Shown here: positions 1 through 64,000 of the stretch, in pieces
How positions within the stretch are numbered: position 1 is the first letter of the stretch
Layout: each line of letters starts with the position of its first letter
Assembly: GCF_002872335.1 (NCBI RefSeq)
Contig: NZ_NJAG01000036.1
Span: forward strand, 62,001-126,000
Source of the DNA: Siphonobacter sp. BAB-5405
GTDB taxonomy: Bacteria; Bacteroidota; Bacteroidia; Cytophagales; Spirosomataceae
Length of the DNA stretch: 64,000 nt
Reading direction: 5' to 3'
Program-made: the position numbers and the translations under genes
The notes under the pieces: generated by a model
Told to the model about the DNA's origin: nothing
Databases searched by the model: none
What the model saw: only the letters and a program-made list of their open reading frames with translations

Positions 1-843
1 ACGCTGGTCAATCCGAATACACAAACCCTCTCGGATTCCAGTTCTATTTCTTTCATTGCTCACGAATTGGGGCATTACTACGTTGGCACTGTTTTTCAAC
101 CCAATTCGACGTTGTACTGGGCTTTTCTGGAGGGCGTAACGGAATACATTTCCTTGCAAGCCGTCCGTGATCTGGTAGGAAAAAATTACTACGATCGAAA
201 AATCAAACAATACATGGCTGCCAGCCGGAAATTGCAAAATTTCAAAGGTTTATCGGAAATTACCAGTCCGGGCGAAATCAATGAAACGTATCGCTACCAG
301 TATATTCCGCTGTTACTCACGGAACTGGAAACCAAAATTGGACGGCCTCAGGTGTGGAAATGGCTTCGAAGTGTCCTGCAAACGGAAAAACCGCTTACCA
401 ACTATGCCTTCTTCAAAGAAAGCCTGTTGCAAAGCGGAGTAGATGAACGAACATTCGCGGATTTCGAGCGTGAATACCTGCGTTCGTCGGCGGGCTTACC
501 CAATCTGCTGGCTGCATTCCAGTCTTATGAGAGTTCTATCCAGCCGAATTCTGCTAGTAACCATGCCTATTATTGGGCAGTAACCCGGCAACAGCACACC
601 CCCCATGCAGAAACGAAACCCCAGGCTTTCTATACCGACATCAAGCGGATCAACGCGGGTGAAGACCTGAAAAAAGTAAGTCAGCAGTATTTTGACTTTG
701 CCAGAGGTCAGTGCTCCGGTCCCGATGAATGCTTTAGTGACTTTAACACCTACGAAACCTTGGAGCAAGCTCAGGAGGCCCGAAAAAACTGGTTAAATCG
801 GCTATCGGCCACGCATGAACTGAAAGCGGTTCACTTTAAATGA
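1..843 (+). CDS. M1-like gluzincin metallopeptidase, C-terminal part
   Basis: The gene enters from the left edge already open in frame 1, so its start is missing; 280 residues are visible. HELGH lies at visible residues 21-25 and a Glu follows exactly 18 residues later within an EGVTEY context. That is the HExxH-x18-E zinc signature of M1-type aminopeptidases (gluzincins), in which two His and the distal Glu bind zinc and the first Glu is the general base. The rest is a helical C-terminal region without a second recognisable domain. The natural stop is TGA at 841-843. It is followed by about 200 bases without a gene that hold only the terminator of the convergent neighbour. The family is well supported; the substrate is unknown. 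Confidence 0.75.
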   Translation, partial: TLVNPNTQTLSDSSSISFIAHELGHYYVGTVFQPNSTLYWAFLEGVTEYISLQAVRDLVGKNYYDRKIKQYMAASRKLQNFKGLSEITSPGEINETYRYQYIPLLLTELETKIGRPQVWKWLRSVLQTEKPLTNYAFFKESLLQSGVDERTFADFEREYLRSSAGLPNLLAAFQSYESSIQPNSASNHAYYWAVTRQQHTPHAETKPQAFYTDIKRINAGEDLKKVSQQYFDFARGQCSGPDECFSDFNTYETLEQAQEARKNWLNRLSATHELKAVHFK

Positions 844-1000
844 TCTTACGTACGAAAGCCTTGACCAGCAGTGGCACCCGGGTTAATGGCTGGACGTAGT
901 AGGGGCCGCCGACTGGACCAACAGAGGTTTATTTACTGGAAAAGCAAAGCGGTTGTTTCGAACGGGAAGCGTAGATGGCCCTTCTATTTTCATCAGGTAC

Positions 1001-1029
1001 AAAAAAAAGGGGTAGAACAAGTCTACCCC
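1001..1029 (-). terminator. Intrinsic terminator of the T9SS protein gene
   Basis: Perfect 8-bp stem GGGGTAGA/TCTACCCC (1009-1016 and 1022-1029) with eight A on the plus strand at 1001-1008. On the minus strand this reads as a hairpin followed by T8, 13 bases past the stop codon of the large minus-strand gene. Confidence 0.85.
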
Positions 1030-1041
1030 TTACAAACCGAG

Positions 1042-4000
1042 TTATGGATTGAGTATGATCTTGTGAATTTTGACCTGACTCCGTTCCTCTACCCGTAGCA
1101 GATACACGCCAGCACCAGCAGTACCTTCCACCTGAATCAGTACCGTATTATTCGATTCAGCTTTACGCGAAATCGGTAAGGACCGACCGTCTACCGTGGA
1201 AAGACTTACCTTCGCTTTGACGGGCTCATCCAGGCGTACGCGGAACGCGGAACCCTGTACCGGATTGGGATAAGCCATATATTCTCCGTCGATGTTCACG
1301 GATTGTGGGCGATACGGATGCAGAGTACCATCCAGATCCAGTTGGACTAACCGGTAATAGCTCGTGCCCCGATAAGGATTCTGGTCAACCAGACGGTAGG
1401 TGTGTACCTGCGTGCTGGTGCCCGCTACCTCGTGGATTTCACCCACTTTTTCAAACGTAACCAGGTCAAGGCTCCGTTCTACCGTGAAGCCTTTGTTGTT
1501 CAGCTCGCCAGCAGTTTTCCAGTTTAATTCTACCGTTTTATTTTCCAGAGCTTTTGCCGTAAAGCTAACCAGACTCACGGGCGTTGGGCTTTCGCAGGAA
1601 AGAGCTGGTCCATTATAAACAACGGTAGCGGGTAGCTGTTCGTACATCAAATCATAGTTCGACTGATTTGAAGAGTTAAGCGGGAATTGAGCTACAGCGT
1701 TAAATAGGGCCATTATATCATTGCTTTGCCCCTGGTAAATGACCGAACCGTCCAGATTGACATCTCCTGCATTATAGGCATCGTAAACGTAGCTAGGACT
1801 ACTGAAAACGTTACCCGGAGCAGTCAGTACCGCCGACTCAACACCCGCTCCGTCATTGTCAGTACCCTCGTACTTCACTTTACTGGGGGACGTATTTTTC
1901 GCATTTCCCCACCAAAGGGCCGCTTTGCCTGGGGTATTGGCCAGAGTACCCAGATTAGCTCGTTCAGCACCGTCATAATTCAAAGGCGTAGTCAGATTGT
2001 AAACGTCAAGGTTGGCATTGGTAAAGTCTACCGCCGAACCCAGAGCTACGGGCGTAGCCGTCATAACCCCCAGGTGATTTCGGTGACGAATGCTGACGTA
2101 ATAATTTCCGGGAGGTACCGTAAAACGCAACGGTGTTGTACCATCCGCTGCTTCCGTTACCTGGCCATTCTGAAGCAATAATCCCGGACGCGAAGCAATG
2201 AGCTGTGTGTTATCCTGGGGATTGCGAAGCTCGATAAGGACCCAGTCAATAACCGCCGTACTGCCACTACGGGCTAATACACCAGCGTTGGTGGTGGTAT
2301 TATTCGTCAAAGTAACCGTGTAACCTAGGCCAGAATAGGGCTCCGAGGTTGGGAAATAAGACTTGCTACGGAGATCATCACGCATAACTGCGGGCTGAAG
2401 AAAACCGCCTGATCCCACATTTTGCATGGCACCACCCAGGAATGCAGATACGGGCACCTGCGTTTCCGGGCAATTGGTGGGTACGGGTGAGGGACCGAAG
2501 GGAATCGTAACCGTGGCGGGCGTGGGATCGGGCTGTCCGGCGGCATCTACGGACGCATACGTAAAGCTGACACTAGTGACGCCGTCATTCGGGTCGATCT
2601 GGAGTAAGGCCGGGTTGTAGTTGGGAATAGTCTGGTTGGCCGTAACGGGCTGTCCATTGTAATACAACGTGGCATTGGTAGGCAGCGTGCTAATAATAAA
2701 CGTTTTTCCACTACCTAGTGCACCATCTTCAGGGTCGGAGCCACTCAATGTCGGCACAACGATACGGCTGCTACCGCCTGGATCGGTCTGGGTTGAGGCC
2801 GTAACCGCATTGGTTTCGGGTAACTGATTCACCCCAAAGTTTGCATTGCTTACCGGTGTCGTTCCAACATTGATTGCCAGTACACCATCGGGAGTGCCAT
2901 CACTACCCGCACCCGTTCCCAGGTATTCTCCGGTATACACCGCATTCGTAAGCGAAGCCGTAGGGGTAGGAGAGCCAACCGTCGTCGGTGCATTGGTTAA
3001 TACTACCGAATACGTAGTGTTCACATTGACGGCGGGGAACAGATAGGTACCGTCAGAAGCTACAGGTATGCTGGCAACGACTACCCCATTGTTGACCAGA
3101 TTGGCATACAAGGTATTCGAGCCAAGGGTATTCGTAGGCGTTCCGTTGACCGTATTGTCTTTCAGTCCATTCGCATCATTCAGTACGCTACCGCTCAAGG
3201 CAACGGTTACCTGTTCAATCACTACGGAATAATCTTCTACTTCACCCGTATTGGCATCGCCCGTGGGAGTGAGGATTTCGGAAGCATTGTAGGCCAGGCG
3301 TAACCGAACATAACTGGTGCCGGCAACGCCGCCCGTTAGTCCAGTCCAGCTAAGGTTTACGGAAGTAGCATTCGGAGCTACGGTAACAGGAGCAGAGCGT
3401 TCATTGGCGTCAAAAACACCATTCCGGTTGAAATCAATCCAGCCGTAAAGCGTGGCGGCGGTGTTAACAGAGGTATTCGAATTCCGAACACTGATTCCAT
3501 TCAGCGTGTAGGTTGTGGCCAGGTTGGTCAGGCTGGGCAACGTTCCACTGATGGCATCTTCGTCATTAATACCATTCGTATTATCGCCTGTAGCCTGACT
3601 ATCGTAACCATCGCTTTCGGCGTCAACTACTGCACCCAGCGTAAGGCCGGATGAAAGAATATGGGCTGGACCCGTGTTGGCATTCAGGGTACCATAGGAA
3701 GCCGGAGCATCGCCATGATCGGCACTGACACCAATAGAAATATCATCCAGTGCAAAGTCATTTCCGTACGTACCCGGTAACTGCTGATTGTTGACAAGAG
3801 CAATGGTAACATTCGGACTCGTTGCCGTGAAAGACATGGTGTACTGGTTCCAGGCCCCGTTGCTCCACGCAATGTCACCCGTGGTGGTGGTAGCTAAAAG
3901 CGTGCCGGTGGTGGGGTCAGTAGCATTCACGATAAGGTTCGGCTTTACGGCAAAGGGGCCGCTTACGTTAGTCAACTCGGTAGCCCAGAAGGAAACGGTA

Positions 4001-5520
4001 TAGGAAGTTCCTAACGTAAGACCCGTAAACTGTCGGCGGAATACTTCATCTTTGATAAACCCTCCGTTATAGGCTACATAATAGCCCCCTTGATCACCCG
4101 GCGTGTGGTCAGAACTGGCCGTAGGACTGGTTACGTTACCCGGATCAGCCATGCCTTGCCAATGTAAAATAAAAGCGTTTCCTAAGGTGTACGTACCCGC
4201 CATAACGATGGCATTACTGCCCTGGTTAGCATAATGATAGTTGGTGTAGCCGTTAGGGAGTACGGGTCCTATGGAGGGCGATTGCACACCAGAAGAGCCA
4301 AACGTTTCAATGTACGGAGTGGAAGGGGAAACCGTAAGCACCGTTGACTGCGTATTGGCGATGTTATACTCTAGATAAACCGTCTGATTAGCGGCCACCG
4401 TAACCGTAGCCGTACGCGTAGCCAGATCAACTGCGACGGTACCACCCGAAGTGCGAATGCTGGTAATGACGTAATTAGCTGGTAGGGCTGGAAGTGAAAC
4501 CGTATACGTACCCGCTGCTACATTAAAATGAGCGGTATTCGTGAAGTTATCCGTACGGATTGTCAGATCATCAATCCAGGTGCCATCTTCCGTACGCTGG
4601 GCCAAACGGGCCAGTTCATTCGTTTGTCCATACGACCGAATCTGGGGTGTAGTAAAAGGTAAATCGCCATCACTACCCGCAGAAATACCTCCGGTGAAAT
4701 ACCGGTTGTTGCCCATGTTTTCGGGCGATAGTACGGTAGTATTTGCTGCATTGGCTTCACCAACGAAAGTGTTCGTAGTGGGGTCGAATCGATACGTACC
4801 ATAGCCGCCACTACCCGTCACCCAGAGTGAACCATCGGCGGCAACGGTTACATCACTGAACAGTTGGTCGGCCGTGTTTCGGAATGGCCCGGCCGTCGTT
4901 CCGGTGGTAGGATTGTATTCGTAAAGATCCCCCCCATTGGTAATGTACCACACATGACCATTCGGGGCAACGTCCAGACGAACGCCCAACACATTGTTTA
5001 TTTTTGTCCAGGTCGATCCTCCGTCGTAGCGGTATAAATCCCCTTGAGCTCCGGCTCCTGCCATTACGTAGACCTCTGTACCATTGGCATTCGCTCCAAC
5101 GTCCTTTACCTCGTTAATGCCAGGGATTTCAACAAAGTTACCTCCGGTACTGTTGAAAAGGCCTCCGGGCTTATTAACCACCCAGATCCGGTTGCTCAAA
5201 TCTACGTCAACCCGTTCCGCTGCTCCTGGTATCTGGACCCAGGTTGTACTGCCCGAATCCAGGTAATAAATGCCCCCTTCGTTGGTATAACCTGCTTTGA
5301 AATCAATAACGGCAATGCGGTTATTGCCGTTTACCCCAATATCCTGAATAGGGGTATAATCCGGGGCGTCCCGTAGGGTAAACGCACCTAGTGAACCGGT
5401 AAAATTAAAGTTTTGAGCAACCGATTCACTCTGGGCTTTGGCCTGCACAATAATCTGTTGAGCATGCCCCTGTCGAGCAATGAATTGACCGACTAGTAAT
5501 AATGCAACTATTTTTCGCAT
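1042..5520 (-). CDS. Large secreted multidomain protein with T9SS type A sorting domain
   Basis: A 1492-residue exported protein. It starts with a Sec signal peptide (residues 1-21, ending GHAQ). Residues about 40-300 contain short repeats rich in VDVxxxxxxWVV and YxYDGGS motifs, which suggests a tectonin-like beta-propeller. Next come a lectin/CBM-like beta region (about 390-600), a GDAPxSY...GEVEDY module (about 600-770) typical of Bacteroidota surface proteins, and SdrD/CNA-B-like and cadherin-like repeats. The C-terminus (about 1415-1492) begins YPNPVQ and ends KIHKIILNP, a type A T9SS sorting signal, so the product is probably attached to or released from the cell surface. The gene is monocistronic with a strong terminator. 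Upstream lies a 1.3-kb AT-rich region without genes. The role (adhesion or glycan binding) is inferred from architecture. Confidence 0.85.
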   Translation of the reverse strand: MRKIVALLLVGQFIARQGHAQQIIVQAKAQSESVAQNFNFTGSLGAFTLRDAPDYTPIQDIGVNGNNRIAVIDFKAGYTNEGGIYYLDSGSTTWVQIPGAAERVDVDLSNRIWVVNKPGGLFNSTGGNFVEIPGINEVKDVGANANGTEVYVMAGAGAQGDLYRYDGGSTWTKINNVLGVRLDVAPNGHVWYITNGGDLYEYNPTTGTTAGPFRNTADQLFSDVTVAADGSLWVTGSGGYGTYRFDPTTNTFVGEANAANTTVLSPENMGNNRYFTGGISAGSDGDLPFTTPQIRSYGQTNELARLAQRTEDGTWIDDLTIRTDNFTNTAHFNVAAGTYTVSLPALPANYVITSIRTSGGTVAVDLATRTATVTVAANQTVYLEYNIANTQSTVLTVSPSTPYIETFGSSGVQSPSIGPVLPNGYTNYHYANQGSNAIVMAGTYTLGNAFILHWQGMADPGNVTSPTASSDHTPGDQGGYYVAYNGGFIKDEVFRRQFTGLTLGTSYTVSFWATELTNVSGPFAVKPNLIVNATDPTTGTLLATTTTGDIAWSNGAWNQYTMSFTATSPNVTIALVNNQQLPGTYGNDFALDDISIGVSADHGDAPASYGTLNANTGPAHILSSGLTLGAVVDAESDGYDSQATGDNTNGINDEDAISGTLPSLTNLATTYTLNGISVRNSNTSVNTAATLYGWIDFNRNGVFDANERSAPVTVAPNATSVNLSWTGLTGGVAGTSYVRLRLAYNASEILTPTGDANTGEVEDYSVVIEQVTVALSGSVLNDANGLKDNTVNGTPTNTLGSNTLYANLVNNGVVVASIPVASDGTYLFPAVNVNTTYSVVLTNAPTTVGSPTPTASLTNAVYTGEYLGTGAGSDGTPDGVLAINVGTTPVSNANFGVNQLPETNAVTASTQTDPGGSSRIVVPTLSGSDPEDGALGSGKTFIISTLPTNATLYYNGQPVTANQTIPNYNPALLQIDPNDGVTSVSFTYASVDAAGQPDPTPATVTIPFGPSPVPTNCPETQVPVSAFLGGAMQNVGSGGFLQPAVMRDDLRSKSYFPTSEPYSGLGYTVTLTNNTTTNAGVLARSGSTAVIDWVLIELRNPQDNTQLIASRPGLLLQNGQVTEAADGTTPLRFTVPPGNYYVSIRHRNHLGVMTATPVALGSAVDFTNANLDVYNLTTPLNYDGAERANLGTLANTPGKAALWWGNAKNTSPSKVKYEGTDNDGAGVESAVLTAPGNVFSSPSYVYDAYNAGDVNLDGSVIYQGQSNDIMALFNAVAQFPLNSSNQSNYDLMYEQLPATVVYNGPALSCESPTPVSLVSFTAKALENKTVELNWKTAGELNNKGFTVERSLDLVTFEKVGEIHEVAGTSTQVHTYRLVDQNPYRGTSYYRLVQLDLDGTLHPYRPQSVNIDGEYMAYPNPVQGSAFRVRLDEPVKAKVSLSTVDGRSLPISRKAESNNTVLIQVEGTAGAGVYLLRVEERSQVKIHKIILNP

Positions 5521-6799
5521 AGTGTAATGGGAGTTATCCAGCTGTAAATGTCAAATAATCAATGGTTTAATGAATGAAAAACCTGATGCTGATCCGTTGA
5601 TCAAATCGCCTGGAATAGGGGATTTCTAGATAAGTTTTAAACTAACGGAGTCCTCTATATGACCGTTGAAACTCATCGTTGAACACGCCAGTAAATCATG
5701 CATTTGTGTACGGAGATCTGGCCATAGTTATCCTGCACAGGCTAGTAATGAGCTTGTGGAGACTACAGAAGAATTTTTGATTTCACGTCGAAACAAAACA
5801 CCATACAGCTCCTGAAAATGGATGCTTTTCGGAACTAAAAGCGTTAACTAAACCCTGCGAAAGCCAGTCGAATAGCTGGAATTCGGGTATGGATGTATTC
5901 AGAAGTAGAATCAAGAGCAGGTACAACAGACACAAGACGCCTACTGCCAAGCGAGTAAACCCGTGTCTGAACGTTACTTTGGCAAACAGATGTGCTTCAT
6001 TGCGTGCGAACAAGGCATTTTCTATCGGAGATGCAGAAAAGGAAAAATGCGATGTTCCTTTTCTTTCTATCCGAATGATAAAGCAGTGCCTTAAACAAGG
6101 CAATAGGGGAGAAAATCAGAAGTAGTTATTGAATCATTCAGTAAGAGAATTAGGTTGACGGAAATAATTAAAAGTGCGGAGTAATACCTTTTGTAATAAA
6201 TTAGAAAGAGATTTTTGAATAGGGTTTACAAGTCCCCCAAGCTTACTCATGTAAACTCGTAGAAGTAGTGTCAAGGTGGAATTTTAGTGATCGAACCAGA
6301 ATAGGCTGGCACGAATAATGATTCAATGGGTTAATTCAGTACAAAGTAATATTCACTAACAGAAGTGATGTTTACTGACTAGAAAGGGGATAATGCATAG
6401 AATTGCTTTACTCAGTTTTGTTTTACAAATCACTACCATTTGATAATTATATCATATAGTAGTACTTGAAGAAATAATGTAGTATTTATTTATGAAATCA
6501 TGTAGTATTAATACTAATAATACCTATGATACTGATTAAGTAAACTTAATGATTTCGGTTAGATTGCCTGATAAGCCTATCCAATCGAACGCCTTGTTGT
6601 ATCGGATCCTGTATGGATGTGCTTTTCGCGATTCTTTCCTGGATGGTCTGCTTTGTACGGGAGTCCTGTCGGATCTCCGAAGTGTAAACGCTTCAAACCC
6701 GGTAGCCAGCTCGAAAACGAAACGTTTTTCGGAGCGGATTACCGGGTTTGTATACGTTGTTAAAGGAAATTGATTCGGGACTATCCAGTCCTGAACGAA
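5521..6799. other. Long AT-rich intergenic region without a supported gene
   Basis: About 1.28 kb between the divergent surface-protein gene and the 3' end of the nitroreductase gene. The few open frames have no recognisable family and atypical composition. A- and T-rich tracts become dense from about 6130 to 6550, which suggests a regulatory or decayed region. A three-copy GTAGTA array lies at 6459-6507. Confidence 0.5.
6459..6507. repeat. Three-copy GTAGTA array, 20-23 bp apart
   Basis: GTAGTA occurs at 6459-6464, 6479-6484 and 6502-6507, each in an AT-rich context and about two helical turns apart. A very similar three-copy array lies at 42367-42415. The function is unknown; a binding-site array is one possibility. 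Confidence 0.4.
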
Positions 6800-7426
6800 C
6801 TATTGCACAAAGGCAAATTCCTCCAGGGGCAGTCGCACCTTCTTCAGGTTCGCGTAGGGATCCTGTTCGGCATCGCGGTAACCTAGCGATAACAGGACTA
6901 CACTTTTCAACCCCTTCGCTGGTAAACCCAGCAATTGGTCCAGTTTTTCATGATTGAATCCTTCCATAGGAGTCGTATCTATTTTCAACTCAGCCGCGGC
7001 GATGAGGCCGGTTCCCAGTCCAATATACGCCTGCCGGGCCGCCCAGCTAAAGTTGGCTTCGGGTGTTTGAGTCAGCATGTGCGTTTCCAGGGCTTGTTTA
7101 AAACCCGATAGTTGTTCAAGGGGCATTTCACGAACGGCTGCCACGTGGGCCATGTAGTCATCAATGTTGGCCTGAGTTATAGTTTCAAAAGCGGCAAAAA
7201 CCAGTAAGTCCGAAGCTTCCAGAATCTGGGCGTTGAAGGAATCTTTGGCGAGCTCTTCCCGAATGGCCGCATCTTTTACCACAATGACCCGGTACGGTTG
7301 CATGCCGGTGGAAGAGGCACTAAGGTTGATAGCATCCAGAATGGTCTGAATGGCTTCGTCAGACACTTTTTGGTTGTTGTACTTTTTGACTGCGTATCGC
7401 CAGGTGAGGCTTTCTTTGAGAGACAT
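6800..7426 (-). CDS. NAD(P)H-dependent oxidoreductase, nitroreductase family
   Basis: A 208-residue protein of the NfsB/nitroreductase fold. These are FMN-dependent cytosolic enzymes that reduce nitro or quinone substrates with NAD(P)H. The N-terminus SLKESLTWRYAVKKY and the following NLSASSTGMQPYRVIVV segment match the FMN-phosphate-binding region (R-x-AVK-x-Y; S-x-x-x-QPYR). The C-terminal GYRDAEQDP segment also fits the family. The gene is divergent from an HxlR-type regulator, with 108 bases between the two starts, the usual arrangement for electrophile-induced nitroreductases. An inverted repeat in that gap is a candidate operator. The natural substrate is not determined. Confidence 0.88.
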   Translation of the reverse strand: MSLKESLTWRYAVKKYNNQKVSDEAIQTILDAINLSASSTGMQPYRVIVVKDAAIREELAKDSFNAQILEASDLLVFAAFETITQANIDDYMAHVAAVREMPLEQLSGFKQALETHMLTQTPEANFSWAARQAYIGLGTGLIAAAELKIDTTPMEGFNHEKLDQLLGLPAKGLKSVVLLSLGYRDAEQDPYANLKKVRLPLEEFAFVQ

Positions 7427-7472
7427 GATTTAAATCCTTTTTGTTTCGAGGCAAATTTCTGGGACACTTGGT

Positions 7473-7502
7473 TTACTTTTGTCATCAACTAACTAAAAGT
7501 AA
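7473..7502. promoter_or_regulatory. Candidate HxlR operator
   Basis: Inverted repeat TTACTTTT (7473-7480) and AAAAGTAA (7495-7502), 14 bases apart, between the divergent nitroreductase and HxlR genes. Symmetric TTAC...GTAA half sites also occur upstream of the other HxlR gene in this window, which supports a regulator site. No experimental basis. Confidence 0.4.
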
Positions 7503-7534
7503 TGGTGACATTTAGGTAACCAGCTCCAACATTC

Positions 7535-7918
7535 ATGGACCACTCCATCATAGATAGCAAGGCCTGTTTTACTACACCCCATGATGCTCAGGCCTGTAAC
7601 AAACGAATCATGGCCATCCACGATACCCTGTACGTACTAGGCGGTAAATGGAAGATTTCGATTATTACCAGTCTGGGTTTTGGCAAGAAACGGTACTCGG
7701 AATTACTCCGGGAAGTGAAAGGCATTTCCGGCAAAGTCTTAAGCCGGGAACTGAAAGAAATGGAAACCAACCTGCTGATCAAACGGACCGTGCTGGATAC
7801 CCAGCCCATAGCTGTGGAATACGAACTTTCCGAGTACTGCGAAAACCTGTTACCCGTGATCTACAATCTGGCCGAGTGGGGGACGGAGCATCGGAAAAAG
7901 ATTGTCAGTGTACCGTAG
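7535..7918 (+). CDS. HxlR family winged-helix transcriptional regulator
   Basis: A 127-residue protein. It contains the HxlR core: LYVLGGKWKISIITSL, then RYSELLREVKGISGKVLSRELKEME (recognition helix), then the wing with VEYELSEYCENLLPVI. Such regulators often sense electrophiles or oxidants through an N-terminal Cys. Two Cys (C12 and C22) lie before the DNA-binding domain, a plausible redox pair (inference). It is divergent from the nitroreductase gene, its likely target. ATG at 7535 is the only reasonable start that keeps the N-terminal Cys. Confidence 0.9.
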   Translation: MDHSIIDSKACFTTPHDAQACNKRIMAIHDTLYVLGGKWKISIITSLGFGKKRYSELLREVKGISGKVLSRELKEMETNLLIKRTVLDTQPIAVEYELSEYCENLLPVIYNLAEWGTEHRKKIVSVP

Positions 7919-8185
7919 GTTTGTCGGGTAATGGGTTTGAGGTTTAAAGGGGAAGAACGCGGCTGACCTGGGGCGTGCCAAGAAGAGGTAAGATCTCCTT
8001 TCGTACGGAACCAGAGAGTTCTAAATTGATTGGTCCGGGACGGGCGGATGCTCTGGAGGTACTGATAAATTTTGATCCGTCTATACTGTTTTAAAGGTCA
8101 TGAGTAGGGTTTTGTGGTACAGGGTTTTAACCTGATAAAGAGGCTGGCATGTGTGTATTTCTCGGGATGACTATCCAGGGCACGC

Positions 8186-8397
8186 ATGCTTAAATCTTTA
8201 CAGGAAGGGAACTATCTTCCTCCTACGGGGTTAGGGCTAAAACTCAGTTTAAATCATCGCACTGTATGCAGTGGATCAATGACGCTTTAAATGTTCTGCT
8301 GGTTGAGCAGGAACACTACGTGGAATTCTCGCTCAAAGCAAAACTTTTGTTAGTCTTTCTCCTGATTCTGATCGTCGCTATTCCTTTTCTTCTTTAA
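8186..8397 (+). pseudogene. Possible remnant of a GntR/MocR-type HTH
   Basis: Two short overlapping frames. The first (from ATG 8186) reads MLKSLQEGNYLPPTG and LSLNHRTV and stops at 8290. The second (from 8266) continues DALNVLLVEQEHYVEF and ends at 8397. Joined by one frame change, they resemble the winged-helix N-terminus of GntR/MocR regulators (G.LPPT..LA..L.LNRRTV..A.DAL...GYVE). No other part of such a gene remains nearby. This is probably a decayed fragment; the match is by eye and weak. Confidence 0.3.
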
Positions 8398-8554
8398 CTT
8401 TTAGCATCCGTTCAATCGGCTCGCAATGGGATTCAAAACCTAAAGTCGCCGTCCATTTTAAGTAAGATTCCTGCGTCGTGATACTCAATACAGGAATCAG
8501 CTCTTGACTGCCGCGGGTAGGGAAGTATCTGCTAACGTACGGGTTCTGGACCAT
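8378..8554 (-). pseudogene. Possible N-terminal fragment of a VOC/glyoxalase protein
   Basis: A 58-codon minus-strand frame from ATG at 8554 to TAG at 8378. The stretch ELIPVLSITTQESYLKW followed by TLGFESH resembles the first beta-alpha-beta unit of glyoxalase/bleomycin-resistance proteins (IPVLPV.D...S..FY...LGFE). It lacks the remaining three quarters of a VOC domain and has no clear ribosome-binding site. It could be a truncated relic or a small unknown protein. Confidence 0.25.
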
Positions 8555-8630
8555 TTATCGATTAGTTCATCCAGCACCTTTCAGCGAATGAATGCTTGAT
8601 GAGTTCATTCGTTCTTCAACAACCAATCCT

Positions 8631-9497
8631 ATGAACATTGGCTTTCTCGGTTTAGGAAACCTCGGTACGCCCATTGCGGAAAATCTGTTGCAGAACACGC
8701 AGCAACTGTATGTGTACAATCGCACGGCCGCTAAAGCACAACCGCTGGCGGCTCAGGGTGCCGTCATTTGTGCTTCGGTAAAAGAACTGGCTACGCGGTG
8801 TGATGTAATTTTTACCCTGGTTTCAGACGATGCTGCCCTTCAGGCCGTTACCGCGGGCGAAGCAGGCATTGCCGCAAATCTGAAAAAGGGCGGTGTTCAT
8901 GTATCCTTAAGTACAATCCTGCCCGCCACAGCCACCTCGTTAGCTCAGTTACACGACGAACACGGCTCCCACTACATTGCCTGTGCCATTCTAGGTCGGC
9001 CGGAAGCGGCCCGGGCTAAAAAGCTTAACCTGCTGGTATCGGGTAATGCGGACGTCCTGGAAACCATCAAACCCGTACTTGAACAATGCGGTGCGGCTAA
9101 TATCTGGGAGTTTGGATCCGAAGTAGGTGCGGCGAACGTCGCCAAACTCTGCTCGAATTTTCTGATTGTCTCCGCGATGGAATCGATGGCCGAAAGCATT
9201 CATCTGGCCCGACAAAGCGGCATCGATGCCGAACGATTGATGCACATGTTGACCCAAACCCTTTTTGCTTCACCCGCCTACATTACGTACGGGAATAGCT
9301 TACTGAAAGAAGCGTTTTTGCCCGCTGGTTTCACCTTGAAGCTCGGCCTGAAAGATGTTAACCTCATCAACGAACAGGCCTCGACGGTAGGGGTTCAACT
9401 GCCCTTTGGTAAGAAAGTACAGGAATTGATGAATCAGTGCGTAGAGCAGGGACTGGGCGAACACGACTGGACGGCCATTGCTCTGGCCTCCCGGTAA
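8631..9497 (+). CDS. NAD(P)-dependent beta-hydroxyacid dehydrogenase family oxidoreductase
   Basis: A 288-residue cytosolic enzyme of the 3-hydroxyisobutyrate/6-phosphogluconate dehydrogenase family. The Rossmann motif GFLGLGNLG is at residues 4-12. The family's substrate-binding segment follows, then GAANVAKLCSN, where K is the catalytic lysine and N the conserved partner. The C-terminal half is the expected all-helical domain and ends GLGEHDWTAIA, also typical of the family. Translation from ATG 8631 places the dinucleotide motif right after MNI as usual; an upstream in-frame ATG (8592) would add 13 residues unlike the family. The substrate is unknown (hydroxyisobutyrate, glyoxylate or succinic-semialdehyde type). 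No operon partner is seen. Confidence 0.85.
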   Translation: MNIGFLGLGNLGTPIAENLLQNTQQLYVYNRTAAKAQPLAAQGAVICASVKELATRCDVIFTLVSDDAALQAVTAGEAGIAANLKKGGVHVSLSTILPATATSLAQLHDEHGSHYIACAILGRPEAARAKKLNLLVSGNADVLETIKPVLEQCGAANIWEFGSEVGAANVAKLCSNFLIVSAMESMAESIHLARQSGIDAERLMHMLTQTLFASPAYITYGNSLLKEAFLPAGFTLKLGLKDVNLINEQASTVGVQLPFGKKVQELMNQCVEQGLGEHDWTAIALASR

Positions 9498-9563
9498 CAA
9501 AGGTTGGCGGGTCAATCGCCGAAACGGTTTTCACAGATCGTAAGACGAAAACAGGGTACGAAT

Positions 9564-9592
9564 AAAAAAGGGCTTTCTCCACGAGAAAGCCC
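9564..9592 (-). terminator. Intrinsic terminator of the TlpA gene
   Basis: Perfect 10-bp stem GGGCTTTCTC/GAGAAAGCCC (9570-9579, 9583-9592) with a 3-base loop. The plus strand has six A at 9564-9569, so the minus transcript ends hairpin-T6. It lies 28 bases beyond the stop of the minus-strand TlpA gene. Confidence 0.85.
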
Positions 9593-9619
9593 TTCGAACG
9601 TTTATGCAGAAGAGATGGC

Positions 9620-11026
9620 TTACTGATTGGCCTTGGCCGAGTTGATCATCGCTGATAACTCCGAAACAGCAGCTTCGTTGCCTCCCGAGAATCCCGTTAA
9701 TTTATAGCGAATGCGACCCTTTCCATCAATCACAAACTTCGCAGGAATGCCATTTACCTGAAAGGCAGATACCGCTTCATTCCGCTTCGTCTTTGCATTT
9801 TTGATGTCCATGTACAGATCTAAATCGTAGTGATTAGCCTTCAGGTATTCCTGAGCTTCGGCGGTTGGATTGCCTTGCCGTTCCCAGGTATGGATAAACA
9901 GGAATTTCACCTGTGGATCCTGCCTGTACTTATTCACTACCATTTGCATGGCGGGGAAAGAAGCTTTACACGGACCGCACCATGTCGCCCAGAAATCAAG
10001 CACAATCGTCTTCCCTTTAAAGTCAGCTAGCGATACCTGCTTGCCCGAAGCATCCGTAACGATGAATGAGGGAGCGGGCTCATTAATCATTAATTTGGCG
10101 GCCTCCGCTTCGTATTTACTCGTTAATTTCTGGTCGAGGGAAGCCAGGTATTCCTTCTCATTTTTTCCTGGATATAGCTTTTTGTAGATGGACGCCAGTT
10201 CCGCTCGTACGGTTGAGTCGGCCAGGCCACTGGTTACTGTCTTTTCCAGTAATGGAAAGGCTTCCTGGTAATTGCCACGCTTACTTAACAGAAGACCGTA
10301 GTTTTTGATTAAAGCGGGGCTTTTTCGCTCTGAAGAAGTGTAGACTTCGTGTAAGTAGGTATACGCTTTTTCATAATCTCCATTCTTAGCCAAAATTTCA
10401 CTGTACAGGCTTAACAGGCCATTCATACTATTTTTTCGATGATTTACTGCCCGAGCCGACGTGTCGGTAAGATTTGTCACCGCTCGAAGGGATGCTAACT
10501 CCTGGGTGATTAATTGTTCGGCTTCTTTACTATCATAAGTAGCCATGGTACTGGCAACGCTATGAACCGCGGTAGGCTTAAACAAAGGCGACTTCACTTT
10601 ATTCAGGTAAGCCAGTACTTTAGGCTTGTTCCTCGCCTGGGTATACGTATAGGCTACGGCATAATTGGCCATATCCAAATCAGCCCCCGGAAAATCTTTT
10701 TCCATTTGAGCCAGCATCCGTTCCTGAGTGGGGCCATCCTTTTCCGCGTACAGTCGGTTAGCTGCCCTATTACTGGCAATGGTGCCCTTTGGAAATCGCT
10801 TAACGGCCAGTTCGACGAGTGAATCTGATTTGGCTGGATTACTTTGGTAAAAATTCAAAAGCGTGAAAATATCCGCTTCCGAACCGCTTTCAAGCTTTTT
10901 TAACTTTGACTGAAGTTGAACCGGATCTTTTTCACTTTTGAGTGAATCCAGGGTGGCATTGGTAGGCTGCTGAGCAAACGCCAGCGTACCAGAGAAAATG
11001 CCCAGAACGATCAAGACTAGTTTCAT
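9620..11026 (-). CDS. TlpA-like thioredoxin-fold protein with helical repeat N-region
   Basis: A 468-residue exported protein. It has a Sec signal peptide (residues 1-19, ending LAFAQ). About residues 30-310 form an all-helical, TPR-like segment. A C-terminal thioredoxin/AhpC-TSA domain (about 325-468) carries the active site FWATWCGPCKASFP, with the cis-Pro region at NGIPAKFVID. Members act in the periplasm as thiol-disulfide reductases, often for cytochrome c maturation or envelope stress. The gene stands alone with its own terminator. A second, differently built TlpA protein lies at 20.5 kb. Confidence 0.85.
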   Translation of the reverse strand: MKLVLIVLGIFSGTLAFAQQPTNATLDSLKSEKDPVQLQSKLKKLESGSEADIFTLLNFYQSNPAKSDSLVELAVKRFPKGTIASNRAANRLYAEKDGPTQERMLAQMEKDFPGADLDMANYAVAYTYTQARNKPKVLAYLNKVKSPLFKPTAVHSVASTMATYDSKEAEQLITQELASLRAVTNLTDTSARAVNHRKNSMNGLLSLYSEILAKNGDYEKAYTYLHEVYTSSERKSPALIKNYGLLLSKRGNYQEAFPLLEKTVTSGLADSTVRAELASIYKKLYPGKNEKEYLASLDQKLTSKYEAEAAKLMINEPAPSFIVTDASGKQVSLADFKGKTIVLDFWATWCGPCKASFPAMQMVVNKYRQDPQVKFLFIHTWERQGNPTAEAQEYLKANHYDLDLYMDIKNAKTKRNEAVSAFQVNGIPAKFVIDGKGRIRYKLTGFSGGNEAAVSELSAMINSAKANQ

Positions 11027-11234
11027 AGTGAATTTTTTTGGATGAAAAGGATAGCGTAAAAAATAGAAATGGCCTCTCCTCGGAGGTTTGCCTAAGGTTA
11101 CTGAACAGCGAAGGACGGTGTAAGCACCAATTCATTATAGGACTTTTATAGGAATGTAGTTAACGTTTCGCTTGTGAGTTAAGCCCTACTGAAAAGTATG
11201 ATTACGAAAGCAGAGGTATACAGAGCATTTGAAG

Positions 11235-11267
11235 TAACGGGTAGTTTACCCAACTATCTACCCGTTA
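11235..11267 (-). terminator. Possible terminator downstream of ridA
   Basis: Inverted repeat TAACGGGTAG/CTACCCGTTA (11235-11244, 11258-11267), 16 bases past the stop of the minus-strand RidA gene. The stem is perfect but no T-run follows on the minus strand, so factor-dependent termination or RNA stabilisation is equally possible. Confidence 0.45.
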
Positions 11268-11282
11268 GCTGTATACGCTACG

Positions 11283-11657
11283 TTACGCCTGGTAAGCAAT
11301 AACGGATATTTCCACGGAGACGTCCTTAGGCAAACGGGCTACCTGAACCGTTTCGCGGGCGGGAAAATCGCTCGTAAAAAATTCGCCATACACCGCATTG
11401 ACGACGGCAAAGTCGTTCATGTCTTTCAGAAAAATGGACGTTTTAACAATGTTACGGTAGTGCATACCCGCGGCTGCCAGTAATTCACCCAGACTTAACA
11501 TGACTTGCCGGGTTTCAGCCTGAACGCCTTCCTGATTCGCTGCCACATTGGCCGCTATCTGGCCGGATACGTACAGCACAGGCCCTACCTGAACGGCCTG
11601 CGAATACGGACCGATGGGGGCTGGAACATTGGGGCTAAAAATGATTTGCTTGTTCAT
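11283..11657 (-). CDS. ridA: RidA family enamine/imine deaminase
   Basis: A 124-residue protein of the YjgF/YER057c/UK114 family. RidA hydrolyses reactive enamines and imines released by PLP enzymes to ketoacids and ammonia in the cytosol. The family pattern is clear: PAPIGPYSQAV near the N-terminus, LYVSGQIA, then ARETVQVARLPKDVSVEIS with the conserved Arg that contacts the substrate carboxylate. ATG 11657 is chosen because the family begins just before this point; a longer in-frame extension (to 11741) would overlap the exporter gene. It lies 37 bases after the MFS exporter and downstream of an aminotransferase. This suggests one operon in which RidA removes by-products of the PLP enzyme. 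Confidence 0.9.
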   Translation of the reverse strand: MNKQIIFSPNVPAPIGPYSQAVQVGPVLYVSGQIAANVAANQEGVQAETRQVMLSLGELLAAAGMHYRNIVKTSIFLKDMNDFAVVNAVYGEFFTSDFPARETVQVARLPKDVSVEISVIAYQA

Positions 11658-11694
11658 GATAGCAGTAGTTAAAAGACGAAAAATTAGAATAGAC

Positions 11695-12900
11695 TTAGGT
11701 CGGCAAACCCTCCAGGGCTTTGCTGGCGTGGTGGTGAACAACTAGTTGCTGTAAACCCAATCCGGACCAGCTCGCCAACACCATCGGGATGATCATCGGC
11801 AGGAGTGAGCCGTCGCTGAAATAACTGACCAGGGCCGAGAAGCTGGCACCCAGGATCATTTGCAGGCAACCGGCTAACGCAGAGGCACTGCCCGCATTTT
11901 GCCGGAACGGCAGTAAGGCTAACGTCGTGGCATTCGGGTTAATAAAGCCATGAAACAGGAGGTAACTAAAAACCAGTAAAAGCAGGAGCGGAGCCGTTAA
12001 CAGGTCCAGGATTCCGAGCAGGCCTAAAAGCAGAGCAAACCCTGCCTGCAGGCGGCCTGCTATTCGTAACAGTTCCGGGGTCGTTTTCCATTGGTGAGCA
12101 AAGCGGTTAATCTGGCTTCCGAGTACCAAGCCACCCGCACAGAATCCGAACGCGTAGCTAAAATCCGCCTGCGAAAAATGATAGGTATCCATCAAAATTT
12201 GAGGCGAACCCGCAATGAACGAAAAGAGACCGGCGGAGGCCAGGCCCGCCACCAGGGCGTGAACGCTAAAAACCGAGGAAGAAAGTACCTGAATGTATTC
12301 ATTCAGAATCTGCCTTGGCCGTAAGGAAATCGACGCGTCGGCGGGTTTACTTTCCGGTAAGGTGCGGACCATCAGGACCATTAAACTCAGGGACAAAAAG
12401 GCCATACTGAGAAAAATAGCCCGCCAGCCCGCCAGTTCCAGAATCAGGCGTCCAACCGTTGGAGCCAGAATGGGGGAGATGCCTAAAATCAGCAACAGCG
12501 TAGAAAGTATTCCCGCGATTTCCTGCGGTTGGTACAAGTCCCGCACCATCGCCCGGCTTGCTACCATGCCCACACAACCACCGACCGCCAATACAAAACG
12601 CAGGCCAATCAGCCAGTGAACCTCCGTAACATACGCACAGGCAACCGCAGCGAGCGAATACAGAAACAGACCCGCCAGCAAGGGCTTTTTTCGGCCAAAT
12701 CGGTCCAGCAACGGGCCGCAAAGCAACTGGCCTACTGCTAAACCCAAGAAGAAACTCGTTAGCGAATAAGCCACTGCCGAAACGGTCGTGTGCAATTGCT
12801 GGGCCATCACCGGGAATGCCGGTAAATACGTATCAATGGAAAAGGGGGCCAGGGCCATCAGTAGACCCAGCGTGAGGAGCGAAAGCACGGTTGGTTTCAT
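11695..12900 (-). CDS. Bcr/CflA-type MFS multidrug or metabolite exporter
   Basis: A 401-residue inner-membrane protein with about 12 hydrophobic helices. Helix 1 carries APFSIDTYLPAFP, the hallmark of the Bcr/CflA (DHA1) subfamily, and the 2-3 loop has the MFS motif A (LLDRFGRKKPLL). Members export drugs, sulfonamides or amino acids such as cysteine with proton antiport. Its start codon overlaps the stop of the upstream aminotransferase (ATGA at 12897-12900), so the two are very likely translationally coupled. The coupling suggests that it exports the product of that aminotransferase (inference). Confidence 0.88.
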   Translation of the reverse strand: MKPTVLSLLTLGLLMALAPFSIDTYLPAFPVMAQQLHTTVSAVAYSLTSFFLGLAVGQLLCGPLLDRFGRKKPLLAGLFLYSLAAVACAYVTEVHWLIGLRFVLAVGGCVGMVASRAMVRDLYQPQEIAGILSTLLLILGISPILAPTVGRLILELAGWRAIFLSMAFLSLSLMVLMVRTLPESKPADASISLRPRQILNEYIQVLSSSVFSVHALVAGLASAGLFSFIAGSPQILMDTYHFSQADFSYAFGFCAGGLVLGSQINRFAHQWKTTPELLRIAGRLQAGFALLLGLLGILDLLTAPLLLLLVFSYLLFHGFINPNATTLALLPFRQNAGSASALAGCLQMILGASFSALVSYFSDGSLLPMIIPMVLASWSGLGLQQLVVHHHASKALEGLPT

Positions 12901-13979
12901 CGGCTCTGAAGTTCGCCCAGGGCTTTAACGAATAGCTGCATCTCCTCGGGCGTACCCAAACTCAGGCGGCACCAGAACGTGCGGTGCATTTCCATCGTTT
13001 TTACCCGAATGCCTTTGGCAAGCATTTGCTTCCGAAAGGAGTCCCCCGGTAGGGGTAAAGCCATCAGGATAAAGTTTGCATACGAAGGAATGAACACGTA
13101 GCCCAGTCGGTTGAGCTGGCTATACACGTAGGATTTAACCCGTTCATTCTGCTGTACGTAGTGTAAATGAAAGGCGATGTCGTCGAGTGCCGCCGAGGCC
13201 GCATACAAGGCCAGCGAACTAATATTGAGGCCCGTCATGGCATTTACCTGATGAAACGGAGCCAGAAAGGCGGGCTGGGCGAGGAGATAACCCACGCGTA
13301 AACCGGCTAACCCAAAGCCTTTCGAGAACGTCCGTCCAATGATGACATTTTTCTTTTCAAGCAGTAAACTCACCATGCTCTGCGTATTCGCTGCTACGGC
13401 TAAATCCAGGTAAGCTTCGTCGATAAAAATGGGTACGCGTGGGGAAACGCTCTCGCAAAACCGCAGTAACGATTGCCCCTCAGTAATACTGCCCGTCGGG
13501 TTGTTGGGATTACAGATATAAACCATGCGAGTACGCTCATCGATGGCCGCTTCCATCCGCTCTAAATCGTGAGAACCATCGCTTCGGCAGGCAATGCTTT
13601 TGCACTGGGCACCGGTGGCTACTACCGCGTCCAGAAAGAGGGGGAACGTAGGCGTAGGACAAACCAGGTTATCACCGGGCTTGAAATAAAGCAGAGCCGT
13701 CTTTTCCAGTAAATCCGAAAGCCCGGCCCCCACCAAGACCTGAGCGGCTGACACCCGTTCCCGGGCCGCAATTTTAGCCGTGAGTACGGGCAAATCGCTA
13801 AAGACGTAACGATTCGCTAAAGGGAGTGCGGCCAGGATGGCCTGTTGTACGGCGGGAGAAACGCCATAAGGATTTTCATTCGAATCCAGCCGAAGCAACG
13901 TTTGGGCGGCCCCTTCCCTGGAAGTGGGTGGCCCTTGAAAGGCTACCGAATGCGGAGCGGGTACAGGAATGGATTTCAT
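12897..13979 (-). CDS. HisC-like PLP-dependent aminotransferase (class I/II)
   Basis: A 360-residue fold-type I aminotransferase close to histidinol-phosphate aminotransferase. It begins with the family phrase LLRLDSNENPYG. Further marks are VGAGLSDLLEK, the PLP-contacting NPNNPTG loop, FIDEAYLDL (Asp contacting the pyridine N), and the Schiff-base lysine in GRTFSKGFGLAGLRVGY. The C-terminal RLSLGTPEEM supplies the substrate-carboxylate Arg. No other his genes are nearby. The downstream partners are an exporter and RidA, so a role outside histidine synthesis is more likely (threonine-phosphate or aromatic amino-acid type). It is the first gene of a three-gene operon. Confidence 0.85.
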   Translation of the reverse strand: MKSIPVPAPHSVAFQGPPTSREGAAQTLLRLDSNENPYGVSPAVQQAILAALPLANRYVFSDLPVLTAKIAARERVSAAQVLVGAGLSDLLEKTALLYFKPGDNLVCPTPTFPLFLDAVVATGAQCKSIACRSDGSHDLERMEAAIDERTRMVYICNPNNPTGSITEGQSLLRFCESVSPRVPIFIDEAYLDLAVAANTQSMVSLLLEKKNVIIGRTFSKGFGLAGLRVGYLLAQPAFLAPFHQVNAMTGLNISSLALYAASAALDDIAFHLHYVQQNERVKSYVYSQLNRLGYVFIPSYANFILMALPLPGDSFRKQMLAKGIRVKTMEMHRTFWCRLSLGTPEEMQLFVKALGELQSR

Positions 13980-14043
13980 AGATTCATGACTAGGCTATGA
14001 CTACCTAATCGGATTGTTGATGAAGTAAGGAAGTCGCTGGAAT

Positions 14044-14070
14044 CGGGGCAGCATGATAGTATCTGCCCCG
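14044..14070. terminator. Hairpin between M16 protease and aminotransferase genes
   Basis: Perfect stem CGGGGCAG/CTGCCCCG (14044-14051, 14063-14070), 8 bases past the stop of the minus-strand M16 protease gene. A short T-run exists only on the plus strand. It probably still helps to end the protease transcript or to insulate the next operon. Confidence 0.5.
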
Positions 14071-14078
14071 TTTTCAAC

Positions 14079-16874
14079 CTACTGTTTAGATTCGGGTAAC
14101 AGTAAAGCCTTCACACAATTCGATCCCAATACCTTTTTCGCCAGACTTTGTACGGACTCTTTGCTAACCTGGTCAATTCGCTTCATCTGCTGGAGAATCT
14201 CCTGAGGCGACTGACCGTACTGATGACTGGTAACCAGGTGATTCATCCAGTACTGATTATCCTTAAGTTGTAATTCCAGCTGACGTTTACTTTCCATCTT
14301 AAACTTGTCTACGTCCGTTTGCGAGGGACCGGTAGTTTTCAGGTGCTCTAGTAATTCCAGCGTTTTCGTGGCTAGTTCTTCCACGCGTCCGGGACTGGTC
14401 CCATAGCTAATGGCTAGTGTATAGCGGGGCTCGGGTAGTTTGAAAGCACTGGCGGAAGCTCCAATAAAATAGACCCCGCTTTCTTTTTCACGAATCTCTT
14501 CGACCAGTTTAATGTTAAGAATTTCCTTGATGGCCGTCAGATTAATGGTGTTTTCGGGCGTATAAGGTAACGCTCCGGAATAGATGAATTGAGCCGATGC
14601 TTTTTGTTCAATTCCCCGAAAAACGCTTTTGGATACCTGTCCCTGCAAGGGCCGAATGTGAAGATCGGTATACGCTTCTTTTTTCTTCTGAGAAGGTAGG
14701 CTGCCCAGGTATTTTTCAAGCAGGGGCTTCAGTTCTTCTACTTTAAAATTACCCACGAAGAAGTAGGTAAAGTCCGACGCGTTGGCAAAACGCTCCCGGT
14801 AGATTTGATACGCTTTTTGAACATTAATTTTGTCTACATCGGAAGGCTTTACGGGCATTCGACGCGGATGATACCCGCCCATGACTGCCGTTAACGTATC
14901 CCGAAATACATTCTGTGGATTGGGAGTCGCCTGATTTTGCTCAAATTCATCTTTCAGATTCGTCAGAAAACCCTGGATAACGGCTTCGTCCTTACGGGGT
15001 AACGTTAACCTGGCGTGCATGAGCTGAAAGGCCGTTTCCGCATCTTTGGGTGCAAACGAACCCGATAGCCCTTCCGCGGTTTCGTTGATGAAGGTAGAAA
15101 CATTCACTACTTTTCCCGTCAGGTATTTACGTAGCTGCGTGGAAGAAAAATCGGCCACGCCTCCCTGACTAACCAGATTATTCGTAAACCGGGCCGTATT
15201 GAAATCATCGTAAAGAGCAGTGCCGCCAAAGCTATAGCCCGTGAACAAAATCTCATCGTTTTTGAAATCCGTAGGCTTGAGCACCACTTTTACGCCATTG
15301 GATAGCGTCAGCTCCGTTGCATTGATTTCAGGGAGAGATTTCTCCGCAGTAATTTTTCCCGCCTTAGGAAGACTGGTTAGCAGGGACTTAGAAACCACTT
15401 CATCTACGTAGGCCGTAAGATTTTCGGGAGTATAATCAATCCAGGCTAATAACTGGGCTTGCGTAGGTAACGTAGCTTTTTCTTTTTCGGGAGCCATCAC
15501 GATAACGGCCCGGTTTTCTTTCGTCAGCAGCGTTTTGGGTAAAGCATTGACTTCTTCAAGCGTAATGCCGGGCAATTCGGCTTTAACAAATCTGGCGTAC
15601 GAGTCAATACCCATCGAAGTTTCATCGCCTACGAAATCGTACATATACTCCATGGCCAGCGTTTGGGAGGAGGTCTTGTCTTTTTCCTTCAATCGTCTCT
15701 CCACGTCTGATCCGAAATTTTGCTTGGCCCGTTCCAGCTCCGTAGCCGTAAAACCAAACTTGGCCACGCGGGCGTTTTCGTCCAGTACTGCTTTCAGCCC
15801 TTTTTCAATGCCGCCCGTCTTGGCTACTACGCCGCTTACATAGGCATCGTAAGTACCCACGAAGCTACTTGTGGAGCTAAATCCATTTTGAAAAGGAGGA
15901 TCGGCCCGTTGAGTCAATTCCCGCAGCCGACTGCCAATCATCTGGTTGAACAAAGACCGTTTGATTTTTTCGCGGGTATCGGCGAAGGTCTTTTCTTTCA
16001 GCTCAGGCAGTCGCGTCAGAATCTGAACAATCGTGTAGGGCTGCTCTTTATCGGTTACGATGGCCACTTTCGTATCGCTGTTGGCCGGAATCGGAAATTC
16101 ACCCAGAGGCTTCGGACTCGTGGCCGCCGGAATGGCTCCGAATTTCTCCTGGATGATCTTTTCGACCTGTGCTACATCAAAATCGCCCACGGCAATAATG
16201 GCCTGATTCTGCGGCTGATACCAGGTTTTGTAGAAGTTACGAATCGTTTCGGGTTTGAAGTTTTTCAGGATTTCTTCCGTACCAATGACGTTCCGCTTGC
16301 CCCATTTCGAACCGTTCATGATGACGGGAAAGTACTCATCCCGCATCCGCTGGGAGGCACCCTTGCCACCCCGCAGTTCTTCCAGAATGACGCCCCGCTC
16401 TTTGTTGATTTCGGTTTCGTCCATGGTCAGATCGTGTGACCAGTCTTCCAAGATATCGAAGGCTCGTAAGAACACTTTCATCGAATCCGTTGGTACCGGT
16501 AGGAAATAGACGGTCTGCTCCTGATTCGTGAAAGCGTTAAGATCATCCCCGAATTTGATACCATTCGACTGAAGAAAGCTGACGAGTTCATTCTTCGGAA
16601 AACTTTTAGTGCCGTTAAAGGCCATGTGCTCGGTAAAGTGAGCCAGTCCGTTTTCGGGATCTTCTTCCTGAATGGCTCCTACTTTCACGGCCAGCATGAG
16701 GTGAGCCCGGTTCTTGGGTTCAGCGTTTTTGCGGATGTAATAGGTCAGGCCGTTGGGCAGTTTGCCCACTTTGGTTTGGGGGTCGAAGGGAATGGGCTGG
16801 TTGAGTTGCTGGGCCAGTACATTGGTCGCCAGCAGGAGCAGTCCTATAAAAAAACCGGAATGGAGTTTAGTCAT
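14079..16874 (-). CDS. M16 family (pitrilysin-like) zinc peptidase
   Basis: A 931-residue exported protease. A signal peptide (ending NVLAQ) precedes the first M16 domain, which contains the inverted zinc motif HFTEH, with the downstream Glu in the ETEINKERGVILEE segment. A second, inactive M16 C-terminal domain and a further M16 repeat follow, giving the roughly 930-residue two-halved chamber usual for periplasmic Bacteroidota members. These enzymes clip small peptides and unfolded proteins. ATG 16874 starts directly at a typical signal peptide; 19 further in-frame residues upstream would mask it. It is monocistronic. Confidence 0.9.
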   Translation of the reverse strand: MTKLHSGFFIGLLLLATNVLAQQLNQPIPFDPQTKVGKLPNGLTYYIRKNAEPKNRAHLMLAVKVGAIQEEDPENGLAHFTEHMAFNGTKSFPKNELVSFLQSNGIKFGDDLNAFTNQEQTVYFLPVPTDSMKVFLRAFDILEDWSHDLTMDETEINKERGVILEELRGGKGASQRMRDEYFPVIMNGSKWGKRNVIGTEEILKNFKPETIRNFYKTWYQPQNQAIIAVGDFDVAQVEKIIQEKFGAIPAATSPKPLGEFPIPANSDTKVAIVTDKEQPYTIVQILTRLPELKEKTFADTREKIKRSLFNQMIGSRLRELTQRADPPFQNGFSSTSSFVGTYDAYVSGVVAKTGGIEKGLKAVLDENARVAKFGFTATELERAKQNFGSDVERRLKEKDKTSSQTLAMEYMYDFVGDETSMGIDSYARFVKAELPGITLEEVNALPKTLLTKENRAVIVMAPEKEKATLPTQAQLLAWIDYTPENLTAYVDEVVSKSLLTSLPKAGKITAEKSLPEINATELTLSNGVKVVLKPTDFKNDEILFTGYSFGGTALYDDFNTARFTNNLVSQGGVADFSSTQLRKYLTGKVVNVSTFINETAEGLSGSFAPKDAETAFQLMHARLTLPRKDEAVIQGFLTNLKDEFEQNQATPNPQNVFRDTLTAVMGGYHPRRMPVKPSDVDKINVQKAYQIYRERFANASDFTYFFVGNFKVEELKPLLEKYLGSLPSQKKKEAYTDLHIRPLQGQVSKSVFRGIEQKASAQFIYSGALPYTPENTINLTAIKEILNIKLVEEIREKESGVYFIGASASAFKLPEPRYTLAISYGTSPGRVEELATKTLELLEHLKTTGPSQTDVDKFKMESKRQLELQLKDNQYWMNHLVTSHQYGQSPQEILQQMKRIDQVSKESVQSLAKKVLGSNCVKALLLPESKQ

Positions 16875-16945
16875 GATGTTGATAGGAATAGAATGAAGCG
16901 AATTCAAGGAATCAAACTGCAGGTAATTCAAGTGATGGGATGAAA

Positions 16946-16973
16946 TAGAGCTTTCTCAAACAAGAAAGCTCTA
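16946..16973. terminator. Hairpin with CTTTCT-type stem, bidirectional
   Basis: Stem TAGAGCTTTCT/AGAAAGCTCTA (16946-16956, 16963-16973) between the DsbD gene's 3' end and the M16 gene's start. A TTTT run follows on the plus side. The stem core resembles those at 9570 and 17126. Confidence 0.5.
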
Positions 16974-17119
16974 TGGGTTTTACCTAACCAAAACAGTCTC
17001 TATTAATCTTAGTAATGTCGAACCAAGGGATCTTACAAAATGAACAGAAACTCTTCGGGAGACGGGGAAGGGCTACCAAAGAACTTCGGCCGGATGGATG
17101 CAAAATCCGGTCGATGAAG

Positions 17120-17149
17120 ATAGAACTTTCTCAAGCGAGAAAGCCCTAT
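17120..17149 (-). terminator. Terminator of the DsbD gene
   Basis: On the minus strand ATAGGGCTTTCTC (17137-17149) pairs with GAGAAAGTTCTAT (17120-17132) through two G-U pairs, giving a 13-bp stem. On plus-strand RNA the same positions would be mismatches, so the hairpin is specific to the minus transcript. It lies about 30 bases past the dsbD stop. Confidence 0.6.
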
Positions 17150-17177
17150 CGATCTCCTCTTAACCAAAACGTGTTCA

Positions 17178-18872
17178 CTACTTTTTATTGAGTTTACTCG
17201 CTAGGCCCGTATTTAGAAAAGCGAGAAATTCATTGGTGTCATAATTAGCACCCTGGGGCTTTACCAAGGCCTGTTCGGTGTTCGCATCCAGCAGCACGTA
17301 GTACGGCTGAGAATTGGATAAAAAATGGCTCGCTTGCAGATTGCTCCACTTCTTGCCAATCGTGCGGATGGGCTTCCCATTCACGACGGTTTGTTCCGAA
17401 GCCGCTAGCTCGGTTTTATCATCGACGTAGAGCTGAATCAAGACGTACTTTTCCCGAATGGTTTGTAAGACGGCGGGGTCGGGCCAGACGGTGGCCTCCA
17501 TTTTTCGACAATTCACGCAGGCATGCCCCGTAAAATCAATCAACACGGGCTTTCCCACCTTTCGGGCGTAGGCCAGCCCTTCCTCGTAATCAAAGAAGGC
17601 ATCCAGGCCCAGCGGGGCATGAAACAAATCGCTGTACTTATGAGTCGGGTGACTTTGGGCAGCTGAACCTGCATTTCCAGTTAGACTGGCGGAGTACAGA
17701 TCAAAATCCTGGGTCTGCTGCGGGGGCAGAAAGGCCGCAATGGCTTTCAAAGGGGCTCCCCACAGGCCCGGAATCATGTAGAGCGAAAAGCTCAGCGAGA
17801 GAACCGCCAGAAAAAAGCGGGGTACCGACAAAGAAACCAGCGGCGAATCGTGAGCAAAGCGGAGCTTGCCCAGCAAATAGAAACCCAGCACGCCAAAGAG
17901 AATGATCCAGAGCACCAGAAACACTTCCCGGTCAAACCACTGCCAGTGGTAGGCCAGATCGACGTTGGATAAAAACTTCAGGGCCAGGGCCAGCTCCAGA
18001 ATCCCCAGCGTCACCTTCACCGAATTCAACCAGCCCCCCGATTTAGGCAGGGTTTTCATCCAAGAGGGAAATAGGGAAAACAGGGTAAAGGGCAGGGCCA
18101 GGGCCAGAGCAAAACCGAACATACCCACGGCGGGTCCCAGCAACGCTCCCATGGAAGCCGCCTGCACCAGCAGCGTGCCAATGATGGGACCCGTGCAGGA
18201 AAAGCTCACCAGGGAAAGCGTCGTGGCCATGAAGAAAATGCCCAGCAGTCCACCCTGATCGGCTTTCTGATCCATCTTATTGGCCCAGGCAGTGGGCAGC
18301 ATGATCTCAAAGGCTCCCAGAAAGGACGCGGCAAAAACCACCAGCAGCAAAAAGAAAGCAAAGTTGAAGAGGCCGTTGGTGGACAGGTTATTCAGAGCAT
18401 CGGCCCCGAATAGAACGGTAATGAGCAAGCCCAGCGAAACGTAGATGACGATGATGGAAAGTCCGTAAATCAGGGCATTGCGGATGCCCGAGGATTTGCT
18501 TTCGGCCTGCTTGGTAAAAAAGCTGACGGTCATGGGCAACAGCGGAAAAATGCAGGGCATGAAGATGGCGGCAAGGCCCCCCAGAAGTCCTGCTACAAAG
18601 GTCATCCACAAGGACTCGCTTTCGGCCGAGGGCGTAGCCGGGGTGTTGGCTACGCCGCTCAGAGCCTGAGCACTAGAGTCCGCGGGCATCGTTGCCTGAG
18701 TCGAGGCACCCACCGAATCGGTCGTCTCTTCGACGGGGGTGAACTCCAGATCGTCGATGGAAAGCGAGTCCTGAGCCCAGACGGATGTGGTGCTGAGCAG
18801 ACCCAGTACCACGAGTAAGCCCATGGCCCCGATCCGAAGCCACTGCTTCAGGGGTAAGAAATTGAGTACCAT
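17178..18872 (-). CDS. dsbD: DsbD-like thiol-disulfide interchange protein (membrane and gamma domains)
   Basis: A 564-residue inner-membrane protein that passes electrons from cytosolic thioredoxin to the periplasm. It has a signal peptide/first helix and a short Ser/Thr-rich linker. The eight-helix transmembrane beta domain has the two redox Cys in MPCIFPLLP (about C106) and SCTGPIIG (about C228). The C-terminal thioredoxin gamma domain (about 430-564) has DFTGHACVNCRK. The N-terminal alpha domain of classical DsbD is absent and is encoded by the separate upstream gene 9 bases away. This looks like a split DsbD rather than a truncated one. The best electron acceptors nearby are the TlpA proteins (inference). 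Confidence 0.9.
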   Translation of the reverse strand: MVLNFLPLKQWLRIGAMGLLVVLGLLSTTSVWAQDSLSIDDLEFTPVEETTDSVGASTQATMPADSSAQALSGVANTPATPSAESESLWMTFVAGLLGGLAAIFMPCIFPLLPMTVSFFTKQAESKSSGIRNALIYGLSIIVIYVSLGLLITVLFGADALNNLSTNGLFNFAFFLLLVVFAASFLGAFEIMLPTAWANKMDQKADQGGLLGIFFMATTLSLVSFSCTGPIIGTLLVQAASMGALLGPAVGMFGFALALALPFTLFSLFPSWMKTLPKSGGWLNSVKVTLGILELALALKFLSNVDLAYHWQWFDREVFLVLWIILFGVLGFYLLGKLRFAHDSPLVSLSVPRFFLAVLSLSFSLYMIPGLWGAPLKAIAAFLPPQQTQDFDLYSASLTGNAGSAAQSHPTHKYSDLFHAPLGLDAFFDYEEGLAYARKVGKPVLIDFTGHACVNCRKMEATVWPDPAVLQTIREKYVLIQLYVDDKTELAASEQTVVNGKPIRTIGKKWSNLQASHFLSNSQPYYVLLDANTEQALVKPQGANYDTNEFLAFLNTGLASKLNKK

Positions 18873-18881
18873 AGACGCTAC

Positions 18882-19328
18882 TTATTTTACGGGAACAGTA
18901 AAGCTTACTTCTTCGGGGGGCAGGCACTGCTTGTCATCGCAGACCATGTATTCCAGGGTGCCTTTAACGGTCAGGGGCGTCTTGCCGGTGAGTTTGAGCT
19001 TTTGCTGAAAAATAACCTGCTTCTCAAAGTAGCTGACTTCCATACCGAACACCTTTTCCAGTTTGGTAATGGGGGTAGGTTCCTGGGTAGGTCCCTGCAG
19101 GGCATAGGCTCCGGGAGTGAATTTGAAAGAGGTGGCGACGGGACCTCCTTCCTTGACATGCTGGGAGTAAACATGCCAGCCGGGATCAATGGTGGCTTTC
19201 AAATAGACGACAGCTTCGGTAGGACTGGTTTTCTTAGCGGCGTAACTCCACTGGACGGGTTTTAAAATTTGAGCCTGTAGCGAGCTACCCACCAGCAAAG
19301 CGATGCTGGCTAACCATACTTTTTTCAT
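18882..19328 (-). CDS. Stand-alone DsbD alpha (N-terminal) domain protein
   Basis: A 148-residue periplasmic protein with a signal peptide (ending SSLQAQ) and a single immunoglobulin-like fold. The phrase WHVYSQHV and the redox pair in CDDKQCLPP near residue 132 match the DsbD N-terminal domain. That domain accepts electrons from the gamma domain and reduces DsbC- or TlpA-like partners. Nine bases separate it from the gene for the membrane and gamma domains, so the full DsbD is rebuilt from two co-translated proteins, as is common in Bacteroidota. Confidence 0.85.
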   Translation of the reverse strand: MKKVWLASIALLVGSSLQAQILKPVQWSYAAKKTSPTEAVVYLKATIDPGWHVYSQHVKEGGPVATSFKFTPGAYALQGPTQEPTPITKLEKVFGMEVSYFEKQVIFQQKLKLTGKTPLTVKGTLEYMVCDDKQCLPPEEVSFTVPVK

Positions 19329-19378
19329 ACAAGGAAAAACTTAAAAATCGTGAGAACGTATACGGTGCCTGTTAACCC

Positions 19379-20442
19379 TTAACGAAGCAAAGGAGCCGCC
19401 AATCGGCTGATGGGTCGGTAATCCAGAAAATGAACGCTGGAAGAGAAGTACCCGGACTGGATGGGTTCCTGACGGACCAGATCCGTACTCAGGTATTTTT
19501 TATTGCTATCGCATAAGATGGTCACCACGCGAGCCTGCGGACCCAGTTGATTTTGCAGTTGAATGGCTCCAATTAAATTAGCTCCCGAAGATATGCCGAC
19601 GGCCAAGCCTAGCTCGGTAGCCAGTTTTTGAGCCATCAGAATCGAATCCCCATCGGAAGCCTGCACGATGTTATCGAGTTCACTCAGGTTCACTAATTCG
19701 GGAATGTATTCGTCAAAAAGACCCTGAATGCGATGCGTACCGGTTTTATAGCCGACGGATAAGGTTGGCGATTCCGCGGGCTCCAGCGGGTGTACCCGGA
19801 TCGCGGGGTTGCGTTTTTTCAAGTATCGGCCCACGCCCATCACCGTTCCACCGGTACCCACCCCGGCGACAAAAGCATCGGGGGTAATGTCGATTGCTTG
19901 CAGTTGCAGCCAAATCTCGCGACCCGTCGTTAAGTAATTGGCTTCGGCATTGAATTGATTGGCAAACTGACGCGGCAGAAACAGGCGGGGGTCGCTGGCG
20001 GCCAGTTCTTCCGAACGCTGCTGAGCCCCTCTAAATCCCCCTTGTTCTTTGGTAAATACTTCAATGTCAGCTCCCAAGCTGCTGATGATGTCCATCCTTT
20101 CCTGACTCATGCGCCGCGCATGAGGATGGTAACCGGATGCCCCAGGGCTCTGCCCACGGCGGCAAATGAAATGCCGGTACTACCGCTGGTGGCTTCAATG
20201 ATGCGATCGCCCGCCTGAATTTTTCCTTCCCGGTAGGATTGATGTAACACGTGAAGAGCCATGCGGTCTTTGATACTACCGGTCAGGTTGTAATGCTCGC
20301 ATTTGACGTAGATCGAACGCTCCTGGCCCTGATAGGAGTAAAAGATTTCCAGCATGGGCGTGTTCCCGACCAGATGCCAGAGGTGATTGAATTTCTCCTG
20401 AATACGGGGAGCAATTGCAATCGTTTCTATCGGTAAACTCAT
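19379..20442 (-). pseudogene. Cysteine synthase family enzyme, split by a -1 frameshift
   Basis: Two adjacent frames encode one fold-type II PLP enzyme (O-acetylserine sulfhydrylase/CBS type). The N-terminal part (20107-20442, 111 residues) has VGNTPM, the PLP lysine in NLTGSIKDR (K58) and ATSGSTG. The C-terminal part (19379-20110) begins MSQERMDIISSLGA and has GTGGTVMGVGRYLKK and GISSGAN, the phosphate-binding elements. Family alignment puts ILM...MSQERM in one continuous helix-loop, so a single base is missing near 20108-20118 within ATGCGCGGCGCAT. The two parts overlap as ATGA, which would also allow coupled synthesis of two half proteins. Restored length is about 354 residues. It is probably co-transcribed with the dsbD genes. 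Confidence 0.8.
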
Positions 20443-20495
20443 GATCTATTGCAAGTGGATGAAGTGTACGGGTAATGCCCCGCAGCCAAGTAATT

Positions 20496-20527
20496 CCGGG
20501 AAGAGTTTAGGTGTGTACTCTTCCCGG
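20496..20527 (-). terminator. Hairpin after the TlpA/DUF4369 gene
   Basis: Perfect 11-bp stem CCGGGAAGAGT/ACTCTTCCCGG (20496-20506, 20517-20527), 17 bases beyond the minus-strand stop at 20545. The minus strand continues AATTACTT, so the T-run is weak. Confidence 0.6.
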
Positions 20528-20544
20528 ATATGACCCGGTACGGA

Positions 20545-21672
20545 CTAATTCAACAATTCAGCAAGCTTCTTTTCCAGATCGGCTCCCCGCAGGTTTTTAG
20601 CGACAATCTTACCGTCTTTGTCCAGTAGGAAATTCGTCGGTACAACTTTCACCACGTATTTGGCTGCCGCCTCATTTTGCCAGCCCTTCAGATCCGATAC
20701 GTGATCCCAGGTCAGTTTGTCCATGTCGATTGCCTTCATCCACGCGGCTTTTTTGGAGTCCAGCGATACGCCCAGGATGGTAAATCCTTTGTCACGGTAC
20801 TTGTTATACGCCGCTACGACATTCGGGTTCTCCTTCCGGCAGGGGCCGCACCAGCTGGCCCAGAAATCGACCAGTACGTATTTACCCTTCAGGGAAGACA
20901 GGGCAATAGATTTTCCCGAAGTATCGGCCATGGAAAATTCGGGAGCCATTTTACCTAAACCAATCTTGGCCAGTTCGGTAGTCAGCGTTTTGATCTGTTT
21001 TCCGTAGTACGAATTCTGAACGGCTGGACTCATGCCCGCGTACAGGCCCGGCAGTTTTTCCGCTTCGGGTTCCATACTGTAATAGCTAATGGCTAAGAAC
21101 GGGCTGATTACCGAGTTGGGATGCGTCTTGATAAAGGCCTGAGCTACGCTATCGGCTCGTTTGAACTGGTTTTGAACTTCCTTGGATTGAAGCTTCGCCA
21201 GACTATCGGGAAGGGCCTGTTTAGGGCCGGATCGAAAGGAAGCGTACTTCTTTTCAATGGCCTGTAACTGCGTGAAAACGACGGAATCGAGTTCGTGGCG
21301 GTGCTGTTTCCATTCCCGGGTTTCTTTGGATCCCTGAATCGTAGCTTTCGGAAGAGCGTCTTTAACGGCAGTTACCGTGGTAGGCACGCCCGGCATGATG
21401 AAAAAGGAAACAAATTGCTGACGGTTGGAAGCCAGTGAAAGGGAGGCCGTTCCTTCATGGGGCAGCGTACCTTTAAATGAAAATTTACCGTCTTTCGTAA
21501 TAACCGAATCGCGGCCCATTTCTTCGCCTTTCGGATAGTTGAAGTAAATCTTTTCGTTCGTCAGACCCTTGATTTCGCCTTTGATGAGGTAGGTCGAAGC
21601 GGGTGCTTTTTGAGCAAAGGCGGCGGAGATACTCAAGAGCATCAAGCCAGCCAGCGAGGTCGCTTTTTTCAT
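20545..21672 (-). CDS. DUF4369/TlpA-like periplasmic thiol-disulfide oxidoreductase
   Basis: A 375-residue exported protein with a signal peptide (ending AAFAQ). The N-terminal DUF4369 beta domain (about 25-130; KGEIKGLTNEKIYF) is followed by a helical linker and a C-terminal AhpC/TSA thioredoxin domain with FWASWCGPCRKENP and the cis-Pro motif VVPTNFLLD. This is the standard Bacteroidota architecture often found behind SusC/SusD pairs. It is the first gene downstream of susD (26 bases), so it probably belongs to the same transcript. It may keep imported substrate or surface components reduced (inference). The DsbD proteins downstream could supply its electrons. Confidence 0.88.
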   Translation of the reverse strand: MKKATSLAGLMLLSISAAFAQKAPASTYLIKGEIKGLTNEKIYFNYPKGEEMGRDSVITKDGKFSFKGTLPHEGTASLSLASNRQQFVSFFIMPGVPTTVTAVKDALPKATIQGSKETREWKQHRHELDSVVFTQLQAIEKKYASFRSGPKQALPDSLAKLQSKEVQNQFKRADSVAQAFIKTHPNSVISPFLAISYYSMEPEAEKLPGLYAGMSPAVQNSYYGKQIKTLTTELAKIGLGKMAPEFSMADTSGKSIALSSLKGKYVLVDFWASWCGPCRKENPNVVAAYNKYRDKGFTILGVSLDSKKAAWMKAIDMDKLTWDHVSDLKGWQNEAAAKYVVKVVPTNFLLDKDGKIVAKNLRGADLEKKLAELLN

Positions 21673-21698
21673 GATTTACGTTGGTTAGCAGTCGTTGA

Positions 21699-23051
21699 TT
21701 AATAACCTGGGTTTTGTGTAAGTACCGGGTTTGCCTGAATCTGAACGGATGGAATGGGCATCAGTACGCCCGTTGCTTTCCAGCCGGGTTTGATCGGTGC
21801 CAGTACGGCATCGGCCTGATTGGTACGTTTGAGGTCGAACCAGCGGTGACCGAATTCACCGAAAAGCTCTACTTTACGTTCCTGTAAAATCGCTGCTAGC
21901 AAGGCACTTTGAGTAGTTGCGGTAGAAGCCGGCAGGCCAGCCCGATTGCGAACGATGTCGAGATCCGCTTTTGCTGTCGTGAACTGATTCAAATTTGCCT
22001 GTGCCTCAGCCCGAATCAGATACAGTTCGGCCAGTCGGAACATCACGTTGTTTTCGTTACCGGCGGTTGCCGTTTGAAGTTTGTATTTGTTGATCCGCTG
22101 GTATACGGTACTCCCAATGGTCATGGAATCGACCCATGCCGTACGACGCTTATCTCCCGCTTCGAACGAACGAACAAAGTTCGATTTCAACACAAAACCT
22201 GGAGCCACATTAGGATTGGATGTACGATAATTCGCCCCTAGTCTTGTGAAACCCAGTAAGGTAGCGGTCTGGAAAATCGTTTCGTTGCTATTGTTAATAA
22301 AAGTCGCAGAAAGATCTCCCAGGCTATATGTACCCGAACCAATCACTTCCGAAGCTTCCGCAGCGGCATTCGTGTAGTCTTTGGTGTATAGGTAGGCACG
22401 AGCTAACAATGCGGAAGCCGTATGTTTGTTGATTCGGGTACGTAAGCTACCTATGTATGCCGTCGGCAGGCTGGCTTTGGCGTCCTTCAAATCGGTAATA
22501 ACCTGAGCCCAAACCTGAGCTGCCGGGGTTCGGGGAAGGCCGGCATTTAGAAACTCATCCGATGAAACCGTTAAAGGCACATCCCCGAAGTAATTTACCA
22601 AATGGAATAGTGCATAGGCACGCCAGAATTTGCTTTCGCCAAGCAACTGTTTTTTACCTGCCTCGGTCATGCCCTGTGATTTAGAAATACCCTCAATCGC
22701 CATGTTGGCCTGACGAATAAAACGATAGCCCTCAAACCAGATATTGTCGGAAACAAACGTATTCAGTGGAGAAACCGTACTACTTTCGAACTGCTCCAGA
22801 TCCGGATTAGCAGGAGTGTATTCCAGTTCGTCGCTCAACAGTCCACCAAATACAGTCCAGTAGATAGTAGGGTTACTACGAATGGTAGAATACATATTTA
22901 ATACCACACTGGTAGCTGAGGCATCAGAGCCAAAGGCATCATCTACCCCAATAACGGTGGGAGGATAATCAATGCTTACAAACTTCTCACATGAAGCAAG
23001 ACTTAAGCCTGCCAATGTAATAAAGAGGGGAAAACGAAAGATAGATTTCAT
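21699..23051 (-). CDS. SusD/RagB family nutrient-binding outer-membrane lipoprotein
   Basis: A 450-residue lipoprotein. The signal peptide ends LSLASC, with the lipobox Cys near residue 20. The helical TPR-like SusD fold follows, recognisable by the N-terminal YPPTVIGVDDAF region, the ESKFWRAYALFHLVNYFGDVPL motif and the C-terminal ERKVELFGEFGHRWFDLKRT motif. SusD forms the lid over the SusC channel and binds substrate at the cell surface. ATG 23051 sits 13 bases after the SusC stop; nine in-frame codons upstream are not used because they overlap susC and precede the signal peptide. The substrate is not readable from sequence. Confidence 0.92.
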   Translation of the reverse strand: MKSIFRFPLFITLAGLSLASCEKFVSIDYPPTVIGVDDAFGSDASATSVVLNMYSTIRSNPTIYWTVFGGLLSDELEYTPANPDLEQFESSTVSPLNTFVSDNIWFEGYRFIRQANMAIEGISKSQGMTEAGKKQLLGESKFWRAYALFHLVNYFGDVPLTVSSDEFLNAGLPRTPAAQVWAQVITDLKDAKASLPTAYIGSLRTRINKHTASALLARAYLYTKDYTNAAAEASEVIGSGTYSLGDLSATFINNSNETIFQTATLLGFTRLGANYRTSNPNVAPGFVLKSNFVRSFEAGDKRRTAWVDSMTIGSTVYQRINKYKLQTATAGNENNVMFRLAELYLIRAEAQANLNQFTTAKADLDIVRNRAGLPASTATTQSALLAAILQERKVELFGEFGHRWFDLKRTNQADAVLAPIKPGWKATGVLMPIPSVQIQANPVLTQNPGY

Positions 23052-23064
23052 GGGAATATCCTGC

Positions 23065-26000
23065 TTAGAATGACACATTAAGACCTGCTACAATGGTACG
23101 GAGCTGAGGCATTGCCTGGAACTGGCCGGAACCCAACCCGGTGCCCGTACCGGGAAGTGAAGTTTCAGGATCAAGGATGTATTTTTGTTTGGCCCAGGTA
23201 AATAGGTTTTGCCCTTGTACATATACCGAAACTTTCGAAAGCTGAAGTGGCTGAATCAAGGCAACAGGAAGGCTGTAGGACAGACTTACCGTACTGAGCT
23301 TAAGAAAAGAAGCGTCTCCCCAGAGAGCATTCGAGGAAGGGTAGTAGCCAAACGCGGATGAATAAAGCGTAGTAGCTGCTGGATAAACTCCGTTAGGGTT
23401 GCTCTCGGACCACCGGTTCAGAGCCGCCGTTGTTTTGTTTACCACACTATTACCTAAGGGGAAGCCGTATAAATCAGAAAAATTAAATTGATACCCCATT
23501 CGGTGGTTAAACCGCAGGAAGACATCCAACTGGAAATTCTTGTAGGAAAGTGAGTTATTGATACCACCAAAGAAGGGAGTTCCGATAGGAGCCATCACCC
23601 GATCTTTGCTGAAGTTAATGACGCCATCTCCATCCAGATCCTGTACGGTGGGCAAACCGTTGGCATCCAGACCCGTGTATTGGTAGAGACGGGTTGCGTT
23701 GATGGGCTGGCCAATGGTATAAGAGCTGGAATTGAAAAGCTTTTGGGGATCGCCAATGGAAAGGAGCTTATTGCTCAGGAATGTAAAATTGATATTCGTT
23801 GACCATCGCAACGCAGCCGTAGCTACATTGATTGTATTCAGTTCAAATTCAAATCCCTTGTTTTGAATAACGGCATCCAGGTTACTCGAAAAGGAATTCA
23901 CACCTGACTGGGTAGGCATGTTGGTACTGGTCAGCTGATCACCCGAACGATTACGGAAGTAAGCAGATTTCAGCAGAATCCGATCCTGTAAGAAACCCAT
24001 TTCGAGAGCTACTTCAAGTTTCCGGGTCGTTTCCCAATGAAGCGTTGGATTCGGAATATTATAATTAATCAACGTAGCCGTTCCTGAATAAACATTATTG
24101 CTATTCGTTAACTGGTAGGTAGGGAGATAGGCATAGTTAGGAATCTGATCATTACCCGTCAACCCGTAACTACTTCTGAGTTTCAGATAACTAAACCAGG
24201 GAAGCGTTTTCATGAACTCTTCCGAAGAAACCAGCCAGGCGGCTCCAATCGCTCCAAAGTTTCCAAAACGATGACTAGGGCCGAAGCGGGATGAACCATC
24301 CCGGCGGAAGGTTCCGTTAAGAATGTACTTATTGTCCCAGCTATAGTTTACCCGACCAAAAGCAGAAGTGTATCTATAGAGCGAATAATTATTTTGGGTA
24401 ACGCTCATAGTACCCGCTCCGATTAACGATTTAAGCAGAGCATCATTGGTGTAATTACGGCCTTCAATGGATTGGCCCGTAGCATTTGAGTGTTGAAACG
24501 TTCCCCCAACCAGAATGTTAATTTGATTTTTTCCAAAAGCTTTGCGGTAGTCTGCCTGAGGCTCTACAATGTAAGATTCGTTTTTATTGTTCGCAAAAAC
24601 GGACGAGCTAATGGGGTTATACAGCGGGTTTTGCGAACGAGCCGGATTAACCTGAATTTGATCGACACCTGTCAACGTATACCCATTGTTGATTTTTACG
24701 TCCAGGCCGGGGAAAATGGTATATTTTAAATTCAGTTGGGTAATGAAGTTCGTGCTTACGTTGTCAAATTCCTGCATCAGCAGACCTTCGGGGTTTGAAC
24801 CTCCGGTCCAGTTCAAGCTACCGTTCGCATTATACAGGGGATAGTTGGGAGCCAGATTATAGACGGAGGTAAGATCCGATCCAATCAGATTGTTCTTGAG
24901 GTGAGAATAAGAGGTCGTAAAATCAATTCTGAACTTCTGATTTGCCGTGGTATGACTACCAGCGAAACGTCCCGAAAGGGTAGTGGCTCCCAGGTTTCCG
25001 GGGAATACTGTGCCTTCTTTACGATATAAACCGCTGAAGAGGAAAGAGTTAAAGGCATTGCCTCCCGAGACCGATGCACTGGCATTCACAAATTGAGCCG
25101 TGCCGCCGAGGTATTTGCGTTGCCAATCTGTGTTCGCATTCTGATCCCACACGGTCAAATCGGGAGCGTTCGAACTATTGGGCGTCACCTTCGCCCGGGC
25201 AAAAGCTTCCTTTCGTAAGGAAAGGTATTGTTCCGTATTAAGCACAGGAACATAATAAGGCACTTTTCCCGCTCCGCTATTGACATTAACGTTGAACTGG
25301 GTTCTACCTGCTTTGCCCTTCTTCGTAGTAATTAAAATGACACCGTTCGATCCGCGTGAACCATAAATGGCCGTAGCATCCGCATCTTTCAGAACGTCGA
25401 TCCGCTCAATATCTTCGGGGGGAATCAGGCTTAAAGGGCTTTGCTCCCCATTAGCACCGGAAATACCATAAGCATTCAGGTTGTCATTGGCAGGTTGTCC
25501 ACCATTAAATAACGTAAACGGAACGCCATCGACCACATACAGGGGAACCGTACCCGAAGATAGCGAACCCTGGCCGCGAATCTGAATACGGACGGAGCTG
25601 CCGGGCAAACCATTATTCTGCGTAATCTGAGCTCCTGCAATTCTACCCTGCAAGGCAACCAGCGGGTTAGAAATGGTCTGGACGGAAATGTCTTTAGCGG
25701 TAATTGAACTAACCGCACCCGTATTGTAGCGTTGCGTAGTCGTTCCGTACCCGATTACCACCACATCATTCAGGGAAGCGTCTTTTGGTTTCAGATCGAC
25801 TTTCAGGTACGACTGCGTTCCCAGACCTACTTCACGGGTTTCATACCCTACATAGCTGAAAATCAGCGTAACACCTGCATCCGGAGTCGTGATGCGGAAT
25901 TCGCCCCGGTCATTCGTAACGGTGCCCTGGTTCGTGCCTTTCACCCGAACACTTACGCCAATCATCGGCTGCTCGGTATCGGCACTCAGTACCTGTCCGG

Positions 26001-26412
26001 AAATCTGCCGTTCTACCGTTGGGGCCGTTTCTGCCACCGGACTAACCGCTGGTTTGATGATAATGAGATTGGAATTTGGCTGCGTAGTAAAACTCAGACC
26101 CAGTGGGTGGAGTACTTTGGCTAATACCTGATGTAAAGGTTCCTGTACGCTGGATAAAGTAACCTTCTGGTCGAGTTGAACCTGACTGCTACTGTAGACA
26201 AATCGAACGTTCGCCTGAGTTTGCAGTTGTTGCAGCAGTTGCTTTAACGTAAGGTTCTGAGCCGAAATCGTTACCGATCGCTTCAAAACCCCCTGAGCGT
26301 AGTTATCATGAGCGAAAGCCATACTGGCCAGCAAGAGTACAAAGACGCACTGATAGACCGTAAACCGCATAATTTGATAGATAAAGACTTGGGGAGTAGA
26401 CTTTTTTAGCAT
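23065..26412 (-). CDS. SusC/RagA family TonB-linked outer-membrane transporter with STN signalling domain
   Basis: A 1115-residue beta-barrel transporter. The N-terminus MLKKSTPQVFIYQIMRF plus a signal peptide ending FAHDNYAQ is the usual SusC start. Residues about 50-115 form the secretin/TonB N-terminal (STN) domain (LKQLLQQLQ, FVYSSSQV), which contacts FecR across the periplasm. A carboxypeptidase-regulatory domain follows (SGQVLSADTEQPMIGVSVRVKG), then the TonB box region and plug (VVVIGYGTTTQ...GAQITQNNG...IDVLKDADATAIYGSRGSNG) and the 22-strand barrel ending with an aromatic residue. The STN domain means that substrate binding here can release the ECF sigma factor encoded two genes upstream. 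Confidence 0.93.
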   Translation of the reverse strand: MLKKSTPQVFIYQIMRFTVYQCVFVLLLASMAFAHDNYAQGVLKRSVTISAQNLTLKQLLQQLQTQANVRFVYSSSQVQLDQKVTLSSVQEPLHQVLAKVLHPLGLSFTTQPNSNLIIIKPAVSPVAETAPTVERQISGQVLSADTEQPMIGVSVRVKGTNQGTVTNDRGEFRITTPDAGVTLIFSYVGYETREVGLGTQSYLKVDLKPKDASLNDVVVIGYGTTTQRYNTGAVSSITAKDISVQTISNPLVALQGRIAGAQITQNNGLPGSSVRIQIRGQGSLSSGTVPLYVVDGVPFTLFNGGQPANDNLNAYGISGANGEQSPLSLIPPEDIERIDVLKDADATAIYGSRGSNGVILITTKKGKAGRTQFNVNVNSGAGKVPYYVPVLNTEQYLSLRKEAFARAKVTPNSSNAPDLTVWDQNANTDWQRKYLGGTAQFVNASASVSGGNAFNSFLFSGLYRKEGTVFPGNLGATTLSGRFAGSHTTANQKFRIDFTTSYSHLKNNLIGSDLTSVYNLAPNYPLYNANGSLNWTGGSNPEGLLMQEFDNVSTNFITQLNLKYTIFPGLDVKINNGYTLTGVDQIQVNPARSQNPLYNPISSSVFANNKNESYIVEPQADYRKAFGKNQINILVGGTFQHSNATGQSIEGRNYTNDALLKSLIGAGTMSVTQNNYSLYRYTSAFGRVNYSWDNKYILNGTFRRDGSSRFGPSHRFGNFGAIGAAWLVSSEEFMKTLPWFSYLKLRSSYGLTGNDQIPNYAYLPTYQLTNSNNVYSGTATLINYNIPNPTLHWETTRKLEVALEMGFLQDRILLKSAYFRNRSGDQLTSTNMPTQSGVNSFSSNLDAVIQNKGFEFELNTINVATAALRWSTNINFTFLSNKLLSIGDPQKLFNSSSYTIGQPINATRLYQYTGLDANGLPTVQDLDGDGVINFSKDRVMAPIGTPFFGGINNSLSYKNFQLDVFLRFNHRMGYQFNFSDLYGFPLGNSVVNKTTAALNRWSESNPNGVYPAATTLYSSAFGYYPSSNALWGDASFLKLSTVSLSYSLPVALIQPLQLSKVSVYVQGQNLFTWAKQKYILDPETSLPGTGTGLGSGQFQAMPQLRTIVAGLNVSF

Positions 26413-26453
26413 TAATTTGGTCAGGTTTTATTGTTCGAATAAGACAAAGGGGA

Positions 26454-26537
26454 CCCCGATCCGCTCAAAAAGCGGAAGCTTGACAAGTGCCGGGGCCTAT
26501 CGGGTCAAGGGTGGTGGTGCACTCTTGACCCTTTTTT
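26454..26537 (-). promoter_or_regulatory. Structured leader between fecR and susC
   Basis: The 197-base gap holds nested stems: CCCCG/CGGGG (26454-26458, 26491-26495) enclosing CCGCT/AGCGG (26461-26465, 26471-26475), and a separate GGGTCAAG/CTTGACCC hairpin (26502-26509, 26524-26531). The last is followed by T6 on the plus strand, so it would stop antisense rather than sense transcription. The role in susC expression is unknown. Confidence 0.35.
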
Positions 26538-26609
26538 AATGAAAAAGTGAGGAGAAGATTAGTTCATGCAGTAGATCGCTAAGGTAGTTAAAGTGAAAAC
26601 AAAGGGGTG

Positions 26610-27563
26610 TTAATTACAGGATAAGCCCTTGAGCTCTACTTTCGAATCGGTAATCGCGTAGGTACCCCCAAACGTCTGGGTCAACACACCTAACGTATTT
26701 TCCAGGGATTGATCCGTCAGTTCAGCCGTGAACAGGCAGTTTTTCAAACGGGCCACATCATAGCTGATCTGTACATCAAACTTCTTTTCTATGCGGGCCA
26801 GTACTTCAGCCAGCGAGTTGTCATTAAAATCCATATTGTACTCGGTTCCCTGGCTATATTCCTGCTTTACGGGAGCGAATGCTGCAATATGCGTCGATTC
26901 AATTTTCTGCGTTTGCGGAGCGTAAACGGCCTTTTGACTAGGGGCCAGCGTTACCGTCTGGGCTGCCGTACTGACGGTTACTTTTCCCGTAAAAACAACG
27001 ACTTCGGCCTGCTTATTCCGGCTTTTGATATTGAAACTGGTACCTAAGACTTTCGTAGTCATTTGTCCCGCATGAATAATAAAGGGGAATTTAGGATTTT
27101 TAGCTACTTCAAATAAAGCCTCTCCGTGTAATCGAACCTCCCGAATGGCTCCGGTAAATCGGGAGGGATATTCGAGGCGACTGGAATCTTTCAACCAAAC
27201 CAGACTTCCGTCGGGCAGAATGACCTTTTTGATCTGATGCAGGTCCGCGTACGCGATTTGTGGGACAACGCGAGACCGATTCCATTGCCAGAACCCAAGA
27301 CCCACGGCCAGCAGGAGTACAATCGAGGCGGCAATCTGAAACCGGGATCGCAACAGCCGTCGAACGGGTTTTTGCGGTTGAATCCGGTTATTCAGGGAAC
27401 GCCGCATCCGGTTTTTAATCGCTTCCTGTTGAGCGGGCGGAATCTGATCAAACGAATGATCCGACAACGATTCCAACCATCGTTCGACAAGAGCGTATTC
27501 TTCCGGGTTACATTGTCCGAGCTGATACTTGGTTAATAATTCATCGAATCTGGACTCGTTCAT
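26610..27563 (-). CDS. FecR family anti-sigma factor
   Basis: A 317-residue membrane protein. It has a cytoplasmic N-terminal helix bundle (ESRFDELLTKYQLGQCNPEEYALV), one transmembrane helix (about 77-95, ASIVLLLAVGLGFW), and a periplasmic FecR domain with VILPDGSLVWLKDSSRLEYP and VRLHGEALFEVAK. The C-terminal segment (AEVLARIEKKFDVQI...LFTAELTDQSLENTL) resembles an STN-like fold and probably contacts the STN domain of SusC. It represses the sigma factor encoded just upstream and relays the substrate signal. ATG 27563 is preferred; a TTG nine bases upstream is the alternative. Confidence 0.9.
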   Translation of the reverse strand: MNESRFDELLTKYQLGQCNPEEYALVERWLESLSDHSFDQIPPAQQEAIKNRMRRSLNNRIQPQKPVRRLLRSRFQIAASIVLLLAVGLGFWQWNRSRVVPQIAYADLHQIKKVILPDGSLVWLKDSSRLEYPSRFTGAIREVRLHGEALFEVAKNPKFPFIIHAGQMTTKVLGTSFNIKSRNKQAEVVVFTGKVTVSTAAQTVTLAPSQKAVYAPQTQKIESTHIAAFAPVKQEYSQGTEYNMDFNDNSLAEVLARIEKKFDVQISYDVARLKNCLFTAELTDQSLENTLGVLTQTFGGTYAITDSKVELKGLSCN

Positions 27564-27745
27564 AAAAGTCAAAGGTTGGATACAATAGATTCTATGGTTT
27601 TATGAGGTATTGCCAAAAGCATATTTTACAATGCCCGTTTACTGTAATATCGCTTGAGGGACCTTTTACGCACAGTCCAAATGAAATTTTTTCAAAATAA
27701 ATGTAGTGAGGAAAAATCGAGGCCTTTAAGAATAGACAAAAAGCC

Positions 27746-28342
27746 TTACAGAGCCGCCGAAAAAAGGTAAGTGAACGCCCAGAAAACCAGTACATCACCT
27801 AACTGGAGCTTCAGGTGAGCGACCGCCCGGGAAAGGTAGTTTTCTACCGTTCGTTGGGAAATTTGGAGCTGGCTGGCAATTTCCAGGCTGCTGAGTTGCT
27901 GCTTGCGGCTCAGCCAGAATACTTCCTGGCATTTGTTGGGAAGCTCGGCGATGGCGGCTTCGATGCGTTGCTGCAAATCATCAACGGCCCAGCGTTCGTC
28001 CGTGGAATTGTCCATTTGCCCTTGGATGAAGTGAGCAAAATGCTCGGCAAAGACCGATTTGACTTTCTCGGAACGGAAATAAGAAACGAGCTGTCGCTTG
28101 AGAATACTAAACAGATACAGCGATAGCGAATCAGTAATGACGATGGATTGCCGATTTTCCCACAAAACAATAAAGACTTCCTGTACTAACTCTTCCGTAT
28201 CCTCCTGCGAGCGAATGCGGTTATATACGTAGGCGTACAGTTTACTCCAGTACCGATCATATAGGGATGCAAACGCACTTTCATCCCCGTTTTGAAGACG
28301 TATAAGTAGTTCATGATCAGTATGGCTTCGCTCGTTTTGTAT
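27746..28342 (-). CDS. ECF RNA polymerase sigma factor without an ATG start
   Basis: The reading frame encodes a complete ECF sigma-70 protein of about 198 residues. Region 2 reads DHELLIRLQNGDESAFASLYDRYW and then EDTEELVQEVFIVLWENR. Region 4 reads AIAELPNKCQEVFWLSRKQQLSSLEIASQLQISQRTVENYLSRA. It lies directly upstream of fecR and susCD and should drive their transcription. The frame opens at a TAA (28358-28360) and contains no ATG, GTG or TTG before region 2. The only plausible initiators are ATA at 28340-28342 (followed by QNERSHTD) or a base changed from ATG. A TTG at 28163-28165 would delete nearly all of region 2. A well-placed promoter lies just upstream. Confidence 0.8.
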   Translation of the reverse strand: MQNERSHTDHELLIRLQNGDESAFASLYDRYWSKLYAYVYNRIRSQEDTEELVQEVFIVLWENRQSIVITDSLSLYLFSILKRQLVSYFRSEKVKSVFAEHFAHFIQGQMDNSTDERWAVDDLQQRIEAAIAELPNKCQEVFWLSRKQQLSSLEIASQLQISQRTVENYLSRAVAHLKLQLGDVLVFWAFTYLFSAAL

Positions 28343-28365
28343 GGTGTTGCGGCGTTTTTAATCTA

Positions 28366-28398
28366 TAAATATAGGCTGACACCGCTAATTTCTGCAAA
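28366..28398 (-). promoter_or_regulatory. Bacteroidota-type promoter of the ECF sigma gene
   Basis: On the minus strand, TTTG (complement of 28395-28398) is followed after 21 bases by TATATTTA (complement of 28366-28373). This fits the Bacteroidota -33 TTTG / -7 TAnnTTTG pattern with one mismatch. Transcription would begin near 28360, about 18 bases before the presumed ATA start. Confidence 0.5.
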
Positions 28399-28534
28399 TT
28401 CTTTGGAGGAATGCTGATTGTCCGATAGGTTCTGTGGAAGCTTCACCCGTGACGTAAAATCCTTTTTATGATTCGTAGGAATGCTTTCGCCGGTTAGGGA
28501 AAAGACACTTGGGCGGGAAAGGCTGTGAAGACAA

Positions 28535-28577
28535 CAACCCGGAAAAGCTATTGATTGGAAATAGCTTTTCCGGGTTG
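28535..28577 (-). terminator. Long perfect hairpin after the aldo/keto reductase gene
   Basis: A 17-bp perfect stem (28535-28551 and 28561-28577, core GGAAAAGCTAT/ATAGCTTTTCC) with a 9-base loop, 38 bases past the reductase stop and upstream of the sigma promoter. It separates the two minus-strand units. Confidence 0.75.
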
Positions 28578-28615
28578 CTAACTACATGAGTAACTGTTGA
28601 TTGGATACGTACCGT

Positions 28616-29596
28616 TTACTGAAGCGTCCGCAGGCGGGCAATGTCTTCATCGGTTCGGTTGCCGTGAATTTCAATCTGAGCCAACGCCCTTTCGATTTCT
28701 GCGTATTCAGCATCCGTTAAGACGACTGCGGCGGCTCCGAAGTTTTCCTCCATCCGGTGCACCTTTCGCGAGCCCGGAATGGGTACAATAAAAGGCTTTT
28801 TATGGAGCATCCAGGCCAGAGAAATCTGGGCGGGCGTGGCCTGTTTATCCGCCGCCACCTGATGTAGCAGATCCAGCAATGGTTGATTCGCCACGATATT
28901 ATCCTTGTCGAAACGCGTAATGACCCGACGGGCATCCATGCCGGTATATTCGGCTTCGGGTTTGACTTGGCCGGACAAAAATCCGTTGGCCAGGGGGGAG
29001 AAGGGGACGAAACCAATGCCCAATGCTTCGCAGACGGGAATAACGTCCGGTTCAAACTTCCGCTCCATCATCGAGTATTCACTCTGAATGGCCGTCAGAG
29101 GGGTGATGGCGTGTGCACGCCGGATTTCTTCGACTGTCGCCTGCGACTGGCCCCAGCCCCGTATTTTTCCTTCCTTGATGAATTCGCCCATGCAGTACGC
29201 AATGTCTTCCACCGGAATATCTTTATTGACGCGGTGCTGGTAGTACAATTCGACGTGATCCGTACCCAATCGCTTGAGGGAAGCTTCCAGACGGTTGCGT
29301 AACGCCTGCATCAAACGTTCTCGGGAATGGCCTTCCCAGTCTTTCTGCAGTAAAAACTTGGTTGCGATTGCCACCTGATTACGCAGGGGTTGCAAGGCTT
29401 CGCCAACCAGTCGCTCATTGGCTCCCATGGCGTAAATTTCGGCGGTATCGAAGAAAGTACAGCCCAGTTCAAAAGCCCGGCGAATCAGCTGGATCGCTTC
29501 TTGCGGGGCCGGGGCTGAACCATAACCCATGCTTAAGCCCATACAGCCATAGCCAATGGCGGATACTTCCAATCGGTTTAGTGTTCTCTTTTTCAT
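28616..29596 (-). CDS. Aldo/keto reductase
   Basis: A 326-residue NADPH-dependent (beta/alpha)8-barrel oxidoreductase of the AKR11/AKR13-like group (YhdN/general stress protein 69 type). The catalytic tetrad is visible: Asp and Tyr in FFDTAEIY, Lys in IATKFLL, His in YYQHRVN. The coenzyme-binding C-terminal loop is VPIPGSRKVHRMEEN. ATG 29596 is chosen because the family starts here (KKRTLNRLEVSAIGYGCMGLS); a longer in-frame extension upstream adds 27 unrelated residues. It sits downstream of an AraC regulator on the same strand, likely its controller. The physiological carbonyl substrate is unknown. Confidence 0.9.
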   Translation of the reverse strand: MKKRTLNRLEVSAIGYGCMGLSMGYGSAPAPQEAIQLIRRAFELGCTFFDTAEIYAMGANERLVGEALQPLRNQVAIATKFLLQKDWEGHSRERLMQALRNRLEASLKRLGTDHVELYYQHRVNKDIPVEDIAYCMGEFIKEGKIRGWGQSQATVEEIRRAHAITPLTAIQSEYSMMERKFEPDVIPVCEALGIGFVPFSPLANGFLSGQVKPEAEYTGMDARRVITRFDKDNIVANQPLLDLLHQVAADKQATPAQISLAWMLHKKPFIVPIPGSRKVHRMEENFGAAAVVLTDAEYAEIERALAQIEIHGNRTDEDIARLRTLQ

Positions 29597-29726
29597 GGTT
29601 TTCGTTGACTTACCGTTCAATAGCAAGGGCTCGTAGGTGGGCTTCCCTGCTACTAGTTTGATAGGACAAATCTCCATTTAAAAGGGAGGAAATGAATAAA
29701 GAGAATCAAACCGAAAAGTATGATTT

Positions 29727-30593
29727 TCAAACTTTACGCGTTCGAAGGAGATTAGGCGTACGGCCGGTGATTCGTTTAAAGTAATTGTGAAAGTAGGTGG
29801 GGTATTCAAACCCGAGGCTGTACGCAATGTCCGCGACACTCCAGTCCGTGTGTTGTAAAAGGGCTTTGGCTTCCGCCGTGATTCGCTCGGCCAGGTGGAC
29901 GGAAGTCGGCTTTCCAGTACTTTCCTTAACGGAACGATTAAGGTAGTTGACGTGTACCGAGAGGGCTTCGGCAAAATCCTGAGGCGTTCGGAAACGAAGC
30001 GGACTAACGGGACTTTCAATAGGGAACTGCCTTTCCAGCAGATCCAGAAAAAGCTGGGTCAGCCGCGTAGCTCCGTTCTTGGTTGAAAGCGTAGGCAGGG
30101 GCGGCTGAATGCGTAAAGCTTCCCGTAAAATCAGCTCCAGACAGGTTTTCAACAAGTCTTCCTTGTAGTCGTAATCGCTGGTATAAACGGATCGCATTTT
30201 TTGAAATAGACCGCTCATGAATTCCGTCTGCTCAGAACTAAGCGAAAGAACGGGCGAACCATCGAACCGAAACAAGGGTGAGTGCTGGAGCAATTCCGTA
30301 CGTTCCCGACCCGCCAGAAAAGTTTCCGTAAAGACGCAGGCGAATCCCTTTCGTTCCGTGCGGTGTTCTACCGCATGAGGCACCCGGGGGTTGAGCAGAA
30401 TGAGGTTACTGCCGCTCAGATCCATTTTGTGTCCGCCGTAATCCAGCGTCATTTCCCCGCTGATCAAAACGATTTTATAAAAATCCCGCCGACCATGGGG
30501 TTGGGCAGGGTTGGCCACTCCGGTTATTGGGTAGACTTTAAAACCTTTGAAGTCTGTCGTAGTCGGGGTGGGTGAGGTCGAGGAAATGTTCAT
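29727..30593 (-). CDS. AraC family transcriptional regulator
   Basis: A 288-residue regulator with an N-terminal cupin-like sensor (YKIVLISGEMTLDYGGH, NPRVPHAVEH) and a C-terminal double HTH. The latter is recognised by PQDFAEALSVHVNYLNRSVKESTGKPTSVHLAERI and VADIAYSLGFEYPTYFHNYFKRITGRTP. This type usually activates a neighbouring oxidoreductase gene in response to a small molecule. The aldo/keto reductase follows on the same strand after about 130 bases, the most likely target. Confidence 0.9.
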   Translation of the reverse strand: MNISSTSPTPTTTDFKGFKVYPITGVANPAQPHGRRDFYKIVLISGEMTLDYGGHKMDLSGSNLILLNPRVPHAVEHRTERKGFACVFTETFLAGRERTELLQHSPLFRFDGSPVLSLSSEQTEFMSGLFQKMRSVYTSDYDYKEDLLKTCLELILREALRIQPPLPTLSTKNGATRLTQLFLDLLERQFPIESPVSPLRFRTPQDFAEALSVHVNYLNRSVKESTGKPTSVHLAERITAEAKALLQHTDWSVADIAYSLGFEYPTYFHNYFKRITGRTPNLLRTRKV

Positions 30594-30905
30594 CCGGCAA
30601 AGGTAATAAAATCAAACCTTACCATTCGCTTCGCTGTGAACCAATAGAATGCGGTTTGAATCTTCTATTACAGCTTTTGCCGTACCTGTTCTCCTCACAA
30701 AAGCTGTATCAAACACCGGCAGGTAGAGAAAGCAAGTAATGCCCCTACTGAAAAGGACACTCCCTTTCGTACGCATTTCATATTCCTGAAAAGCAGGAGC
30801 GATGGTGTTACCATCCGTGGGTGCGGTTGCGACTAAGAGTTTGATTTTGCCAGCAAGTGTTTACAAGTCTGATACTATTCTTCAACCTTTTAACCTGTTT
30901 AACTG
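30594..30905. other. Intergenic region upstream of the S8 protease operon
   Basis: A 312-base divergent region between the AraC regulator and the protease. It must hold both promoters. No convincing -33/-7 pair or operator was recognised. A minus-strand open stretch (about 30620-30850) has no start upstream and no family resemblance. Confidence 0.4.
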
Positions 30906-32602
30906 ATGGCTAAAACAACCAAGCCTTTCCCGGGCGAACCGCCGACTGCCGGCGGCCCGGAAGGTCCGCAACGGACGCAGGTAGTCGTGATTGTCCGGCC
31001 CGGTTTCTCGCCGGAGCAGGGAGCCAGCCTGTTGGCGAATGCCCCGGCCGCAGAATCCGTATCGTTCCGGCCTTTGTTCAACGATACCCCCGCAAGGCTA
31101 TCCACGCTGGAAGCCTCTACGGAACCCGCTCCTGATTTAAGCGTATACTACGTTACGGAAGTGCCCGCTGAGCAGGCAGATCCTCTGATTCAGTCCTTAT
31201 TGCAACGCGAAGAAGTCGAGGGAGCTTACGTACAGCCGCAGGCCACGTTGCCTTTCATTGAAACAGCGGTACGGTCCGCCGCTCCGGATCCTTCCATACC
31301 GGTTACCCCTAGTTTTGTCGATCGACAGGGCTATTTGCAGGCATCGCCCCAGGGCGTTGATGCAGTGTTTGCCTGGACGTATCCGGGTGGACGGGGAGCG
31401 AATGTGCAGGTGATCGACATTGAAGGGGGATGGAATTTTACGCACGAAGATCTGGCTCAGAACTCGGGCGGATTACTCAGCGGCGTACAGCGAGCCGACT
31501 GGCGAAACCACGGAACAGCCGTACTGGGTGTAATCGGTGGAGATACCAATACGATCGGGGTAACGGGCATTAGCCAGATGCCAACCTGCGGGCTATTTCG
31601 GTGTACCGGGATGCGGCCATGACCTATAATCTGCCCCAAGTTATCCAGTTGGCGGCCGATAGCCTCCGGCCGGGTGACATCATTCTAATTGAACAGCAAT
31701 ATTCGCACCCAACCCTGGGCCTTACGACCGTGGAATGGTGGCCCGCTGATTTTGACGCCATTCGTTATGCCGTCAGTCGGGGTGTCATTGTGGTCGAAGC
31801 TGCCGGCAATGGCAACAACAACCTCGATGCGGTGGGCTACAATACGGCTTTGACGGGTTTTCCGGCGACCTGGCGGAATCCGTTTAACCGGGCCAACCGG
31901 GACTCAGGGGCCGTGGTAGTAGGAGCGGGAAATCCGCCGCCCGGTACGCACGGACGCAATGTCGAGACGGGCAGTGGAGAAGTATACACCGACCGGGCAC
32001 GCTGCAATTTTTCCAACTTTGGTTCCATGATCGACGTGCAGGGATGGGGTTGGGAAGTGACGACCACGGGTTACGGCGATTTACAGGGTGGGCCCGAAAA
32101 CGAACAGTATACCGATACGTTCAACGGTACGTCGAGTGCTTCGCCGATCGTTGTCGGAACCCTCGCCTGTTTGCAGGGCATTCTTCGGGCCTACGGACGC
32201 ATCCCGCTGACGCCCGCACGGGCCCGGGAAGTACTCCGCACGACGGGTTCTCCCCAACAGGCCGCAACCGGACGTCCGCTCACGCAACGGATCGGTAATC
32301 GTCCCAACTTACGCCAGTTGATTCCGCTCGTCTTACAAACCAATACCTGGTCGGGCGTGCAGTTTACGGGCAGTTTGGGGGCCAATGCTACAGGTCGCTG
32401 GTATACGTTCAATTGGCCCGCTCACTGGCACGTCGTATGGACGGCCGTTCCTACTACGCCGGTACCCGGTGCTCCGCAGCTTAAAATCAAAACGCAGGTA
32501 GAGCGGGCTTCGGATGGCTTCATTACCTATTGGCTCAATGTAACCAATCTCAGTAACCGGCCCCTGAATTTTGAAGGGAGGTTTACGGTACTGGGCTGGT
32601 AG
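30906..32602 (+). pseudogene. S8 (subtilisin-like) serine protease, split by a -1 frameshift
   Basis: Two overlapping frames (30906-31622 and 31601-32602) together encode one S8 protease of about 565 residues. The first has an inhibitor_I9-like prodomain region, the catalytic Asp in VIDIEGG (D171) and His in NHGTAVLG (H202). The second has the oxyanion Asn in EAAGNGNN and the Ser in FNGTSSASP. The continuous reading should be TGIS..ANLRAISVYRDAAM, so one base is missing near 31575-31580. No signal peptide is present, unusual for S8 enzymes. The last ~80 residues form a separate beta-rich domain (GVQFTG...WYTFNWPA) that recurs as its own gene immediately downstream. An intrinsic terminator ends the three-gene unit. 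Confidence 0.82.
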
Positions 32603-32679
32603 TCTCAACCTGCTGAAACAATGGGGTCTGATAACCCGGATACAAATTTTTCTTAACCTTATTTCAAACCTTCACGATC

Positions 32680-32934
32680 ATGAGAGTTGGTGTTCAATTT
32701 ACGGGTACGGTAGCGGCCAATGCCTCCGCCCAGTGGTATACGTTCAACTGGCCGGCTAGCTGGCACGTCATCTGGCATGTGGTACCTACGTCACCACGGA
32801 CTGGAGCCCCCCAGGTGGAATGGGAAACTCGCGTAGAACGGGCTAACGCCACGTACGTAACCTATTGGGTATTAATTAAAAACCTGACCAACGTACCGGT
32901 CAACATCGAGGCCCGGTACGCGGTTTTGAACTAG
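32680..32934 (+). CDS. Stand-alone copy of the S8 protease C-terminal domain
   Basis: An 84-residue protein. From residue 4 to the end it aligns without gaps to the last ~80 residues of the protease just upstream, with about 46 identical positions counted by eye. Shared blocks are GVQFTG, WYTFNWPA, the VPT...P..GAPQ segment, VERA and TYW. There is no signal peptide, transmembrane segment or catalytic motif; the pattern of alternating hydrophobics suggests a small beta-sandwich. The nucleotide sequences are also similar, so this is a within-operon duplication. It could bind the same ligand as the protease domain, or act as an adaptor, inhibitor or substrate of the protease. The function is unknown. 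Confidence 0.7.
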   Translation: MRVGVQFTGTVAANASAQWYTFNWPASWHVIWHVVPTSPRTGAPQVEWETRVERANATYVTYWVLIKNLTNVPVNIEARYAVLN

Positions 32935-32941
32935 CATCGCC

Positions 32942-33202
32942 ATGAAAATAACCATTGAAGTAGATCCCAAAACCGAAGTCGTTTCTGGCTCAGTAAAGTC
33001 AGACTCAACGCCGAGTTACACCGGCGGGGAGCCCCAGGGAACAGATCCCGCGAGTAGTAATACCGGTACGACTACGACCTCGGGCGACCAGCCGGCCGGG
33101 GAACCTCCCGTCTGGCTATTGGAGGCCATTGAAAACGCTCCGAGTCCGGCAACTGCGGAGGAGCCGATGGGGACCTCTGCGGGTACAGCCCGCCTTGAGT
33201 AG
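32942..33202 (+). CDS. Small Pro/Thr/Gly-rich protein of the protease operon
   Basis: An 86-residue acidic protein that starts 7 bases after the preceding stop. Residues 1-16 (KITIEVDPKTEVVSG) look like a beta strand pair. The middle is low complexity and probably disordered, rich in Ser, Thr, Gly and Pro. A short helix PPVWLLEAIENAP lies near residues 57-70. No known family was recognised. Linkage to the S8 protease and its duplicated domain suggests a partner or cleavage substrate (inference only). Confidence 0.6.
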   Translation: MKITIEVDPKTEVVSGSVKSDSTPSYTGGEPQGTDPASSNTGTTTTSGDQPAGEPPVWLLEAIENAPSPATAEEPMGTSAGTARLE

Positions 33203-33257
33203 CTCAGTGTTTTTGCGGTTCGTAAAATTCCGTTTAGAATCGTAGGTTCGATCTATT

Positions 33258-33288
33258 GGGCAGGAATGGATTTCATCCGTTCCTGCCC
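33258..33288 (+). terminator. Terminator of the protease operon
   Basis: Stem GGGCAGGAATGGA/TCCGTTCCTGCCC (33258-33270, 33276-33288) with one G-U pair and a 5-base loop. It is followed by TTGTCGTTTAAT, 55 bases past the last stop. Confidence 0.7.
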
Positions 33289-33434
33289 TTGTCGTTTAAT
33301 AAAATAGAGTCTGAGACTCAATTTCTGGCAGGTTTTCCGGAGTACTTGGTTCTTATATATTCCATTCGATTCCTCAGGAAATGTTTCATGACTGATGAAA
33401 ACTTACCATCCAGTTACGAACGAATCCTCAGCCG

Positions 33435-34185
33435 TTACTTTTCCAGTACCAGATCTAGTTTTTTTACCAGATTTTCGGGTTGTTCCCGCATGGAATAATG
33501 GCCGCCTTCAAAGGGGTAAATCTTCCAGTTTCTGGCCCTGGCCCGACTTAGGCCCATGGCGTCCGTATGGCTATCACTTTTGCCGTTTTTCGTCATGACA
33601 ATGAAAGCAGTTGGAATGTATTTAACCCGTGGATTGCTAATTCTTAGCGGCTCCGTATAAGTTTTAATGGGCTGAGGTACGTCCATGGGCGGCGTGGGTT
33701 TGGTAGGACCGAAGGGATAGGTCATCACGCTGTCTTTGATGTGCGATACCATCAGGGCGTCCCAGATCGGACCACACACATCCTTGGCACTTTCTCCATC
33801 ATTGGGTACCATTGCGTCCAGGTACACGAGTTGCCGAATGCGGTCGGGTACCTGCTCCGCCACGCCCGCTATGACCATGCCGCCGTAACTATGTCCGACG
33901 AGAATTACGTTGTGCAGATCTTCAAACCGGATCACATTCACAATATCCGAGATGTACGTACTCAGGTTGACGCTGGCATTGGACAAATGCACGCGTTCGC
34001 CCAAACCTGTAAGCGTTGGTCGGTAGACTTTATCCCCTTTGGCCGTTAGTAAGGCATTCACTTTAGCGTAATCCCACCCACCCGACCAGGCCCCGTGCAC
34101 GAGCAGAAAGGTTCGTGGCGTACGTGATTGGGCCAGACTAACGGTGGATACTAGAAACGCGAGTAAGAAAAAACAGATTTTTCAT
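33435..34185 (-). CDS. Alpha/beta hydrolase with signal peptide, frameshifted near the start
   Basis: The main frame (33435-34100) encodes a compact alpha/beta hydrolase of the salicylate esterase/HNL-like group. HGAWSGGWDY forms the oxyanion loop, GHSYGG the nucleophile elbow (Ser), and EGGHYSM supplies the His. The frame continues upstream as FLLAFLVSTVSLAQSRTPRTFLLV, a good signal peptide, but lacks a start there. ATG at 34185 is in another frame. Removing one T from the T6 run (34168-34173, plus-strand A6) joins MKNLFF to that signal peptide, giving 249 residues. So either the run is one base too long in this sequence or the gene is damaged. It is divergent from an HxlR regulator, its likely controller. 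Confidence 0.8.
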
Positions 34186-34250
34186 GAATGATCTTGTTCA
34201 AAAATGTGAATGCGACAAAACTAGCTACATTCACTTTCGAAAAGATAGCT

Positions 34251-34286
34251 GTTACCTGTGGGTAAGTAGTTACCTGGGAGTAAGTA
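34251..34286. promoter_or_regulatory. Tandem 18-bp repeats, candidate HxlR operator
   Basis: GTTACCTGTGGGTAAGTA (34251-34268) is followed directly by GTTACCTGGGAGTAAGTA (34269-34286), 16 of 18 bases identical. Each unit has TTAC...GTAA symmetry. They lie between the divergent hydrolase and HxlR genes, just upstream of the HxlR start. Confidence 0.5.
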
Positions 34287-34306
34287 CGTATGAACCATTA
34301 CCAAAC

Positions 34307-34648
34307 ATGAAAAGCACCGAACCCGCTTGCCAGTATGAATTGAAAGTAGCCAAAGATGCCATGGAAGTCATTCAGGGCAAATGGCGGATTCCCATTATCA
34401 TCTCCCTGACGTATGGCAACAAACGCTTCGGTGAAATCCAGCGGGATATTCCGGAGATCTCGCCCAAAATGCTTTCGCAGGAACTAAAGGCCCTGGAAGA
34501 AAATCAGCTCATTACCCGTACGCTGTATGATAGTATGCCCGTCACGGTAGAATACGCTCTGACCCCTCTGGGCCTGTCCATGAAAGACCTGTTAGTCGAA
34601 TTACGCAACTGGGGGAAGCATTTCAGAAAAGAGATTGTGGGAAAATAA
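34307..34648 (+). CDS. HxlR family transcriptional regulator
   Basis: A 113-residue winged-helix protein with the HxlR pattern: MEVIQGKWRIPIIISL, RFGEIQRDIPEISPKMLSQELKALEE and the wing VEYALTPLG. A single Cys (C8) lies before the DNA-binding domain, at the position used for thiol sensing in some relatives. ATG 34307 is preferred because the domain begins right after it. A longer in-frame reading to 34184 would run through the tandem operator repeats and the divergent promoter region. The likely target is the adjacent alpha/beta hydrolase gene. Confidence 0.88.
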   Translation: MKSTEPACQYELKVAKDAMEVIQGKWRIPIIISLTYGNKRFGEIQRDIPEISPKMLSQELKALEENQLITRTLYDSMPVTVEYALTPLGLSMKDLLVELRNWGKHFRKEIVGK

Positions 34649-34960
34649 GAAGCGTTACCTTCACTTCTATACTGAATTGTCTCTACCAATCCTTGGAGTC
34701 AGGGACGGGTTTAAGAGCTGAAAACAGGAGCGACACTGAAATGGCTGCAAACGCCTAAATTAGCCGCTCGGCGGGTAAAACGATAGAAGCCTTCCTATTG
34801 ACTTTCCTCTTTTGCAGGGCCTGGCTAAACCGTAGTTAATCGGGCTAAAGCTGAGTAAGGTTGAATAAGGACATTAGGTAATGTTACCTCTTCCTTCTTT
34901 AATCTATCATTTTTAGCCTACCTTCGCGGCCTCATTCAAGTTCTTTACTTCTTATTCCAC

Positions 34961-35193
34961 GGAAAAAGGTTCTGTCGAAAGACAGATTAATAGGGAATCG
35001 TGTGTAAATCACGAGCTGTCGTGCAACTGTAAGTTCTACGCAGTTTGCGGTTGACCGTTTTCCGTTTTCAATTATTCAAATATTGACAACGGAAAACTGA
35101 AAACTGCAAACGGCATACGTTTCAGACAACTGAGCCACTGTATCACTCGGTATGGGAAGGCGTCTGAAATGGAACAAGTCAGGAGACCTGCCT
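34961..35193 (+). promoter_or_regulatory. Cobalamin (B12) riboswitch
   Basis: Conserved elements occur in the right order: AATAGGGAA (about 34989-34997), GAGCTGTCGTGCAACTGTAA (from 35013), GAGCCACTG (from 35132), GGGAAGG (from 35154) and AAGTCAGGAGACCTGCC (35176-35192). Between core and B12 box lies a large side arm with a perfect GTTTTCCGTT/AACGGAAAAC stem. It lies upstream of a TonB receptor gene and should lower its expression when adenosyl- or other cobalamin is plentiful. Confidence 0.93.
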
Positions 35194-35352
35194 TTTTCTT
35201 AGCTGATCATGCTTTCACGGTTTAGAGCGTTATCAAGGGGAGCTTTGCTTTGTTGTAGGGGCACCACTGTGCCGATATGCGTATGCCCGTGCGTAAGCTT
35301 TCCTGATTTCCTCTGTATTCCTGTCTCATCATTAGCTAGAACGCAAGCGAAG

Positions 35353-35378
35353 AACTTTTAACCTTTTCGTTAAAAGTT
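35353..35378 (+). promoter_or_regulatory. Start-site hairpin, probable riboswitch expression platform
   Basis: Perfect 10-bp stem AACTTTTAAC/GTTAAAAGTT (35353-35362, 35369-35378) whose 3' arm ends exactly one base before the ATG at 35379. It would hide the ribosome landing site. No T-run follows, so translational rather than transcriptional control is implied. Confidence 0.55.
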
Positions 35379-37745
35379 ATGCTCCCCATTTCTACTTCAC
35401 GATTAAGTAGCAAAGCCCTTTTTACCACCTGGGTACTCCTCTGCGGTGTACTCTTAAAGGCATTCCCGCAACACAAAAACGGTTCGCTGGAAGGGCGAAT
35501 TGAAACGGAAACCCAGGAACCCATCCCCGGCATTTCCATTCGTCTGGAGCCTATGGGCCTGGGAGCAATCACCCAGGCCGACGGCAGTTTTAAACTGCAG
35601 GCAATTCCGGCGGGAGCGTATACTCTCACACTGAGCGGCATCGGGTACGAAGTACGTCAGGTTCAGGTACAGGTCAAAGCCGGCGAAACCCTGCCCCTGC
35701 ACTATCAGCTCAACCAGAAAACCCACGAGCTTTCGGTTGTGACGGTAACCAGTCAGCGAAACCGCTCCTTTTCGGCGATTAACAAAATCGATGTTCCGCT
35801 GCGGGATCTGCCTTTGTCTACCAGCTCGGTCAGCTCAAAAACCATCGAGCAACGCGGCATTGATGATCTGGGGGATGCCATGAAAAATACCACGGGCGTT
35901 CGCTCCAACAACACCTACGGCGGTTTTCAGCACTTCACCATTCGCGGCTTCAGCAACTTTGTCGTACTGATGGATGGCGTTCGGGATGAGCGACATAACA
36001 TTTCCACAAGTGCTCCCAACACGAATTTAGCCAACGTCGAACGCATCGAAGTACTGAAAGGCCCGGCTTCCGTTCTGTTTGGGCACTCGGCTTTGGGTGG
36101 TATCATCAACATCGTACGGAAACAGCCTACGGCCGATTTCAGGGCTAATTTTTCCGCGACTTACGGGAGTTTCAATACCCGTCGGATGCGGGCTGGTGCG
36201 GGTGGTTCGATCAACCCGAAGCTTCGGTACCGGATGGATTTCGGGGTGTCGAATACCGATGGTTTCCGGCAGGCGGGTATCTCTACCAACAATGCCTACG
36301 TGGCCCTGGAATATACACCCACCCGCAAGGACTACTTTTATTTGTCGTTAGGAGCCAATAAAGATGTGTACCGCACGGATTCGGGTATTCCCGTTTTGGC
36401 GGGCGGCGTGCTGGTTCCCGGCATGGATCTAATGACGCGTTACAACGACCCCGCTGATTTTTTAAAGCATACTCGAACGGATGTTCAGTTTCGCTACGTG
36501 CGGCAGCTTATGGCCAACCTGAAACTTTCCAATCAGCTCTCGTATTCGGACGATAACATCGATTATTTTTCAACGGAAGAACTGACGCTCAATACCCGGC
36601 GGGATTCCATTACCCGCTCGTTTCCCTACTACTTCAATCACCTCACCAAGCCCTTACAAAATCAGCTGGAGCTGACCTACGATCTCAACACCGCCAAGGT
36701 TTCGCAGAAGATTTTGCTGGGGTATTCGCTTAGCGTACTAGACCGTAAAACGTATAACGGTACGATTTTTGGTCCCGGCAAAGGAGCAACCATTCCCGTA
36801 CAAAACCCGATTGAAAACCAGGGATATATCGATTACTACGATACCTACTACCGGGCTACGGATGAAACGGTACACGGGATTTACTTACAGGATTTCATCC
36901 GGTTTTCCGAAAAAATCAAGGCATTAGTTGGGTTGCGTTACGATGTATTCAAAGGCGAATATTACACCGATCAGGTGGACAAAGACCGCCAGGTAACCAA
37001 CTACGGAGCGAAATCAACCATAGCCCGGAATGCCCTGACCTATCGGCTGGGACTAGTGTATCAGCCCATTGAACCTTTATCCGTTTACGCCTCGTACTCA
37101 ACGTATTTCAAACCCTCTCGCCGGGTAGCTCCAAATGGGGAGACGTTCGATCCAGAAACGGGTTATCAGGCTGAAGTGGGCTCCCGACTGGAGCTGTCAT
37201 CAAAATTTGCCGCTTCGGCTTCGGTGTACTACATGCGAAAAGACAATCAGGTGGAAGGTCTGCCCGGTGGCGTGTTCAAACGCGTAGGTTCGGCAGAATC
37301 GAAAGGTTTTGAAGTGGAGGCTCAGGGCAATCCCGTCGCGGGCCTTGATTTGACGGTGGGTTATACCTTCACCAAAGCCCAGTATTTACCCTACGCCAGT
37401 GCGGAGGTAAACCCCGTGGCGGGTAAAACGGCGGTACTGGCTCCGAAGCATCTGGTAAATGCCTGGCTAAACTACACGATTCAGCAAAAAAACTTGAAAG
37501 GGCTGAATGCCGGGGTGGGCTTCAACTATCAAAGCGAAGCCTTCGCCAACTCGGCGAATACGTACGTTTTGCCGGCCTATCGAACCGTCGATGTGGCCCT
37601 GGGGTATCAGCTGAACCGCGTGAGCATTCGGGCGAATGTGAATAACCTGTTTAACGAACGCTATTTCACCAACGTGATCTTAACCCGGCAGTTTTATCCC
37701 GGAGCCACCCGTAATTACCTGCTGACGCTTAGTTACCAACTTTAA
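35379..37745 (+). CDS. TonB-dependent receptor (siderophore-receptor type) under B12 riboswitch
   Basis: A 788-residue outer-membrane receptor. A signal peptide (about 1-32) is followed by a carboxypeptidase-regulatory-like domain (GSLEGRIETETQEPIPGISIRLE), the TonB box region (ELSVVTVTSQR), a plug domain (DAMKNTTGVRSNN, FTIRGFSNFVVLMDGVRDE, VERIEVLKGPASVLFGHSALGGIIN) and a 22-strand barrel ending LLTLSYQL. By protein type it looks like a ferric-siderophore receptor of the FhuA/FoxA group. However, the cobalamin riboswitch just upstream implies corrinoid uptake or a B12-linked metal need. It is co-oriented with a PepSY membrane protein. Confidence 0.9.
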   Translation: MLPISTSRLSSKALFTTWVLLCGVLLKAFPQHKNGSLEGRIETETQEPIPGISIRLEPMGLGAITQADGSFKLQAIPAGAYTLTLSGIGYEVRQVQVQVKAGETLPLHYQLNQKTHELSVVTVTSQRNRSFSAINKIDVPLRDLPLSTSSVSSKTIEQRGIDDLGDAMKNTTGVRSNNTYGGFQHFTIRGFSNFVVLMDGVRDERHNISTSAPNTNLANVERIEVLKGPASVLFGHSALGGIINIVRKQPTADFRANFSATYGSFNTRRMRAGAGGSINPKLRYRMDFGVSNTDGFRQAGISTNNAYVALEYTPTRKDYFYLSLGANKDVYRTDSGIPVLAGGVLVPGMDLMTRYNDPADFLKHTRTDVQFRYVRQLMANLKLSNQLSYSDDNIDYFSTEELTLNTRRDSITRSFPYYFNHLTKPLQNQLELTYDLNTAKVSQKILLGYSLSVLDRKTYNGTIFGPGKGATIPVQNPIENQGYIDYYDTYYRATDETVHGIYLQDFIRFSEKIKALVGLRYDVFKGEYYTDQVDKDRQVTNYGAKSTIARNALTYRLGLVYQPIEPLSVYASYSTYFKPSRRVAPNGETFDPETGYQAEVGSRLELSSKFAASASVYYMRKDNQVEGLPGGVFKRVGSAESKGFEVEAQGNPVAGLDLTVGYTFTKAQYLPYASAEVNPVAGKTAVLAPKHLVNAWLNYTIQQKNLKGLNAGVGFNYQSEAFANSANTYVLPAYRTVDVALGYQLNRVSIRANVNNLFNERYFTNVILTRQFYPGATRNYLLTLSYQL

Positions 37746-37752
37746 CCTTTCA

Positions 37753-37777
37753 GCCGCGGACTTTTGGAGTCTGCGGC
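37753..37777 (+). terminator. Intercistronic hairpin between receptor and PepSY genes
   Basis: Stem GCCGCGGACT/AGTCTGCGGC (37753-37762, 37768-37777, one G-U pair) followed by TTTGTAT, 8 bases past the receptor stop. It may attenuate read-through into the PepSY gene. Confidence 0.5.
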
Positions 37778-37791
37778 TTTGTATATCTTTC

Positions 37792-39330
37792 GTGAAAACA
37801 GTCACCAAAGCCATTCGGCTCGTTCATCGCTACCTGGGATTTGCCTTGAGTCTACTGTTTCTGGTCTGGTTTCTGTCGGGACTGATGATGATGTACGTGT
37901 CGTATCCGACGCTCAAATCACACCAGAAGCTGCAACAAACGCCTCCGATTGATTTGACAACCTGCCTGTTAACGCCGGCAGAAGCGATTACTAGAGCAGG
38001 AGTAACGGATTCCATCAAATCCATTCGCTTAGGGATGGTACTGAATCGGCCCGTATATCGGATCGTTACCCTACAAAACCGCCAGCTTAGTATCTACGCG
38101 GATAACCCGGCTATTTTGCCCTATGCCAGTGAAAGCTTTGCTCGTCAATTGGCTCAGCACTGGTCCCATGCGGGGGTACAGCAGGTTGAAAAGTTAACGG
38201 AGATCGATCAGTGGATGGCGGCCCACCGTTCGCAGGGTTATCTGCCCGAAGTGTATCGTATGCAAATGGACGACGAAGCGGGGACTTATGTGTATGTGTC
38301 TCCTTTTTCAAACGAAGTCGTTCAGCAGGTTACGGCCCGGCAACGGTTACTGGCCTGGCTGGGGCCAATTCCGCACTGGATTTATCCGACGTTCCTCATC
38401 CGTAACCGACCCGTCTGGAGTCAGATAGTCATCTGGGTTTCCATAATCGGAACCCTGATGTGTTTTGCAGGATTGGCGATGGGCTTCATTCGCTACCAAC
38501 GCAAACAGACCGAATCGCTGGCGTTTAGTCCGTACAAAAAACGCTGGTTCCGCTGGCATCATTACACGGGTTTTGTCTTTGGGCTTTTCGCGTTTACCTG
38601 GGTATTGAGCGGCTTGTTTTCCATGAGCCCTTTCAACTGGGCACCCTCCACCCGCCTTTCATCGCAGGCAACCGAACGCTGGATGGGTGGCCCGCTGAAC
38701 CTGACCTTATTTAAAGTAAATCCGGCAGCGGCTTATCAGAAGTTATCGCGGGAACTGGTACTCAAAGAGATACACTTAATTCAGTGGAACGGCAGACCTT
38801 ACTACCTGGCTCTGCAGGACGATCATCACACGCGTGTACTGGCGGCGGATGAAGCCGAGGCCAATCCATTCCAGAGCTTTGAACCTCAGGCAATCGAGGA
38901 AGCGATTCGGAAACTGGAACCGAAGGTAGCGGTGCTGGAATCGAAAGTCCTGGACCGTTATGACGCGTACTACTACGCGAAGAACGGCGAAAAACGTTTG
39001 CCCGTGTTACGAACTAAACTCGACACCCCCGAGCAAATCTGGTATTACGTGGATTTAAAAACGAGTCAGGTGGTATCTAAACACCAGACATTAACACGTG
39101 TCGAACGCTGGCTGTATCACGGGTTACACAGTCTGGATTTTAGCTTTCTGTTAAACCGCAGACCGCTTTGGGATATTACCCTGATCGTTTTATTACTCGG
39201 AGGAACCGCTACCAGCAGTACGGGCCTGGTACTAACCTGGCAGTGGCTGCAGCGAAAAAGAGTTACGCAACGAAAGCAAACAACCGTCCGAAAAGGGGCT
39301 ATCCAGCCCGTTTCCGAACGGTTGAAATGA
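37792..39330 (+). CDS. PepSY-associated transmembrane protein (putative inner-membrane reductase)
   Basis: A 512-residue inner-membrane protein starting at GTG 37792. Four main helices are seen: LVHRYLGFALSLLFLVWFLSG (helix 1, carrying His), about 205-230, FVFGLFAFTWVLSGLFSM, and a C-terminal helix near 460-485. Conserved HRYLGF, HHYTGFVFG and HGLHSLDFS place His residues at the membrane, like the di-haem PepSY_TM family. A PepSY repeat lies in the periplasmic loop. Homologues next to siderophore receptors reduce ferric siderophores to release iron. Here the partner is riboswitch-controlled, so corrinoid or metal reduction is possible (inference). The GTG start lies only 47 bases after the receptor gene. 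Confidence 0.85.
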   Translation: MKTVTKAIRLVHRYLGFALSLLFLVWFLSGLMMMYVSYPTLKSHQKLQQTPPIDLTTCLLTPAEAITRAGVTDSIKSIRLGMVLNRPVYRIVTLQNRQLSIYADNPAILPYASESFARQLAQHWSHAGVQQVEKLTEIDQWMAAHRSQGYLPEVYRMQMDDEAGTYVYVSPFSNEVVQQVTARQRLLAWLGPIPHWIYPTFLIRNRPVWSQIVIWVSIIGTLMCFAGLAMGFIRYQRKQTESLAFSPYKKRWFRWHHYTGFVFGLFAFTWVLSGLFSMSPFNWAPSTRLSSQATERWMGGPLNLTLFKVNPAAAYQKLSRELVLKEIHLIQWNGRPYYLALQDDHHTRVLAADEAEANPFQSFEPQAIEEAIRKLEPKVAVLESKVLDRYDAYYYAKNGEKRLPVLRTKLDTPEQIWYYVDLKTSQVVSKHQTLTRVERWLYHGLHSLDFSFLLNRRPLWDITLIVLLLGGTATSSTGLVLTWQWLQRKRVTQRKQTTVRKGAIQPVSERLK

Positions 39331-39374
39331 AGGGTGACCGGAAAGAATAGTGAGTCACAGTCCCCTGATTGAAG

Positions 39375-39415
39375 GAAGAGTAAGAAGACCGTTCAAGTCC
39401 TCTTACTCTTCTTTT
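39375..39415 (+). terminator. Terminator between convergent PepSY and DUF1080 genes
   Basis: Stem GAAGAGTAAGA/TCTTACTCTTC (39375-39385, 39401-39411) followed by TTTT on the plus strand. The 3' arm overlaps the last codons of the convergent DUF1080 gene. Confidence 0.7.
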
Positions 39416-40140
39416 AGTTTAAGGTTACGAAAAGAAATCCCCTGCATCCAGTCCTGCAAGGCCAGGTGTCCTTTAGTAGCCTTGCCAAAAGCCGGGAAGT
39501 GTTGAAAATTCGTGTTTTTAATTTTTTGTTTCCATTCCGACGTAGTCAAATCCTGTTCGGCGGTTAAGACGCCATTGAGGTAGAATTCGATTTTACCGTT
39601 TTTCTGCTTGATTTCGGATTGATTCCACTCACCCACGGGTTTGGTTACGGCTTCGTTTTTCTGGGGAGCAAATCCGTACAGACAACCCGCTCGTTTTTTC
39701 GGATCAGCGTTATAATCATAATGCGAAGGTTCCAGCAGTTGGTACTCCGGCCCCGAAGCCCAGGCGGTGGGAATGTCCTTGCGTTCAACCACATTGATAA
39801 AGACGCCACTGTTGCCAGCCTTGGAGATTTTCCATTCAAACTTCAAATCAAAATTACTGTACGTTTGATCAGTGACCAGATCGCCGTGCTCCAAAGTTGA
39901 TCCCGTACCGTTCGGAACACACTGTAATTCACCCTTGTCCACCCGCCACACGGAAGGTTTGTTTCCCTGATTATAGAGATGCCAGCCCTGAAGCGTTTTG
40001 CCGTCGAACAACAGCTTCCAGCCCTCTTTTTTTTCCTGAGCAGAAAGTTGATTAACGGCTGGAACGTCCTCCGAAAACGCGGTAAGGATCAGTGAAGCGA
40101 TACTGGCATAGGCCATCAGTGCTAAAAGTCGCATGTGCAT
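39403..40140 (-). CDS. DUF1080 (3-keto-disaccharide hydrolase-like) secreted protein
   Basis: A 245-residue exported protein. After a signal peptide (MHMRLLALMAYASIASLILTA) comes one jelly-roll DUF1080 domain: EGWKLLFDGKTLQGWHL at the start, FDLKFEWKISKAGNSGVF, then GPEYQLLEPSHYD and VGEWNQSEIKQKNGKIEFYLNG. This family is common in Bacteroidota and Planctomycetota; some members cleave 3-keto-glycosides. ATG 40140 or 40134 are both acceptable starts in front of the signal peptide. An in-frame upstream extension to 40206 would hide the signal. It is monocistronic. Confidence 0.88.
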   Translation of the reverse strand: MHMRLLALMAYASIASLILTAFSEDVPAVNQLSAQEKKEGWKLLFDGKTLQGWHLYNQGNKPSVWRVDKGELQCVPNGTGSTLEHGDLVTDQTYSNFDLKFEWKISKAGNSGVFINVVERKDIPTAWASGPEYQLLEPSHYDYNADPKKRAGCLYGFAPQKNEAVTKPVGEWNQSEIKQKNGKIEFYLNGVLTAEQDLTTSEWKQKIKNTNFQHFPAFGKATKGHLALQDWMQGISFRNLKLKEE

Positions 40141-40540
40141 AAAGGATTTATTCCGAATAAGATACTCCGGCAATCTAGCAAAGAAATTTGGCTTGTACAG
40201 GGGCAATGATCGAATACGTAGACGGAAGGAGCGGGCTGAAAGACCATAAAAGAAGCTGGTTTTGGAAAGCCCCTCGTCGGGACCAACTGCCTACGTGTAC
40301 GACCAGTCCATATTATAGAGTAGACTCGAATACCTGCCATGGGGACGCTCAGCAATGATCTTGCTTTGTTCTTTTCCGAATGTACTATATTCAAAAAATG
40401 AACAACTCGGAGTGCGGTCCGTTGTAGTCCTTACATGGCTTGAATCGTTAGATCGCTGGTAATCGATGGAGGGGATCCGTAGTTGAACGTATGAACTGAA
40501 GAAAGCGGTATAAAAGCACTATTTGTTGGTGATTACTACA

Positions 40541-41500
40541 ATGAAAAAGTATGGTTTGTTGATCGGGTGTTTGGTCATGCAGGTATTAATGGCTGCGGCA
40601 CAAGCCGTCGATACCACCTATATCCGACCTTTCTCGAAACCGAATACCCTTGAGGTCTACTCTGGTCTGTATAACATCAACTTCGATTTTTCGGATCGGT
40701 ATTTTCAGAAGAATGACTTTCAGTTGCGGGTCAACCGGAGTGCGACGCTAGGGGCGGACCTGACCTATAAATGGCTGTATGTGCAATATGCGTTCAACCT
40801 GCCCGGCACCATGCTGGATAATCAGGCTAAATTCAATTACCGGCAACTTAAGGTCAGACTAGGCAACCGCAAGTGGATTTTGCAGCCTTTCTATCAGTTT
40901 TACAATGGACTACTGATTCCCGAAGGCAAACACCGGGGGTTCGAAATTTTTCGCGGCATTACTTTTGAAAGTGCGGGAGCAGAAGTGATGTATTATGTTC
41001 ATTCCAGTCAGTTCTCTCCGAAAGCCGCCTATGCTTTTTCCGAGCAGCAACGCCGTTCGTCGGGCTCGGCTTTTGTTACGGCGACGGGTCTGTGGCACGC
41101 GATCCGTTGGCCTGTTCCCTCGCCCGATTTAATCGAAGATCCCGGCACGTTTACCCTGTTATCCCGAAATCCGGCCTGGGTATCACTCCTGCTGAAGGGC
41201 GGGTACGCGTACAACCTGGTCATCCATAACTGGCTCATTGCTCCTTCGGCTTCGATTGGCGTTGGAGGCTTGAAAGAAACGCACGTAAAAAGAATGGCAA
41301 TCAGGTCAGTAACTCAATTGCAGGGGAACCTGAATGCGGGTTACAACGGCAGTAACTGGTATACGTATCTAAGCGGCTCCTGGACCAATCTAAATACGGA
41401 GTTGCTCATCAGGGATATGCAACGCGTCAGCTGGACGCTTACCGCCACGGCGGGTTTTCGCTTCCGATCCAGTCGAAAGAAAATGCTTTCCATTCTGTAA
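40541..41500 (+). CDS. DUF4421 family outer-membrane beta-barrel protein
   Basis: A 319-residue exported protein. A signal peptide ending AAAQA is followed by a run of amphipathic strands (LEVYSGLYNINFDF, LGADLTYKWLYVQYAF, KWILQPFYQFYNG, AGAEVMYYVHSSQFS, GNLNAGYNGSNWYTYLSGSW). The last strand, SWTLTATAGFRF, has the aromatic end typical of outer-membrane barrels. The KWLYVQYAFNLPG motif fits DUF4421. The function of the family is not known. ATG 40541 is used because it directly precedes the lysine-rich start of the signal peptide. There are no operon partners. Confidence 0.75.
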   Translation: MKKYGLLIGCLVMQVLMAAAQAVDTTYIRPFSKPNTLEVYSGLYNINFDFSDRYFQKNDFQLRVNRSATLGADLTYKWLYVQYAFNLPGTMLDNQAKFNYRQLKVRLGNRKWILQPFYQFYNGLLIPEGKHRGFEIFRGITFESAGAEVMYYVHSSQFSPKAAYAFSEQQRRSSGSAFVTATGLWHAIRWPVPSPDLIEDPGTFTLLSRNPAWVSLLLKGGYAYNLVIHNWLIAPSASIGVGGLKETHVKRMAIRSVTQLQGNLNAGYNGSNWYTYLSGSWTNLNTELLIRDMQRVSWTLTATAGFRFRSSRKKMLSIL

Positions 41501-42915
41501 GCGGTCGCAGTTGTTGATTAACGTGAGAACCCGATAGCGTAGCTGAGGGGAGTTGGGTATGATTCGATCACTAAGGATCTTACATCAACCCGTTAATTTG
41601 TGGTGAGATGAGGAAGCGTAGGTAAAAACCTTCAGATCCTACTGGTTGAGCTGTTCGTACAGGGCTATACGAAATGGGCCGTTTACGACAAACGGTTGAA
41701 GTACATGAGCGTGAACCCAAGGAGAGAGAAAGATGAACCAGTATAAAGAAATTTGAAGGCGGAGCCGGATGGCACGCACCACTGCAAAGGGTGCGATTTA
41801 CAAAGGCCGCAATCGCCGAATCTGTAACCGCATACATCCAGAGGATCCGTAGCGAACCTTGGCTGAGGCCAGCTATTCACCGTTGTATGCTGCCCCAAGG
41901 GGATAGTTTCGACCTGGTTGACTGCACTAACACACCCTTCGCCAAATACTACCTGAGTTGATAAAACGTATACTTATAAGCGTTATGGATATTTCGTATC
42001 GACTCATGCCCGATCATCCTATGCTCTGCTTCTGGAACGGGCGGAATTCGGCATCCACCCTTTGGTTCTGGAAGAGGTTCATGAAAACGCGTTAATGGGT
42101 CTCAAAGGTCTGATTCACTGCAAATAAAGAAATGAGCGGTAGAGAAAACGAACGGTGATTGAACCTGCAAAGCAATCGTTAAAAACAAAAGTGGATTGAG
42201 AATAAAAAGAACAATGAAGATTTTAATACAGAAGATGGTCTGGAGATTCTCTGCTTCAACGGATCTTAAATAATAAGTTTTTATAAAAAAAGTATTTAAT
42301 GGTTTGGTGATTATAAAATATTAATTTCAGTATCCGTAAAATAATTAATTAGAAAAGGATAGGCATGTAGTAAATATTTAAAAAACAAGTAGTAATAATT
42401 TATGTAATTGTAGTAATAATTATTACAAACCTTGAATTTATAAGTTAAGACGCAGAGTTGATAATCAGGTATTTATGCATTATTTGCTAAAATTAACTCA
42501 TATATAAAAAAGAAAAAACCAAGAGTGGTATTTCGCTCAGGATTAGTAGTCTGGTTCAAAAATCAGTTCTAGTGATAGATGTAGTCAGTTGATTGTTAGC
42601 GTGTTAACTTAGTGTGCGTGATTTTGCAAGCAAGAGATTTGTAGAAATATGAAAATGTATCAACCAGTCATGTAAAGCTGTGATATCTAAAAAGTAATGC
42701 TTAAGATAAGAACTATAAAGTATACCTGTAAAGTAACTTACTGTTTGATGCTACGGTAATTACCGAGCTTTGTAAAGCGGGAATTCAATCAATAAATGCA
42801 AAAGCTGAAAGCAACGACAGGATTTGGTGTAGAGTCGTTTAATAATTTTATGAGATAAATTACTTCCATTCATGTGTAGATTTAAGCTCAAACTTAAACT
42901 ATTCATGTCATACGT
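41501..42915. other. Long AT-rich intergenic region
   Basis: About 1.4 kb. The left third has moderate GC and scattered short open pieces (for example 41958-42126) that resemble decayed coding DNA but no nameable family. From about 42180 on it is strongly AT-rich and carries the second GTAGTA array. No tRNA or confident promoter was recognised. Confidence 0.5.
42367..42415. repeat. Second three-copy GTAGTA array, 21-22 bp apart
   Basis: GTAGTA at 42367-42372, 42389-42394 and 42410-42415, each followed by AAT or AATA. Unit spacing matches the array at 6459-6507. It lies about 500 bases upstream of the orphan response regulator. Confidence 0.4.
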
Positions 42916-43587
42916 ATGTCAACGAAAAATGTACTTATTTGCGAAGATCATCCCGTTGTTAATTTTGGGATGAAGATGCTTTTAGAGGTAAATTTTTCTG
43001 AATTTACTCTTTATCAAAGCTTTACTTACCTGGAAGCTTTAGACTATTTTAACAAGATGCCCATCGACTTGTTGATTTTAGACCTTAATATACCGGGCGG
43101 AAATTCTATTAAAATGCTGGATTCTTTTCTACGCAAGCAGCCCAATGTCCGTATTCTGATTTTTTCAGCTTATGATGAGAAAATATACGCCATTCCCTGT
43201 TTAAGATCTGGAGCGAAAGGGTACATCAGCAAAGACGCCCACAAGGATGAAGTAATTCAGGCCGTACACACCGTTAGCAGGAATGAAAAATACCTTAGTC
43301 CCGGAATGAAGCAGATGAGTATTGACAAGCTAATCAATCAGCTGTTTTTGCCTTCCAATCCCATTGAAAACCTTTCAGTGCGTGAAAAAGAAGTATTGCA
43401 TTACATTGTGGAAGGTTTCAAGCCTACCCAGATAGCCAATCTACTGAATCTGCACATTTCTTCCATCAGCACAATCAAAACCAGATTGTACAGGAAGCTG
43501 GGTGTAGATAGTCTGGCTTCACTTTTTCAGGCCGTGCAGCTTATTCAGGATACGCACCAGGAGAAGCCCAATGATCGCCCCTTCTAG
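42916..43587 (+). CDS. NarL/FixJ-type response regulator (LuxR HTH)
   Basis: A 223-residue orphan regulator. The receiver domain (1-120) has acidic pocket E10/D11, phospho-acceptor D56 in LLILDLNIPGG, Ser in ILIFSAYDEK and Lys in KGYISKDA. The C-terminal LuxR HTH (about 152-200) has NLSVREKEVLHYIVEGFKPTQIANLLNLHISSISTIKTRLYRKLGV. No histidine kinase is encoded next to it; the nearest kinase is the LytS type on the other strand. The gene has a lower GC content than its neighbours and follows a long AT-rich upstream region, which suggests either complex regulation or acquisition. Confidence 0.9.
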   Translation: MSTKNVLICEDHPVVNFGMKMLLEVNFSEFTLYQSFTYLEALDYFNKMPIDLLILDLNIPGGNSIKMLDSFLRKQPNVRILIFSAYDEKIYAIPCLRSGAKGYISKDAHKDEVIQAVHTVSRNEKYLSPGMKQMSIDKLINQLFLPSNPIENLSVREKEVLHYIVEGFKPTQIANLLNLHISSISTIKTRLYRKLGVDSLASLFQAVQLIQDTHQEKPNDRPF

Positions 43588-43922
43588 CAGGATTCAGGCA
43601 TTGGATGGTCTGATGAAAAATGTCTATTGATTCAGAAAGTAATACTGAATGATAAAAATGGTGTAGGCTAGCTAAAATTTTCCAACAATGTATTGGCAAA
43701 AAATGCGGTAGTGGTTCGCATACCAGCCAGAATAGTACCTGTTACGAATTAACCCACACTTTGAACGTTTTCCATACCTCCTCGCAGGGGAATCCTTCTT
43801 TAGCACCGGGCCAGGGCCTGAATTGAGTAGGCTGTGAAATGGGAAGGTATCTGTCGAGTTTACCTTACTAGGCTTGGTGTTGCCCGACCTTATCTATTCT
43901 TTCCGGGCTATTTTGCTCCAGC

Positions 43923-44099
43923 ATGCCAGGAGATTCGGGTCGTTTCTTTTTTGATCGGGATAACAAACCTAATGTGCTTAATGTAGCCGTTTCACGGGCG
44001 AAGGATAGGTTCATTGTCTTCACCAATCGAGCCATTTTGAACCCTAAAACGTCTACTCCATCGGGCGTACTGGCCAATTTTCTGGATTTTGATTCCTGA
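43923..44099 (+). pseudogene. C-terminal remnant of a superfamily 1 helicase
   Basis: A 58-codon frame ending TGA 44097-44099 reads FFFDRDNKPNVLNVAVSRAK, then DRFIVFTN and TPSGVLANFLDF. NVAVSRAKDRFIVF is helicase motif VI of Upf1/RecD-like SF1 enzymes, and the stretch before and after matches their C-terminal end. Nothing upstream in any frame continues the protein, and a stop lies at 43869. It is a clear gene relic next to the LytTR gene. Confidence 0.7.
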
Positions 44100-44109
44100 T
44101 TACTGCAGC

Positions 44110-44844
44110 TTAGGAATTAATCCATTCCTTAAAGGCCTGTACCCGGTCGCGGCTTACGTACACCTCTTCTTCGTCGGCGGGAATCAGCTCCAGCTTGAGG
44201 CGACCGTTGAAGTGCGGGTGAATTTTCTGGATGCTGTCAATACAAACGAGACGATTGCGGCTGATGCGATTGAATCGTCGGGCATCGACCTGCTCGGTGA
44301 GTTCTTCTAATGTCGCATCGACCAGCAGTTTCTGTCCATCAAAGGTGATTAGAAAGCTAAGCTTCTGATCGCTCTTGAAATAGGCAATGTCCTGAGCTTT
44401 GACGACCGTAAATCCATTTCCCTTCCGGACCATAAACCGTTCTTTGGGTTCGGATTTAGGTGTTTCCGAACCCTTCGCAAGGAACCGCTGAGAAAGGTAC
44501 TCGTACTTTTTCAACGCCGCCCGCAGCTCTTCCGGATTAATAGGTTTCAGCAGATAATCAATACTGTTTTGCTTGAATGCCTGAATCGCGTACTGATCGT
44601 AAGCCGTGGTGTAAATGATGGGAGCATCGATGGCTAATCGCTCGAAGAGGGCAAAACTTTCCTGGTCCTCCAGTTGAATATCCGAGAAAATCAGATCGGG
44701 TTCGGGATGCGTACTGAACCAGCTTACCGCCTTTTCAACCGAAGGCAGTACGGCCAGGACATCCAGCGAGGGATCGATTTGCTGAAGCAGAATACGAAGC
44801 TTTTCAGCCGAAAAAAACTCGTCCTCAATAATGACTACGTTCAT
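44110..44844 (-). CDS. LytTR family response regulator
   Basis: A 244-residue regulator. The receiver domain begins MNVVIIEDEFFSAEKL, with the phospho-acceptor in LIFSDIQLED (about D55), Thr in IIYTTAYDQYA and Lys in YLLKPI. The LytTR DNA-binding domain (about 140-244) shows FMVRKGNGFTVVKAQDIAYFKSD, the RFNRISRNRLVCIDSI motif and YVSRDRVQAFKEW. It overlaps the upstream kinase gene by 4 bases (ATGA), so the two form a translationally coupled two-component system. Confidence 0.92.
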   Translation of the reverse strand: MNVVIIEDEFFSAEKLRILLQQIDPSLDVLAVLPSVEKAVSWFSTHPEPDLIFSDIQLEDQESFALFERLAIDAPIIYTTAYDQYAIQAFKQNSIDYLLKPINPEELRAALKKYEYLSQRFLAKGSETPKSEPKERFMVRKGNGFTVVKAQDIAYFKSDQKLSFLITFDGQKLLVDATLEELTEQVDARRFNRISRNRLVCIDSIQKIHPHFNGRLKLELIPADEEEVYVSRDRVQAFKEWINS

Positions 44845-45877
44845 AATGAATCGTTCAAAAGGGGTAAGCCCACACGAAACGTGTCCGCCGTTTCTTCAAT
44901 GCGAATGGACTGTCCGGAAAAGTAGCGGTAGCGGGCTTCCAGGTTTTGCAGACCAATCCCACTACTGTGGACTTTTACCGTTTTTCGGCGTAAACTATTT
45001 TCTACCCATATGACCTGATCCTGCGTATAAATGGACAGACTCAGCGGATGGTCCTCGGAAATATAATTATGCTTTACCGCGTTTTCGACCAGCAGTTGAA
45101 TAGACAGGGGTAAAACCTGAGCCGAGGGTGTCGCAATCCGCAGGTGCATCTGGATTTTATTGTAAAACCGCACGTTCAGCAGAAAGCAGTACGCTTCCAC
45201 TACGGCCATCTCCGCCGACAAGGGAACCTGTTTTTCCTCGGTATGGTCCAGCACGTAACGGTACACCTGAGCCAGCTTGGAAATGTAGCGGTCAGCCAGA
45301 GCGGGATCCTGATACACAACGCCACTGAGTACGCTCAAACTGTTGAAAAGGAAATGCGGATCGAGCTGCTTTTTCAACCCTTCGACGCGGGCTACTAGGT
45401 TTTCCTGCCGTAGTTTTTCCTGTTCCAAAAGCGATTGTTTCCACTGATTGAACAGAAAAGCTCCTTCGTTAAAGGCAATGAATAAAAGGGCCAATAGAAA
45501 AGAGACAAAGCCATTCTGAATGATAACGCCCGCCGTAATAAGCACCGAAGAGACCAGTCGGCTGTACAGTAAAATCCCGCAGATCAGGATCAGGAGGAGA
45601 ACAGGAAAATGCCCAGTACCTCATACACCAGATGCTGGGTCAGACTTTTCTCCCAGGGGAAAAAATACAGCGTCAGGGCCTGAATGAACTTACTGCCTTC
45701 CCAGATGACGTAACTGGTCACGGTAGCTACCAGAATGGAAAGCAGGTGAGCGGTCGAGCCCAGTTCCATGGGCACGTAAAAGGTGGGCACTACCACGCCA
45801 AAGCAGCAGGCTCCGAGGACCGCCGTTATCTTAACCCGAAACCGATACGAAAAACGTTCTTTCAACTTCTCGTGCAA
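44841..45877 (-). pseudogene. LytS-type sensor histidine kinase, split by a -1 frameshift
   Basis: Two frames encode one four-helix membrane kinase. The N-terminal part (45590-45877) has three helices and ends VLGIFLFSS. The C-terminal part starts in another frame with LLILICGILLYSRL, has a further helix (FVSFLLALLFIAFNEG), a coiled coil and the His_kinase domain with phospho-His in KKQLDPHFLFNSLSVL and the N-box LLVENAVKHNY. Adding one base near 45595-45600 (within TCTCCTCCTGATCC) restores a 345-residue protein, the normal length. It is the partner of the LytTR regulator it overlaps. Assembly error or genuine inactivation are both possible. Confidence 0.8.
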
Positions 45878-45957
45878 TTAAAATCGAAATCTACGGCAGT
45901 CCGGCGTTTCCACGCAAGCAAGATCTAAAGTTCCAGCCGGGAGTAGGGGTTCCAACG

Positions 45958-45987
45958 AAAAACGGGCTCCGTTTCCAGAGCCCGTTT
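45958..45987 (-). terminator. Terminator of purL
   Basis: Perfect stem AAACGGGCTC/GAGCCCGTTT (45960-45969, 45978-45987) with extra A on the left (45958-45959), so the minus strand ends in a run of T. It lies 9 bases past the purL stop. Confidence 0.8.
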
Positions 45988-45996
45988 CGTATGCTA

Positions 45997-48900
45997 TTAC
46001 TTGTGATTCAATAGCCAGTTGCGTGCGTTGACGAAGGCTTCCATCCAGGGCGATACCTCGTCGGTACGGCCCGCCGGGTAGTAGGGCCACTGCCATTGCA
46101 GAGCCGAACGCTCGGCGTGGGGCATCATCACCAGGTGACGACCCGTTTGATCGCTCATCATGGCCGTATGGAACGACGATCCATTGGGGCTGGCCGGATA
46201 CGTTTCATAAGCGTACTTGGCCGTGATGTGGTACTCGCTCTCGGCGTAGGGCATTTCAAAACGTCCCTCCCCGTGGGAAATCCACACACCCAGTGTACTG
46301 CCCGCCAGCGACGAAAGCATTACGGAGTTGTTTTCCTGAATCGTTACCGTAGTAAACAGACTTTCGTGCTTGTGCGAATCATTGTGCCGCATTTTGGGCT
46401 TCTCGGCGTGCTCGGGGTTAATCAGGCCCAGTTCAATGAAGAGCTGGCATCCGTTACAAATCCCTACCGAAAGCGTATCCTCACGACCGAAGAATTGCTC
46501 GATGGCCTGCTTGGCTTTTTCATTGTACAGGAAGGCACCCGCCCAGCCTTTGGCCGAACCGAGTACATCCGAGTTGGAGAAGCCACCGACGGCACCCAGG
46601 AACTGGATGTCTTCGAGGGTTTCGCGACCCGAAATCAAATCCGTCATGTGTACGTCTTTAACATCGAATCCGGCCATGTACAGGGCGTTCGCCAGTTCCC
46701 GCTCGGAGTTACTGCCTTTTTCCCGCAGCACGGCGGCTTTGGGACGGAAGGCTCCGGCTTCGGGCTTCTGACCCGTAAAATGAGTCGGGAAGCTGTACTG
46801 GAGTACGTGGTTTTTGTAGTTTTCGTACCGCTCCTTGGCCAGCTTGGGACCGCTTTGTTTCTGATCCAGCAAGTAAGAAGTCTTGAACCAGACGTCCCGC
46901 AGGTGATCAATGTCCAGCGTATACGTAGCCTGCTGATCCTTGATCGTCAGCGTGGGCTGCGAGATTACTTCGCCTAGTTTATGGAAGGCAACGCCTTTTT
47001 CCTGCAGTACGGCTTCTACGGAAGCATCGGCCTGGAAGACAATACTGATGTTTTCGGCAAACAGCTTCGCTACGCTATCCTGCTCACCCAGGCTGCTCAG
47101 GTCGAGCGTGGCTCCGAGGTTGCGGTCGGCAAAGCAAAGTTCCAGCAGCGTCGTAATCAAACCACCGCTTCCTACGTCGTGACCCGCCTGGATTTTACCG
47201 GCCTTGATCAGTTCCTGAATGGTATTGAAAGCCGTTTTGAAGGCATCGGCGTCGATCACGTCGGGCGTTTCATTACCAATGCGGTTGAGTACCTGAGCCA
47301 GCGATGAACCGCCCAGCTTGTACTGATCGCCGGAAAGGTTGATGTAGTAAATCGATCCACCGTCCTTCTGTAATACGGGTTCCACAACACCGCGTACATT
47401 ATCGCAGGGACCTGCCGCCGAGATAATGACCGTTCCGGGGGCAATGACGTCTTTGTCGGGGTACTTTTGTTTCATCGACAAGGAATCCTTACCCGTAGGA
47501 ATATTGATACCCAGGCTAATCGCAAAATCCGAACAGGCTTGCACGGCCTGGTACAGACGAGCGTCTTCGCCAGGGTTTTTGCTGGCCCACATCCAGTTGG
47601 CCGAAAGCGAGACGCTTTTCAGCCCTTCTTCGAGCGGTGCCCAGACGAGATTCGAAAGCGATTCAGCAATGGCATTCCGACTACCCGCTGCCGGATCAAT
47701 CAGAGCGGAAATCGGAGCGTGACCAATCGAAGTGGCAATCCCGTCTTTCCCCTGGAAGTCCAGTGCCATGACACCCACGTTATTCAGGGGCAGGTGCAGC
47801 GGTCCGACGTTTTGTTGCTTGGCTACGCGGCCACCTACGCAACGGTCGACCTTATTGGTCAACCAGTCTTTACAGGCGACGGCTTCCAGTTGTAGTACCG
47901 CTTCCAGATACGTTTCCAGCTGGTTTACGTCATAGCTGACGGGCTGGTAGGTACGTTCCAGACGGGTATCGTTCATGACCGTCTTGGGAGCACTGCCAAA
48001 CATATCGGCCAGTGCCAGATCCATGGGTTTGGAATCGGTCGTGTGGGAAGCAATGGTAAAGCGATGATCGGCCGTTACTTCGCCCACGGCGTACATAGGA
48101 GCCCGCTCGCGGTCAGCAATGCGTTGCAGTGTTTCCAGGTCTTCGGTGCCAATGACCAGACCCATGCGTTCCTGCGATTCGTTGCCGATGATTTCCTTGG
48201 CCGAAAGGGTAGGGTCACCCACGGGCAGTTTATCCAGGTTGATCGATCCGCCGGTTTCTTCGATGAGTTCGGACAGACAGTTCAGGTGCCCACCCGCACC
48301 GTGATCGTGAATCGATACGATGGGGTTCTGATCGCTTTCCACCAGGCCACGCACGGCGTTCGCCACGCGTTTCTGCATTTCGGGGTTCGAACGTTGTACG
48401 GCGTTAAGCTCAATACCCGAACCGAACTTACCCGTATCGGCCGAAGATACGGCCGCTCCCCCCAATCCGATGCGGTAGTTATCCCCACCCATCACCACAA
48501 TCTGGTCACCCGGTTTGGGTTCGTGTTTTTTCGCCTGTTCGGCTTTGCCATAGCCGATACCACCGGCCTGCATAATGACTTTGTCGTAACCCAGCGTGCG
48601 GCCTTCTTCCTCGTGTTCGAAGGTTAAGACCGAACCCGTAATCAGCGGCTGACCGAATTTATTACCGAAATCCGTAGCTCCGTTGGACGCTTTAATCAGG
48701 ATGTCCATCGGCGTTTGATACAACCACTTGCGTTCCGCTACGGCTTTTTCCCAGGGGCGATCCTGCTCCAGACGCGACAGGGCCGTCATATACACCGCCG
48801 TACCTGCCAGCGGAATGGAACCCTGACCCCCGGCCAGACGGTCGCGAATTTCACCACCCGAACCCGTAGCGGCTCCACTGAAGGGCTCCACCGTGGTGGG

Positions 48901-49653
48901 GAAGTTGTGCGTTTCTGCTTTAATCGAAATCACCGAGTCGAACTCGCTGACCTGATAAAATTCGGGTACGTCGGACCGCTTGGGAGCAAATTGCTGCACG
49001 CGGGGGCCTTTGAGGAAGGCCACGTTATCTTTATACGCAGAAACAATCCCATTGGGGTTGGTTTCTGACGTTTTGCGAATCAGTTTGAATAGTGAGGTCG
49101 GCTGAGCTTCTCCATCAATGACGAAGGTACCATTGAAGATTTTGTGACGGCAGTGCTCGGAGTTTACCTGCGAAAAGCCAAAAACTTCCGCGTCAGTAAG
49201 CTTGCGACCGATTTTCTGGGACAAATCATTCAGGTACGCTACCTCATCTTCATTCAGCGAAAGGCCTTCCTGCTGGTTGTAGGCGGCAATATCGTCGAGT
49301 TCCAGGATGGGTTCAGGCGTACTATCAATCGTGAAAATAGCCTGATTCAGCTCAGTGTATTTTTGCGAAACCATCGGATCAAAGTCCGTGAAGTCCGCTT
49401 CTACCTGCGTAAATTCTTCAATTCGGCTGATGCCCTGAATATTCATATTCTGGGTAATCTCTACCGCGTTGGTACTCCAGGGGGTAATCATGGCCGCCCG
49501 GGGACCCGTAAACACCTGGCTCAGGGTGGTTTCAGCAAGGACGGGGGCATCGCCAAACAGCCAGCTTAACTTAGAAAGGTCCGAATCCGTAAGAGACTGC
49601 TGGGTTTCCACTGCATAAACAGTAACCCGATCCGCAGAAAAGAAATAAATCAT
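45997..49653 (-). CDS. purL: Phosphoribosylformylglycinamidine synthase (large, single-chain)
   Basis: A 1218-residue cytosolic enzyme of step 4 of purine synthesis: FGAR plus ATP plus glutamine gives FGAM. The order is an N-terminal PurS-like part, a linker with the Q-rich NSEHCRHKIFNG motif, a first AIRS/FGAM catalytic domain with IKAETHNFPTTVEPFSGAATGSGGEIRD, a second repeat, and a C-terminal class I glutamine amidotransferase. The last has nucleophile Cys in GICNGCQLF (about C1064) and the His/Glu pair in MMPHAERS (about 1179-1181). Length and fusion match the large proteobacterial/Bacteroidota form. It stands alone with its own terminator. Confidence 0.96.
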   Translation of the reverse strand: MIYFFSADRVTVYAVETQQSLTDSDLSKLSWLFGDAPVLAETTLSQVFTGPRAAMITPWSTNAVEITQNMNIQGISRIEEFTQVEADFTDFDPMVSQKYTELNQAIFTIDSTPEPILELDDIAAYNQQEGLSLNEDEVAYLNDLSQKIGRKLTDAEVFGFSQVNSEHCRHKIFNGTFVIDGEAQPTSLFKLIRKTSETNPNGIVSAYKDNVAFLKGPRVQQFAPKRSDVPEFYQVSEFDSVISIKAETHNFPTTVEPFSGAATGSGGEIRDRLAGGQGSIPLAGTAVYMTALSRLEQDRPWEKAVAERKWLYQTPMDILIKASNGATDFGNKFGQPLITGSVLTFEHEEEGRTLGYDKVIMQAGGIGYGKAEQAKKHEPKPGDQIVVMGGDNYRIGLGGAAVSSADTGKFGSGIELNAVQRSNPEMQKRVANAVRGLVESDQNPIVSIHDHGAGGHLNCLSELIEETGGSINLDKLPVGDPTLSAKEIIGNESQERMGLVIGTEDLETLQRIADRERAPMYAVGEVTADHRFTIASHTTDSKPMDLALADMFGSAPKTVMNDTRLERTYQPVSYDVNQLETYLEAVLQLEAVACKDWLTNKVDRCVGGRVAKQQNVGPLHLPLNNVGVMALDFQGKDGIATSIGHAPISALIDPAAGSRNAIAESLSNLVWAPLEEGLKSVSLSANWMWASKNPGEDARLYQAVQACSDFAISLGINIPTGKDSLSMKQKYPDKDVIAPGTVIISAAGPCDNVRGVVEPVLQKDGGSIYYINLSGDQYKLGGSSLAQVLNRIGNETPDVIDADAFKTAFNTIQELIKAGKIQAGHDVGSGGLITTLLELCFADRNLGATLDLSSLGEQDSVAKLFAENISIVFQADASVEAVLQEKGVAFHKLGEVISQPTLTIKDQQATYTLDIDHLRDVWFKTSYLLDQKQSGPKLAKERYENYKNHVLQYSFPTHFTGQKPEAGAFRPKAAVLREKGSNSERELANALYMAGFDVKDVHMTDLISGRETLEDIQFLGAVGGFSNSDVLGSAKGWAGAFLYNEKAKQAIEQFFGREDTLSVGICNGCQLFIELGLINPEHAEKPKMRHNDSHKHESLFTTVTIQENNSVMLSSLAGSTLGVWISHGEGRFEMPYAESEYHITAKYAYETYPASPNGSSFHTAMMSDQTGRHLVMMPHAERSALQWQWPYYPAGRTDEVSPWMEAFVNARNWLLNHK

Positions 49654-50012
49654 GATGGGAGTCTTGTGATATAAGCTCGGTACTTACCCGCAAAGGTAGC
49701 GTGATATAAGCGTTTCTTCGTGAAAAAACATGAATAAGGCAACGGTTAATCCACTAATTCGAATCAGTAGGGCTATTTAAACCTTTGTTGACCCGCCAGA
49801 AAGCGGGCAACCGCATGCCTTACCTGTTCACTATTCTTTAGAGAGGTAACTCCGTTTTATGGTGGTCCGTTCCTTACCCAAGATCAAGAAATACGCGTCT
49901 CTGACCGGAGGAGCTAGGGGCAAAATCCTTTTTTGAAGCTTCAAGAGTTGAAACCTTCCGTTTTCCGCTACTACCTTAGACCAGCCTTCGGGCTTAACCT
50001 CTTAAACCAACG
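49654..50012. other. Intergenic region upstream of purL and the glycosidase gene
   Basis: A 359-base divergent region. It holds a small CCCGC/GCGGG hairpin near 49792-49807 inside a GTTGACCCGCC stretch, but no recognisable purine riboswitch, operator or gene. Confidence 0.4.
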
Positions 50013-51869
50013 ATGAATCAACCTCGACTCCTTCCATTTCTACGTGGCTATTTCTCCGGGATTTGTTGGCTGGGCTGGCTTCTCCTGACGGCCTGTACCA
50101 GTCAAAAATCAACCTTGTATACCCTTGAATTACAGCGATTAAAAGATGCCTCCAAACAAACCTTGTCCGCTCACGTGGATGAGTTCAACCAATATGCCAA
50201 TCGTCCGGCGTCCGATGGCCCCTTTAACGCTGGTAACAATAAAGCGTTTTTACTGGAAAACGTGCCTTTGTTTCGTAGCTCCGCTGACAGTCTGACCAGG
50301 GTTTATAATTACCGCTGGTGGATGATTAGCAAACACCTGAAAGAATACGACGATCCCGAAGACCACAAAAAATACTGGGTGGTTACCGAGTTTTTCGGCG
50401 TGAAACCCTGGGCTTCCCTCAGCGGAGCCATTACCTGTCCCGCCGGACATCAGTTTTACGACGTACGCTGGTTGCGAGATGATACCTTTCTCAAGTCCTA
50501 CGCGGATTATTTCATGCGGGGCTCGGCTTCCCGGCTACCGCAGCGGGAGAACGGGAATTTCCTGACGTATCTGAGTCGACCGGAAAGTCACCATTTTTCG
50601 AGCTGGATGGTGAACGGCGTGGAGGCTTTTCAGAAAATTCATCCCGATCCGCAATGGCTACACGCGGTATTGCCCGCGATGGAAAAGCATCAGCAGGTCT
50701 GGGATTCATTGTTTACGGTGCATACGCCCCAAGCCAAAACGGCGGGCATGTACAAAATACTCGATCTGTACGATGGCATGGAATTCAGCCTTTCGGCCGT
50801 TCTGGGTCTGATTGAAAGTCAGGGGCCGTATAGTCTGTACACCAAAGACAACTGGCGGAAATACTACCTGGGTTGGGAAACGACCGGTAATGCCGCCCAA
50901 TCGCAACAGGCCAAAGACTATCCTACGGCTTTCCGGAAAGGGTACCCGGACTATTATCTGGTCCGACCTTCCGTGAATAGTTACGCCTACGGCAACCTGA
51001 AGTCGCTGGCTGATCTGTACCGATGGGATCAGGTCCGGTATACAAACAAGCATACGAAAGCAGAGGCGTATACGGCCAAAGCTCAGGCCCTTCAACAAAA
51101 GGTACTGAACGTGCTCTGGAACACGCAGGATCAGTTTTTCAATACGCTGAGTGCCGGAGACAATGCCTTTGGTGTCGGCGATTTTGAGGCACGGGTACGG
51201 GAGTCGGTGGGATATACGCCCTGGTATTTTCAGTTGATTCCGAAGCAGAACTACCAGACCTACGCGAAAGCCTGGGACCTGTTTGCTTCGCAGAAAGGCT
51301 TTTACAATGCGGCGGGTATGACGACGGCGGAGCAGCAGCATCCCTATTATAATGAACAGGCCTACGCCTGGAATGGCCGGGGCTGGCCTTTTGAAAATTC
51401 AGTCGTATACAAAGGATACGCCAACTACCTGCGATCGTATCAGGGAAATAGTTCGTCCGCCGAGAAACAACTCCTGTATGATTACATTGAGAAGCTCTCC
51501 CGGATGCATGGTACGAAAGAACTGAACATTGGCGAATGGTACATTCCTAGTAATGGAAAGACATTCGGCGGCGAGTCCGATTACTTCCACTCTACGTTTC
51601 CGGATATTATCATCGAAGACCTGATTGGGTTTACCTCCTTTCATGACAATAAATTCTCCGTATCACCCCTGGTACCCGAGCAGCAGTGGGACTATTTCTA
51701 CCTGGGTAATATCCGCTATCATGGACACGATATTGACATCGTCTGGAAAAAAGACTGGGATTCAGCCACGCCGGGCAATCAGAGTAAACTTTGCATCTGG
51801 GTGGATCAGAAGCTCAAAGCGAGCCGGGATCAGCTCCACGGAGAAATTACGGTTCAATTACCGAAGTGA
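50013..51869 (+). CDS. MGH1-like glycoside hydrolase lipoprotein
   Basis: A 618-residue outer-envelope lipoprotein; the signal peptide ends LLLTAC (lipobox Cys about 28). The rest is an (alpha/alpha)6 toroid of the GH63/mannosylglycerate-hydrolase-like clan. Signs are YNYRWWMISKHL and CPAGHQFYDVRWLRD near the N-terminal catalytic acid region, ILDLYDGMEFS, SVNSYAYGNLKSLADL, and the conserved NEQAYAWNGRGWPFENSVVYKGYANYL in the C-terminal half, with FGGESDYFHSTFPDIIIEDL near the end. The substrate is unknown, probably an alpha-linked oligosaccharide. It is monocistronic and convergent with the MarR gene. Confidence 0.82.
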   Translation: MNQPRLLPFLRGYFSGICWLGWLLLTACTSQKSTLYTLELQRLKDASKQTLSAHVDEFNQYANRPASDGPFNAGNNKAFLLENVPLFRSSADSLTRVYNYRWWMISKHLKEYDDPEDHKKYWVVTEFFGVKPWASLSGAITCPAGHQFYDVRWLRDDTFLKSYADYFMRGSASRLPQRENGNFLTYLSRPESHHFSSWMVNGVEAFQKIHPDPQWLHAVLPAMEKHQQVWDSLFTVHTPQAKTAGMYKILDLYDGMEFSLSAVLGLIESQGPYSLYTKDNWRKYYLGWETTGNAAQSQQAKDYPTAFRKGYPDYYLVRPSVNSYAYGNLKSLADLYRWDQVRYTNKHTKAEAYTAKAQALQQKVLNVLWNTQDQFFNTLSAGDNAFGVGDFEARVRESVGYTPWYFQLIPKQNYQTYAKAWDLFASQKGFYNAAGMTTAEQQHPYYNEQAYAWNGRGWPFENSVVYKGYANYLRSYQGNSSSAEKQLLYDYIEKLSRMHGTKELNIGEWYIPSNGKTFGGESDYFHSTFPDIIIEDLIGFTSFHDNKFSVSPLVPEQQWDYFYLGNIRYHGHDIDIVWKKDWDSATPGNQSKLCIWVDQKLKASRDQLHGEITVQLPK

Positions 51870-51933
51870 AAGCATGACTTCATACGGGCTAATGGAGCGA
51901 AAGGACGGATTAAATCGACTACAACAGAAACGA

Positions 51934-52539
51934 TTAAAGTACCTGCTCGTGCTCGGGGCAGTCCAGCCGTAACAATCCGGCTTCCAGGGGAATTTGTAGT
52001 AATCCGCAGTAATGAATCTGCCCATCAAACCGGTAATGACGGCAGGTTTTGCACATGCGTTGAACCTGGATTAAGCCGCGTTGGGTGAGTTCAAAAATGA
52101 GCTTGAATAGACTTTCGTAGAGTACCGTTTTCTGCTCTTCTGGGAAGGACTTCACCACCCCTTGTAAAACGTTGGCAAACGAACTGGTCTGATCGACCAT
52201 TTGCTTTCCGGCGGGCGTCAGTTCCAGATGGTGACTGCGACTGTCCAGCGGGTCCGTGATACGATCGACCAGAGCCTTCTGCACCAATACTTTTACGGCA
52301 TCGCTAATGGTGGGCTTGGTCAGGTTAAATTCCTTCGCCAGATACCCAACTTTGCACTGCGTAGGTTCGTGGAAGGCCAGGAAAAGCAGTACTTGAATCT
52401 GAATAGGACTGAGTCCCGTATCCCGACTTTGTTGCCAGAGCAACACCCGAAATACTTCCCCCACCCGTTCCAGCCCCGCTACAATCTTGGCGTCTACGGA
52501 GCTGTTTTGTTGTTCTAAATTGAATATGGAATCCGTCAT
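51934..52539 (-). CDS. MarR family regulator with C-terminal four-Cys motif
   Basis: A 201-residue regulator. The MarR winged helix (about 25-130) has PIQIQVLLFLAFHEPTQCKVGYLAKEFNLTKPTISDAVKVLVQKALVDR and the wing DSRSHHLELT. The C-terminus adds CKTCRHYR, then HYCGLL, then RLDCPEHE (about C162, C165, C177, C194), a four-Cys arrangement that could bind zinc or an iron-sulfur cluster. Such extensions suggest redox, NO or metal sensing. It is preceded directly by an 88-residue gene whose stop abuts the MarR start. The palindrome in the nearby protoglobin promoter is a plausible binding site. Confidence 0.87.
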   Translation of the reverse strand: MTDSIFNLEQQNSSVDAKIVAGLERVGEVFRVLLWQQSRDTGLSPIQIQVLLFLAFHEPTQCKVGYLAKEFNLTKPTISDAVKVLVQKALVDRITDPLDSRSHHLELTPAGKQMVDQTSSFANVLQGVVKSFPEEQKTVLYESLFKLIFELTQRGLIQVQRMCKTCRHYRFDGQIHYCGLLQIPLEAGLLRLDCPEHEQVL

Positions 52540-52806
52540 TCAAAAATCGCAGGTTTCGCAGTACAGCTCATAACCCCAATACGCAGGGGCGAACCTTCCT
52601 CCGGCACTGACCAGCTGGGATACCGCAATCTGCTCACCCGAAGAAAGAAGGGCAACCGGACCATCTCCCGGATCGGTAAGCGTTACAAAAAGTGCATCAA
52701 GCGTAATCAGTTCGTGAAGTTCGCTAAAATACTGGACTTTCACGTACTGACGCTGTTGAATGAGGTCCTCCAGGTAGGACGCGAAGGGAAGGCAGGTAGT
52801 TTCCAT
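52540..52806 (-). CDS. Small protein, possibly Rof (Rho-inhibitor)-like fold
   Basis: An 88-residue protein whose stop codon is directly followed by the MarR ATG, so the two are co-translated. Pattern: a short N-terminal helix ASYLEDLIQQ, then strands (YVKVQYFSEL, LITLDALFVTLT, PVALLSSGEQIAVSQLVSAG) and a CETC pair at the end. The strand order and length recall Rof-like/Sm-like small domains, but no signature residue proves it. It could also be a modulator of the MarR protein. The family was not recognised with confidence. Confidence 0.65.
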   Translation of the reverse strand: METTCLPFASYLEDLIQQRQYVKVQYFSELHELITLDALFVTLTDPGDGPVALLSSGEQIAVSQLVSAGGRFAPAYWGYELYCETCDF

Positions 52807-52843
52807 CGTATGTTAATAAGGGATAATTGAATGCCTTTTTTGT

Positions 52844-52879
52844 GGTACGGGATGGGGCTTTGTAAAACCATCCCGTACC
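52844..52879 (-). terminator. Hairpin at the end of the protoglobin operon
   Basis: Perfect 12-bp stem GGTACGGGATGG/CCATCCCGTACC (52844-52855, 52868-52879), 5 bases past the stop of the last operon gene. No T-run follows on the minus strand, so it may act with a factor or stabilise RNA. Confidence 0.55.
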
Positions 52880-52884
52880 AACCG

Positions 52885-53652
52885 TTACTTCTTCGTTACC
52901 GTATAGGGCAGAGATAACTTACCCGACAACACGCCATACACGGCGTACACGCCCAGCAGGGGTTTATCTTCTGCTTCATGATGCGATGCGGTATCGCCGT
53001 GGGTTGGGTGATACATTTGCAGATAGCACGTTACCGCGTCAAAACGGAAATCCGTGCGGTTATGAATCCGATACGCCGGGATGGCCACTCGAATTGTGGG
53101 TCCGGAAGTGACTACGTTGTAGCCCGGCGAATCAAAATAAATGGGAACACCCGGGGCCGTTTTGGGCAGTACGACGGTCTTGTCATCCTTACGAAAGGCT
53201 TTTACGCTCAGTCCGCCGGGTACGCGTTTATCTTCCTGTAATATCACCCAGTGCGGGTGCCAAACGAGGCCGTCGTTATCAAAATTACCGTCGTTGTTTT
53301 CGTCCCACAGTGGCGTATCATCCATGTCGGGGTGTGATGTCAGGGCCAGGGCTACGATGCCCTCGGTGGGCGAAAAGCCGACGTCCTCTGGCTTAAGCGT
53401 AGTCGGAAATACATAGGCAAGCACGGGGGCATTGGCCATACTGCCCGATGGTTTCGGCACGGTACGCCCGGCCTGCCCGCTTACTTTCATCGACATAACC
53501 ACCAGATCCAGATCGGATTGATAGACGGCCTGCGTCGAAGTAACTTTAAAATCGGCATTGTTGTAGGCGGCTCCGGGCTGCGTAGTCTGGGCCAGAGCAA
53601 GTCCCGAAGAAACAACAAGCGTAGTGAATGTGAGGACAAGGGAACGATTCAT
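52885..53652 (-). CDS. Secreted protein of unknown function in the protoglobin operon
   Basis: A 255-residue exported protein. A signal peptide (MNRSLVLTFTTLVVSSGLALAQ) is followed by a beta-rich domain. Notable parts are a WDENNDGNFDNDGLVWHPHW segment, which has an EF-hand-like acidic loop beside a Trp/His-rich strand, and conserved VAIPAYRIHNRTDFRFDAVT. No characterised family was recognised. ATG 53652 starts right at the signal peptide; 17 in-frame codons upstream do not belong. It lies 41 bases after the DUF2024 gene. The Asp/His-rich core could bind calcium or another metal (inference). Confidence 0.75.
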   Translation of the reverse strand: MNRSLVLTFTTLVVSSGLALAQTTQPGAAYNNADFKVTSTQAVYQSDLDLVVMSMKVSGQAGRTVPKPSGSMANAPVLAYVFPTTLKPEDVGFSPTEGIVALALTSHPDMDDTPLWDENNDGNFDNDGLVWHPHWVILQEDKRVPGGLSVKAFRKDDKTVVLPKTAPGVPIYFDSPGYNVVTSGPTIRVAIPAYRIHNRTDFRFDAVTCYLQMYHPTHGDTASHHEAEDKPLLGVYAVYGVLSGKLSLPYTVTKK

Positions 53653-53693
53653 GATTAGTCGTGTCAAAAGGATGATGGAATCAAAGGGGAATG

Positions 53694-53957
53694 TTAGTAA
53701 CAACCCTGCATTTCAATGATGTGAAAACCCTGGTTGGTGATGCTGGTCTGTACTTCTTCCGTAGCCTGTTCAATGTGGCAGAACTGACATTCCTTCGCGG
53801 TTAAAGGTTGTCCGGCCTGGCCTTTGGTTGCCAGGTAGGTTTGTCCGTACTGGTGGATGGTATCCGTACAGGTTACGTTGGAGGGCACCAGAATGTCGAA
53901 GTGCATAAGCGTACCATCGGTGCGGGTAACGTAGGTATCAAAAACAGAAACTTGCAT
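53694..53957 (-). CDS. DUF2024 family protein
   Basis: An 87-residue cytosolic protein. The MQVSVFDTYVTRTDGTLMHFDILVPS opening, the CQFCHIE pair and the IEMQGC end match DUF2024, a small family found in many proteobacteria and Bacteroidota and without a known reaction. The two internal Cys in CQFCH could bind a metal or form a disulfide. It is the middle gene of the protoglobin operon (22 bases after the globin stop). Confidence 0.85.
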   Translation of the reverse strand: MQVSVFDTYVTRTDGTLMHFDILVPSNVTCTDTIHQYGQTYLATKGQAGQPLTAKECQFCHIEQATEEVQTSITNQGFHIIEMQGCY

Positions 53958-53979
53958 GGCTTTGAAAGGAATAAAGTGA

Positions 53980-54567
53980 TTAAAATTCGTTGGTGTGAAC
54001 GTAAGGATAGCTCCAGAGTACGGCGGTGAGGGTGACGGCTTTGAACCAGGCCGCGTGCATACCGGCTACAGTTTCGGCGTCGTGTCCCTTGGCTGCCAGA
54101 AACTCCTTAATGGTCAAGGTCAGGGGAACGATAAAGGCCAGGATGTACCGCAGGTGAATAATCGGTTCGGCCCTGGCCTCGTCGGTGCGGTTCTTCTTGG
54201 CCGTATGATGACGCAGGGCAATTTCCTGCTGATAGGCCAGCCAGGCAGTGTCGTAGGGACGCGTGCAGGTGTCAATGATCCACTGACCAAACCGCTTCCG
54301 CACTGCCGACAGGTAATGGGCGTCGGGCTGGCCCTGTAAACTAAAATAGTGCAGGAGGTGCGGGTGGCTCCCCACGTATCCGTACCAGACGTCCAGTATT
54401 GCTTCTGTTTGATCGCCCAGTACATCACCCGCCAGTTGCAGAAAACGCTCGTCTTCCGGGCTAAACAAAACCGTTTGTTTGAGTAAGTCCAGTTCCTCTA
54501 GCGAGAGGGGAGTAGTTTGGGATACGTCGCCGTACGTGTATCCAGGAATGGCATGTGATTCGCTCAT
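53980..54567 (-). CDS. Protoglobin-domain protein
   Basis: A 195-residue haem protein of the protoglobin family. DLLKQTVLFSPEDERFL and ILDVWYGYVGSHPHLLHYFS lead to the haem pocket. The proximal His lies in WLAYQQEIALRHHTAKKN (about H119/120), preceded by FGQWIIDTCTRPYDTAWL. The last helices (FIVPLTLTIKEFLAAKGHD, AWFKAVTLTAVLW) complete the fold. Single-domain protoglobins bind O2, CO and NO and act in gas sensing or detoxification. It is the first gene of an operon with DUF2024 and a secreted protein, under a promoter with a MarR-type palindrome. Confidence 0.85.
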   Translation of the reverse strand: MSESHAIPGYTYGDVSQTTPLSLEELDLLKQTVLFSPEDERFLQLAGDVLGDQTEAILDVWYGYVGSHPHLLHYFSLQGQPDAHYLSAVRKRFGQWIIDTCTRPYDTAWLAYQQEIALRHHTAKKNRTDEARAEPIIHLRYILAFIVPLTLTIKEFLAAKGHDAETVAGMHAAWFKAVTLTAVLWSYPYVHTNEF

Positions 54568-54595
54568 CGTTGCTTGCTTGGTAAAAGGTTCGTGA

Positions 54596-54620
54596 CAAAT
54601 GTAGTTAGGAATCCTAACTA
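54596..54620 (-). promoter_or_regulatory. -7 box overlapping a perfect 19-bp palindrome (MarR-type operator)
   Basis: TAGTTAGGAATCCTAACTA (54602-54620) is a perfect palindrome around one central base. It overlaps TACATTTG (complement of 54596-54603), an exact match to the Bacteroidota -7 box TAnnTTTG. A repressor here would block transcription of the protoglobin operon, which starts at 54567. Confidence 0.65.
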
Positions 54621-55028
54621 TTATACTTTTGACGATTTTTCTTTTATCAATGGACCCATTAATAAAATCAATCGTGTTTACTGAAGTATTCGTGTCACGT
54701 TCTGATTGAGTTATAGTATCCCGCTTATGTATAGAAGAACATAGGTTCAGTTTAGCAGCGAGCAGACGGGTGGGGTCAGCTAGAGTTATGTAAGGATCAG
54801 ATAAGAGGGATGGTCTTATAAGGGATCCCTCAACACTGGTTCATATCTACGCCTCAATACTTGGATTGATTTACTGATCAGCCTGAAGAACGTACCAGCC
54901 TCAATAATCAATATTTAATCTGGACCAGTAGTATTTGTGGAAACTGGATGATTCGTAGGGGCCAAACTACCTGCACTTTTGTCACGTCAATCACCGAAAC
55001 GATGACTGTTAACGAATCAAGAAGGCCT

Positions 55029-55499
55029 ATGGAAACTGCATCACCCAAAGACGAAAAATTCACGTCTAACGATTTTCACAAAACCTACGCACGTCCCGTG
55101 TTTCGGCGTCCCGAAAAACTGATTCACCGGAACGTCGAGCAGGCCGGTGCCCATGATCAGTTCTCTTCCGAGCGGAAGCATCCGGTTTTCTTCGTCGATC
55201 TGCCCACGCAGAATGTCAGCATGACCATCGGTGGATTATTGCCCGATCAGCTTACCAACCGCCACCGGCACACCTACGAGACGGTGCTATATGTACTGGA
55301 AGGACAGGGCTGGACGGAAGTGGAAGGCGAACGCGTGGAATGGAAGGCGGGCGACGCCGTCTACATTCCTTCCTGGGCCTGGCATCGGCACCAGAACACG
55401 AGTGCTACCGAACCAGCCCGGTATCTGGCCTGTGAAAACGCTCCCCAACTGCAAAATCTAGGCGTGGCTCTACGCGAAGAAGAAGGTCGTGACCTTTAA
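55029..55499 (+). CDS. Cupin-domain protein
   Basis: A 156-residue cytosolic protein with one cupin barrel. The HRHTYETVLYVLEGQGWTEVEG motif (two His and Glu as metal ligands) and WKAGDAVYIPSWAWHRHQN (last His) are both complete, so a divalent metal is likely bound. The start at 55029 is preferred: AGAAGG stands a few bases upstream and it precedes the conserved region. An ATG at 55002 is the alternative, and a longer in-frame reading reaches 54948. It lies 49 bases before the DapA-like lyase gene and is probably co-transcribed. The role could be sugar-acid isomerisation or oxidation. Confidence 0.83.
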   Translation: METASPKDEKFTSNDFHKTYARPVFRRPEKLIHRNVEQAGAHDQFSSERKHPVFFVDLPTQNVSMTIGGLLPDQLTNRHRHTYETVLYVLEGQGWTEVEGERVEWKAGDAVYIPSWAWHRHQNTSATEPARYLACENAPQLQNLGVALREEEGRDL

Positions 55500-55548
55500 A
55501 CCCACCCGGCCGGGGCGTTCGATCCCGGCCTTACCTGACTGACTACCT

Positions 55549-56430
55549 ATGACGAATGTACCCTTTCACGGCGTTATCGCCTATCCAATTACTCCCTTCG
55601 ACACCGCTGGAAAGGTCGATCTGGGCTTATTTAAATCACTGGTGGAACGACTGGTGGTGAATGGCTCTCACGGCATCGCTCCGCTGGGAAGCACGGGTGT
55701 GTTACCCTATTTGACGGACGAAGAAAAAGAAGCCCTGACGGAAGCAACCATCCAGCAGGTCGGCGGACGGGTTCCGGTCCTGGTGGGCGTTTCGAACCTG
55801 ACGACCGAACGGACTGTGTACCACGCCAAATTTGCCGAAAAGGCCGGAGCAACGGCCGTTATGATTATTCCCATGAGCTACTGGCGGCTGACCGACGACG
55901 AAATTGTGGCCCATTACGACACCGTAGCCCAGTCTCTTTCCATTCCTATTATGGCTTACAACAATCCGGCTACGGGAGGGGTGGATATGTCGCCCGCTCT
56001 GTTGAAACGACTGCTTCGGATTCCAAACGTGACCATGATCAAGGAAAGCACCGGGGATGTGCAGCGGATGCATTATCTGCGTCGGCATCTGGGCGAAGAG
56101 GTCGCTTTTTTCAACGGCTCTAATCCGCTGGCTTTGTCAGCCCTGGCGGCGGGTGCCCGGGGCTGGTGTACGGCGGCTCCTAACCTCATACCAAAGCTGA
56201 ACCTTCAACTTTTCGACTCCTTCCAGCAAGGGCAATGGACACAGGCTCAACAGGCTTTTTATCAGCAGTTTGATCTGCTTCAGTTTATCGTACAAAAGGG
56301 ACTGCCGCGGGCCATTCAGGCCGGGCTGGAATTGCAGGGCGTGAGCGGTGGCGAACTACGGGCTCCCCTCGCTAAACTGACCATCGAGGAAAAAGCCCAA
56401 CTTAATTCCATTCTGGCGGCATGTTTCTAA
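55549..56430 (+). CDS. Dihydrodipicolinate synthase/N-acetylneuraminate lyase family enzyme
   Basis: A 293-residue class I aldolase (beta/alpha)8 barrel. Schiff-base Lys lies in MIKESTGD (about K164) and catalytic Tyr in MAYNNPA (about Y137). The GSTGVLPYLTDEEK loop resembles the GxxGE substrate-carboxylate motif, but the Glu is replaced by Val. That argues against true DapA and for a catabolic lyase or dehydratase of sugar acids or hydroxyproline-type acids. The cupin gene in front may act in the same pathway. An intrinsic terminator follows. Confidence 0.85.
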   Translation: MTNVPFHGVIAYPITPFDTAGKVDLGLFKSLVERLVVNGSHGIAPLGSTGVLPYLTDEEKEALTEATIQQVGGRVPVLVGVSNLTTERTVYHAKFAEKAGATAVMIIPMSYWRLTDDEIVAHYDTVAQSLSIPIMAYNNPATGGVDMSPALLKRLLRIPNVTMIKESTGDVQRMHYLRRHLGEEVAFFNGSNPLALSALAAGARGWCTAAPNLIPKLNLQLFDSFQQGQWTQAQQAFYQQFDLLQFIVQKGLPRAIQAGLELQGVSGGELRAPLAKLTIEEKAQLNSILAACF

Positions 56431-56433
56431 GAC

Positions 56434-56466
56434 CGCAGCGGCAGGGTTAACCTGACGCTGCGTTTT
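56434..56466 (+). terminator. Terminator of the cupin-lyase operon
   Basis: CGCAGCG (56434-56440) pairs with CGCTGCG (56456-56462), with an additional inner CAGG/CCTG stem, followed by TTTTAT. It lies right behind the lyase stop codon. Confidence 0.75.
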
Positions 56467-56479
56467 ATATAGAATAATA

Positions 56480-57035
56480 GGAGGTTTGTTTTATAGAGTA
56501 TGAGGTCGATTGTACCAGGGCTGTTTTTTATCCTGCTACGAAGGCTGGTCAGCAGCCTTTGCCCATTTCTTGGAAGAACATCTGCTAGTTTTACTCTTAT
56601 GGGGTTTCGTTATTCACCTAGACTGGATTCGTCCAGCAGGCAGGGCTGTTCGGTAGCCTATCAGCCACTCCACGCCTAACGATAGCCTGCTTAGGGCCAC
56701 CGCATTGCAGCTATCGTAGGTCGTTCCGCGGCTGACAGGCGGGAGAGGTTTTCTTCTTCTGAAAGTTGATCAATATTTGACTAATTGTCAGAAGTTGATG
56801 GTTGTTGAATTTCAATCAAAACTCTTCATGGACGGCATAAACCCAATCCCCGTCCTATCGCGATAAGCCGCCTTTTTTATCCGCAATGCGGTGGCCTTGA
56901 GCAGGATGAAAAGAGCGGCATTCGCGATACGGACTGAAAAATCAGCCGCATCTACGGGGCGAAAAACAGCCTTAGTACAATCGACCTCTTACTCTACTGG
57001 TACAATCGACATCATACTCTATAAAATAAACCACC
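56480..57035. mobile_element. Inverted-repeat element, MITE-like or decayed IS
   Basis: The left end (56480-56518) and right end (56997-57035) are near-perfect inverted repeats of about 39 bases with some three mismatches; shared core TTTTATAGAGTATGA and TCGATTGTACCAG. A second partial copy of the end (GTACAATCGAC and CTCTACT) lies directly inside the right end at 56975-56997. The roughly 480 bases between hold only short broken frames, so no intact transposase is present. No clear target-site duplication was seen. It fills the otherwise geneless gap 56431-57316. Confidence 0.6.
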
Positions 57036-57316
57036 ATTTTACCGTAAAGCCATATAAATCATATTTAACGTCACCGGCAATCTGGAACCGATTGTACGAC
57101 TTTCCGGGGCTTCCTTTCTGGTTCCTCTCATGCTCTATACGGAATGGATGCTATTCGTACGGCTACCGTTTTATAAGCTGGTAACTGTACTTATCGGATA
57201 TGATCCGCTGAAAGCCTTAGTGCGGAAGCTTTTTTCGAGGAAAGCCGCTTGCCACTTTCGGACGATGGGTTGCCTCTGTAATGCGATGCACACTGGCCCG
57301 GCTAAATCCTAATCGC

Positions 57317-58760
57317 TTAAAGCGTTTTTTGCAACACCTGTAGTACCTGTTCCATTTCCGGACTGGTCAGGGAAGCAAAACCGATGCGGAGGGCATTCAG
57401 GCCCGCACCCTCGTACGAAAAGGCATCCGTATCGATAACGCTGACGCCCTGCTGTTGTAACTGTTTGGTCAGTTCAGGAATATTTCGGCTCTGATTGAAA
57501 CGAATCCAGTAAGCGAGGCCCCCTTCCGGTACGCGATAGGTAACAGCATCGGCCAGATACTGCTGCAAAAACTGGTGGGTTTGAGCGTGCCTTTGGCGGT
57601 ACACATTCAGGGCCCGGCGGGCGTGTTTCTGAATTTCTCCCGCCTGCATCAACTCCGCCACCGCCTGTTCCAGCACATTGTCTCCCTGTCGGTCGATAAT
57701 GGAACGAAGGGTGGCAGCCGCCTGAATAAAAGCCGGTGGACCCGTTACAAAACCAATGCGAACCGCCGGAGCAATGAGCTTACTCAGGGAACTAATGTAA
57801 AGGATAGGTCCGCCATGGGCAAAACTTGCCAATGGCAAAGGAACCTTGGTGCCGTAATGGAATTCATGGTCGTAATCATCCTCGATGATCGTGAAACCGT
57901 ACTGATGCGACAACTCCAGCAGGGCCATACGCCGATCCGCTTTGAGGGTAACGGTGGTGGGAAACTGGTGCTGGGGTGTCGTCAGCAGGGCTTTGACGGA
58001 AGTACGCCGACAAACGCTTTCTACGGCTTCGATCTGAATCCCTTCGTCGTCCACCGGAATCGGGATCAGCTGTGCCCCCGCCTGCCGCAAAACCTGCCAG
58101 GCCGGAGCATAACCGGGGTTTTCAATCAGTACCACATCGCCCGGCTGAATCAGAGACAAAGCGGTTAAGTACAGGGCCATCTGGCTTCCCCGGGTAATGA
58201 GAATTTCGTCGGCCTGCACCGGAATGCCCCGGTACTGCGAAAGCATGTGAGCGATGTTTTCCCGAAGCAGCTCATTGCCCAGCTCACTGCTGTACCCCAT
58301 CAATCGCCAGCGGCTTTTGGTTGAAAATACGCCGATAAGCCCTCGACAACTCATCCAGCGGAGCCAGTCGAACATCCGGAATGCCGTCGGATACTGCGAT
58401 TACGGGAAGTTTGGGGGAGACGGTGGTCGCCGCTACCGAAGAACGGCTGGCCGCAGCTTTCCGGGTAACCCGACCCTGATCCGCCCGTTTTTGCGGGAGT
58501 TGCGGGGAAACGTACGTACCGCTTTTATGCCGACTTTCCAGCCAGCCTTCGGCCAAGAGCTGTTCGTAGGCTTCCACAACGGTTTTGCGATTGACCTGAA
58601 GTTGCTCCGCCAGACTACGACTGCCCGGCAAAGCCGTGTTGGGGAGTAGTCGGCCTTTCTGAATTTCCTGCCTGAGGTAATCCGCAATTTGTAGGTAAAT
58701 GGCTTTTGAGTCTTCCCAATTCAGGGATAAACCAAGTGTCCATGGTCTTAACTGGCCCAT
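57317..58760 (-). pseudogene. MocR/PdxR-type regulator (GntR HTH + aminotransferase), frameshifted
   Basis: The N-terminal frame (58284-58760) has the GntR winged helix: AIYLQIADYLRQEIQKG, LPGSRSLAEQLQVNRKTVVEAYEQL. It ends shortly after YRRIFNQKPLAID. The C-terminal frame (57317 to about 58298) has the fold-type I aminotransferase: ELGNELLRENIAHML, ITRGSQMALYL, ENPGYA, EDDYDHEFHY, and the PLP lysine in ISSLSKLIAPAVRIG. Removing one base from the C4/G4 run at 58295-58298 joins them as LAIDGYSSELGN, giving about 480 residues. Such regulators bind PLP and often control pyridoxal genes; YggS lies divergently downstream of its promoter. Confidence 0.8.
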
Positions 58761-59113
58761 GTGTATTTGTTAAAACTGGAGGAGATAGCTAGGCCAAATA
58801 TAGGCAACCTTTGCTTGCGAATCCATCCAGTACTAATTCATTCTCAAGCATTGTGAAAAGGCAAAGCGAAATGAAGCTTTTGATTAATCTGTTCATGCTT
58901 CTTATGAAAACCTGATCGATACCAGCAAGTAGACCCGCAGCGTGTTAATGATGGAGTGGCGGCTCCAATCCTCTTTTCGAAGCTGTGGGGTACTACTTGC
59001 TTTTTTTAACATCAGCTAACCTTACACTACGGATAAGAGGTGTGTAGGAAAGCCAAAACTACAAGCCCGGCACTTGTACTCAGAAAAATCAAAACCTCAT
59101 TTTCAATCCACGT
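58761..59113. other. Divergent intergenic region
   Basis: A 353-base gap between the MocR-type regulator and YggS genes. It must contain both promoters. No tandem repeats or palindromes of the kind used by MocR regulators were recognised. Confidence 0.4.
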
Positions 59114-59833
59114 ATGCATACGCCCGTTTCCACAAATCTGCAAAGGGTTCATCAGCGAATCCAGAAAGCCTGTCAGGAATCGGGCCGGCCTGTCGCTGAA
59201 GTTCGTCTCTTGCTGGCTACCAAAACAGTACCCGCCGATCAGATTCGAGCGGCGATTGCAGCCGGTGAAACACTTATCGGTGAAAACAAAGTCCAGGAAT
59301 TACGGGACAAACAGGCAGAGTTAGAGCATCTCCCCGTCGAGCGGCATTTCATCGGTCATTTACAAACCAATAAAATCAAAGAGGTGCTTAAGTACGTCTC
59401 CTGCATTCAGTCATTGGATCGGGTGGCCGTTGCTCAGCAACTCGACCAGCAGCTGCAAAAACTGGGTAAATCGCTGGAGGTGTACATTCAGGTCAATACT
59501 TCCTACGAAACCAGCAAATACGGACTAAACCCCGCGGAGATTCTGAACTTTATCAAAGCGATCCGACCCCTCGATACGCTCCGGGTCAAAGGTTTAATGA
59601 CCATTGGACTGCTGGATGTTGAAAAGGAAAAGATGCGTCCCTCCCTGTCCTTACTTCGCCACACCAGAGATCAACTCCTGGCGGAAGGACTGGATGGTAT
59701 CTCGTCCCTGGAACTTTCCATGGGTATGAGCCAGGATCTGGAATTAGCCATTGCCGAAGGCTCCAACCTGGTACGTATCGGTACGGCTGTGTTTGGGAAT
59801 CGTTTTCTGGGTAAGGAAATCTGGAAGGAGTGA
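59114..59833 (+). CDS. yggS: YggS family PLP-binding homeostasis protein
   Basis: A 239-residue cytosolic fold-type III PLP protein (PLPBP). The PLP lysine is K37 in LLLATKTV. Further signatures are IGENKVQELRDK, HFIGHLQTNKIKEV, VYIQVNTSYETSKYGL and the phosphate-binding LSMGMSQDLELAIAEGSNLVRIGTAVFG. The family buffers PLP and keeps amino-acid and vitamin B6 pools balanced; no enzymatic reaction is known. It is divergent from a MocR/PdxR-type regulator, which fits a shared B6 theme. Confidence 0.92.
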   Translation: MHTPVSTNLQRVHQRIQKACQESGRPVAEVRLLLATKTVPADQIRAAIAAGETLIGENKVQELRDKQAELEHLPVERHFIGHLQTNKIKEVLKYVSCIQSLDRVAVAQQLDQQLQKLGKSLEVYIQVNTSYETSKYGLNPAEILNFIKAIRPLDTLRVKGLMTIGLLDVEKEKMRPSLSLLRHTRDQLLAEGLDGISSLELSMGMSQDLELAIAEGSNLVRIGTAVFGNRFLGKEIWKE

Positions 59834-60011
59834 GAGGGGCATGGCATCTGTTCAACGAACAGTGGTAGCGTACCGCTTGCTTTTGAAATCTCCCCAATCT
59901 GTCATCTCCCCGGTGTAGTGCGTTTCTCCAGCTTATTTACGACTCCTCCGTTGCCACCGATTCATTCATTTTTCGGCGTAATACCCGTTCATCCTCAAGT
60001 CGTTTATTCCC

Positions 60012-60920
60012 ATGACAATCGTTCAGCTCGAATACCTGGTGGCCGTAGATACCTACCGGAGTTTCAATAAAGCCGCTACCCATTGTTTTGTAACGCAGCC
60101 GACGCTCAGCCTTCAGCTGCAAAAGCTGGAAGACGTACTGGGCGTGAAGCTTTTTGAAAGAAATCCCGTGGTTCCCACCAAAATTGGTACGGAAATCATC
60201 GAAAAAGCTCGTTTGCTGCTGGACGATTACTATCGGATCAGAGAAGTGGCTCAGCAGGAACAACGGGCCTTAGCTGGCGAGTTGCACATCGGTGTCATCA
60301 CGACGCTGGCTCCGTACCTGATTCCTGGCCTGATGAGCCGGTTTCGCAATAAACATCCAGGAGTTAAACTCGTGATTTGGGAAGAAACCACAGCCCAGAT
60401 TATTCATAAAGTCAAACAGGGCGTAATTGACTGCGGGATTGTCTCCACGCCGCTTAACGAAAGCCAGTTGCTGGAACATCCGCTATTTACGGAAAAATTA
60501 GTGGCGTACGTGGACACTACCAGTCCATTGGCCCAGAAGAAAACATTGAAACCGGAAGACATTGATCCAACTGAAATCTGGGTACTTAACGAAGGCCACT
60601 GCCTGCGGGATGAAGTATTGAAGATGTGCCAGAAAAAGAGGGAACAGCCCGAGGAGCCCAACTATGCATTTCATACGGGCAGTCTGGAAACCTTACGACG
60701 ACTGGTGGATGAAAACGGCGGAGCTACCATTCTTCCCGAGCTGGCTTTAACCCAGTTGAGTAAGGAACAACAACGGAAAATCCGACCCTTTAAAGCCCCG
60801 GAACCTACCCGCTCGATCGGCATCATCACCCCCAAAACGTTTGTCAAGCGACGAATGATCGAGTCACTAAAACAGGAAATAGTAGAGGTGTATGAGACGG
60901 CTATTCAAGCCAAACTTTAA
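60012..60920 (+). CDS. oxyR: OxyR-type LysR regulator of peroxide response
   Basis: A 302-residue LysR protein. The N-terminal HTH is MTIVQLEYLVAVDTYRSFNKAATHCFVTQPTLSLQLQKLE. The C-terminal regulatory domain has the redox pair spaced as in OxyR: Cys about 197 in NEGHCLRDE and Cys about 206 in KMCQKK. GITPK-type ends follow. In OxyR these Cys form a disulfide when H2O2 rises and switch on catalase and peroxidase genes. It is convergent with catalase, its natural target, and they share a strong bidirectional terminator. Confidence 0.92.
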   Translation: MTIVQLEYLVAVDTYRSFNKAATHCFVTQPTLSLQLQKLEDVLGVKLFERNPVVPTKIGTEIIEKARLLLDDYYRIREVAQQEQRALAGELHIGVITTLAPYLIPGLMSRFRNKHPGVKLVIWEETTAQIIHKVKQGVIDCGIVSTPLNESQLLEHPLFTEKLVAYVDTTSPLAQKKTLKPEDIDPTEIWVLNEGHCLRDEVLKMCQKKREQPEEPNYAFHTGSLETLRRLVDENGGATILPELALTQLSKEQQRKIRPFKAPEPTRSIGIITPKTFVKRRMIESLKQEIVEVYETAIQAKL

Positions 60921-60938
60921 TCACTTGTGACAGGATTA

Positions 60939-60974
60939 CAAAAAGCCAGTCGTAGCTACGACTGGCTTTTTTTT
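60939..60974. terminator. Bidirectional terminator between oxyR and catalase
   Basis: A perfect palindrome whose arms are AAAGCCAGTCGTA and TACGACTGGCTTT (60942-60954, 60957-60969), flanked by A and T runs. It works in both directions between the convergent genes and overlaps the last base of the catalase stop. Confidence 0.9.
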
Positions 60975-62451
60975 ATAACTGAGGATGCGTAAACTGGTTA
61001 ACCTCCTCCATCGTCAGCCCCAGAGCCTGAGCTACGCCCGTACCGTAAGCCGGGTCGGCCTGATAACAATTGCGGATGTGACGTACCTGAATGAATCGCT
61101 GGGCTTTACCCACGGCGGCGGCCGTATTGCTGAAAAGTACCCGTTTCTGGGCTTCAGTCATCTTTCTGAACAGATTGCCGGGTTGGGAGAAGTAATCCGT
61201 ATCGTCTTCTCGAAACTCGTATGCATCCGCGTCGCCGTTCAGTTTCAGGGGTGGTTCCTTGAATGCGGGTTGCTCCTGCCACTGACCAAAGCTGTTGGGT
61301 TGATACGCGATCGTTGACCCGTAATTGCCGTCGGTACGCATGGCTCCGTCGCGGTGGAAGGCGTGGAACGGACACTTCGGGGCATTCACTGGAATATGGG
61401 CATGATTCACGCCCAGACGGTACCGTTGAGCATCGCCGTACGAGAACAATCGCCCCTGCAACATCTTATCGGGCGAATAGCCAATGCCAGGAACAATGTT
61501 GGCCGGATTAAAAGCGGCCTGTTCCACTTCCGCGAAGTAATTAGCAGGATTCCGGTTCAATTCAAACGCACCGACGGGAATCAGCGGATAATCGGCATGC
61601 GGCCAGACTTTGGTGAGATCGAAGGGATGAATGGCGTACGTGTGGGCCTCGGCTTCCGGCATGATCTGTACCAGGAACTGCCATTTGGGGTAGTTCCCCT
61701 GCTCGATGTTGTCGTACAGGTCGCGTTGGTGCGATTCCCGGTCCTGACCAATGAGTTCAGCCGCCTGTTCGTTCGTCAGGTTTTCAATGCCCTGCTGACT
61801 TCTGAAATGAAACTTCACCCAGAAACGCTCATTTTGATGGTTGATGAAGCTGTAGGTGTGACTGCCGAAGCCGTGCATGTGCCGGTACGTGCGGGGAATA
61901 CCCCGATCACTCATCACAATCGTAACCTGATGCAGGGCCTCGGGCAACAGGGTCCAGAAATCCCAGTTACTGTCGGCATTGTGCATATTCGTTCGTGGGT
62001 CACGCTTGACCACGTGATTCAGGTCGGCAAACTTCATCGGGTCGCGGAAAAAGAAAACGGGCGTATTGTTTCCGACCAGATCCCAGTTTCCCTGGTGCGT
62101 ATAAAATTTCAGGGCAAAACCCCGAATATCGCGTTCGGCATCGGCGGCTCCCCGTTCGCCAGCTACGGTCGAAAAGCGAATGAATAGCTCAGTTTTCTTC
62201 CCAATTTCGGAAAAGAGATCGGCTTTGGTATAGGCCGTAATGTCGTGTGTGACGGTAAACGTGCCGTACGCTCCCGAGCCTTTGGCGTGCATGCGACGCT
62301 CGGGAATAACTTCACGGTCGAAGTGAGCCATTTTTTCCAGAAACCAAAAGTCCTGTAGCAAGAGTGGACCTCGCGGCCCCGCTGTTAGTACATTTTGATT
62401 GTCCGGAACGGGCGTCCCCGTAGCCGTGGTTAATTTGTTCTGGTTTTCCAT
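60973..62451 (-). CDS. katA: Monofunctional catalase (clade 3, small subunit)
   Basis: A 492-residue haem catalase that splits H2O2 to water and O2. Catalytic His about 54 in [12 protein letters not shown], distal Asn about 124 in [13 protein letters not shown], and the proximal haem Tyr about 336 in [19 protein letters not shown]-binding region residues ([11 protein letters not shown]) are present. Length fits the small-subunit clade. ATG 62451 (MENQNKL) is preferred; an in-frame extension to 62496 adds 15 unusual residues. It is convergent with oxyR. Two direct copies of AAAAATTGAT 21 bases apart lie upstream (62512-62542) and may be a regulator site. Confidence 0.95.
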
Positions 62452-62717
62452 GGTAAAACAAGGGGTTAAACTGGTTTGCCGAACAAAAGTGACCACGCCC
62501 GATGGTTAAGAAAAATTGATAGTTTTAATCGAAAAATTGATTTTGTCAATGCTGGGAAGAAACGCCTAACACCCCTTTGAACGGGTGAGGACTAAAGGAG
62601 AGGAGAACATCTTTTTCCGAAAATCAGGAAAATTTAGTACCGGATATAAATTGCACTTTATGGTGTTTTTTTGTTAATTATAGTAACTTGCCGCGAAATC
62701 ATAACCCTGTTTAAGCC

Positions 62718-63329
62718 TTGATTTCCCAGCACCCCCACTCCTTAGAGGCCCAACACGTATGGCTACAGCTTTGCCAGGGGGATTCGGCTGCCTTAAATCA
62801 GGTAGCGGAGTGGTATTATGCGGCTCTAATGAATTACGGGTTAAAGCTGGAACGTGATCGGGAACTCGTCAAAGATTTACTACAGGAGCTTTTCCTGGAA
62901 CTCTGGACCCGACGCGAGTCATTGCCGAAACCCGAGGATATTAAAGCCTACCTGTTTGCCATCCTGCGAAACAAAATCTATCGATCTTACCGGCAGCAAT
63001 CGGGGTATTCGCACGAAGCGTATCCGGAATCCTTGGGCAGTGAGGAGCTGGGGGTAGAATCGCTGCTCATCCATCAGGAAACCCAGGAAGAATACCACCT
63101 GCGTCTGACCAAAGCTCTGGAATCGCTGTCTCCCCGGCAGCGGGAAATTATTTTTCTACACTATTACGAAGGTCTCTCGCACGATCAGATTGCGGAGATC
63201 ATGCAACTCAACCACCAGAGCGTCTATAATCTGCTGTCCCGTTCGCTCAAGGAACTCCGCAATGCCTGGGTCGTGGGAGGTGTCCTTTGGGTAACGAATG
63301 CGTTGAGTTTTCCTTTCCCCGAAAATTAA
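62718..63329 (+). CDS. ECF RNA polymerase sigma factor with TTG start
   Basis: A 203-residue sigma-70 family protein. Region 2 reads GDSAALNQVAEWYYAALMNYGLKLERDRELVKDLLQELFLELW; region 4 reads ALESLSPRQREIIFLHYYEGLSHDQIAEIMQLNHQSVYNLLSRSLKEL. The frame opens only at 62715 after a TAA, and no ATG precedes region 2, so TTG 62718 (or ATT 62721) must start it. The next ATG would delete part of region 2. It lies upstream of a FecR gene that runs off the window, the usual sigma/anti-sigma order in front of a SusC/SusD system. Confidence 0.88.
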   Translation: MISQHPHSLEAQHVWLQLCQGDSAALNQVAEWYYAALMNYGLKLERDRELVKDLLQELFLELWTRRESLPKPEDIKAYLFAILRNKIYRSYRQQSGYSHEAYPESLGSEELGVESLLIHQETQEEYHLRLTKALESLSPRQREIIFLHYYEGLSHDQIAEIMQLNHQSVYNLLSRSLKELRNAWVVGGVLWVTNALSFPFPEN

Positions 63330-63412
63330 TTCAAAAAATTTTCATCGTTTTTGGTTAGGTTCTGCGGCTACCGCACACTCTACTATTGAAACGTGCACTG
63401 TTTTATTTTTTC

Positions 63413-64000
63413 ATGAAAAAATACCAGAATTTTGAAGCCCGTGATTTTATTCAGGACGAATCCTTTCGTCACTGGGTACGTGATCCGGCCGGATCACAGG
63501 CTTTGTTCTGGCAGGAGTACCTTACGATGCATCCGGAACAGGAGGACGTAATTCGTCAGGCCCGCCTGTTTCTGGAGGAGATTTACGCCCATTACGCCGA
63601 ACCCGTTCCGCAGGCGGAGGTACAGCTGGAACTGGAAAAGCTGAGGGAACGCGTGGCGGTACAACCCGTACGTCGATTGCGAGTGTTTACCTGGGTCCGG
63701 TGGGCGGCGGTGCTGCTGATTCTGGCGGGACTGGGGTGGTGGAGCTGGCCGGAAAAACCCGCGACGCCCGAACCTGCTTCCCTGCATTGGGCCTTGAAAA
63801 CCAATTCAGGAAAAGAACCTGTCACGGTACTGTTACCGGACGGCAGTATGGTAACGCTGGAAAAGAATAGCCGTTTATGGTATCCGGTGCAGTTTCCGAA
63901 GGACAAACGGGCAGTACAGCTCTACGGCGATGCTTTCTTTGATATTACTAAAAACCCGAATCATCCATTCGTCGTGTACACGTCTGAATTGAGTACAAAA
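63413..64000 (+). CDS. FecR family anti-sigma factor, N-terminal part
   Basis: The gene continues beyond the right edge; 196 residues are visible. A cytoplasmic helical part (KKYQNFEARDFIQDESFRHWV) is followed by a transmembrane helix (about 90-105, WAAVLLILAGLGWW). Then the FecR domain begins: VTVLLPDGSMVTLEKNSRLWYP and VQLYGDAFFDITKNP. It sits 83 bases after the sigma gene and should bind that factor. A SusC/SusD pair is expected beyond the window. Confidence 0.9.
   Translation, partial: MKKYQNFEARDFIQDESFRHWVRDPAGSQALFWQEYLTMHPEQEDVIRQARLFLEEIYAHYAEPVPQAEVQLELEKLRERVAVQPVRRLRVFTWVRWAAVLLILAGLGWWSWPEKPATPEPASLHWALKTNSGKEPVTVLLPDGSMVTLEKNSRLWYPVQFPKDKRAVQLYGDAFFDITKNPNHPFVVYTSELSTK

Follow-up and report, generated by a model that had tools for sequence, protein, structure and literature searches.

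A candidate docking-domain cassette that pairs an S8 protease with a stand-alone copy of its C-terminal domain in Siphonobacter sp. BAB-5405

The window analysed is a 64,000-nucleotide stretch of the Siphonobacter sp. BAB-5405 genome (contig NZ_NJAG01000036.1), and all positions below are counted from its first letter. Three genes and a hairpin, all on the forward strand, form the unit under study. The first gene (30906-32602) encodes an S8 protease with a putative C-terminal docking domain (CTD), as identified by a match to PF00082 (Subtilase) in its second reading frame (E 5e-12) and in the intact gene of a sister species (E 3.7e-17). The motifs of the Asp-His-Ser triad, VIDIEGGW, NHGTAVLG and NGTSSASP, can be read in the window translation, and the same motifs are found in many relatives. 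The N-terminal prodomain (30966-31256) is homologous to prodomain genes that stand apart from the protease in other S8 loci; the prodomain profile matches residues 21-117 of the sister protease (E 1.9e-10), and a model with the sister in its alignment gives E 2.2e-26 in the window genome. The CTD (32351-32599), of about 83 aa, is predicted from its relatives to fold as a six-strand beta-sandwich. The second gene (32680-32934) is an ORF for a stand-alone copy of this domain (84 aa), which aligns with the protease C-terminus (32354-32593) at 58% identity over 80 residues (46 identities, E 1.9e-30), in agreement with the count made by eye in the preliminary description. The third gene (32942-33202), located 7 nt downstream from the end of the second, encodes the 86-aa low-complexity protein of that description, with an MKITIEVD start and a disordered body; it belongs to a family of such proteins (profile E 1.6e-13, for a sequence of biased composition). 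The unit is closed, as also described, by a terminator-like hairpin (33258-33288; 14 pairs, weak T tail).

The preliminary description took the protease as one open frame and overlooked a one-base deletion. The gene is split in the ORF list into two frames (30906-31622 and 31601-32602), since a C that is present in the intact gene of the sister species (genome G001) is lacking near 31573. This congener carries the same cassette, with a protease intact at 565 aa. The differences between the two protease genes at codon positions one, two and three are 5/2/14 before the break and 2/2/47 after the break. Behind the break, most of the variation still falls on third codon positions, so that the frameshift is either recent or an error of sequencing or assembly. 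The stand-alone genes differ by 7 base changes, all at third positions, and encode identical proteins; for the third gene, the differences are 7/10/16. These patterns point to purifying selection on the protease gene and the stand-alone gene. Among six genomes searched, both flanking genes were found at high identity only in the window genome and its sister. The reported lack of a signal peptide on the protease is borne out by related effectors, which have no signal-like start, and by the intact sister protein, which begins MAKTTKPFPGEPPTAGG.

The arrangement of enzyme, domain copy and small protein recurs far from Siphonobacter. A search of plasmid records detected the identical three-gene layout in Haloferax mediterranei (Archaea), and 71 further loci came from one scan of 84,980 species genomes, so that the total with H. 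mediterranei is 72, in 11 phyla (NCBI rank). The hosts include monoderm and diderm bacteria, among them Actinomycetota, as well as archaea. Exactly two domain copies, one at the C-terminus of the large protein and one in the next gene, are present in 67 of the 72 loci, and the distance from the CTD gene to the stand-alone gene is usually within 10-70 nt. Both the alignment (E 1.9e-30) and the recurrence of the layout in 72 loci rule out chance similarity. The preliminary description had made its proposal depend on conservation of the small genes beside the enzyme, and this is very strong in distant genomes; the cassette is nonetheless rare among close relatives. Except for G001, it was not found in the other relatives searched, and it was absent from 394 other sampled Bacteroidota genomes. 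Each of 41 cassette genomes tested carries one cassette; a whole-genome search of these detected two domain copies in 36, one copy in four and a weak extra match in one. The cassette appears to be rare, sparsely spread and horizontally mobile. A phage or viral origin was rejected, as neither viral and phage records nor IMG/VR gave a match to the cassette and no significant viral structure was found.

With the docking domain set aside, the large proteins fall into groups for which no mutual similarity was detected. Representatives of each group were named by Pfam, and the effectors were tallied over the 72 loci, two of which are cut. S8 proteases of the window's type were found in 34 loci and a second S8 type in 3, Sortilin-Vps10/BNR propellers in 17 and another BNR protein in 1, Gln_deamidase_2 (protein glutaminase) effectors in 10, Peptidase_M64 in 3, and a type with no Pfam match in 2. 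The preliminary description had suggested an adaptor, decoy, inhibitor or substrate relationship between the domain copy and the protease. The adaptor survives. A decoy, inhibitor or substrate specific to the protease is unlikely, given that unrelated effectors are accompanied by the same stand-alone copy and third gene.

The stand-alone copy had also been taken as a domain duplicated from the enzyme into its own partner gene. The tree does not agree with this claim. When 131 domain sequences are placed on a tree, the label CTD or stand-alone needs 5 changes, versus 43.9 in shuffles, and the two old groups have diagnostic residues of their own: D/E at position 47 of the stand-alone group, where CTDs have mostly S/T/R, D at position 49 versus (often) K/R, and Y/N at position 33 versus T. 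The distances among CTDs follow those among their stand-alone partners (Mantel r 0.77; largest of 999 permutations, 0.18), while the correlation of domain distances with phylum is 0.12. Mapped on the tree, enzyme class requires 8 changes (30 when shuffled) and phylum 26 (39 when shuffled). The CTD and the stand-alone copy thus appear to be ancient paralogues that co-evolve and track enzyme class rather than taxonomy, and a recent duplication from the window's own protease is ruled out by the label split and by this co-evolution. The cassette seems to move as a unit, rarely changing its effector. As to the identity of the shared domain, for which a well-known family had been considered, no Pfam match was found for the 131 members (weak hits at E up to 1 were inspected), and a sequence search of solved structures detected no relative.

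The third gene is present in 70 of the 72 loci, 68 being detected by pattern and two (L033 and L049) by eye. In two loci of the M64 type, L028 and L077, the CTD and the stand-alone copy are kept and the third gene is not recognisable. The third protein typically starts with MR[IV]xIExD, followed by a disordered body rich in A/G/P/S/T with repeated [DN][AG]GxAP motifs, such as TDAGPPSQQLLQAI and ENGGGAPL of L012. These motifs number 1.7 per protein, compared with 0.06 in shuffles, with a median spacing of about 30 residues, and the last motif often lies about 10 residues or less from the C-terminus. In the window protein, the motif positions are degenerate (YTGGEPQ, AGEPPVWLLEAI and SAGTARLE) and none is above the score cut-off; the same profile matches Spirosoma relatives at 3e-7 and 7e-7. 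No clear motif was found in the third protein of L061. Five loci, and likewise L099, retain the CTD and the third gene without a stand-alone copy, indicating that the constant partner of the CTD is the motif protein. A decrease in motif number where the stand-alone copy is absent was looked for, and no clear difference was detected.

Structure predictions were made with AlphaFold on read-through translations across the stop codons, with the frames in register; such artificial fusions force the parts into proximity. In the fusion of L012 (S8 type), both domains are predicted as six-strand sandwiches at pLDDT of about 93-95. The first motif of its third protein together with a helix (216-234) and the last motif (276-280) take up strands and helix at pLDDT 79-86, while pLDDT remains low for the conserved N-terminus and for the middle motif. 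For L052 (BNR type), the expectation was written down before folding, with a motif pLDDT threshold of 70. The model places a strand at DAGPAP (207-211; block pLDDT 78) and another at SAGPAP (233-236; block 64, below the expected 70), the rest being low. From pLDDT and secondary structure we infer a possible contact of the motifs with the domain copies. The N-terminal MRIIIE strand was first expected to be the docking element, and the models give it low confidence. Fold searches with the docking domain listed only generic beta-sandwiches and no close fold; in the comparison with PPC/GOLD/Ig-like sandwiches, the best VIA Z values, 6.3 for the SID1 ectodomain, 5.8 for p24 GOLD and 4.9 for ColG s3, are all within the common background.

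Taken together, the window locus is, in our moderately confident view, a member of a mobile cassette of effector, docking subunit and scaffold, where the stand-alone copy would serve as a co-subunit rather than as an inhibitor specific to the protease and docking is predicted. The putative partnership of effector, stand-alone copy and third protein is well supported by the comparative data; the docking is predicted only, on the basis of models. The effector, here an S8 protease, would end in the beta-sandwich docking domain of about 83 aa, and each scaffold motif would pack as an extra strand onto one copy of the domain. In this way the third protein, as a disordered scaffold, would tie the effector to the stand-alone subunit, in a complex that is either defined or clustered. 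As a structural co-subunit, the stand-alone copy could fill other motif sites or tune the number of bound effectors. The state of the window copy, with degenerate motifs in the third protein and a frameshifted protease, counts against this reading. The same holds for the two M64 loci in which no third gene is recognisable, for L061 with its lack of a clear motif, and for the L052 motif that falls short of the expected pLDDT. The wider proposal stands at about even: an undescribed self-contained chassis, in which a motif scaffold may complete docking sandwiches by strand addition, while unrelated effectors would be swapped onto one conserved pair of adaptors and carried from one domain of life to another.

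Some of the neighbouring genes are specific for the effector. In 25 of the 34 S8 loci, a homologue of the protease's prodomain is encoded by a separate gene, which lies nearly always just upstream (for instance L007, L008, L014, L020, L025 and L030) and looks like a dedicated inhibitor. The prodomain profile also matches nearly every S8 effector, the intact sister included; in the window genome, a profile search found no copy beyond the protease's own. These prodomain genes indicate that an effector domain can be inhibitor-like when it occurs as a separate copy, in line with an alternative in which the stand-alone docking domain is a competitive regulator, either decoy or immunity-like, that occupies the scaffold motifs or caps the CTD and holds the effector inactive or unassembled until needed. 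The two domain types are of the same family with opposite charge at two positions, as such competition would allow. Across unrelated effectors, however, the stand-alone copy matches the CTD in conservation and the two co-evolve, and the absence of the stand-alone copy from five loci that keep the CTD and the third gene is odd for an essential safety device. We regard this regulator as unlikely.

Of the effectors, 69 were of sufficient length for a signal-peptide test. None of them has a signal-like hydrophobic stretch close to its start, and five hydrophobic stretches that were flagged are all internal. The effector families are usually extracellular, yet signal-like N-terminal segments are missing, and this raises a second alternative: the domain could be a non-classical export tag, with the stand-alone copy and the third protein as pilot and chaperone for export of the signal-less effectors. 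The separate prodomain copies of L007, L020, L025 and L030 carry a signal peptide, suggesting that the protease may act outside the cytoplasm. In loci of the propeller type, a small membrane protein with two to three helices was often observed after the third gene (L019, L021, L038, L039, L040, L052, L054 and L065, also L037, L044 and L049); in the propeller loci L050, L056 and L060, a larger membrane protein takes that place. In propeller loci, the small membrane protein is possibly an anchor or an effector-specific partner. The prodomain copies and the membrane proteins probably restrain or anchor the effector in an effector-specific manner, and they hint at a site of action outside the cytoplasm for some effectors. 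Export by a common tag is nevertheless quite unlikely. There is one CTD protein per genome, in contrast to general sorting signals, the hosts are monoderm, diderm and archaeal, and clustering of the neighbours across loci gave no shared transporter, secretion, NTPase-core or pilus gene. A type IX or other general sorting signal was likewise rejected: the window proteins gave no NCBIfam match to type IX secretion C-terminal sorting domains, and the hosts extend to archaea and Actinomycetota. A third alternative, in which the effector would process the third protein as its substrate or as a precursor peptide and the domain would be a recognition element in the style of ribosomal peptides, would fit a short protein with a conserved start and repeated motifs beside a protease, but is very improbable, as the third family also accompanies propellers and glutaminase and the cyanobactin PatA/PatG model TIGR03895 scored 12.4 bits against a curated cut-off of 421.

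In comparison with known systems, the preferred reading of a scaffold with docked effectors finds its closest mechanical analogy in cohesin-dockerin and its closest idea in print in the effector-associated domains (EADs). In the cellulosome, exchangeable enzymes tagged with a domain are assembled on a multivalent scaffold, and the cassette, by analogy, may work similarly in its predicted assembly. In contrast to cohesin-dockerin, the cassette has the domain on the enzyme, short linear motifs on the scaffold and no signal peptides, and no cohesin or dockerin match was found in the window proteins or the 131 domain members. Donor-strand complementation in pili resembles the model prediction of an added strand on a six-strand sandwich; here, however, the strand would come from a disordered scaffold with repeated motifs, and no pilus genes are conserved nearby. 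Subtilases with inhibitor-like prodomains share the S8 catalytic domain and the prodomain, with separate prodomain copies as above; to our knowledge, they have no counterpart of the CTD, the stand-alone copy or the third gene. EADs of NTP-dependent conflict systems occur on core and stand-alone components and have been proposed as coupling adaptors (PMC7159879). The cassette domain is likewise present on effector and stand-alone component (67 of 72 loci), but no EAD family is among the weak Pfam hits (E up to 1) of the 131 domain members, no NTPase core is conserved near the cassette, and the cassette has a constant disordered third protein that bears the motifs. A known defence system was rejected, since a search with PADLOC anti-phage models (E up to 0.01) matched none of the effectors, the domain, the third protein and the prodomain copy. 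The earlier remark that no described system with this layout is known agrees with our search of open-access papers, in which no description of the cassette was found. The cassette would be new in kind, given that its domain and third protein match none of the known adaptor families; with all adaptor-coupled effectors taken as a single kind, it would be another form of that kind. One small domain without a Pfam match and one disordered partner family link several unrelated effector families in bacteria and archaea. If the docking is real, they constitute a compact orthogonal peptide-domain pair, the odd gene layout is explained, and a set of hypothetical genes becomes a testable system.

Outside the regular layout, a number of related loci were observed. 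At L099 (3295-5594; actinobacterial genome G776), a CTD is located on another effector type with no stand-alone copy; the ORF after this effector carries the docking motifs NGGPSP and DGGAAP and does not have the usual MRIIIE start. At L100 (3183-7370; G795), a BNR-repeat protein of 1395 aa carries a divergent domain copy close to its C-terminus; neither a stand-alone copy nor a third gene was recognised at this locus, and a gene for a protein-kinase-like protein follows. Close relatives of the protease without the CTD are encoded on plasmids, for example L088 (6941-8581; Nostoc commune plasmid), in mixed contexts that give no functional hint. The protease thus has relatives that lack the docking domain, which marks the CTD as an exchangeable accessory; one of these S8 homologues ends in a different C-terminal tail.
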